The notes under the pieces: generated by a model
The model's database searches: none
Told to the model about the DNA's origin: nothing
The model's input: the letters and a program-made list of their open reading frames with translations, nothing else
Program-made: the position numbers and the translations under genes
Assembly: GCA_014360805.1 (NCBI GenBank)
Contig: JACIWU010000033.1
Span: 1 to 34,304 of the forward strand
DNA from: Chloroflexota bacterium
GTDB taxonomy: Bacteria > Chloroflexota > Anaerolineae > DTLA01
Length of the DNA stretch: 34,304 nt
Direction: 5' to 3'
Shown here: positions 1-34,304 of the stretch, in pieces
How positions within the stretch are numbered: position 1 is the first letter of the stretch
Layout of the letters: every line of letters starts with the position of its first letter

Positions 1-321
1 GGCAATCCCGTTGGGGCAGCGCGTCCAGCAGGTTTCGCATCCCACGCACAGCCAGATGGCGCTGCTGCGCAGGACTCTGTCCTTCTGGCCCAACTGCACC
101 AGTTTGAGGATGTGCGCGGGGCCGTAGTCCATGGCGTATGCGGTGGGGCATCCGGCGGTGCACTTCAGGCAGTAGTAGCATAGCCGAATGTTCTCGTGGC
201 TGAGCGATTCTACCGTTCGCAGGAACGTGGGGTCAACCCGCAGCGCGGCCTGGGTTGCGCCCGCGGACGACGCCCGCGTTCTCGTGTTGCTGGCCAGGGA
301 TGCGGTCGCGCCTGCTGTCAT
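1..321 (-). CDS. HdrC-like iron-sulfur subunit, partial (3' end outside window)
   Basis: The frame opens with an ATG directly after the stop codon of the HdrA-like gene and runs off the left edge after 107 residues. It has two classic CxxCxxCxxxCP motifs, C48/C51/C54/C58 and C92/C95/C98/C102, as in HdrC, which wires two 4Fe-4S clusters between HdrA and HdrB. An Ala/Thr/Ser-rich N-terminal stretch of about 30 residues precedes the domain and is absent from the other HdrC at 4316-4723. This is therefore a second, distinct HdrC in the same operon. A second catalytic HdrB-type partner, or a fusion to one, may lie beyond the edge. The family call is firm; the partner is inference. Confidence 0.88.
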   Translation of the reverse strand, partial: MTAGATASLASNTRTRASSAGATQAALRVDPTFLRTVESLSHENIRLCYYCLKCTAGCPTAYAMDYGPAHILKLVQLGQKDRVLRSSAIWLCVGCETCWTRCPNGIA

Positions 322-2058
322 CTACACCTCCGCCAGGTAAGCGTCCATCATCGCCAGCACGTGGCTGGGCGTCAGGTTCCGAAGTTTGCACGCCTTGTTG
401 GGGCATGCCACCACGCAGGCGCCACACCCCTGGCACAGAGCCTCGTGGACGATGGCCTTGTGCTTCCAGGGATGCATCTCGCGCGCCTGGTAAGGGCATG
501 CCGGGATGCACAGCCCGCAGCCCGAACAGAGTTCCTCGTCCACGTAGGCGATGGTAGGCTCGGCGACCAACTCGCGCTGGGAGAACAAGGACAGGACTTT
601 GGCGGCAGCGGCGCTGGCCTGGGCGACGGTCTCGGGGATGTCCTTGGGCGCTTGTGCGGTGCCTGCCAGGAAGATGCCGGCGGTCAGGCTTTCCACCGGC
701 CGCAGTTTGGGGTGGGCCTCGCTGAAGAAGCCGTGCTCATCGGTGGCGATGCGCAGTTTCTGTGCCAGTTCCACCGCGCCTTCCGCCGGCATGACGGCTG
801 TCGCCAGCACCGCCAGGTCTGCCTGTACCTCAATGGGCTTGCCGGTGAGGGTATCGGCGGCCCACGCGACGACTTTGCCGTCCTCTTCGTACAGGCGCGC
901 CACCTTGCCGCGAACGTACAGGACATCCTGCTGGGTCATGGCGGACTGTACGAACTCTTCGTAGTCGCGCCCCTGCGAGCGGATGTCTATGTAGAAGACG
1001 TAAGCCTGACCATCGGGCACGCGCTGCTTGTACAGGGTAGCCTGCTTGGCCGTGTACATGCAGCAAATTTTGGAGCAATAGGGCATGTGGTGCTCGGGGT
1101 CGCGCGAGCCAGCGCACTGCACGAAAATGACCTCCCGAGGCACCGTGCCGTCCGAGGGGCGTCGGATTTCGCCGCCCGTGGGGCCGTCGGCGGCCAGCAT
1201 CTGCTCAAAGGTCAGCGCGTCTATGATGTCGGGGTAGCGTCCGCCGCCGTACTCGCCGAATTTGGCGAGTGGCCGCAGGGAGTATCCCGTCGCCACGATC
1301 ACGGCGCCGAAAGCGTGCTCGGAGAACGTCGGCTCCTCATCGGCGCTGCCCGTCCGGTGCTTGAGTTTGGCGGTGAAGTTGCCCACGTAGCCGCCCAGTT
1401 CCTCTACCTCGGTCCGCAGGAAGACTTTGATGCGCGGGTTGTTTTGCACCGCCTGCAACTTGGACTGCAGGAGGTCGTGGGCCGCGTCAAAGTTGACATA
1501 AACGCCGGACAGTTGGCCCACGTGGCCGCCGAGTCGGTCGGAACGCTCCACGAGCACGACGGGGTATCCAGCGGATGCGATGTCTAGGGCCGCCTGCAAC
1601 CCCGCGATGCCGGCGCCGATGACCAGCGCCTTCTTGACGAGGGAGAGGGATAGGGGAACCAGCGACTCGTTGTACTTCACCTTCTCCACGATGGTTTTGA
1701 TGTGCTCAATAGCCTTCTCGGTCGCGGCTTCCTTATCTCCCTGGTGTACCCAGGACACCTGCTCGCGGATGTTGGCAATCTCGGTCTGGTAGGGGTTGAG
1801 ACCCGCCTGCGCCGACGCTTTGCGGAAAGTGGTTTCGTGCATGGCCGGGCTGCATGCCGCTACCACAACGCCCTCAAGATTCTCGTCCTTGATGGACTGG
1901 CGAATCAGCGACTGCCCGGGGTCCGAGCACATGTACATGTAGTCGGTGGCGAGGACGACGCCTGGGTAGTCCTTGAGGGCCTCGGCGACGCGCTTCACGT
2001 CCACCGTGCCGGCGATGTTGATGCCGCAGTGGCAGATGAATACGCCAATCCGCTTCAT
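322..2058 (-). CDS. hdrA: HdrA-like flavoprotein, N-terminal domain and C-terminal diferredoxin form
   Basis: 578 residues. An N-terminal HdrA domain (FICHCGIN at 7-14, C44, C69) is followed by a thioredoxin-reductase-like FAD domain with GAGIAG at 148-153. Next comes the HdrA signature cysteine group C315, C328, C332, C333 and a C-terminal ferredoxin domain with CxxCxxCxxxC motifs starting at C511 and C542. HdrA is the electron-bifurcating or electron-entry flavoprotein of heterodisulfide-reductase-type complexes. The middle ferredoxin insertion and the LDCxxC motif usual after the FAD fold are missing here (the segment reads VNFDAAHDL), while the neighbouring HdrA carries them. The ATG at 2058 overlaps the upstream stop by 4 nt. 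An in-frame start 51 nt upstream adds a stretch without homology-like features and was not used. Cytoplasmic; the redox partner is unknown. Confidence 0.9.
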   Translation of the reverse strand: MKRIGVFICHCGINIAGTVDVKRVAEALKDYPGVVLATDYMYMCSDPGQSLIRQSIKDENLEGVVVAACSPAMHETTFRKASAQAGLNPYQTEIANIREQVSWVHQGDKEAATEKAIEHIKTIVEKVKYNESLVPLSLSLVKKALVIGAGIAGLQAALDIASAGYPVVLVERSDRLGGHVGQLSGVYVNFDAAHDLLQSKLQAVQNNPRIKVFLRTEVEELGGYVGNFTAKLKHRTGSADEEPTFSEHAFGAVIVATGYSLRPLAKFGEYGGGRYPDIIDALTFEQMLAADGPTGGEIRRPSDGTVPREVIFVQCAGSRDPEHHMPYCSKICCMYTAKQATLYKQRVPDGQAYVFYIDIRSQGRDYEEFVQSAMTQQDVLYVRGKVARLYEEDGKVVAWAADTLTGKPIEVQADLAVLATAVMPAEGAVELAQKLRIATDEHGFFSEAHPKLRPVESLTAGIFLAGTAQAPKDIPETVAQASAAAAKVLSLFSQRELVAEPTIAYVDEELCSGCGLCIPACPYQAREMHPWKHKAIVHEALCQGCGACVVACPNKACKLRNLTPSHVLAMMDAYLAEV

Positions 2059-3413
2059 GATGTCTCCGCTCCGACGGGGGTCTCCATGGCCTGGGGCACG
2101 CCGCTCCACTGGGCGAAGAGCGACAGGACTTTGGCGGCAGCGGCGCTGGCCTGGGCGACGGTCTCGGGGATGTCCTTGGGGCTGGTAACGGCCCCCGCCA
2201 GGAACACGCCCGGACGCGACGTCTCCACGGGCAGCATGTTGTCATCCAGGGGCAGCAGGAAGCCGTAGGGGTTGGTGGGGATGCCGAGCATCTCGGCCAG
2301 TCGCCGCGTCTCGGGGTGAGGCACCATGGCTGGGGCCAGCACCACCATGTCGGCGGCGATCTCCACCGACGCCCCGCTGAGCGTGTCCGCGCCCCAGACG
2401 ATGACTTGATCGCCCTCACGGAAGACGCGCGCCACCTTGCCTCGGATATACAGCACGCGGTCTTCTTCTGTGGCGCGGTGGTAGAATTCCTCGTAGCGCT
2501 TGCCCGCTGCGCGCACGTCTATGTAGAACACATACGCGGTGCCGTCATGCACCCGATGCTTGTACAGCATGGCGTGTTTCGCCGTGTACATGCAGCAGAT
2601 TTTGGAGCAGTAGGGCATGGCGGTTTCGGGCGCGCGGGAGCCGGCGCACTGGATGAATACCACCTGCTTGGGCTCCTTGCCGTCCGAGGGCCTCCGAACC
2701 TTGCCCGCGGTGGGGCCGGACGCCGAAAGCAGCCGCTCAAATGCCAGGCCGTCCACTACGTCGGGAATCTGACCGTATCCGTACTCGCCCAGGTTCTCTA
2801 GCCCGTACAACGTGTAGCCGGTCGCGATGATGACCGCGCCGACTTCCACTTCCGTGGTGGTCGCCTGCTGCTCGTAGTCAATGGCGTGGACGGGGCAGAC
2901 TTTCTCGCAGAGGCGGCACTTGCCCCGCGTAAACCATGTGCAGGCGTCGCGGTCTATGACGGGCTTGTTGGGAACCGCCTGGGGCGACAGCGTGTAGATG
3001 GCCTTGCGTTTGCCCATGCCTCGGTCAAAGGGCGAGGCGACTTTGGTCGGGCATTTCTCCTGGCAGAGGCCGCACCCCGTGCACACGTCCCAGTTGACCG
3101 ATGCCGGCTTGCGTTGGACGGTGGCGGTGAAGTGCCCGATCTCGCCCGTGATGGCCGTAACTTCCGAGAACGTCATGAGCCGGATTCGCTCGTGGTGGCC
3201 GGCTTCTACGGTGCGGGGGGTTAGGATGCATTGGGCGCAGTCCAGCGTCGGGAAGGTCTCGGACAGTTGGAGCATCCGCCCGCCGATGGAGGGTTCCCGC
3301 TCCACGAGGACGACTTCGTATCCTGAGTTGGCGATGTCCAGGGCGGCTTGGATTCCCGCAATGCCGGCCCCGATGATGAGGACTCGCGTGATGGGCGACT
3401 TGTCTTCCGCCAC
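2055..3413 (-). CDS. hdrA: HdrA-like flavoprotein, short form with inserted ferredoxin domain
   Basis: 452 residues. The protein begins almost at the FAD motif (GAGIAG at 15-20), so the usual HdrA N-terminal domain is absent. It has the LDCAQC motif (C59, C62) and an inserted ferredoxin-like domain with C111/C114/C117/C121 and C158/C166/C169/C173. It also has the HdrA cysteine group C256, C269, C273, C274, and ends without a C-terminal ferredoxin. In length and layout it resembles QmoA-type and other short HdrA homologues. The start is a GTG with GGAG 8 nt upstream, 10 nt after the hdrB stop. It is translationally coupled to the next HdrA by an ATGA overlap. The two proteins together supply the full cofactor set of one canonical HdrA. 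Confidence 0.9.
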   Translation of the reverse strand: MAEDKSPITRVLIIGAGIAGIQAALDIANSGYEVVLVEREPSIGGRMLQLSETFPTLDCAQCILTPRTVEAGHHERIRLMTFSEVTAITGEIGHFTATVQRKPASVNWDVCTGCGLCQEKCPTKVASPFDRGMGKRKAIYTLSPQAVPNKPVIDRDACTWFTRGKCRLCEKVCPVHAIDYEQQATTTEVEVGAVIIATGYTLYGLENLGEYGYGQIPDVVDGLAFERLLSASGPTAGKVRRPSDGKEPKQVVFIQCAGSRAPETAMPYCSKICCMYTAKHAMLYKHRVHDGTAYVFYIDVRAAGKRYEEFYHRATEEDRVLYIRGKVARVFREGDQVIVWGADTLSGASVEIAADMVVLAPAMVPHPETRRLAEMLGIPTNPYGFLLPLDDNMLPVETSRPGVFLAGAVTSPKDIPETVAQASAAAAKVLSLFAQWSGVPQAMETPVGAETS

Positions 3414-3423
3414 GTTGCGTCTC

Positions 3424-4293
3424 CTAGATCAGCCCTTTCGCGGCCAGAAGCGGCCTCGGGTCTACGTAGTGCTTGTCCAAGTCAAAGGCGGTGGCATCCA
3501 GCCCCAGCGCGATGCCCAACAACTGCATGTCGTACAGCACGGGAATGGGCCGGAAGCCGCCGTGCTTCATGGCCAGGTCCTGTTGCCAGCGGTCCAGGTT
3601 GAACTGGCACAGGGGACAACTGGTAACGATAAGGTCTGCGCCCGCCTTCCTGGCTGACGCCAAGATGAGGTAGGACATCTCCTTCGTGGTCTCCAGGTCA
3701 AAGGCCGCGATGTAGTTGCCGCAGCATTCGGCGCGGTGCGGATAGTCGGCAACCTGGGCGCCGAGGGCGCGCAGGAAGTTTTCCAGTATCTGGGGGTTCT
3801 CGTGGTCGTCAAACCCCATCTCTTTTGGGGGGCGCAGGAACATGCAGCCATAGTACGGCGCAACCGAGAGGTCGGCCAGGTTCTTCTTCACGGCCTTGCT
3901 GATGTTGTCCCAACCCACTACGTCGCGCAGGATCTCCAGGAGGTGAATCACCTCCACTTCGCCCGTGTACTCGGCCTCAATAAAGAAGTTGATCTTCTCG
4001 CGCTTGTCTTCCTCGTTGCGCATGACGAGGTTGGATCGCTTGAGCACGTTGAAGCAGGTGGAACAGGCCGCCGCGAGTTTGTCGCCCTCCGTTGCCGCGC
4101 TGACGAGGTTGCGCACCGGCCCTGCCAGGTCCAGCAGGTTGTCGCGGCTCAGGGGGAAGGTCGCGCCGCAGCAGTTCCACATTTTCAACTCGGCCAACTC
4201 TATGCCCAAGGCGGCCATGGAGTCCCGCGCCGCGCGGTCAAACCCCTTGGCCTTGGTGCTGAGAGTGCAGCCGGGATAGTAGGGAATTCTCAT
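3424..4293 (-). CDS. hdrB: HdrB-like subunit with two CCG domains
   Basis: 289 residues, the usual HdrB length. Two cysteine-rich CCG domains are complete: C9, C41-C42, C77, C80, and C150, C190-C191, C226, C229. In methanogen HdrB these ligate two noncubane 4Fe-4S clusters that carry out disulfide cleavage; homologues act on other disulfides or as electron-transfer modules. The segments PGCT, NCCG, ECCGNY and SCPLCQ are well preserved, so a catalytically competent subunit is expected. It lies between hdrC (22 nt gap) and the short hdrA (10 nt gap), the common HdrCBA order. The native substrate cannot be deduced, since bacteria like this normally lack CoM-S-S-CoB. Confidence 0.93.
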   Translation of the reverse strand: MRIPYYPGCTLSTKAKGFDRAARDSMAALGIELAELKMWNCCGATFPLSRDNLLDLAGPVRNLVSAATEGDKLAAACSTCFNVLKRSNLVMRNEEDKREKINFFIEAEYTGEVEVIHLLEILRDVVGWDNISKAVKKNLADLSVAPYYGCMFLRPPKEMGFDDHENPQILENFLRALGAQVADYPHRAECCGNYIAAFDLETTKEMSYLILASARKAGADLIVTSCPLCQFNLDRWQQDLAMKHGGFRPIPVLYDMQLLGIALGLDATAFDLDKHYVDPRPLLAAKGLI

Positions 4294-4315
4294 GCCCGCA
4301 CCTCATCGTTTGTTG

Positions 4316-4723
4316 CTACGCTGTGTATTTCCTGAAGCCGCTGATGAAAGCCTGCTGGGGGAATTCCGCAAGCGTCTCGGCGGGAAGTTTCTCTATGACG
4401 ATTTTGTCCCCGCGTTCGGTCATCAGCAGGTCTCGCACGACTTCCATGATGCGCGAAAGGTCCACGCCTTTGGGGCAACGGGTGTAGCACTGCTGGCACG
4501 CCGCGCACAGCCAGATGGTCTTGGACTGTAGGACGGCCTCGTGTTCGCCGAGTTGTAGAAGGCGGATTACCTGATTGGGGAGGAGGTCCATGGCGAAGGC
4601 AGCCGGGCACCCCGCCGAGCACTCGCCGCACTGGTAGCATTTGAGCAGGTCCTGCCCGCTCATCTCCTCCACCTTGCGGATGAAGTCGTTGTGGACTTTG
4701 GCAGCGGACAGTTGGATTCGCAT
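4316..4723 (-). CDS. hdrC: HdrC-like iron-sulfur subunit
   Basis: 135 residues. There are two CxxCxxCxxxCP motifs, C29/C32/C35/C39 and C73/C76/C79/C83, each binding a 4Fe-4S cluster. The protein is soluble, with no membrane cytochrome domain, so this is the cytoplasmic HdrABC type rather than HdrDE or QmoC. The ATG at 4723 follows GGAGGCGCC and lies 12 nt after the fumarase beta stop, so co-transcription with the fumarase genes is very likely. It is expected to pass electrons between HdrA and the HdrB immediately downstream. Confidence 0.93.
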   Translation of the reverse strand: MRIQLSAAKVHNDFIRKVEEMSGQDLLKCYQCGECSAGCPAAFAMDLLPNQVIRLLQLGEHEAVLQSKTIWLCAACQQCYTRCPKGVDLSRIMEVVRDLLMTERGDKIVIEKLPAETLAEFPQQAFISGFRKYTA

Positions 4724-4735
4724 GGCGCCTCCGGT

Positions 4736-5284
4736 CTAGTCTGGGATGGCGTACTGGCGCACGCCGTCTTCGTATGCGTCGCCGCCATAGATGTCGTTGA
4801 TGACGGTGGCGGGGAAGTCTTCTACCTCAAGTTTCCAGAGAGCCTCGGCTCCCAGGTCTTCGTAGGCGATGACCTCGGCCTTTTTCACCGACTTGGCGAT
4901 CAAGGCTCCTGCGCCGCCCGTGGCCGCGAAGTAAACGGCCTTGTACTTCCGAATCGCGTCCTTGACCGCCTGGGAGCGGTTGCCTTTGCCGATCATCCCC
5001 TTCAGGCCGGCGGCCAGCAATCGCGGCGTGTAGGGGTCCATGCGGTATGAGGTGGTGGGGCCTGCCGAGCCGATGACCTGGCCGGGCTTGGCGGGCGCCG
5101 GGCCCATGTAGTAGATAATCTGCCCCTGGAGTTCAAGGGGAAGGGGCGCGCCGGCGTCCATGGCCTCCACGATGCGCTTGTGCGCGGCGTCTCGCGCCAC
5201 GTAGATAGTCCCCGAGATAAGCACTTTCTGCCCGGCCCGCAGGTTGGCGACCACGTCGTCTGTCAATGGCGTCTGGATCTTCAT
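4736..5284 (-). CDS. fumB: fumarate hydratase class I, beta subunit
   Basis: 182 residues, matching the C-terminal (beta) half of class I fumarases and L(+)-tartrate dehydratase beta. Family features include the LISGTIYVARDAAHKR block near residues 22-38, GPTTSYRMDPYTP near 75-87, a GKGNRS loop near 99-104 and the FAATGGAGAL stretch near 119-128. With the alpha subunit 24 nt upstream it forms the oxygen-sensitive 4Fe-4S fumarase converting fumarate and L-malate. Tartrate dehydratase or another hydro-lyase of the family is the alternative. It sits between fumarase alpha and hdrC in a tight same-strand run. The symbol is used in the two-subunit sense, not that of E. coli FumB. Confidence 0.9.
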   Translation of the reverse strand: MKIQTPLTDDVVANLRAGQKVLISGTIYVARDAAHKRIVEAMDAGAPLPLELQGQIIYYMGPAPAKPGQVIGSAGPTTSYRMDPYTPRLLAAGLKGMIGKGNRSQAVKDAIRKYKAVYFAATGGAGALIAKSVKKAEVIAYEDLGAEALWKLEVEDFPATVINDIYGGDAYEDGVRQYAIPD

Positions 5285-5308
5285 CCCACACAGTCCTCCG
5301 CTGCTCGG

Positions 5309-6154
5309 CTACAGAACGATTTCCTTGTGTCGCGCGCTGTGGCACTGGATGTTGACCGCCACGGGCAAACTGGCGATGTGGCACGGCTGGCTGAGCACGT
5401 GGACGGCCAGCGCCGTCGTGCGGCCCCCCAGGCCCTGCGGCCCGATGCCCAGTTTGTTGACCCGCGTGAGGATGTCGGCTTCCAGCGAGGCGTCTTCCGG
5501 GTCGTCGCTGGGCCGGCCCACCTCGCGCAGGAGCGACCGCTTGGCCAGGAGCATGGCCTGCTCGGCCGTGCCACCGATGCCGACGCCGACGATGATGGGC
5601 GGGCACGGGTTCGCCCCGGCCTTGCGCACGGTCTCCACGACAAACTTGATGACGCCTTCGCGCCCGTCGGCGGGCTTGAGCATGCCCAGGGCGCTCATGT
5701 TCTCGCTGCCGCCACCCTTGGGGGCCAACGTGATGCGCAACTTGTCGCCAGGGACGATGCGAACGTGGATGACGGGAGGCGTGTTGTCCTTCGTGTTGAC
5801 CCGACTGGAATATGGATGAGCCACGACCGACTTGCGCAGGTAGCCCTTGGTGTAGCCGCGCCGAGTCCCTTCGGCGATGGCCTCGTTGAAGTCGCCGCCG
5901 ACGATGTGCACGTCCTGCCCGATGTCCACGAATACGACCGTGTACCCGCAGTCCTGACACAGGGGCACTTCGTCTTCGCGGGCTATGCGGGCGTTCTCCA
6001 GGATTTCCTGCAGAATCTCGCGTCCCGTGGGCGACTCCTCGCGTTCCAGGGCTTGCCTGACCGATTGGATCACGTCGTCGCCCAGGAAGTAGTTGGATCC
6101 CATGCAGAGCCGTTCTACGGCGTCAACGATGGTGTTATAGTGGATTTCGCGCAT
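5309..6154 (-). CDS. fumA: fumarate hydratase class I, alpha subunit
   Basis: 281 residues from the ATG at 6154, which has GGTGGGAGAG about 6-15 nt upstream. An in-frame GTG 15 nt earlier lies inside that ribosome-binding site and was rejected. Cluster-ligand cysteines appear in PLCQDCG (C66, C69), NPCPP (C184) and QPCH near the C terminus. HPYSSRVNTKDNTPP and KGGGSENMSAL are strong family blocks. It catalyses reversible hydration of fumarate together with the beta subunit next door. It is the first gene of the operon that continues into hdrCBA, so fumarate/malate metabolism and the Hdr complex are probably produced together. Confidence 0.92.
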   Translation of the reverse strand: MREIHYNTIVDAVERLCMGSNYFLGDDVIQSVRQALEREESPTGREILQEILENARIAREDEVPLCQDCGYTVVFVDIGQDVHIVGGDFNEAIAEGTRRGYTKGYLRKSVVAHPYSSRVNTKDNTPPVIHVRIVPGDKLRITLAPKGGGSENMSALGMLKPADGREGVIKFVVETVRKAGANPCPPIIVGVGIGGTAEQAMLLAKRSLLREVGRPSDDPEDASLEADILTRVNKLGIGPQGLGGRTTALAVHVLSQPCHIASLPVAVNIQCHSARHKEIVL

Positions 6155-6180
6155 GGTCTGCTCTCCCACCTTTCCGGCGA

Positions 6181-6224
6181 AAAGAAGGCCTGAGTGCGCA
6201 GTTCACCCACGTCCTCAGGCCTTT
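6181..6224 (-). terminator. hairpin with U-rich tail in the fumarase-hdr leader (attenuator or terminator candidate)
   Basis: On the minus strand a perfect 10-bp stem (AAGGCCTGAG, 6224-6215, with CTCAGGCCTT, 6195-6186) encloses a 19-nt loop and is followed by CTTTTC. It lies about 27 nt before the fumarase alpha start and downstream of the promoter at 6308-6336. It would therefore be transcribed in the leader and could act as an attenuator. It could also simply end read-through from lepB. Confidence 0.55.
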
Positions 6225-6307
6225 GTTGTCGTCCCCCGATTGGTTGAATTTGCGAGTGTGTGGATGGATAGCACCTTTGCCAGAGTCCCTTTCGGAGTCG
6301 TGCTTGC

Positions 6308-6336
6308 ATTATACTACGCTGTCAGGCGGATGGCAA
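6308..6336 (-). promoter_or_regulatory. promoter of the fumarase-hdr operon
   Basis: On the minus strand TTGCCA (6336-6331), a 17-nt spacer and a perfect TATAAT (6313-6308). The predicted start of transcription near 6301 leaves a leader of about 147 nt before the fumarase alpha ATG. That is long enough for the hairpin at 6181-6224 to have a regulatory role. Confidence 0.75.
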
Positions 6337-6395
6337 GTCGCCCACGCGCCTGCGCGGCGCTTCGTAATGCTGCGAATGTCTTTGCAAGGCTCTGT

Positions 6396-6989
6396 TCACG
6401 GATATGTGACGCGCCGGATCACGCCCCAGCGCGATGGCGGCCAGTAGCAGAGCCACGCGCGGCCGATGATGTTGTGGCGCGGCAACGGCCCCCACGCGCG
6501 CGAGTCGCTGCTGGCTGCGCGATTGTCGCCCATGACGAAATACTCATCCGGCCCCAGCGTGAGCCTTATCGGGCGGTAGGTGAGCGTTGGCTGGCCGGCA
6601 AGGTACGGCTCTACAAGCAGATTCCCGTTGATGTACACGGAACCGCTCTCTATCTCTACGGTCTCGCCGGGGAGGCCGATGATCCGCTTGATGAAGTCCT
6701 CTTGTGGGGCGCGGGGGTACTCAAAGATGACCACATCGCCACGGCGAGGCTCAGAAAACCAATAACTCACCCGTTCCACCAGCACAAACTGCCCCGTTTC
6801 CAGGGTGGGCAACATGCTGGCGCCCAGGATGCGGAAGTTCCTGACGACCAGTTGCAGCAGCAGAAAGAGAACGACCGCCAGGACAATAGTCTCTGCCGCC
6901 TCGCGGAGAAAGGACTTGCCAGGGTTTTCTGTGGTGGGAGGTGCTTCTATGGGAGATGTTTGTTCGGGAGACGGTTCGGGTTCGCGCAC
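6396..6989 (-). CDS. lepB: signal peptidase I
   Basis: 197 residues; the GTG start is preceded by GGAGAG. It cleaves signal peptides of exported proteins on the outer face of the membrane. A Pro/Glu/Thr-rich cytoplasmic leader of about 28 residues is followed by one membrane segment near 33-49. The catalytic Ser is in GASMLPTL (S58) and the catalytic Lys in FIKRIIGLPGE (K101). The conserved MGDNRAASSDSRAWGPLP box follows. A single N-terminal membrane span and this length fit the Gram-positive/Chloroflexota type. It stands alone, divergent from the nucleoside kinase gene. Confidence 0.96.
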   Translation of the reverse strand: MREPEPSPEQTSPIEAPPTTENPGKSFLREAAETIVLAVVLFLLLQLVVRNFRILGASMLPTLETGQFVLVERVSYWFSEPRRGDVVIFEYPRAPQEDFIKRIIGLPGETVEIESGSVYINGNLLVEPYLAGQPTLTYRPIRLTLGPDEYFVMGDNRAASSDSRAWGPLPRHNIIGRAWLCYWPPSRWGVIRRVTYP

Positions 6990-7019
6990 GAAGGCTCTCT
7001 CCGATGCATGTTAGGGGCA

Positions 7020-7047
7020 ATTATACCCGCTTTGCGCCTGGCGGCAA
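7020..7047 (-). promoter_or_regulatory. promoter of lepB
   Basis: On the minus strand TTGCCG (7047-7042), a 16-nt spacer and TATAAT (7025-7020), about 30 nt before the GTG start. Confidence 0.65.
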
Positions 7048-7084
7048 CTTGCGCTGTTCATCTCATCAGGTGGAAACGCCGCTT

Positions 7085-7113
7085 TTGCCCCCGCCCCCTG
7101 TCCTGATTATACT
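7085..7113 (+). promoter_or_regulatory. promoter of the nucleoside kinase gene
   Basis: TTGCCC (7085-7090), a 17-nt spacer and TATACT (7108-7113). It rules out an in-frame ATG at 7113, which overlaps the last base of the -10 box, as the start of the following gene. Confidence 0.7.
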
Positions 7114-7181
7114 TGATTGGCATCTCATCCGTGCCCGCGGCGGCCGGCCCAGCCGCGCCGCTGCGGGAAAACAGGAGTGCC

Positions 7182-8882
7182 ATGACGACAACCACCATTC
7201 GCGAGGCCAAGCCCCGCGATACCGTGCAGGTTCATCTGCCCGACGGCCGCACCTACGAAGGCCCCGTCGGCACGCGCCTTGAGGCGTTCATCCGGGTTGC
7301 GTGCCGCGCCCAAGAAGCCCCCGTCGTCGCTGCCCTGGTGAATCGCGAGATTCGCGACCTGTGCTCGCCGGTGCTCCAGGACTCCGAGGTGGTGCCGCTG
7401 ACGACCGCCACGAGCGACGGCCTGCGCATTCTGCAGCGTTCGCTGTCCCTGCTGCTGGTCGTGGCGGCGCGGGAACTGTTCCCCGAAGCGCAGGTGCTGG
7501 TGGATCATTCCCTCACGCTGTCGGGGTTGTACTGCCGCCTTGTGGGGCGAGGGCCCCTGACGGAGGAGGAACTGGCGCGGCTAGAGACCCGCATGCGCGA
7601 GATCGCGGAGGCGGATGAACCGATTACCAAGGAGCGGCTCCCACTGAGCGAGGCAAAGACCATCTTCCAGCGCCAAGGGTATGAGGACAAGGTCCGTCTC
7701 CTGCGGTACCGCACGAAGGATTACCTCACCGTCTATCGCCTGCGGGGCGTTACGGACTACTTCTACGGCTACCTGGTACCATCCACGGGGTACCTCAAGA
7801 CCTTTGCCCTGCATCCCTATCCGCCGGGGTTCATCTTGCGGTTCCCGCGAAGGGAGAACCCGCTGGTGCTGCCGGAGTACCGCGACTCGCCGAAATTGGC
7901 GGCTGTTTTCCGAGAGCACACCACATGGATGAACCTGCTGCAGATCAATGACGTGGGGTCGCTGAACGAGGCGGTGGAGAATCAGCGCATCCGCGAGGCC
8001 ATCCTGGTGTCGGAGGCGCTGCACGAGGACCGCATCGCGGCCATCGCACATCAGATCGCCGACCTGCGCCCTGGCGTCAGGCTGGTGCTCATCGCCGGGC
8101 CGACATCCTCGGGCAAGACGACGTTCTCAAAGCGGCTGGCCGTGCAGTTGCTGGCCCACGGGGTGCGCCCGTTTACGCTGGCGATGGACGACTACTTCGT
8201 GGACCGCGAGAAGACGCCGGTGGACGAGCACGGGGCCTACGACTTTGAGTCGCTGGACGCGCTGGATCGCTCCTTGCTCAACCGACAACTGCTTCAACTG
8301 TTCCGCGGCGAAGAGGTGATGCTTCCGCATTACAACTTCCGCCTCGGCAAGCGGGAGGACGGCCCCAGGGTTCGCCTGAAGGACGACCAGGTTGTGATCG
8401 CCGAGGGGATTCACGGATTGAACCCGGATCTGCTCCCCGACCTTCCGCAGGGGAGCGTGTATCGCATCTACGTCTCGGCGCTCACGCAACTGAACCTGGA
8501 CATGCACAACCGGATTCCGACTACCGACACACGCTTGCTCCGGCGCATCGTGCGCGACGCGCGGACGCGCGGGTACAATGCGGCGAGCACGATCAGCCGC
8601 TGGGGAAGCGTAACGCGAAGCGAGGCGCTGCGCATCTTCCCCTATCAGGAGAACGCCGATGCCATGTTCAACTCGGCGCTGGCCTACGAACTGGCGGTGC
8701 TGAAACCGTTTGCCGAGCCGTTGCTCAGGCAGGTGGAGCCAGGGACGCTGGAATACGTGGAGGCCAAGCGCCTGCTGGCGTTCTTGCAGTGGTTCCTGCC
8801 CTGCGAATCTCATCTCGTGCCCGACAATTCCATCCTGCGGGAGTTCATCGGCGATTCCATCCTGGCCGACTACACGCCTTAG
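7182..8882 (+). CDS. TGS-domain nucleoside kinase (uridine kinase / phosphoribulokinase family)
   Basis: 566 residues. A TGS domain (about 14-74) is followed by a region resembling the second additional domain of threonyl-tRNA synthetase (about 90-190). After these comes a P-loop kinase of the uridine kinase/phosphoribulokinase type with GPTSSGKTT at 306-314, and the block MDDYFVDREKTPVDEHGAYDFESLDAL near 335-361. Thermotoga and clostridial homologues of this architecture phosphorylate nucleosides. The tRNA-synthetase-like front is thought to be a borrowed module, and no aminoacylation core is present. The ATG at 7182 has AGGAG 6 nt upstream. A YbaK gene follows within 20 nt, probably in the same transcript. 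Confidence 0.88.
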   Translation: MTTTTIREAKPRDTVQVHLPDGRTYEGPVGTRLEAFIRVACRAQEAPVVAALVNREIRDLCSPVLQDSEVVPLTTATSDGLRILQRSLSLLLVVAARELFPEAQVLVDHSLTLSGLYCRLVGRGPLTEEELARLETRMREIAEADEPITKERLPLSEAKTIFQRQGYEDKVRLLRYRTKDYLTVYRLRGVTDYFYGYLVPSTGYLKTFALHPYPPGFILRFPRRENPLVLPEYRDSPKLAAVFREHTTWMNLLQINDVGSLNEAVENQRIREAILVSEALHEDRIAAIAHQIADLRPGVRLVLIAGPTSSGKTTFSKRLAVQLLAHGVRPFTLAMDDYFVDREKTPVDEHGAYDFESLDALDRSLLNRQLLQLFRGEEVMLPHYNFRLGKREDGPRVRLKDDQVVIAEGIHGLNPDLLPDLPQGSVYRIYVSALTQLNLDMHNRIPTTDTRLLRRIVRDARTRGYNAASTISRWGSVTRSEALRIFPYQENADAMFNSALAYELAVLKPFAEPLLRQVEPGTLEYVEAKRLLAFLQWFLPCESHLVPDNSILREFIGDSILADYTP

Positions 8883-8902
8883 CGCGCGAAGGAGCCTCTG
8901 GC

Positions 8903-9370
8903 ATGGAAAAGACGAACAGCATGCGACTCCTGGACCGGTTGGGCATTCCCTACGATGTGTACACCTTCTCGCCCGACATCCACTCGGCACTCGGCGTCGC
9001 GGAGGCTACGGGAATCCCGCCGGCCGAGGTGTTCAAGACGCTGGTCCTTCTGCGGCCCAACGGGAAGCCGTTTCTGGTCATCGCCCCAGGCGACAGCGAG
9101 GTTGACCTGCGGAAAGTCGCGGCGGCGGTGGGCGAGAAGAAGGTGGCCCTGGCGTCGCACCGCGAAGCCGAAGCGTTGACCGGCCTGCAGGTCGGCGGCA
9201 TCTCGGCGCTGGCGCTCCGCGCCAAGCGGTTTGCGGTGTACCTGGACCGCTCGGCGTTGGCCCACGAGCGGATCATGGTCAGCGCGGGCAAGCGGGGCGT
9301 GAATCTTCGCCTGAAGCCACACGACCTCATCCGCGCGGTGGGCGCCGAACTCATTGACGCGGTGGGCTAG
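8903..9370 (+). CDS. ybaK: YbaK/EbsC-type Cys-tRNA(Pro)/aminoacyl-tRNA deacylase
   Basis: 155 residues from the ATG at 8903, preceded by GAAGGAG. The YbaK/ProX editing fold is recognised from the N-terminal [24 protein letters not shown] with the conserved lysine K45, [21 protein letters not shown] and the C-terminal [13 protein letters not shown]. Family members hydrolyse mischarged Cys-tRNA(Pro) or related aminoacyl-tRNAs in the cytoplasm. It follows the TGS nucleoside kinase by 20 nt. Its last 20 nt overlap the convergent end of the serine acetyltransferase fusion, a compact arrangement with no room for a separate terminator. Confidence 0.92.
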
Positions 9371-10337
9371 CGCCCGCGGGCGTGGCTTCGCGAATGTTTG
9401 TCCCGTTCTGGGCGGGGCCTTTTAGCGTTACGCCCACCTGCACGTCGGGCCAGACGTTGCTGATTCTGCGCCGCACTTGCTCGGTGAGGTAGTCGGCCAG
9501 CGGGCAGGCAGCCGTCGTCAGCGTCATGACGATTTCCACGCGGTTGCCGTTCACCGCAATTTCGCGAATCAGCCCCAGGTCAACCACGCTTATTCCGGCC
9601 TCCGGGTCAATGACCTCTTTCAGGGCGGCCAGCACCTGACTTCGGTCAACGCCTTCGCGTTCTGCCTCTCGCGCAGGCGCGCCCTCGGCCCGTGCCAGGG
9701 CCTGTTCAAGGTGACGCACGCGCTCTTCCAACTGACTCTGCCGGGCCAGCACTTCCGCCAGGGTCTTCAGCGAGGGGTCGGGCAGGTCGCCGTGGGCTAG
9801 GTCGGGCTTGGGTGCGGTCTCGCTTTGGGGTTCGGCGAAGCGCCCGGGGACGCCGACCACGGTCATGCCCGGCGGAACCGACTTGATCACGACCGACCCC
9901 GCGCCAATCCGCGCGCGGTCGCCGATGTGGATGGGGCCGAGCACGATGGCGCCGGCGCCGATGACGACGTGGTTGCCGATGGTGGGGTGTCGCTTGGTTT
10001 TTTCGGCGCTGGTGCCGCCCAGAACAACCCCCTGGTAAAGCAACACGTCGTCCATGATTTCGGCAGTCTCGCCGATGACGACGCCCATGCCGTGATCAAT
10101 GAAGCAACGCCGACCGATTTTGGCCCCCGGGTGAATCTCCACGCCGGTCAGCCAACGGTTGATATGCGAGATGAAACGCGCAACAAAGTGGAGTCGGCGC
10201 GTCCACAGCGCGTGCGCGATGCGGTGTAGCCAAATGGCATGCAGCCCGGGGTAGCAGAAGAGCACCTCCCAAACGGTGCGTGCCGCAGGGTCTTTCGCGA
10301 ACACGGTTGCGATGTCTTCTCGGATGCGTGCGAACAT
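9351..10337 (-). CDS. cysE: serine O-acetyltransferase fused to a C-terminal MIP18 (SufT-like) domain
   Basis: 328 residues; the ATG has GGAGG 4 nt upstream. Residues 1-170 are a complete CysE, with a short alpha-helical N domain then hexapeptide repeats, [14 protein letters not shown] at 81-94 and [15 protein letters not shown] at 107-121. It makes O-acetylserine for the cysteine synthase encoded just upstream. A helical, probably coiled-coil linker (about 185-225) leads to a MIP18/DUF59 domain at about 233-307. That domain carries the invariant-type cysteine in [11 protein letters not shown] (C278) and [18 protein letters not shown]18 proteins such as SufT act in iron-sulfur cluster maturation. 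The fusion is seen directly in one uninterrupted frame. A role in channelling cysteine sulfur to Fe-S assembly is inference. Confidence 0.9.
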
Positions 10338-10389
10338 GGGTCCTCCGTCCCTGGAACTTCGCCCAAGCGCAGTGTGGTCACAATGCCCG

Positions 10390-11316
10390 TCATGCCTGGG
10401 CGAACAACTCGGTGCTGAGGTAGCGTTCTCCGGTGTCGGGCAGGATGACAACGATGAGCCTGCCGGCGTTTTCGGGCCTGGCCGCGACCTGCAACGCGGC
10501 GAACGCCGCCGCGCCCGACGATATGCCCACGAGCAGCCCTTCTTCCTTCGCGAGCCTTCTCGCCATCGTCATGGCCTCGTCGTCGGCGACGCGGATGATC
10601 TCATCCACCAACTCGCGGCGGAAGACATCGGGCACGAACCCCGCTCCGATGCCCTGTATCTTGTGGGGGCCGCGCTGGCCTCCTGAGAGCACCGGCGAAC
10701 CCGCCGGCTCCACCGCCACGGCGACGAGTTCGGGCTTGTACTGTTTCAGCCGCTCGGCCACGCCCGTGATGGTCCCACCGGTGCCGACCCCCGCCACAAC
10801 GATGTCCACCCTGCCGTCCGTGTCGCGCCATATCTCCTCGGCGGTCGTGCGCCGATGGATGGCGGGATTGGCTGGGTTCCGGAATTGCTGGGGGATGAAG
10901 TAGCGGGCGTCCGCCGCGGCCATCTCCTCGGCCTTTCGGACTGCGCCGGTCATCCCATCGGCGCCTGGCGTCAGGACAAGTTCCGCACCGAGCGCCTGGA
11001 GCAGTTTGCGGCGTTCCAGGCTCATGGTTTCGGGCATGGTGAGGACAAGGCGATAGCCTCTGGCAGCGCAGACAGCGGCCAGCGCGATGCCCGTGTTCCC
11101 GCTGGTGGGCTCCAGTATGATGGTGTCCTCGCGGATCAGGCCCGCTTCTTCCGCCGCGCGGATCATGGCGACGCCGATGCGATCCTTGACGCTGCCCAGG
11201 GGGTTGAACGCTTCCACTTTGGCGACGACGGTCGCGTGAAGCCCGGCGGCAACCCGATTGAGCCTGACGAGAGGCGTGTTGCCAATGGTCTCGGTGATGT
11301 CATTGTAGATTCTCAT
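10390..11316 (-). CDS. cysK: cysteine synthase (O-acetylserine sulfhydrylase)
   Basis: 308 residues, the normal CysK length. The PLP lysine is in NPLGSVKDR (K44). The asparagine/phosphate motifs [12 protein letters not shown] and [10 protein letters not shown] and the [12 protein letters not shown] active-site segment are all present. It converts O-acetylserine and sulfide to cysteine. The ATG shares its A with the stop codon of the Rrf2 gene (TAATG), so the two are translationally coupled. The acetyltransferase gene follows 52 nt downstream. Promoter and repressor site lie at 11765-11796. Confidence 0.96.
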
Positions 11317-11747
11317 TACCGCTTCTCCTTTGGTGCGGTTGGCGGTTCGCCGCAGAGGTCGGCGACAGTCCAGGCATCGGCGTATTCGGCGATGACCCGT
11401 GAGAGGCCCTCCCAGAATGAGCGGCTTGGGCATGTTTCCACAAAGCGACACGTTACGTCCGTGTCTGGGATGGTACAGTCCACCAGCGCGATAGGGCCTT
11501 CGGTTGCGCGCAGCACATCGCCGATGCGAATCTCCGCGGAGTCGCGGGCCAGCGCGTACCCTCCCCCCGGGCCTTTCACGCCTGTAACGAACCCCGCCGC
11601 GCGGAGCGGCCGAAGGATTTGGGCAATATAGTCCGATGGCACTCCCTGCCTCGCGGCCAGGTCGCGCCGACTCACGGGATTCCCATGATTCAAGGCGATG
11701 TCCACCAGAATCCTTACCGCGTAGCGGCCTTTGCTCGTGATGCGCAT
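11316..11747 (-). CDS. Rrf2-family transcriptional repressor with three cysteines
   Basis: 143 residues. An N-terminal winged helix ([18 protein letters not shown], then [20 protein letters not shown]) and the GGYALAR wing are typical of Rrf2 proteins. Cysteines C91, C100 and C106 sit where IscR, NsrR and RsrR place their cluster ligands, which suggests Fe-S or thiol sensing. CymR, the classical cysteine-metabolism Rrf2 regulator, lacks this cluster. It is the first gene of the operon with cysK and the cysE-MIP18 fusion and probably controls it. The ATG at 11747 has GAGGGAG upstream. Fe-S-status versus cysteine-status sensing cannot be decided from sequence. Confidence 0.9.
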
Positions 11748-11764
11748 CGTGCTCCCTCGTCGCC

Positions 11765-11793
11765 ATTTTAGAGTAGTTGATGAAAACTGTCAA
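11765..11793 (-). promoter_or_regulatory. promoter of the rrf2-cysK-cysE operon
   Basis: On the minus strand a perfect TTGACA (11793-11788), a 17-nt spacer and TAAAAT (11770-11765). The start codon follows at 11747. Confidence 0.8.
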
Positions 11794-11796
11794 CTA
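11774..11796. promoter_or_regulatory. inverted repeat, probable Rrf2 operator
   Basis: Perfect 7-bp arms TAGTTGA and TCAACTA are separated by 9 nt. One arm overlaps the -35 box and the other the spacer just above the -10 box, so a bound dimer would block RNA polymerase. Size and position fit Rrf2-family operators; autoregulation is inferred. Confidence 0.65.
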
Positions 11797-11823
11797 TTCG
11801 GCTCTGCCCGTGAGCGGCGCGTC

Positions 11824-11852
11824 TTGCCAGGGTGCGGTTCGCGCGATATAAT
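11824..11852 (+). promoter_or_regulatory. promoter of the Clp1/Grc3-like gene
   Basis: TTGCCA (11824-11829), a 17-nt spacer and a perfect TATAAT (11847-11852), with the same elements and spacing as the fumarase-hdr promoter. An in-frame ATG at 11832 lies between the boxes and cannot be the start of the gene. Confidence 0.75.
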
Positions 11853-11885
11853 GCATTCGCGCGAGCGGGGTGGAGGTGGAGTCTC

Positions 11886-12758
11886 GTGGTGCAGGCAAGC
11901 GCCGCTTCCAATCTGGTTGTGCCTCCGGAGTGGGAGGCGCTGGCGGCCGAAGACGTGCGAGGCGCGGTGCTGCTCATCGGCGGCACGGATAGCGGCAAGA
12001 CATCCCTGGCGACTTATCTCGTCCAGCGATGGGCGGCGCGCTCGCGGACCATTGCCCTCATGGATTGCGATGTGGGCCAGGGGGTGCTTGGGCTGCCCGC
12101 CACCATGACGCTGCGGGTTCTGGCCGGTTCGGCCCACACGGACCACTGCTTCTTCGTTGGCGCCATTTCTCCCCGCGGGCACATGCTTCGCATCCTGGTG
12201 GGCGTGCACACACTGTACAGGAAGGCCCTGGCGCTGGGCGCGGAAACGGTCATCGTGGACTCCACCGGCCTCGTGGATCCGGGGCAGGGGGGACTGGCGC
12301 TGAAGCAGGCCAAGGTTGATCTTCTGATGCCCTGCCGCGTGATCGCTCTGGCGAGGGGCGCGGAACTGAATCCCATCCTTGCTTCCTGGCGCAATCATCC
12401 GCTGGTGCAGATCACGACCCTGCGCGTATCGCCTCACGCGCGGGCGCGCAGCCGCGCCGAACGGGTGGCGTGGCGCCGCGAACGCTGGGAGGCGTACTTC
12501 CGTCAGGCAGTGCCTTTGACCTTCCCGCTCCAGTCCATCGCGACGATCAATTGGCTGTTGCCAACGGCCCAGCGCGTCTGCGCATTCCTGGACGCAGAGG
12601 GTTTGTGCCGGGGCATTGGCCGGGTTACCTACGTGGCGCGCGGCTCCACAACCATCACGACGGAGACCCCGCTGCGTTCGCTGGAAGGAGTGGTCGCTAT
12701 CCGTTTTGGCGCTCCCCGACTGGAAGAGCGCATATTGGGCAATACCACGCCCCAATAG
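11886..12758 (+). CDS. Clp1/Grc3-like P-loop protein (putative polynucleotide 5'-hydroxyl kinase)
   Basis: 290 residues from a GTG at 11886 preceded by GGAGGTGGAG. A Walker A motif GGTDSGKT (32-39), the family-typical DCDVGQ (60-65) and a Walker B-like VIVDSTG near residue 134 match the kinase core of Clp1, Grc3/Nol9 and their archaeal relatives. Those proteins phosphorylate 5'-hydroxyl ends of RNA or DNA. The C-terminal part (about 210-290) reads as a small beta domain of unknown role. A role in RNA repair or processing is possible but not shown. It is followed after 88 nt, with its own promoter, by a DUF362 gene. Confidence 0.78.
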   Translation: MVQASAASNLVVPPEWEALAAEDVRGAVLLIGGTDSGKTSLATYLVQRWAARSRTIALMDCDVGQGVLGLPATMTLRVLAGSAHTDHCFFVGAISPRGHMLRILVGVHTLYRKALALGAETVIVDSTGLVDPGQGGLALKQAKVDLLMPCRVIALARGAELNPILASWRNHPLVQITTLRVSPHARARSRAERVAWRRERWEAYFRQAVPLTFPLQSIATINWLLPTAQRVCAFLDAEGLCRGIGRVTYVARGSTTITTETPLRSLEGVVAIRFGAPRLEERILGNTTPQ

Positions 12759-12784
12759 CCGCGTTTTGTGTGGACGCGGAGGCG

Positions 12785-12793
12785 TGTTATACT
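12785..12793 (+). promoter_or_regulatory. extended -10 promoter of the DUF362 gene
   Basis: TGT followed directly by TATACT (12788-12793) is an extended -10 element. The best -35 candidates (around 12765-12771) are weak, as often seen with extended -10 promoters. Confidence 0.5.
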
Positions 12794-12846
12794 CCAAGTC
12801 GTTTCATCTGCCGGCTGTTTCCCATTTCGCTCGGAGGCTCTTGAGT

Positions 12847-14103
12847 ATGCCAGGTACGGTTGCCTTGCTTCGCTGCACCACATACAATACGCAAGAAGTT
12901 GAGGCGGTTGTGCGCTCTGCAGTCGGGCTGCTGGGCGGCATGAGCGCCTTTGTCAAACCCGGGTGGCGCGTCATTCTGAAACCCAACATCCTGCGCGCCG
13001 CGACGCCCGATTCCGCGATTATCACCCACCCCGCAGTGGTGCGCGCGGTAGCGATCCTGGTGCGCGAGGCCGGCGCGACGCCCATCTTGGCCGAAAGCCC
13101 GGCAGGCCCGTTCAACAAAGCCGTGCTGCGCCTGGCTTACACCCGTGGCGGCTACGACAAGGTCGCCGAAGAGGTGGGGATGGAACTGAACTACGACGTT
13201 ACGGCGGTGCAGGTTTCGCACCCCGAAGGCCATCTCATCAAGCGGCTGGACATCTTGAAGGCAGTGGACGAGGCCGACGCGGTCATCGCGCTCCCGAAGT
13301 TCAAGACGCACAACTTGACGCGCATCACCGGCGCGACGAAGATTCTGTTTGGCGTTGTGCCTGGCGTAACCAAGTTCGGGTATCACGCCAAGTTGCAAGA
13401 CGCCATGCGGTTCTCCGAGGCCCTGGTGGACATCATCACCTACGTGAAGCCCGTGCTCACAGTCATGGACGCCATCGTGGGCATGCACGGCAACGGGCCG
13501 TCGGGCGGCGACCCGTATCCGGCCAATTTGCTGCTGGCGTCGGCGGATCCGTTCGCGATGGATGTCGTGTGCGCGACGCTGGTCGGCATGGAGCCTTTGA
13601 GCATTCCACCCCTGAAGGTGGCGGCGGCGCGCGGGCTTACATCCTGCAGTGTGGACGATGTGCCCGTGGTGGGGTTGCCTCTCGCGGAGGCGAGGCTGTC
13701 GGGCTTCCGATACGGGACGGCGACGACGATGGACACGGGCATCTTCCCGCGGGCGATGCGACGCCTGGGGCGGCGGATTCTGGCCGCGCGGACTGTGGAC
13801 GGCAAGCCCGCCTGCGATACCGAAGACTACGCCGCCCTGGACGTGGGCACCGCACCCAGGGCCATCCGCAGTTGGGTTACCCGCCAGGTGGTGGCGAACC
13901 CCCAGGCGACTGATCGGTGCATCGGCTGCGGCGTGTGCGTGCGAAGTTGCCCCGTGCAGGCGATTAGCCTGGTGAACGGGCGCGCCCACATGGATTGGAA
14001 CAAGTGCATTCGCTGCTATTGTTGCCATGAGGTTTGCCCGGAGAATGCGGTGGAACTTCGGCGTTCGCTGATCGGGCGGCTGATGAGCCTGGGCAGCGAG
14101 TAA
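12847..14103 (+). CDS. DUF362 protein with C-terminal two-cluster ferredoxin domain
   Basis: 418 residues; the ATG at 12847 has a weak upstream site. Residues 1-310 form a DUF362 domain, recognised by KPNILRAATPDSAIITHP, GGYDKVAEEVG, LPKFKTHNLTRITGATK and GGDPYPANLLLAS-DPFAMD. Residues 356-400 hold two ferredoxin motifs, C358/C361/C364/C368 and C387/C390/C393/C397. Proteins of this layout are widespread in anaerobes and are assumed to be cytoplasmic redox proteins. Their reaction is not established. Its own extended -10 promoter lies at 12785-12793. No operon partner is evident; pfk downstream has a separate promoter. Confidence 0.85.
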   Translation: MPGTVALLRCTTYNTQEVEAVVRSAVGLLGGMSAFVKPGWRVILKPNILRAATPDSAIITHPAVVRAVAILVREAGATPILAESPAGPFNKAVLRLAYTRGGYDKVAEEVGMELNYDVTAVQVSHPEGHLIKRLDILKAVDEADAVIALPKFKTHNLTRITGATKILFGVVPGVTKFGYHAKLQDAMRFSEALVDIITYVKPVLTVMDAIVGMHGNGPSGGDPYPANLLLASADPFAMDVVCATLVGMEPLSIPPLKVAAARGLTSCSVDDVPVVGLPLAEARLSGFRYGTATTMDTGIFPRAMRRLGRRILAARTVDGKPACDTEDYAALDVGTAPRAIRSWVTRQVVANPQATDRCIGCGVCVRSCPVQAISLVNGRAHMDWNKCIRCYCCHEVCPENAVELRRSLIGRLMSLGSE

Positions 14104-14204
14104 GGCGCGTCGTGTGGCGGGCGGGCAAAGCCCTACGGGCTGGCTTGGGCGTCGGGTACATCCGCGGCGTAGCGCGGGTTGACCTTTTCGGCTGCGGCGC
14201 TTTG

Positions 14205-14213
14205 TGCTATACT
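14205..14213 (+). promoter_or_regulatory. extended -10 promoter of pfk
   Basis: TGC followed by TATACT (14208-14213). A TTGACC lies 23 nt upstream of the -10, too far for a normal -35 box, so the extended -10 probably carries recognition. Confidence 0.5.
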
Positions 14214-14251
14214 GTGTCGGAATGGCTCGTGCCATTCGTGGGAGGTGAGAG

Positions 14252-15283
14252 GTGCGTATCGGAGTGCTTACAGGGGGAGGGGATGCCCCTGGGCTGAACG
14301 CGGCCATTCGCGCCGTGGCCAGAAGGGCATTCCAGTATGGCTATCAGGTCTGCGGGATTCAGAACGGGTGGCTGGGCCTGATAGAAGGCCAGATGACCGA
14401 ATTCACCCGCTATTCGGTGTCGGGGATCATGCACACCGGCGGGACACTGCTCGGCGCGACGCGGACCAACGTCTTCGCCGTCCCCGATGGGGTGCAGAGG
14501 GTTCTGGGCACCATGAAGGCGCGTGGGCTGGATGCGGTTGTCGTGATCGGCGGCATAGATACCCTCGGCATCGCCCAGCGGCTCTACGAAGAGCATGACG
14601 CTCCGCTTGTCGGCATCCCCAAGACCATTGACAACAACGTTCCGGGCACCGACCAGTGCATCGGGTTCAATTCTGCTGTGGCTACCATCGCGGAGGCGCT
14701 GGATAAACTGCACACCACGGCCAGCGCCCACAGCCGCGCCATCGTCGTGGAAGTGATGGGGCGCGAATCGGGGTGGCTGGCTACGGTGGGCGGGCTGGCC
14801 GGCGGCGCGGATTTTATCGTGATCCCCGAAGTTCCGACCACCGTGGGCGAGATCTGCGAGCACCTGCGCCGCCGCGCCGAGGCGGGCAAGCATCACAGCA
14901 TCATCGTGGTGGCGGAGGGAGCCCACCTATCGGATTTGCCGAATGAGCCGGAGCCTGGCGCGCCCGATGCTTTCGGCCGGCCCCGCATGGATTTGCGCGG
15001 CATCGGCGAGGCAGTGGCCCAGGCCATTGAGAAATGTGCTGAGTTTGAAGCGCGGTTCGTGGTCATCGGGCACCTGCAACGAGGGGGCACGCCTACGGTG
15101 TTTGATCGCGTGCTGGCCACGCGCATGGGCGTCCGTGCGGTGGATCTCATCCGCGAGGGCCGATTCGGCCAGATGACGGCGCTGCACGGCAACAAGATTG
15201 AGCCCGTGCCCCTGAGCGTGCTGAAAGCGGGCGTGCGCCAGGTAGATTTGGATTTGTACCGCCTGGCCCAGGTCTTCTTCTAG
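14252..15283 (+). CDS. pfkA: 6-phosphofructokinase family, unusual metal-site residues
   Basis: 343 residues; the GTG start has GGGAGGTGA upstream. The fold is unmistakable: [17 protein letters not shown], the catalytic TIDN motif with D127, [11 protein letters not shown] and HLQRGGTP. It phosphorylates fructose 6-phosphate in glycolysis. The donor is uncertain. K124 (PKTID) is a pyrophosphate-type signature, and the GGDGS/GGDDT loop reads GGIDT (100-104). The aspartate that normally helps bind Mg is therefore isoleucine, with D103 next to it as in PPi enzymes. The second aspartate of TIDND is asparagine (N129). It may be a PPi-dependent or altered-specificity enzyme. gcvH follows 55 nt downstream with no clear promoter of its own. 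Confidence 0.92.
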
Positions 15284-15338
15284 TTCTCGCACCTTTGGGT
15301 GCGTGCATTCCACAACACATTGTGCGCGGAGGTTAGAA

Positions 15339-15740
15339 ATGAAGGTGGAACAAGGCCTGCTGTACCTGGAAAGCCACGAGTGGGTGCGCCTGGAGGGCGA
15401 CGAGGCAGTGGTGGGCATCTCGGACTTCGCCCAAGAGGAACTCAACGATGTCGTGTACGTGGAACTGCCCGAGGTGGGCGACACCTTTGCGAAAGGGGAT
15501 GTGTTTGGCACCGTGGAGTCGGTGAAGGCGGCATCGGATGTCTACCTGCCGCTCAGCGGTGAGGTCATCGCCGTCAACAAGGAACTGGAAGACTCGCCGC
15601 AACTGGTGAACGAAGATCCCTACGGGAAGGGCTGGTTCGTGCGAATCAAGGTCAGCAACCCGGAGGAGGCGAAAACTTTGCTGGACGCCGACGGGTACGC
15701 CAAATTCCTCGCTGAGGAGGCGAAAAAAGGAGGGCATTGA
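15339..15740 (+). CDS. gcvH: glycine cleavage system H protein
   Basis: 133 residues from the ATG at 15339, with GGAGG upstream. The lipoyl-carrier signature [15 protein letters not shown] places the lipoylated lysine at K63. [26 protein letters not shown] and [14 protein letters not shown] are standard GcvH blocks. It shuttles the aminomethyl group between the P, T and L proteins. The stop overlaps the next start (TGATG), so gcvH and gcvPA are translationally coupled. An in-frame start 36 nt upstream was rejected because this ATG has the ribosome-binding site. Confidence 0.97.
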
Positions 15741-17077
15741 TGCCATATATACCCCATAACGATGCTGACCGCGCCGCGATGCTCAAGGCCATCGGGGTCA
15801 GCAGCCTTGAGGATCTCTTCCGCGACGTGCCGGCTCAGGCGCGCTATCCTGAGATCAATCTCCCTGCCCCGATGTCCGAGCCTGAACTGCTGGACCACAT
15901 CGGCGCGTTTAGCCAGATGAACGCCGACCTCAATCACTTCATCTGTTTCCTCGGCGCTGGCGCCTACAGGCATTTCATCCCAAGCGTCGTGGATCACATC
16001 GTTAGCCGCAGCGAATTCTACACTGCCTACACTCCCTACCAGCCCGAAATCAGCCAGGGCACGCTTCAGGCGATCTTTGAGTACCAGAGCATGATCTGCG
16101 CGCTCACGGGGATGGAAGTGGCGAACGCTTCGCACTACGATGGGGCTACTGCCGTGGCCGAGGCTATCGTCATGGCCTACAACGTACAGCGGAAAAAGCG
16201 CAACAAGGTGGTCATGTCCCCGTATGTGCACCCGGAATACCGCGCCACGGCCCGAACGTACGTGCAGGGGCTTGGGCTGGAGATCGTGGGCGACGACCGC
16301 CGTCAGGACCTGGACACGGTTCTCAATCTGGTGGACGAGCAGACCGCTTGTGTCGTTACCCAGACGCCCAACTTCCTGGGTGAGATTGAGGATTTGCGAG
16401 GCGTCGGCGACCGCGTCCACGCCAAAGGCGCGCTGTGGGTGGTGGTGGCAGACCCCATCTCGTTGGGTCTGTTCAAGGCGCCCGGGGACTACGGCGCTGA
16501 TATCGTTGTCGGGGAGGGGCAGCCTCTGGGCAACCCCCTCAGTTTCGGTGGCCCGTACCTGGGGTTCTTCGCCACCCGCGAGCGGTTTGTGCACAAGATG
16601 GCCGGGCGGCTGGTGGGCGAGACGGTGGACGCGGAAGGCCGGCGGGGCTTCGTTCTGACCCTTTCGGCCCGCGAGCAGCACATTCGGCGCGAGCGAGCCA
16701 CATCCAACATCTGTAGCAACGAGGCGCTGAATGCCCTGGCCGCGGCGGTCTATCTGGCGGCGGTGGGCAAATGCGGCCTTCGGCGCATCGCCGAACTGTG
16801 CTACCACAAGGCCCACTACGCGGCCAAAGCCGTCTCCAAAGTCCGCGGCTACTCGGTCGTAACGACAAAGCCCTTCTTCAAGGAGTTTGTCGTCCGGTGC
16901 CCTATGCCGGTCAGCGATCTCAATGATGAACTGCTGGAGTGGGGAATCGTAGGCGGGTACGATCTTGGCCGCGACTACCCGGACCTGGCCAACCACATGC
17001 TCCTGTGCGTTACGGAGCGGAACTCCCGCGCTGAAATTGACTATCTCGCCAAGGCACTGCGTGAGGTGGCGAAATGA
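15740..17077 (+). CDS. gcvPA: glycine dehydrogenase (decarboxylating) subunit 1
   Basis: 445 residues, the normal size of the N-terminal half of the P protein in organisms with a split enzyme. Characteristic blocks are [52 protein letters not shown] and SNICSNEAL. With GcvPB it decarboxylates glycine and loads the aminomethyl group onto GcvH, or does the reverse. The ATG at 15740 overlaps the gcvH stop by one base; a TTG directly before it is unlikely to be used. It ends in a 4-nt ATGA overlap with gcvPB. Confidence 0.96.
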
Positions 17078-18522
17078 CAGAGCCTCTTATCTTTGAGATC
17101 AGCAGACCAGGCCGGTGCGCTGCGTCGCTGCCGGAGTGCGACGTGCGGCCGTCTGCCCTGCCGAAGGACCTGCTCCGCGACGAACTGCCGCTGCCAGAGG
17201 TGAGCGAGTTGGATTTGGTGCGGCATTATGTGCGGCTGTCGCACCTGAACCACGCAGTGGACACGGGCTTCTATCCCCTGGGATCCTGCACGATGAAGTA
17301 CAATCCCAAGGTCAATGAGACTTTGGCTCGGCTGGAAGGCTTTGTGGCCACTCACCCATATCAACCCGAGTGGACCGTCCAAGGCAACCTGATCCTCATG
17401 TATGAACTCCAGGAGTGCCTGAAGGAGATCAGTGGGTTTGCGGCGGTGTCCCTTCAGCCGGCGGCGGGCGCGCACGGCGAATTCGCGGGCATGCTCATGG
17501 TTCGGGCGTACCATCTGGACCGAGGCGATCGCGGCCGCACCAAAGTGTTGGTGCCCGACTCGGCTCACGGCACGAACCCGGCTTCCACGGCCATGTGCGG
17601 CTTTGAGGTGGTGGAGATTCGTTCCGACGAGCGGGGCAATGTGGATCTGGAGGATCTCAAGGCTCATTGCGACGAGCACGTGGCGGGGATGATGCTCACG
17701 AACCCCAACACGCTGGGCCTGTTTGACGAGCACATCCTGGAGATTGCCGACATCGTGCATGGGTGCGGCGGGCTTCTGTACGGCGACGGGGCGAACCTGA
17801 ATGCCATCGTCGGAGTTGCGAAGCCCGCGGATCTCGGGTTTGACATCATGCACTTCAACTTGCACAAGACGTTCTCCACGCCTCACGGGGGCGGAGGCCC
17901 AGGCGCTGGCCCTGTCGGGGTAACCCAGGCGCTGGCCCAGTTTCTGCCCGGCCCAATCGTCGTTGAAGAGGAGTCCGATGAGGACGAGGGTCCGTATTAC
18001 TCCCTGGCCATGCCGGCCAAGAGCATCGGGCGGCTCAAGGCGTTCTACGGCAACTTCGGTGTGCTGGTGCGCGCCTATGCCTACATCCGACACCTGGGCG
18101 CGAGCGGGCTTCGCCGGGTAGCCGAGCACGCGGTGCTCAATGCGAACTATTTGCGCGTGCGGCTTCAGGACACCTACCCGCTGCCCTACAAGCGAACGTG
18201 CATGCACGAGTTCGTACTGTCGGGCACGATCCCCGGCGCTGAAGGTGTGCGGACCCTTGACATCGCCAAGCGGCTCATGGATTTCGGCTTCCACCCGCCG
18301 ACCATCTACTTCCCGCTGATCGTGCCGGAAGCCTTGATGATTGAGCCGACCGAGACCGAATCCCTGGAGACGCTGGACGCTTTCGCCGGCGCGATGCTCA
18401 AGATCGCCGAGGAGGCGCGCACGCAGCCGGAGATGCTGCACGATGCGCCGTTCACGACGCCGCTGCGGCGATTGGACGACGTTCGCGCGGCCCGCGAGCC
18501 GAAACTGCGCTGGCAGCCATAG
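17074..18522 (+). CDS. gcvPB: glycine dehydrogenase (decarboxylating) subunit 2
   Basis: 482 residues. The PLP-binding lysine is K265 in [48 protein letters not shown] and [16 protein letters not shown] are strong family blocks. It is the catalytic half of the split glycine decarboxylase. It is coupled to gcvPA by a 4-nt overlap. The T protein that completes the system is not in this operon but inside the large fusion on the opposite strand (19768-23373). No gene for the L protein (dihydrolipoyl dehydrogenase) is in the window. Confidence 0.97.
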
Positions 18523-18551
18523 ATTGACATGGGAGGCAGCACGCAAATCTC

Positions 18552-19691
18552 ATGGCTACCCCCAGAGTCCTGGTGGTGGATGACAGCAGCACGGCGCGGG
18601 CGTTCGTAAAGGCGGCGCTCGCCCGATCGGGGTTGAACATCCTGGAGGCCAGCAGCGGTCCCGAGGCGCTGGCCCTGCTGGGGGCGCAGTCCATAGACCT
18701 GGTCATCACGGATGTCGTGATGCCGGATATGGACGGCTACGAACTCGTGCGCCGCATTCGCAAGGACCCGCGCACGAGCGGAATCCCTGTGCTGGTCCTC
18801 ACGTCGCGGGGCGATGTGGCCGACAAGGTCGCCGGCTTTGAGGCGGGCGCCGACGATTACATGGTAAAGCCATTTGAGCCGGCGGAGTTGGAGGTGCGCG
18901 CCAGGGCTCTGCTGGCGCGGCGCGCGGTTTCCAATGCGCCAAGCGTCGCGCAGGAGAAGCAGGCGACCAGCGTCGCGGTTTTCGGGTGCAAGGGGGGCGT
19001 GGGAACGACCACGATTGCGGTGAATCTGGCCTTGGCCCTGCGCGAACTCAGCGGTGGGGCCGTTGCCCTCGTTGACGCCGACCTGTCCTTTGGCGACGTG
19101 GGCCTGCACCTGAACGTGCCCCCCGTGCACACCATCAACGACCTCGTGCAGTATGTGGAGGAACTGGATGCCTCCATGCTTGCCCAGGCGATGGTGGAAC
19201 ACCCGAGCGGCATTCGGGTCCTGCTGTCGCCGCCGAGACCCGAGAGGGCAGAAGAGGTATCCGCGCGCCTCATCGGGCGAGTGCTGGACGTGGCCTCGCG
19301 CAGTTTTGACTACGTTGTCGTTGACACGCAGCGGGTGTACGACGACCGCACGCTGATGGTTTTGGACAAAGCGGCTGTTATCCTGCTGGTCCTCACGGCG
19401 GACATCGGCGCGCTGCGCAATGCCAGCCTGTTCCTGACGCTCGCCCGAACGTTGGGCTATCCCGCCGACAAGGTCATACCGGTCCTGAACGGCACAGGCG
19501 TGGGTACCGGAATCCGAGAGCAGGACGTGAGGCGGGTTCTGGGCGGGCGAGAACCCGTCTCCATAGAGTCGGGGGGCGTGGAAGTGGCGCTGGCGACCAA
19601 CCAGGGCAATCCGATCATCCTCGCGAATCCGCGGAACAAGGCGGTGCGCGCCGTGAAGCAACTGGCCGGAAGGATTGTCTCAGAAGCGTGA
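18552..19691 (+). CDS. response-regulator receiver domain fused to MinD/CpaE-like ATPase
   Basis: 379 residues. An N-terminal receiver domain (about 4-122) has the acidic pair D10/D11, phospho-acceptor D54 (VITDVVMPDMDG), T84 and K106. A MinD/ParA-type P-loop ATPase follows with CKGGVGTTT at 146-154, a DAD motif near 180 and VVVDTQ as Walker B. This is the CpaE/TadZ layout, which positions pilus-secretion machinery at the cell pole, but no pilus genes are nearby. The ATG is 29 nt after gcvPB, with GGGAGG rather far (15 nt) upstream. The shared strand and the terminator right after it suggest it is the last cistron of the gcv operon. Its cognate kinase is not visible. Confidence 0.88.
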   Translation: MATPRVLVVDDSSTARAFVKAALARSGLNILEASSGPEALALLGAQSIDLVITDVVMPDMDGYELVRRIRKDPRTSGIPVLVLTSRGDVADKVAGFEAGADDYMVKPFEPAELEVRARALLARRAVSNAPSVAQEKQATSVAVFGCKGGVGTTTIAVNLALALRELSGGAVALVDADLSFGDVGLHLNVPPVHTINDLVQYVEELDASMLAQAMVEHPSGIRVLLSPPRPERAEEVSARLIGRVLDVASRSFDYVVVDTQRVYDDRTLMVLDKAAVILLVLTADIGALRNASLFLTLARTLGYPADKVIPVLNGTGVGTGIREQDVRRVLGGREPVSIESGGVEVALATNQGNPIILANPRNKAVRAVKQLAGRIVSEA

Positions 19692-19710
19692 ATCCCATCG
19701 TGCAGATGGC

Positions 19711-19746
19711 AAGGGAGGGGCCAGATGGTGTGCCCCTCCCTTTTTT
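19711..19746 (+). terminator. intrinsic terminator of the gcv operon
   Basis: AAGGGAGGGG and CCCCTCCCTT pair into a 10-bp stem with a 12-nt loop, followed by a run of six T. It sits 20 nt after the receiver-ATPase stop. The reverse strand lacks a comparable T run, so it mainly serves the plus-strand operon. Confidence 0.9.
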
Positions 19747-19767
19747 CTTCGCTGTGGATGCCGCCCG

Positions 19768-22700
19768 CTATTCTCCGGTTTCGGGCATGACCGGAGCGCC
19801 TAGCCTGGGGAATCGCGCCAACACCGTGCACCATTCGGGGAGCACGACCTGGTCCCCCCGCTCCAGTTCGGCCAGGGAGACGGGCTTGTCGGTTTTGGCG
19901 GCCGCCGTTGGGAAGACCGCAATCTCCGTACCCTCCTGCGCGTAACGCTTGTCCACCAGCGCCATGCCGATTTGAGTTTCGCCCACGAGGGTACAACTGG
20001 TAACGCGGCCGATGTATTGCCCACGCTTGTTGACCACAGGCTCGTGGCCGCGGAGGGCGCGGGCGTTGGGCGAATTGACCCGGAACCGGACGATGGTGTT
20101 CTTGGCCTCGGCGGAGTGTTGCAGGATTGCGTCGCGCCCCACGAAGAACGGCTTGTGGTACTTGACATAAGGCTCAAAGCCTGCCTCAATTGGGGTGATC
20201 CCGTAGGCTCCGGCCAACTCATGCCCGTACAGCGGCAGGCCGGCCTCAATGCGCGTGGAGTCACGCGCGGCCAGGCCAGCCGGCTTCAGCCCAAACGGCT
20301 CGCCTTTCTCTAGCAACAGATTCCAGAGGCGCACGGCCTCATCCGGATGCACGAAAAGTTCAAACCCCACCGGTTCGCCGGTGTAGCCTGTGCGGGACAC
20401 AACCAGTGGGATGCCCGCAAGGGTGGTCTCTATCAACTCCGTGCGGCGGATGTGCGCCAAGTCCGCGGCCTGCCTGGAGTCGCGGGCCAGGCTTTGCAGG
20501 ATCGCCAGGGATGCGGGGCCTTGCAGCGCCAGGTCAACTTTGCAGTCCTTGCCCCAGCGGGGGTCTTTCAGGTCGCGCAGGGTGGCGGGGGCTTCCACGC
20601 GCACATAGGGCCGATTGCGGTCAATCCGCACCTGCCCTTCGTTCACGGCGTTCAGCCAAGCCCAGTCCTTCTCCGCATTGGCCGCGTTGACCACCACCAT
20701 GTACCGGTCGCGCCGCAGGCAGTAGATGATGATATCGTCCAGGACGTTGCCATCCGGGTCCAGCAGGTAGGCGTACTGCGACTGGCCAGGCTCCAGCCAC
20801 CGCACGTAGTTGGACGCCACCACGTCCAGGAACGAGGCCGCGTGGGGGCCTGAGACTTCCAGCACGCCCATGTGGGCCACGTCAAACAGGCCGGCGGTCT
20901 TTCGGACGGCGGCGTGCTCCTCACCGACGCTGGTGTACCAGACCGGCATCTCCCAGCCGGCAAAGGGAATCAACTTGCGCGTGCGCTTCTTGTGCTCTTC
21001 GTAGAGCGGTGTTCGCTTGAGGGTTTCTTCTTCCTGCCACTGCCATGTGAATTCAGGCAGGTGCTCCACCGGCGCGGACGCGGCCAAAGACTCTTGCCCC
21101 ACGAAGTAGGGTTTGCGCAGGTCAAAGAGGGTTTCGTGCCCGCCATGGAGCAGCGCCAAGGCGCTGGGGCGGGCGGCTTCGCCGTCGTAGGCGGGAAGTC
21201 CGGCCGCTCGCCGCGCCGCAATCCAAGCGTCGCGGCCGCCAGGCACCGCGCCCGCATCCGTGAGGCTCTTCTCCAGCGCCGTGATGGCGTCGGGATGGCC
21301 CATGCAGAGAAGCCCGTCGCGCAGGAAAGGCGCGCTGCCGATGAGCAGCGGGTGGCCGGCAAATTGCGTTTCCTGCGCGCGGCCTTGCTCAACGTTGCCG
21401 ACGCGCAGGACGTTGTCCAGCAGGGCGCGCGCCGCTGGGCCGACGACCGCCAGGGCCACCAGCGTCGCCTCGTCGGGCGCCTCTGTGGTAGCATCTACGA
21501 CAATCGCAGGCCCCTGCACCTTGCGCAGGATGTCCTGGTTGTCAAAGAGCACGTAGCCGTCGCTCAGCGCGCGGAGCCAATCCCTGACCGTGTCGGCGTT
21601 GGCGGCGTTGACGATCACGTGGTAGCGGTCCTCGCCCTGGGGGCCTGGGGCAAGCCGCAGGATGAGCACGTCGTCCAGGACATGGCCATCTCCGTCCAGG
21701 AGCGCGGCATGGGCCACCTGGCCGGGTTCCAGGGCGGCCAAGTTGGCCGTTGTGGCTTCCTGGAGAAACGCGTGGGCGCGCGCGCCACGCACAGACAATA
21801 TCGTGAACTGCGACGGGTCCAGGATTACCGCGCCTTGGGCCAGGGCGCGCGAAACGGCAGCGGGGTCCGGCGTGTGCGTCTGAACTGGCACCGCAGCGGG
21901 GCTCGGCGATGGCGGCAGATGGTAGTGGGGGTAGCCAGAGCGGCGTTCGGTCTGGGGCTCAAACCGCGAGGCGAACTCGTCCACTTCTTGCCGCACCTGG
22001 CGAAGGAGCGCGAAGGGAGCCTTTCCGCGCGGCAGGATGCCGCTGAGACCCACGTACTGGAATGGGCGAATCTCGCGGACGACGCGGAAGATGAAATCGG
22101 CGATGCGATCCATGTCCGGCTCGCGCATGCCGCGTTGCGTAACCCAGGGCGTGCCGAGTCGTATGCCGCTGGCGAGGGCGGTGATCTCGTCGCCGGGGAT
22201 AGTGTTCTTGTTGACGATGATTCCGCAGATTTCCAGCAGGCGCGCCGCTATTTCGCCCCTGGGGAACTCGCCCGTCGGCGACTTCACGGACTTGAGGTCC
22301 ACCAGGAGGAGGTGGGTATCCGTCCCGCCGTAGGCCAGGCGCAGGCCACGGTCCTGCAAACTTTGGGCCAGTGCCTTCGCGTTGAGCACGATTTGCTTCT
22401 GGAGCGCGTGGAATTGCGGCGTCTGCGCGAGTTTGAAGGCCACGGCAAGGGCTGCGAACGTGTTGACGTGAGGCCCGCCCTGTTCGCCCGGGAACACGGC
22501 GCTGTCAATCTTCGCGGCATGTTCTTCCGATGTGGTCAGGATCACGGCCGCGCGCGGCCCGCAGATAGTCTTGTGGGTGGTGAACACGGTAACGTCGGCG
22601 ATGCCCACCGGGCTTGGATAGGCGCCGGCGACGACCATGCCTGCCGTGTGGGCGATGTCGGCCATGAGGATCGCCCCCACGGCGTCAGCGATTTCGCGGA

Positions 22701-23373
22701 ACTTCTGCCAGTCGGGCGCCCATGGATAGGACGTGTAGCCCGCGATGATCATCTTGGGGCGATGCTGGAGCGCCAACTCGCGGATGGCGTCGTAGTCCAG
22801 GCGCTCGGTCTTGGGGTCCACCGTGTAGGAGACGATGCGGTACTGCTTGCCCGAACGGTTGAACTGGCTGCCGTGGGTCAGGTGGCCGCCGTGCATCAGG
22901 TTCATACCCATGACGGTCTCGCCGGGGCGGACGAACGCCTCGTAGATGGCGTTGTTGGCGGCGGCCCCCGACAGCGGCTGTACGTTCACGAAGATTTGGT
23001 CGGCGCGCACGCGCTCGTTGGCGAAGCAGGCGGCGGCGCGTTTCTGGGCCAGCGTCTCCACGAAATTGACATAATCGGCACCTTTGTAAAATCGCCGATC
23101 CGCGTAGCGTCGGTAGTAGGCCAGTTGATGATCATAATCCAGCAGTAGTTCTTCAGGTTCCCGGCCCATGCGGGTTGGGGGATAGCCTTCGGCGTAGATG
23201 TGCGAGAACTCGGACGAGAGCGCTTCTCGCACGGCAGAGGGCGCTATGCTCTCCGATGGAATCAGAATGATGCGCCGGGACTGGCGCTCTCGCTCCAAAT
23301 CAATCAGAGTCTGAACTTGAGGGTCCAGCGAGGCCAGGGAACCATGGAAGAGAAAACTGTGGCGCTCACTCAT
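19768..23373 (-). CDS. glyA-gcvT: serine hydroxymethyltransferase - truncated GcvT/YgfZ-like - GcvT triple fusion
   Basis: 1201 residues in one frame; ATG with AAAGGAG upstream. Residues about 11-470 are SHMT: IIL-SES near 35-42, DIAHTAGM at 239-246, PLP lysine K268 in TTHKTICGPR, FPGEQGGPHVNTFAA and SGIRLGTPWVTQRGM. SHMT carries an extra segment of about 28 residues (66-94) between YAEGYP and RFYKGADY. A Pro-rich linker (480-505) leads to a compact GcvT/YgfZ-like module (about 505-770) that keeps an LDD motif (D567, D568) and KPYFVGQE. This module lacks the FAGWEMP and TGYTGE blocks and the C-terminal barrel. Residues about 785-1190 are a complete aminomethyltransferase (FAGWEMPVWY, LDD at 878-880, RTGYTGE, RDSTRIEAGLPLYG). 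The protein joins the 5,10-methylene-THF-producing step of glycine cleavage to the methylene-THF-using serine synthesis. Preceded by an unknown gene, gap 4 nt. Confidence 0.93.
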   Translation of the reverse strand: MSERHSFLFHGSLASLDPQVQTLIDLERERQSRRIILIPSESIAPSAVREALSSEFSHIYAEGYPPTRMGREPEELLLDYDHQLAYYRRYADRRFYKGADYVNFVETLAQKRAAACFANERVRADQIFVNVQPLSGAAANNAIYEAFVRPGETVMGMNLMHGGHLTHGSQFNRSGKQYRIVSYTVDPKTERLDYDAIRELALQHRPKMIIAGYTSYPWAPDWQKFREIADAVGAILMADIAHTAGMVVAGAYPSPVGIADVTVFTTHKTICGPRAAVILTTSEEHAAKIDSAVFPGEQGGPHVNTFAALAVAFKLAQTPQFHALQKQIVLNAKALAQSLQDRGLRLAYGGTDTHLLLVDLKSVKSPTGEFPRGEIAARLLEICGIIVNKNTIPGDEITALASGIRLGTPWVTQRGMREPDMDRIADFIFRVVREIRPFQYVGLSGILPRGKAPFALLRQVRQEVDEFASRFEPQTERRSGYPHYHLPPSPSPAAVPVQTHTPDPAAVSRALAQGAVILDPSQFTILSVRGARAHAFLQEATTANLAALEPGQVAHAALLDGDGHVLDDVLILRLAPGPQGEDRYHVIVNAANADTVRDWLRALSDGYVLFDNQDILRKVQGPAIVVDATTEAPDEATLVALAVVGPAARALLDNVLRVGNVEQGRAQETQFAGHPLLIGSAPFLRDGLLCMGHPDAITALEKSLTDAGAVPGGRDAWIAARRAAGLPAYDGEAARPSALALLHGGHETLFDLRKPYFVGQESLAASAPVEHLPEFTWQWQEEETLKRTPLYEEHKKRTRKLIPFAGWEMPVWYTSVGEEHAAVRKTAGLFDVAHMGVLEVSGPHAASFLDVVASNYVRWLEPGQSQYAYLLDPDGNVLDDIIIYCLRRDRYMVVVNAANAEKDWAWLNAVNEGQVRIDRNRPYVRVEAPATLRDLKDPRWGKDCKVDLALQGPASLAILQSLARDSRQAADLAHIRRTELIETTLAGIPLVVSRTGYTGEPVGFELFVHPDEAVRLWNLLLEKGEPFGLKPAGLAARDSTRIEAGLPLYGHELAGAYGITPIEAGFEPYVKYHKPFFVGRDAILQHSAEAKNTIVRFRVNSPNARALRGHEPVVNKRGQYIGRVTSCTLVGETQIGMALVDKRYAQEGTEIAVFPTAAAKTDKPVSLAELERGDQVVLPEWCTVLARFPRLGAPVMPETGE

Positions 23374-23377
23374 GATC

Positions 23378-24415
23378 TCACTCCTTTGTGATTTGCTTTG
23401 CGCTGGGCACCGGGACCGTCTCGTACTGCCGTGGCAAATCCTTGCGTTCCCAGGCGCGTTCTATCAGCAGGTAGATGCCTCCCGTCAGCAGGCTGTTGCC
23501 GCCGAGGACGGCAGGGCGGTCGCCGTTCAAGAGCGCCTCGGTGAGCCGACGCAATCCCCGGTGGGCGACGCGGGCAACCAACCCCATGTCGGAATAGAAG
23601 AAATCGTCCGGCGCGGGCCACTCTGATTCGCGGAACAGGATGCGCGTGTTCACCAGAAACGCCTCGCCGAGTTCGGACAGGTACCGCACGAAGCGCGCGG
23701 CTCCGACCGAGGCCAGCAGCGAGGTGAGCAATCCGCCCGGCGCATCGCCCAGCAGCCGCACGCGGCAGGCGGTCTCTTGCTCCAGGTGCCGCCATCCTTC
23801 CGAGCCGGGGTCGCCCACAACGACGAGTTCGGCGGTGCGCTTCGTCAGAACGCGGGTAACGGCGCGGATGTTCTCGGCGACGACGGGTGCGGGGCGGGTG
23901 CTCTCGCCCGGAGCCAGGTCTCGCGGGCCAAGCGTGTCCAACAGGCAGAGGTCTCCGGCGGTGGCGATGCGGAACATGGTGGCGGCGGCGGGCGGGAACA
24001 GTTTTTGCGGCTTGCTTCCGGTTTTGGGCCACGTTCCCCCGGGGAACGCCCACAGGTCCGCGCGTTGCGGGCGGTTGCCCCAGATACAGCCGTCTCGCGC
24101 TGCCAGGCCCAGGCGACAGGCGCTCTCGCCGGTCAGGAGCGCGCCCGCGCCCCATCGCACCCACAAGACGCTGCCGGCGATTCCGGACAGTTGGTGGGCG
24201 CCCGGCAACGGGGTGTCGTCTCCGAAGAGGCGCGCGGCCTCGCATCTGTCGCCGACGAGCACCGCACGCGCGCCGCATTCCTGCGCGGCCTTGGCCACGC
24301 GCAGCACGGCGCGGCGACGAGCCTCGGCGAGGGCTGAACGCATCCCGTCGCCACCTTGCGTTGGCCGCACTTCCAGGGCGACGTGGAGTGTATTTGACGA
24401 CTGCCCAACAATCAC
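23378..24415 (-). CDS. conserved-looking protein of unknown function, operon partner of the SHMT-GcvT fusion
   Basis: 345 residues from a GTG at 24415 that has GGAG 7 nt upstream. An ATG at 24454 in the same frame would give 358 residues but has only GGTGGA directly against it. I do not recognise the family. The protein has no signal peptide or membrane segment. It contains several glycine-rich turns, a VVVGDPGSEGW stretch near 200 and a C-terminal GGNSLLTGGIYLLIERAW block near 305. The stop is 4 nt before the SHMT-GcvT start, and a strong promoter lies just upstream (24482-24510). The two genes therefore form one transcript, suggesting a role in glycine, serine or folate metabolism. A second frame over the same DNA (23370-24470) is Arg/Ala/Pro-rich and looks like a shadow. 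Confidence 0.7.
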   Translation of the reverse strand: MIVGQSSNTLHVALEVRPTQGGDGMRSALAEARRRAVLRVAKAAQECGARAVLVGDRCEAARLFGDDTPLPGAHQLSGIAGSVLWVRWGAGALLTGESACRLGLAARDGCIWGNRPQRADLWAFPGGTWPKTGSKPQKLFPPAAATMFRIATAGDLCLLDTLGPRDLAPGESTRPAPVVAENIRAVTRVLTKRTAELVVVGDPGSEGWRHLEQETACRVRLLGDAPGGLLTSLLASVGAARFVRYLSELGEAFLVNTRILFRESEWPAPDDFFYSDMGLVARVAHRGLRRLTEALLNGDRPAVLGGNSLLTGGIYLLIERAWERKDLPRQYETVPVPSAKQITKE

Positions 24416-24481
24416 GGAAGATCTCCGGAGTTCTCGGAATGGCAGGGCTTGCATTCCACCGATGCAGCACTGTCTAGAGGC

Positions 24482-24510
24482 ATTCTACTATCCGAGGGGC
24501 GCTTTGTCAA
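24482..24510 (-). promoter_or_regulatory. promoter of the unknown gene - SHMT-GcvT operon
   Basis: On the minus strand a perfect TTGACA (24510-24505), a 17-nt spacer and TAGAAT (24487-24482), about 67 nt before the GTG start. Confidence 0.75.
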
Positions 24511-24527
24511 AGGCGCGCGCGGGTGGC

Positions 24528-24574
24528 GGCCCCTTACCCTAGCCCGCTCCCCGCATAAGCGGGGCGGGGGGACT
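24528..24574. repeat. dispersed GC-rich palindromic repeat, copy 1
   Basis: CCCCTTACCCTAGCCCGCTC followed by CCGCATAAGCGG and a G-rich arm forms an imperfect palindrome. It closely resembles copy 2 at 24621-24670. It belongs to the CCCTCACCC(T/C)AACCCTCTCCC type of intergenic repeat found scattered in many bacterial genomes. It lies in the 330-bp gap between divergent promoters. Confidence 0.7.
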
Positions 24575-24620
24575 TGGCGGCTAGGGATAGCCGCCCTACT
24601 TGCTGCCTGCGGGCGGGGGC

Positions 24621-24670
24621 GGCCCCTCACCCCAACCCTCTCCCCGCGCAAGCGGGGCGAGGGGGTGGGA
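24621..24670. repeat. dispersed GC-rich palindromic repeat, copy 2
   Basis: GGCCCCTCACCCCAACCCTC, then CCCCGCGCAAGCGGGG, then GAGGGGGTGGG: long complementary arms around a small central hairpin. It ends 2 nt before the -35 box of the flavodiiron promoter. Transcribed, it would make a very stable hairpin. Confidence 0.75.
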
Positions 24671-24672
24671 CT

Positions 24673-24701
24673 TTGCGAATCCTGCCACAATGGGGTATCA
24701 T
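24673..24701 (+). promoter_or_regulatory. promoter of the flavodiiron gene
   Basis: TTGCGA (24673-24678), a 17-nt spacer and TATCAT (24696-24701), 45 nt before the ATG. It directly abuts repeat copy 2. Confidence 0.6.
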
Positions 24702-24745
24702 GTGCCTAGAATATCAACCGAGCATCACAATCAGGAGGTGGCCCT

Positions 24746-25948
24746 ATGACCGTCATCCAGGTGCGACCCGACATCTATTGGATCGGCGTCAATGACCGGA
24801 CGACCGACCTTTTTGAAGGCGTGTGGCCCATTGACCAGACGGGTGTGTCCTACAACGCTTATCTTGTCCGCGACGAGAAAACGGCGCTGATTGACCTGGC
24901 CAAGGCGTTCAAAGCCGACGAATTCCTGGGTCAGATCGCCCAAGTCTGCGACCTGGGCGCGATTGACTACGTGGTTGTCAATCACGTAGAACCCGACCAT
25001 TCCGGCTTGTTGGCGCTTTTCCGCAGGCTTGCGCCCCAGGCGACCATTGTCGGCACGGAGAAGACCAAGGAGTTGCTGGAGGCCTTCTACGGCGGCGCCG
25101 AATCCGTCCAGGTCGTGCAAGATGGAGAGGTGCTGGACCTGGGCAGCCATACCCTTCAGTTCTTCTCCACGCCGTTCGTGCACTGGCCGGAGACGATGAT
25201 GACCTACGACCAGGCGCAGAAAGTGCTTTTCTCGTGCGACGCCTTTGGCGGATACGGCGCTCTCCGCGGCGCGATCTTTGACGATCAGTGCGTGGATATG
25301 GGCTTCTACGAGCGCGAGGCGTTACGCTACTACGTCAACATCATCGCCAAGTTCAGCGGCCCGGTGCTTCGCGCCATCAAGAAACTGCAATCGGTGCCGC
25401 TGGAAGTGATTGCGCCGTCTCACGGCCTCGTCTGGCGCAAGAACCCGCAACGCATTGTGGAACTGTATGCGCAGTGGGCGCGCTATGCCACCGAACCCGC
25501 TGAGCCCGGCGTTACGCTCCTGTACGGTTCCATGTACGGCAATACCGAGAGGGTGATGAACGCCGTTGCACAGGGAATCTCGCGCGAAGACGTGCCGCTG
25601 GAGGTGTTTGACGTTGCGCGCACCCACTACAGTTATATCCTGCCCTCGTTGTGGACAAAGATGGGCGTGATGATCGGCGCACCGACGTATGAGGTGGGGT
25701 TGTTTCCCCCAATGGCTCATGTGCTGGATATTGCCGCGCGGAAGCGCGTCATGAACAAGAAGGCGGCATGGTTCGGGAGTTATGGCTGGAGCGGAGGCGC
25801 GCAGAAGGAACTGGCCGACCTCATCACTCCGCTCAAGTGGGACTTGCTGGAAACGATGGAGTTCAGAGGCGGGCCGACGGCCGAGGACATGAAGGCCGCA
25901 GAGGAATTCGGCGCTCGGTTTGCACGCGCACTTGTCCAGAATCATTGA
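24746..25948 (+). CDS. fprA: flavodiiron protein (A-type flavoprotein, O2/NO reductase)
   Basis: 400 residues, the length of class A flavodiiron proteins; the ATG is preceded by AGGAGGTGG. The N-terminal metallo-beta-lactamase-like domain carries the diiron ligands H80-x-E82-x-D84-H85, a histidine in FVHWPETM (H146), D165 and a histidine in APSHGLVW. A C-terminal flavodoxin domain starts near 255, with the FMN loop YGSMYGNTER. These enzymes reduce O2 to water or NO to N2O in anaerobes, fed by rubredoxin or F420H2; no rubredoxin gene is adjacent. It is monocistronic, with its own promoter. Detoxification fits the oxygen-sensitive fumarase and Hdr proteins of this region. Confidence 0.95.
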   Translation: MTVIQVRPDIYWIGVNDRTTDLFEGVWPIDQTGVSYNAYLVRDEKTALIDLAKAFKADEFLGQIAQVCDLGAIDYVVVNHVEPDHSGLLALFRRLAPQATIVGTEKTKELLEAFYGGAESVQVVQDGEVLDLGSHTLQFFSTPFVHWPETMMTYDQAQKVLFSCDAFGGYGALRGAIFDDQCVDMGFYEREALRYYVNIIAKFSGPVLRAIKKLQSVPLEVIAPSHGLVWRKNPQRIVELYAQWARYATEPAEPGVTLLYGSMYGNTERVMNAVAQGISREDVPLEVFDVARTHYSYILPSLWTKMGVMIGAPTYEVGLFPPMAHVLDIAARKRVMNKKAAWFGSYGWSGGAQKELADLITPLKWDLLETMEFRGGPTAEDMKAAEEFGARFARALVQNH

Positions 25949-26043
25949 CAATGGCCGGACGGGCTGCGCTTTCCGCGAAGGTGCGGGGGAAGGCCGCGTC
26001 GCGTGGGCGTCAGATGACATTTTCGGCGAATGAAAGCGCGAAT

Positions 26044-26072
26044 TTGACAGCGACGCCGAATCGTGATAGAAT
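26044..26072 (+). promoter_or_regulatory. strong promoter in the gap after the flavodiiron gene
   Basis: Perfect TTGACA (26044-26049), a 17-nt spacer and TAGAAT (26067-26072). No gene follows before the terminator at 26118-26152. Confidence 0.7.
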
Positions 26073-26078
26073 GCACAA

Positions 26079-26152
26079 CTGAATAGAGGCACACAAAGAC
26101 GTGGGCCTGGGCTTGTTACCGTTGCCCGCGTCTGGCGGGCAACGGTTCTTTT
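26079..26152 (+). ncRNA. candidate small RNA of about 75 nt
   Basis: The predicted start of transcription from the promoter at 26044-26072 is near 26079. Transcription should stop after the strong hairpin at 26118-26146 and its TCTTTT tail. No start codon with a ribosome-binding site is seen between them. The unit has the form of an intergenic sRNA gene. A terminated leader for the gene at 26320 is unlikely, because that gene has its own promoter at 26265-26293. Sequence class not recognised. Confidence 0.45.
26118..26152 (+). terminator. intrinsic terminator
   Basis: ACCGTTGCCCGC (26118-26129) and GCGGGCAACGGT (26135-26146) form a perfect 12-bp stem with a 5-nt loop, followed by TCTTTT. It probably ends both the flavodiiron transcript and the candidate small RNA. 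Confidence 0.8.
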
Positions 26153-26212
26153 GGGTGAAAGGCGGCGCGGGTGGCCGTTTTCATCTCTCCTCCTACCTCC
26201 TTTTTGCGCAGA

Positions 26213-26244
26213 GGGCGGGGCTACAAGGCCCCGCCCTGTGTTTT
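26213..26244 (+). terminator. second hairpin, possible terminator
   Basis: GGGCGGGGC (26213-26221) and GCCCCGCCC (26228-26236) pair perfectly around TACAAG and are followed by TGTGTTTT. The T-rich tail is interrupted, so function is less certain. The rest of the 371-nt gap 25949-26319 shows no coding signal. Confidence 0.5.
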
Positions 26245-26264
26245 CCCGGACTGGCTCGCTTCGG

Positions 26265-26293
26265 TTGACCACCCTGGCATCGTGCATTATACT
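26265..26293 (+). promoter_or_regulatory. promoter of the GH3-like gene
   Basis: TTGACC (26265-26270), a 17-nt spacer and TATACT (26288-26293), 27 nt before the ATG at 26320. Confidence 0.72.
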
Positions 26294-26319
26294 CTGCGGC
26301 GGAGGACGGTGCGAAAACC

Positions 26320-29190
26320 ATGCGTGGCAGAAAACGCGGGCTTGCGTTCGCAATCTTGCTTTGCCTGGCGCTGCTCAGCCCGGGGCTGCCCACACTCGTG
26401 AGCAGCCAGGGGACTGAAGCGGATGTGGATTCCCTTCTGGCTCGCATGACGCCGTCGGAGCGGGTTGGGCAGTTGTTCGTGGTCGGGTTCTCGCCCGCCT
26501 CCGAGGCAGAGATTGTGAGGCTAGTGCGCGATTACCACATTGGAGGCGTGGTGCTGGCTGCGCGCAACGGGAATCTGCCACCCTCACTTGCCGACGCGGC
26601 GGCTCTTCGGGACTTGATCGGCGCCCTGCAAGGCGCGGCGTTGGCGGGCGCCGTCGGTGTTCCAGCCGGGACTCCGTCTACAACGCCGGCTCCAGCGCCG
26701 ACGGTAGCCGCTACCCCGCCAGCGACTGCGAACCAGGAGTACGTTGCGATTCCGCTTTTTGTCGCCATGGATGAGGCGGATTTGGGTCTCGTGAGCGGCG
26801 AGGGAGGACTTCCTGCCCAGTTGAGCGCGATGGCGCTGGGCGCCACTTGGGATGAGAGTGCGGTGGAAAGGGCGGGGCGGGTCGCGGGGCGGCTGCTTCG
26901 GGCGCTGGGCGTGAACGTGTTGTTGGGGCCGCCGCTGGATGTGGCCAACCCGACGCGGGCGGGTTTGGCGGGGGATTTGGGCGTGCACACCTTTGGGGAG
27001 TCGCCTCACTGGGTGTCGGTGCTGGGGCGGGCCTATGTCCGTGGGGCGCACACGGGTTCGGAGGGCCACGTTTTGATCGTTGGCACTCATTTCCCCGGAC
27101 TCGGTGCTGCCGACAGGGATGTGTATGTGGAGGTTCCCATTGTCCAGGATTCGCTGGAAAACCGCCTGGCGACGGATTTGCTTCCTTTCACGGCGCTTGT
27201 GCGTCCCAAGTCGCCCGAAGCCGATGACACCCTGGATGGAATCCTGGCTACGCATGTGCAGTTCCACAGCGTCAATGGTAATACGCTGATGGTGCGGCCG
27301 GCGAGCCTTGACCCTCAGGCGCTGTCCCATTTCCTCTCGTTGCCGCAGGTGGCTCCATGGCGCGAGTCCGGGGGGCTGGTGGTGGGCGATTCCCTGGGGG
27401 CGCGCTCCGTTCGCCAGTACTACGACCCGAAGTCGGAAGGATTCCAGGCCAAACGAGCGGCATATGAGGCATTCCTGGCGGGCAACGATATCCTCATTCT
27501 GGACATGGTAAGCCCGTCGGCGGACGACTGGAACGGGCATTTCGCCAGTGTGCGCGAGACTCTGGATTTCTTCCAGGCGAAGTATCAGTCCGATGCCGCC
27601 TTCCGAAGTCGGGTGGATGCCAGCGTGCGGCGCATTCTGGCTGCGAAGTTGAGACTGTACCCGCGTTTCTCGGTGGACGCCGTGATTCCAGAACCCGCGC
27701 TGCTTCAGAGTGTGGGCGAGGACGCACAGGCGGTGTCGGAGATCGCGAGCAAGGCCGTAACGCTGGTCTACCCGCGACCCGAAGAACTGGCAGCGAAAAT
27801 GCCGGCTCCGCCCTCGGCGGGCGATCGGCTGGTGATTGTGGAGGATGTGGTTGCATTCACCCCATGTGTGGAGTGCGAACCACTGGAACAGCCGGCCCCG
27901 GGCACGACGCTGCGTCTGCTCCAGCGTCTCTACGGGCAGGAAGGCAGCGGGCATGTGGACATGGCCCGCGTTCAGTCGTTCACGTTTGAGGATTTGGCGG
28001 GATTGCTGGCCGGGAGCGAGGCCGAGAGTGCGGTGCGCTTGCAGGCGGCGCTGAGCGAAGCGAACTGGGTGTTGTTCATGGTGCAGGGCCATGGCGCACC
28101 CGAGGGCGGAGGGGCCAACCCTCTGGCGACGCTGCTGCGGGAACAACCTGCGCTCGTCCGCGATAAGCGCGTGGTGGTTTTCGCCCTCGGTGCCCCCTAC
28201 GATCTGGATTCCACAGACGTGGCGAAGACCACTGTGTATTACGCGCTGTACAGCGCCACGGAGCCTGCGATAGAGACAGGGCTTCGCGCTCTGTTCGGGG
28301 AAATCGTGCCCGTGGGCAAACTGCCGGTTTCGGTCCCCGCCGTGCAGTACCGCCTGTCGGAGTGGCTGCAGCCTGCCGCGGATCAGTTGCTGTACCTGGA
28401 ACCCCTCGGGGCGCCTGAGGGCGAGGGAGGGCAAGTAACGCTTGGCCTCGGCGACGAACTTGCGTTGGCGACGGGCGTGATCCTAGACTGCAACGGCAAT
28501 GTCGTCCCCGATGGCACAGCCGTTACCTTCATGTTCTACGATTCGGAGTCGCGCCTGTCGTGGCAGGAGATGGGGGCCACCACGGACGGCCGGGCGACGG
28601 TGCGGCTAAGGTTGCAGCGCCCTGGGACGGTGGAAGTTACGGTGGCGGCGGGTCCGGCCGCGCGCTCGGCCAAGTTGCTGGTTACGGTGCGCGGCGATCA
28701 GCCGGCGGTGATCTCCACGATGGTGCCTACGCCCGTGCCTACGGCAACGCCACAGCCGACGCCAGCCGCGATTTTCCCGGGTGAGACCGCGCTGCCCATC
28801 CCGCCTTCGCGCCCGCTGGATATTTATGCGTTCATGTTGAGCCTGTCCGGCATCCTGGGGCTTTCGGCGGCGTCGGGTGCTTTGGCCTACGCGCGGTCCG
28901 GTAGGATAGTCGCGGTAGAGACGGCGCTCCTGGCGTTGTGTGCGGGGCTGGTGGGGTATCTGACCTACGGGCTGCTCGGCTTGGCTCTGGGGCGCACCGT
29001 CGTGCTGGAAGGCATGCAGCGGGCGATCCCATGGCGTTGGCAACCGGCCATCCTGTCCTACATGTTGTGCGGGGTTACGGGGCTGGTTGGGTGGCTTGCG
29101 CCGGCGGCGGTTGCAAAGACGGCCCACACCCTCAGGCGGGCCACAGGCGGCGCAGCGTCAGAGCCCCAGGGACACGAGCAGCGACGCTAG
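26320..29190 (+). CDS. secreted, membrane-anchored GH3-like protein with degenerate active site
   Basis: 956 residues. A signal peptide (1-30) is followed by a glycoside hydrolase family 3 / NagZ-like barrel (about 33-450), interrupted by a Pro/Thr/Ala-rich insert at 117-137. The usual KHFPGHG reads THFPGLG (256-262) and the following DSH of NagZ is lost. The nucleophile-position aspartate in VVGDSLGA (D357) remains. A GH3 C-terminal-like region (about 470-690), an Ig-like beta domain (about 705-790), a Thr/Pro linker and about three membrane segments (834-857, 866-890, 908-930) follow. It may bind or remodel cell-wall or sugar polymers, or be a non-catalytic surface protein. The last 33 nt overlap the convergent kinase gene. 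Confidence 0.8.
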   Translation: MRGRKRGLAFAILLCLALLSPGLPTLVSSQGTEADVDSLLARMTPSERVGQLFVVGFSPASEAEIVRLVRDYHIGGVVLAARNGNLPPSLADAAALRDLIGALQGAALAGAVGVPAGTPSTTPAPAPTVAATPPATANQEYVAIPLFVAMDEADLGLVSGEGGLPAQLSAMALGATWDESAVERAGRVAGRLLRALGVNVLLGPPLDVANPTRAGLAGDLGVHTFGESPHWVSVLGRAYVRGAHTGSEGHVLIVGTHFPGLGAADRDVYVEVPIVQDSLENRLATDLLPFTALVRPKSPEADDTLDGILATHVQFHSVNGNTLMVRPASLDPQALSHFLSLPQVAPWRESGGLVVGDSLGARSVRQYYDPKSEGFQAKRAAYEAFLAGNDILILDMVSPSADDWNGHFASVRETLDFFQAKYQSDAAFRSRVDASVRRILAAKLRLYPRFSVDAVIPEPALLQSVGEDAQAVSEIASKAVTLVYPRPEELAAKMPAPPSAGDRLVIVEDVVAFTPCVECEPLEQPAPGTTLRLLQRLYGQEGSGHVDMARVQSFTFEDLAGLLAGSEAESAVRLQAALSEANWVLFMVQGHGAPEGGGANPLATLLREQPALVRDKRVVVFALGAPYDLDSTDVAKTTVYYALYSATEPAIETGLRALFGEIVPVGKLPVSVPAVQYRLSEWLQPAADQLLYLEPLGAPEGEGGQVTLGLGDELALATGVILDCNGNVVPDGTAVTFMFYDSESRLSWQEMGATTDGRATVRLRLQRPGTVEVTVAAGPAARSAKLLVTVRGDQPAVISTMVPTPVPTATPQPTPAAIFPGETALPIPPSRPLDIYAFMLSLSGILGLSAASGALAYARSGRIVAVETALLALCAGLVGYLTYGLLGLALGRTVVLEGMQRAIPWRWQPAILSYMLCGVTGLVGWLAPAAVAKTAHTLRRATGGAASEPQGHEQRR

Positions 29191-30144
29191 GAGGAGCAGT
29201 CCAGCGAGGATGACCAGGGCCAGGTCGTGGCGTAGGAGGCCCGCCCAGGGGGTTTGCATTGCGCGCGCAGCACGGGCGGATGCGGGCATGTCTTCGCCGT
29301 GGAGGAGCGCTCGGAACTCCGCGACGCTGGACGGTCGGTCCTGCGGGTGCATGGCCATCGCCTTGAGAATCGCTTGGGCGACATGCGATGGCAAGTCTGG
29401 CGCGAGTCGCTGGGGTTCTACGAGACTATCCGGCTTGAGGAATCGTTGTTTGGCGGATGCGGGTGGCTGGCCCGTCAGCAGGTGATAAAGGGTAGCGCCC
29501 AGGGCATAGATGTCGGTGCGTGGGTCTGTGTGGCCCGTCTCTCCCCCGTACTGCTCCAAAGGCGTGTACGCCAACGTCCCCAACCCCTGGATGACCGTGA
29601 TGGTGGAGTTGTCGTCGGGGGCCATCCACTTCACCAAGCCGAAGTCCACCAGTTTGATGATGCCTGAATCGGCCAGTTTGATGTTGGCGGGCTTGATGTC
29701 TCGGTGCAGGATGGGCGGGTTCTGAGTGTGGAGGTAGTGCAGGGCGGCGCACAGTTGCTCTGCCCAGTCCAGCACTTGCTCTACAGGGAGGCCCGGCTGT
29801 CCCATTGGACGGTTCTTGAGGAGCGTGAGCAAATCCTGCCCCGCCACGTAGTCCATGACCAGGTAGTGGCGCGCGCCGCTGGAGAAGTAGTCGGAGACCT
29901 TGGGCAGGTTGGGGTGATCCAGTGTGGCCAGGGTGGTCGCCTCGCGCTTGAACTGCTCGTGCATTTGTTTCACCTGCGCGGGCGAGAGTTTCGGGTCAAT
30001 CCAGGTCTCCTTCACCGCGCAGAGCCGACCGGCCAGGCGGGTGTCGCTGCATTTGTACACCGCGCCCATGCCCCCCTGTGCGATGAGGCCCAGAACCTTG
30101 TAGCGGTTGCCGAGCAATGTCCCTGGCTGAACCGTTTGAGCCAT
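29158..30144 (-). CDS. Ser/Thr protein kinase with C-terminal membrane segment
   Basis: 328 residues; ATG with GGGGA upstream. A complete Hanks-type kinase domain spans 14-285: glycine loop IAQGGMGAVY (21-30), ATP lysine K45, HRDIKPANI with catalytic D149, and DFG at 167-169. The APE-like segment reads TPLEQ, and DIYALGATLYHLLTG marks the conserved helix. A single hydrophobic helix (about 306-327) ends the protein, with almost nothing beyond it. There is therefore no PASTA or other sensor domain outside the membrane. Signals must come from partner proteins or from inside. It is divergent from the CAP-domain gene and shares its upstream region. Confidence 0.95.
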   Translation of the reverse strand: MAQTVQPGTLLGNRYKVLGLIAQGGMGAVYKCSDTRLAGRLCAVKETWIDPKLSPAQVKQMHEQFKREATTLATLDHPNLPKVSDYFSSGARHYLVMDYVAGQDLLTLLKNRPMGQPGLPVEQVLDWAEQLCAALHYLHTQNPPILHRDIKPANIKLADSGIIKLVDFGLVKWMAPDDNSTITVIQGLGTLAYTPLEQYGGETGHTDPRTDIYALGATLYHLLTGQPPASAKQRFLKPDSLVEPQRLAPDLPSHVAQAILKAMAMHPQDRPSSVAEFRALLHGEDMPASARAARAMQTPWAGLLRHDLALVILAGLLLLASLLVSLGL

Positions 30145-30173
30145 GGCTTTTCCCCGAAAGCGCGTCTAGGTGT

Positions 30174-30202
30174 AGACTACCCGACTTTGGGCAGGGTGTC
30201 AA
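30174..30202 (-). promoter_or_regulatory. promoter of the Ser/Thr kinase gene
   Basis: On the minus strand a perfect TTGACA (30202-30197), a 17-nt spacer and TAGTCT (30179-30174). A small inverted repeat, GTCTA-4-TAGAC (30164-30177), covers the -10 and start region. Confidence 0.65.
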
Positions 30203-30223
30203 CTCTCGCGTGCGCTGGCCGAT

Positions 30224-30252
30224 TTGTCAGAAAGCGGCACGAGTGGCATACT
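30224..30252 (+). promoter_or_regulatory. promoter of the CAP-domain gene
   Basis: TTGTCA (30224-30229), a 17-nt spacer and CATACT (30247-30252), lying back to back with the kinase promoter. Confidence 0.55.
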
Positions 30253-30332
30253 CGGCCGCGCCGATCCGGGCACGGCCCCGAGATAGGCGCAATCCATTTT
30301 GGCAAACGGTGATCCATTTGACCAAGATACGC

Positions 30333-31307
30333 ATGCGAGGCCCCAGCAGGGTGGTTCTTACACAGGGGCTGCTCGTTCTATTCCTGCTCGCTGCCGTAGC
30401 CGTCGCAACGACGAACGGGTCGGTGGCAGCGGGCCTGGCAGAATCCGATAGTAGCGGCGTGCGCGTGCTGCCGACGGGCGATGGGGCGGGAAGCGCCACA
30501 CCCGACGCGGCAGCCGCGACATTCGCCGAGCGGGTGATTGAACTGACCAACCAGGAGAGGGCCAAGGCCGGTTTGCCACCCCTGATCAGCGATGCCTCGT
30601 TGAACGCCGCCGCGCTGGCCCACAGCCAGGATATGGCCGATCACGATTTCTTCAGCCACACTGGCTCGGATGGCTCTTCGGCCTGTGGCCGCATGGGGGC
30701 AGCGGGGTATAGCCCGATTTGGGCGTGCGGCGAGAACATCGCGGCGGGGTACACGTCGCCTGAGGAAGCGGTTGCCGCGTGGATGAACAGCGCCGGGCAC
30801 AGGGCCAATATCCTCAGCCCATACTACCACCACATTGGGGTGGGGTACGTGTACGACGCAGGCGACACGTTTGGCCCCTATTATCACTACTGGACGCAGG
30901 ACTTTGCGGCGCACTCGTGGCAGACGCCTGTGCCTGCCACGGCGACGCCAACCCGGACGGCGACTCCTACACGGATGCCGACGAGCACACCGACCCCAAG
31001 CCGAACACCCACGCGGCCCCCCACACTTACCAGGACGTCCACCGCTACGGCTACGCTAACCGCCACGCCAACGCGGACAGCCACCGTTAGGCCCAGCGCG
31101 ACCTCCACCGACACGCCGACGGCGACCTTTACGGCGAGCGCGACGCCCACGTCCACGCGGACGCCGACATCTTCGGCCACACCTGCACCTTCGGCGACAT
31201 CGCCAGCGACCGGTACCTTCACACCCACACCCACGCAAATTCCCCCGCCCATCCAGCCGCCGCCCATGATGCGGCGACTGTGGCTCCCTCTCGTGGTCGC
31301 GCTGTAA
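30333..31307 (+). CDS. secreted CAP (SCP/PR1-like) domain protein with Thr/Pro-rich tail
   Basis: 324 residues from the ATG at 30333. The ribosome-binding site is weak, and a TTG at 30318 or GTG at 30309 in the same frame are alternatives. A signal peptide or anchor (about 5-35) is followed by a short linker. A CAP domain spans about 65-192, with LAHSQDMADHDFFSHTG, ACGENIAAGY, WMNSAGHRANIL and YHYWTQDFA. The tail (198-310) is almost entirely Thr, Pro, Ala, Ser and Arg. The protein ends in a short hydrophobic LWLPLVVAL. CAP proteins are extracellular, with varied roles including lipid binding; bacterial functions are largely unknown. The tail is likely a glycosylated wall-spanning stalk. Confidence 0.85.
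   Translation: MRGPSRVVLTQGLLVLFLLAAVAVATTNGSVAAGLAESDSSGVRVLPTGDGAGSATPDAAAATFAERVIELTNQERAKAGLPPLISDASLNAAALAHSQDMADHDFFSHTGSDGSSACGRMGAAGYSPIWACGENIAAGYTSPEEAVAAWMNSAGHRANILSPYYHHIGVGYVYDAGDTFGPYYHYWTQDFAAHSWQTPVPATATPTRTATPTRMPTSTPTPSRTPTRPPTLTRTSTATATLTATPTRTATVRPSATSTDTPTATFTASATPTSTRTPTSSATPAPSATSPATGTFTPTPTQIPPPIQPPPMMRRLWLPLVVAL
30930..31240 (+). repeat. low-complexity imperfect repeats encoding the Thr/Pro stalk
   Basis: Degenerate short repeats of ACN, CCN and GCN codons encode TPT/TAT units of the CAP protein tail. Such tracts are prone to length change by slippage or recombination. Codons vary, so the repeat is stronger at protein than at DNA level. Confidence 0.7.
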
Positions 31308-31412
31308 GGGCACGGATCGCCTGCCCGGCGGCGAGTGGACGCCCGAAGGCAAGGGTGGTATCATGTGCATAGTCCTAGCCGGGCTGTGCACATCGCGAGG
31401 AGGAAGATGCGC

Positions 31413-32315
31413 ATGTACGAGCAACAACTGCCCCTGTGGGGGAGCGGCGCGGCACCGACCCTGGGCGAGACGTTTGAGCCGTTCCGCCGTTACATGGAGC
31501 GCAAGGGGTTCGCGGAAAACACCATCAAGTCGTTTCTGGGCGACCTGCGCATTCTCGCGGGCTACCTGGGCGCGGGCGTGCGGGTTTCGGAGATTTCCAC
31601 ATCGGACCTCAACCGCTTTCTGACCTACTTGCAGCGGGAGCGGGGAAAGCCATGCACGCCCAAGTCGTTCGCCCGCCGCCTGACAACCCTGAAGGTGTTT
31701 TTCAAATGGCTGGCCGAGAGCGGGGTCATCCCCGTGGATCCCGCGGCGACCATCGCCCATCGGCCGGTCTCAACGCCTCTGCCGTTGGTGCTGTCGGATG
31801 CGCAGGTGGAAAGCGTGCTTGCGGCCGCTCAGTCGCTTCGGAGGGCGGAGAAGCCCGACTCGCGCCCGTATCTCCTGGTGCGGCTTCTGTTGGACACGGG
31901 CATCAAGAAGAGCGAATGCATGAACATTCGCTTGGAGGATTTGTCCATCGCCGACCCGATGCATGCGTCTGTGCGCGTCCGAGCCACCGACGCCCGATAT
32001 GCGCGCTACAAGGAGCGGCGACTGGCGTTGCGGCCTGAGACCGTGGCGGCGCTTCGGGAGTACCGACAGCAGTACCAGCCGAAGGATGTGCTGTTTCCCT
32101 GTACCGCGCGCAATTTGGAGTACGTGCTGACAGATTTGGCGAAATTGGCGGGGTTGGAGGCCCTGTCCTTTGAGATGCTGCGGATGACCTCGGCGCTGCG
32201 AGATTTTCGGGATGGCATGGATCCGGAGCATTTGCGGTTGAAACTGGGGCTGTCCAAGATGAGTTGGGAGGGAACCCTGCCCAAACTCAAGCGGTTGCTG
32301 GAATCGCCGCTGTAG
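31413..32315 (+). CDS. tyrosine-recombinase-fold protein lacking most catalytic residues
   Basis: 300 residues from the ATG at 31413, which has GAGGAGG 9 nt upstream; an ATG at 31407 is too close to it. A SAM-like core-binding N-terminal domain (about 18-110: FRRYMERKGFAENTIKSFLGDLRIL, RRLTTLKVFFKWL) and a XerC/D-like catalytic fold (125-295) are clear. Conserved positions are changed: TGLRxSE reads TGIKKSE, HxxR reads EMLR (E254, R257), LGH reads LGL, and the nucleophile tyrosine region reads WEGTLPKLKRL without tyrosine. Lysine K200 and R257 remain. DNA binding without strand cleavage is likely. There is no att site or other mobile gene nearby. A TATCAT with a poor -35 lies at 31359-31364. 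Confidence 0.85.
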   Translation: MYEQQLPLWGSGAAPTLGETFEPFRRYMERKGFAENTIKSFLGDLRILAGYLGAGVRVSEISTSDLNRFLTYLQRERGKPCTPKSFARRLTTLKVFFKWLAESGVIPVDPAATIAHRPVSTPLPLVLSDAQVESVLAAAQSLRRAEKPDSRPYLLVRLLLDTGIKKSECMNIRLEDLSIADPMHASVRVRATDARYARYKERRLALRPETVAALREYRQQYQPKDVLFPCTARNLEYVLTDLAKLAGLEALSFEMLRMTSALRDFRDGMDPEHLRLKLGLSKMSWEGTLPKLKRLLESPL

Positions 32316-32316
32316 G

Positions 32317-33648
32317 TCAGCGCACCGTACGCGGCATGACGACCCGGAAGATGGCCTGATATTCGCTGTTTGCGTTGAGGGCCTCGCCGCTCCAGCCGCC
32401 GATGGCGTAGAGGCGCGTCTCAAATGCAGCCAGACCGAGATTTCGCCACTGGCCGATGGTGGGCGTGGGGAAGCGTACCCACGTGTCGCTCTGGGGTTCG
32501 TAACGCTCGTTATACGCCACAAATCCCCTCCAACCGCCGCCCACGACGTAGATGTTGTTGCCCACGGCTGCGGCGGCCGCTCCTCCGCGCGGGACGCTCA
32601 GGGATGCGCATGATCTCCACGGTTGGGTTCCCGTGCCCTCCAGGGATGGCGAATACTCGTAGCACGTGGCAAACTCGCGCGTCCCGTCGTAGCCGCCGAT
32701 GAGGAAGACCTTGCCTGCGAGCGCGGCAACCGCCTGAAAGCCGAGCGCCTGCGGCATCGGGGTGCGGGCAGTCCAGATACCCGTGTTGGGCGCGAATTCA
32801 AAGACTGTGTCCACGTATCGGCGGCCGTCCCATCCGCCGAACAGGTAGATACGCTCGCCGACCTCGGCCAGGGCGTAGGCCGAGCGCGGGGCAGGCAACG
32901 GCGGCCCTTGCGTCCATTCCTGCGTGATGGGGTTGTAGATTTCCAGCGTGCTGAGCACGCGGCCTTGGGCGTCGTGGCCTCCGGGCACGTAGATGCGCCC
33001 GCCTAGGGTTACGGCTCCGATGTTCGCGGCGGGGGTAGGCTTGGGTGGGTGGCTGACCCAGCGGTCTTCGGCGGGCAGGTATTGCTCCACCGCTCCCGTA
33101 ACCTGGCCGCCGGCGACGCCGCCGATGGCGAAGATGCCGCTTTCTGTGGCAACGACGGCCAGCCTGGCCCGCGCGGTAGGCATGGGCGCGCGGTTCGTCC
33201 AGCGGGATGGGAGGCGCTGGGGAGCCGCAGGGGCGGCAGCGCCGGAGTCAAGGAAGGGATCAGCGGCATTGCCGGCCTGTGGGTGAGTCCCCGCGACGCT
33301 CACCGCCACGAGCGCGACGGCCAGCGCGGCGGCGAGGATAAGGTAGGCGCGCTGCCAAGAGGCCCATGCGCGACGCAAAGGCGGCCAGTCCAAGGTCGGC
33401 GCGCTGGGCGCCGGTTCTGTGGCTTGGGGTGGCTCAACGCGGATCAGCCCTCGCCGCACGGCCACCATTGTGGCTTCAGTGCGTGACTCCACGCCGAGTT
33501 TGGCGAAGATGTTGCGCAGGTGAACCTTGACGGTGTTGACGCTGATGGTGAGTTCGCGCGCGATTTGCTGATTCGTTGCGCCGCGTGCGACCAGGCGGAG
33601 GAGTTCCATTTCGCGCTCGCTCAGTTCCTCGTTGTCTTGCGATACCAT
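32317..33648 (-). CDS. LuxR-type HTH, membrane segment and Kelch beta-propeller protein
   Basis: 443 residues from the ATG at 33648. An N-terminal LuxR/GerE helix-turn-helix (about 8-65: LSEREMELLRLVARGATNQQIARELTISVNTVKVHLRNIFAKLGV) is followed by one membrane helix (about 101-119). A Kelch propeller (about 150-443) then shows six glycine-pair blades: FAIGGV, YVPGGH, YLFGGW, FLIGGY, YVVGGG, YAIGGW. With the HTH inside and the propeller outside, this would be a one-protein sensor and DNA-binding regulator. No receiver or nucleotide-binding domain is present. An ATG at 33708 lies within the promoter and was rejected. Its stop is 1 nt from the recombinase-fold gene stop, in convergent orientation. 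Confidence 0.88.
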   Translation of the reverse strand: MVSQDNEELSEREMELLRLVARGATNQQIARELTISVNTVKVHLRNIFAKLGVESRTEATMVAVRRGLIRVEPPQATEPAPSAPTLDWPPLRRAWASWQRAYLILAAALAVALVAVSVAGTHPQAGNAADPFLDSGAAAPAAPQRLPSRWTNRAPMPTARARLAVVATESGIFAIGGVAGGQVTGAVEQYLPAEDRWVSHPPKPTPAANIGAVTLGGRIYVPGGHDAQGRVLSTLEIYNPITQEWTQGPPLPAPRSAYALAEVGERIYLFGGWDGRRYVDTVFEFAPNTGIWTARTPMPQALGFQAVAALAGKVFLIGGYDGTREFATCYEYSPSLEGTGTQPWRSCASLSVPRGGAAAAAVGNNIYVVGGGWRGFVAYNERYEPQSDTWVRFPTPTIGQWRNLGLAAFETRLYAIGGWSGEALNANSEYQAIFRVVMPRTVR

Positions 33649-33679
33649 TGGCCGGCTCCACACAGAACACGCTGCGTGC

Positions 33680-33708
33680 ATTATGCAACAGGGGGTCGGA
33701 TTCGGCAA
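33680..33708 (-). promoter_or_regulatory. promoter of the HTH-Kelch gene
   Basis: On the minus strand TTGCCG (33708-33703), a 17-nt spacer and CATAAT (33685-33680). Transcription would start near 33673, leaving a leader of about 25 nt. Confidence 0.65.
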
Positions 33709-33822
33709 GCGCGCGGGGATGTTTGGACCAGCGGGACGCGATGACGGGCTTGGGCAAATTATGCCCGAGCGGCCATTGGTGCACGATGCGCGGGAGGCGC
33801 AGCGCGATGGCCGCCGCAGGCA

Positions 33823-34041
33823 CTAGGAGGAGGGTTGGCCGAACACGACCAGGAACGGGCGCCGGATGGCCTCGGTGGGGCACACTTCCTCGCAGTTGCC
33901 GCAGTACACGCACTCAATGGAAGTGTCCAGCACGGGCACGCCCGCCACGAGCGACAGCGCGTGGTAGGGGCAGACTTCTACGCAGGCCCCGCAGGACGTA
34001 CACAATTCCGGGATGATGATGGGGCGCAAGGGTTCTTCCAC
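33823..34041 (-). CDS. small two-cluster 4Fe-4S ferredoxin
   Basis: 72 residues from a GTG at 34041 with GGAG 5-9 nt upstream. Two motifs, CTSCGACVEVCP and CVYCGNCEEVCP, each followed by the usual P/A-rich turn, bind two 4Fe-4S clusters. The N terminus EEPLRPIIIPE is typical of small ferredoxin-like subunits encoded near redox complexes. It is an electron carrier or subunit in the cytoplasm. The upstream cysteine-rich gene ends 14 nt before it, so the two are probably co-transcribed. Extending the frame upstream would overlap that gene and is not supported. Confidence 0.88.
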   Translation of the reverse strand: MEEPLRPIIIPELCTSCGACVEVCPYHALSLVAGVPVLDTSIECVYCGNCEEVCPTEAIRRPFLVVFGQPSS

Positions 34042-34055
34042 GTTTGCTCCGTCTC

Positions 34056-34304
34056 TCACGATGCCTTTTTCAGAGATGGCTTCTTGCCCGTAACCTTGGC
34101 GTAGAGTTCGGGCCCCACGCATTCCAGGGCGGCTGGACACCATTCCACGCACGAAGGCGGCAGATCGCGGGTAGTAACGGTTCCGCAGGCCCGGCACCGA
34201 ACCTTCATCTCGTCGCTCCAGATTTCCAGCACGCGGCCACAACCCGCGCACGTGATTTCCTCGGGTGTGGGTTGTTTGAGTCCGATGCTGCCCGGGCAGA
34301 ATTT
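34056..34304 (-). CDS. cysteine-rich zinc-ribbon-like protein, partial (5' end outside window)
   Basis: 82 residues to the stop at 34056; the start lies beyond the right edge. The fragment begins KFCPGSIGLKQPTPEEITCA. Paired CAGC and CRAC motifs suggest a zinc ribbon, followed by CVEWCPAALECVG and a Lys-rich end. I recall similar small proteins in anaerobes next to ferredoxins and hydrogenase- or Hdr-type genes, sometimes misleadingly labelled phosphohydrolase. No enzymatic domain is visible in what is present. It shares an operon with the ferredoxin downstream. Function unknown. Confidence 0.7.
   Translation of the reverse strand, partial: KFCPGSIGLKQPTPEEITCAGCGRVLEIWSDEMKVRCRACGTVTTRDLPPSCVEWCPAALECVGPELYAKVTGKKPSLKKAS

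Follow-up and report, generated by a model that had tools for sequence, protein, structure and literature searches.

A single-chain fusion of serine hydroxymethyltransferase, a degenerate GcvT domain and a T-protein in Chloroflexota and other bacterial phyla

One gene of a Chloroflexota bacterium encodes, in a single chain, serine hydroxymethyltransferase (SHMT), a degenerate copy of the folate domain of GcvT and a complete aminomethyltransferase (T-protein). Its product is very probably one bifunctional SHMT/T-protein, in which the middle module would be a non-catalytic spacer or interface. This is a genuine and widespread multifunctional enzyme, built from known parts and apparently so far undescribed. 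By the window we mean the whole stretch of DNA that was analysed, the 34,304 nucleotides of contig JACIWU010000033.1. The gene and its upstream signal are these:

19768-23373, minus strand: the whole fusion gene, 1201 amino acids, SHMT - degenerate GcvT domain - T-protein (frame, Pfam domains, genome search)
23381-23384, minus strand: GGAG, Shine-Dalgarno-like, 7 nt 5' of the fusion ATG (sequence inspection)

The frame runs for 1201 codons and a stop with no internal stops, and it begins at the first ATG past the preceding stop. No in-frame ATG occurs between residues 691 and 809, which leaves no ATG from which a separate T-protein with its conserved N-terminus could be translated. Pfam places SHMT at residues 86-428, GCV_T twice and GCV_T_C at 1094-1153. 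The initial annotation, which named no strand, had read one frame of SHMT, a GcvT-type module and a complete aminomethyltransferase, and the intact frame and the Pfam domains bear this out. The structure prediction it had proposed was run and gave a confident AlphaFold model of the whole chain (pLDDT 87, pTM 0.87). Two congeners have the entire frame at 87% identity. Compared with one of them, SHMT and the T-protein each show a dN/dS of 0.07 and the middle module 0.23; judged by these ratios, purifying selection is acting on all three modules. A plus-strand ORF that overlaps the fusion (20872-23148, 758 amino acids) was rejected as unsupported.

The N-terminal part of the chain consists of the following:

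21964-23373, minus strand: SHMT module, residues 1-470 (about) (Pfam, alignment to G. stearothermophilus SHMT)
22570-22572, minus strand: the PLP lysine K268 of the SHMT module (alignment)
21829-21963, minus strand: variable linker, residues 471-515 (lower pLDDT; 56% identity between congeners)

SHMT is recognized by two profiles, PF00464 with 407 bits (cut-off 27) and NF000586 with 443 (cut-off 335). As in GlyA (EC 2.1.2.1, PF00464), the domain is complete, with the PLP lysine and the catalytic residues: Y60, E62, D239, H242, K268 and R405, placed by alignment to G. stearothermophilus SHMT, are invariant in all 58 sequences compared. That enzyme is the best solved relative of the module (E 3e-102). 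The fusion differs from GlyA in an insertion after YAEGYP, because of which the N-terminal segment matches separately, and in carrying two GcvT-type modules at its C-terminus. SHMT functions at least as a dimer. In the monomer model the SHMT part matches solved SHMTs, but the placement of its subdomains relative to each other is untrustworthy, because superposition over the whole range gives an rmsd of about 19 A.

At the other end of the chain lies the T-protein:

19771-21063, minus strand: complete T-protein, residues 771-1201, folate domain and GCV_T_C barrel (Pfam, structure match, alignment)
20734-20736, minus strand: catalytic D880 of the T-protein (alignment)

TIGR00528 scores 317.9 bits on the whole protein (cut-off 235.85), with its best stretch at 785-1153, and the modelled module matches the T. 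maritima T-protein (1wos) with Z 45.7. D880 and Y884 correspond to the catalytic Asp96 and Tyr100 of T. maritima; in the alignment to that protein both are kept in 58 of 58 sequences, and so are E1000, R1037 and R1041. With GcvT (EC 2.1.2.10) the fusion thus shares folate domain, barrel, catalytic Asp and Tyr, and linkage to gcvH, gcvPA and gcvPB, the difference from the stand-alone enzyme being that its T-protein is preceded on the chain by SHMT and by a degenerate copy of GcvT. Because the catalytic residues of both enzymes are identical throughout the 58 sequences, the product very likely serves glycine cleavage as a functional enzyme with both activities.

The middle module is of another kind:

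21064-21828, minus strand: middle module, residues 516-770 (about), GcvT folate-domain fold without barrel, judged non-catalytic (profile, structure model, fold match)
21670-21678, minus strand: LDD motif, residues 566-568, in long forms, absent from most short forms (alignment)
21508-21579, minus strand: conserved patch, residues 599-622, W..LSDGY.LFD..D...K.QGP, in long and short forms (alignment)
21094-21114, minus strand: KPYFVGQ motif, residues 754-760, in long and short forms (alignment)

By itself it exceeds the GCV_T cut-off (90.8 bits, profile positions 20-240 of 255). Its model (pLDDT 91) superposes on residues 49-278 of B. subtilis GcvT with a VIA-align Z of 22.4 over 219 residues, and it is confidently predicted to be a complete GcvT folate-domain fold. 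The initial annotation had called this module truncated, lacking the barrel and keeping the LDD motif. There is indeed no GCV_T_C there, and LDD is in place; truncation is right for the barrel and for the first 47 or so residues of a T-protein, which are both absent, and wrong for the rest of the folate-domain fold, which is whole.

As a functional GcvT the module fails. The N-terminal FAGWEMP segment and the RTGYTGE segment are gone along with the barrel, and neither long nor short forms have Tyr at the tabulated residue equivalent to T. maritima Tyr100. The C-terminal T-protein has 73 conserved positions, and the module retains 33 of these in half or more of 27 long-form homologues. In the short forms, about half of the homologues examined, much of its second half is missing. 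The two LDD aspartates are kept in 26 and 25 of 28 long forms and in 10 and 11 of 30 short ones. Both forms conserve W599, residues 603-622 (LSDGYxLFDxxD...KxxGP) and KPYFVGQ, and this shared patch suggests a structural or docking role for the module.

YgfZ/IBA57 likewise has a GcvT fold without T-protein chemistry, and as a fold match YgfZ ties with GcvT (Z 21.6 vs 22.4). By sequence profile the module is nearer GcvT (1yx2, E 1.7e-27) than YgfZ (E 4e-6). We rejected a YgfZ identity: YgfZ has a C-terminal barrel and a Cys motif, whereas the module has no barrel and the KPYFVGQ of the window contains no Cys.

A search for the fusion in other genomes, which had been suggested as a check, found it across several phyla. 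One genome per species was scanned, giving 299 candidates. The titles of the best 80 of these 299, taken as loci, name Chloroflexota, Aerophobetes, Bipolaricaulota/Acetothermia, Planctomycetota, Myxococcota/Deltaproteobacteria, Bdellovibrio, Spirochaetes and others, these labels being MAG titles among which lone odd phyla may be binning errors. The relatives are mostly 45-60% identical. In a sample of 60 genomes of the class, about 30 have a full fused frame of at least 1000 residues, several of them two, and about 20 have separate enzymes only. A phylum-wide search returned many more fusions, together with ordinary GcvT genes that the same search picks up. One locus (L069, 8001-14554) has a tandem pair of fusion genes, about 50% and 57% identical to that of the window, and two diverged copies each are also present in class genomes G010, G045, G048, G049 and G032.

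One family (f3; three genomes, two genera) has the gene in two pieces. The first encodes SHMT with a half-module (591-612 amino acids, ending at the conserved GP) and the second a T-protein of 421-441 amino acids; the two genes are neighbours in one genome, and each of the other two genomes has them on separate contigs. This split may represent a fission or a state before the fusion. Since the family exists with separate SHMT and T-protein, the fusion is not indispensable. Its half-module stays on SHMT with W(L/W)RALSDGYVIFD retained, a hint that the conserved patch packs against SHMT. An apparent split in another genome (G334) was set aside, as it includes a run of N and a poly-Gly tract.

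In quick trees without a mixture model, a branch with support 100 sets the stand-alone SHMTs of the class apart from the fusion SHMTs, and another, with support 99, does the same for the stand-alone GcvTs. The middle modules cluster together, away from both C-terminal and stand-alone T-proteins; hence there is no sign that the neighbouring domain was duplicated recently. On the SHMT tree, which included one wrong-frame row, long and short forms are intermixed, and the length of the module has therefore changed more than once.

In this assembly the fusion is the only detectable SHMT and T-protein of the cell: a profile search of the 96%-complete genome found no second SHMT and no second GCV_T gene. 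The fusion is also the single match in nine further genomes of the 60-genome sample. The remaining components of glycine cleavage are encoded nearby:

15303-15740, plus strand: gcvH, lipoyl carrier H-protein (domain/profile match)
15737-17077, plus strand: gcvPA, glycine dehydrogenase subunit 1 (profile match)
17074-18522, plus strand: gcvPB, glycine dehydrogenase subunit 2 (profile match)

This block (15303-18522) lies 1.2 kb from the fusion in opposite orientation, with one gene between. At nine loci from several phyla (L034, L039, L045, L048, L070, L072, L073, L082, L096) gcvH, gcvPA and gcvPB share the strand of the fusion and lie close to it, and at another (L043) gcvH and gcvPA are near it and the contig ends there. 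The GcvH and GcvP partners expected of a GcvT are thus found both in the window and in other phyla. FTHFS and FolD are present in the genome, near each other, as is a PGDH-like protein that scores below the curated cut-off, so serine and methylene-THF could have other sources too.

Directly upstream of the fusion is a further gene:

23378-24454, minus strand: a 358-amino-acid protein, 4 nt gap to the fusion (no Pfam/NCBIfam family)

A homologue precedes the fusion in 24 of the 64 loci that have enough upstream sequence, at loci titled Chloroflexota, Bipolaricaulota, Atribacterota and Myxococcota. Canonical relatives have an N-terminus that looks like a nucleotidyltransferase type (FHFG, GSGSG, FDIDTPTDL), with very weak CofC/KdsB hits, and a C-terminal domain of no known family with GGHSLVSGGLY. 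The copy in the window has a degenerate N-terminus, and there is a fuller paralogue elsewhere in the genome (G000:C17:6081-7169). ORFs at 23370-24470 (minus) and 23640-24542 (plus) are shadows of this gene, whose frame is conserved best (68% vs 51% and 60%).

Several other genes of the window can be mentioned. The one between gcvPB and the fusion (18552-19691, plus) joins a response-regulator receiver domain to a ParA/MinD-like ATPase domain. A cluster at 322-4293 (minus), similar to heterodisulfide-reductase-type modules, comprises flavin/Fe-S oxidoreductases and a CCG-domain protein. A flavodiiron protein, flavorubredoxin-like, is encoded at 24746-25948 (plus); such proteins are known from organisms with oxygen or NO detoxification. 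A LuxR-type HTH joined to Kelch repeats is found at 32317-33708 (minus).

The following scheme can be proposed. GcvPA/GcvPB would load an aminomethyl group onto GcvH; the C-terminal T-protein would take this group over and yield 5,10-methylene-THF and ammonia. The N-terminal SHMT would then join methylene-THF with a second glycine to form serine. As both reactions are reversible, the enzyme could also run from serine to two glycines. The middle module, a GcvT folate domain minus barrel and most of the active site, would hold the two enzymes in position as a spacer or interface, with no catalysis of its own. The presence of both sites on one chain may bring a kinetic advantage. That glycine cleavage is coupled here to SHMT, as was first supposed, is well supported by the architecture, the catalytic conservation, the gcv linkage and the lack of separate copies.

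How close this coupling is can be imagined in different ways. With a probability that we put a little short of even, the enzyme is bifunctional without channelling, and all that the fusion secures is that two activities are present in equal amounts and at the same place, with methylene-THF diffusing freely between them. The split family, which manages on separate chains, fits this well, and so does the variable linker after SHMT. Retention of the fusion over large sequence divergence and in many phyla speaks against it, as does the consistent arrangement in the whole-chain model; neither of these is proof of channelling. Transfer of methylene-THF between the two sites is plausible. Hence the more ambitious proposal can be entertained tentatively, and with somewhat less confidence than free diffusion: a widespread, undescribed serine/glycine synthase that channels its substrate, with a dead GcvT domain repurposed as the bridge holding the SHMT and T-protein sites together.

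The middle module itself might do more than bridge. It could be a platform for GcvH or for GcvPA/GcvPB, or an allosteric folate sensor. GcvT domains do bind H-protein (3a8i is the E. coli T-H complex), and the patch is common to long and short forms; yet in the split family the patch stays with the SHMT half, away from the T-protein, where packing on SHMT fits better, and we consider such a role unlikely. The initial annotation had suggested a relay, in which the module holds folate and hands methylene-THF from one active site to the other. The fold would suit this, as would the LDD aspartates of most long forms. A relay is nevertheless very unlikely and finds no support in the comparisons: catalytic Tyr, FAGWEMP and RTGYTGE are lost, most short forms have lost LDD as well, about half of the homologues do without much of the second half while both flanking enzymes are still present, dN/dS of the module is three times that of the enzymes, and the split family encodes SHMT with half-module and T-protein as separate proteins. 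Finally, an assembly error or frameshift joining neighbouring glyA and gcvT genes, conceivable in a draft of 154 contigs, is rejected with near certainty, being already contradicted by the full-length frames of the two congeners and of dozens of independent assemblies, and by low dN/dS on either side of the module junctions.

We know other enzymes in which a GcvT domain is fused to a partner. In dimethylglycine oxidase/dehydrogenase, sarcosine oxidase alpha and TMAO demethylase, an enzyme that yields a one-carbon unit is joined to a GcvT domain that captures this unit on folate. Such enzymes came up among the hits of our searches. In them the upstream enzyme passes its product to the GcvT domain as folate acceptor, whereas in the fusion the GcvT domain would be the methylene-THF source for an SHMT on the same chain. 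A description of the fusion was not found in the open-access full-text papers searched; one may exist elsewhere, and domain databases may list the architecture. A paper on the genome of an Acetothermia bacterium mentions glycine cleavage and does not note the fusion (PMC6092417).

With separate proteins it is difficult to find out whether SHMT and the glycine cleavage system pass methylene-THF directly to one another. A natural one-chain fusion in several phyla, with long-module, short-module and split versions, offers a ready series for comparison. If the channelling synthase is real, glycine cleavage and serine formation would run as one reaction in these bacteria. The fusion also has a bearing on engineered glycine/serine and reductive glycine pathways.
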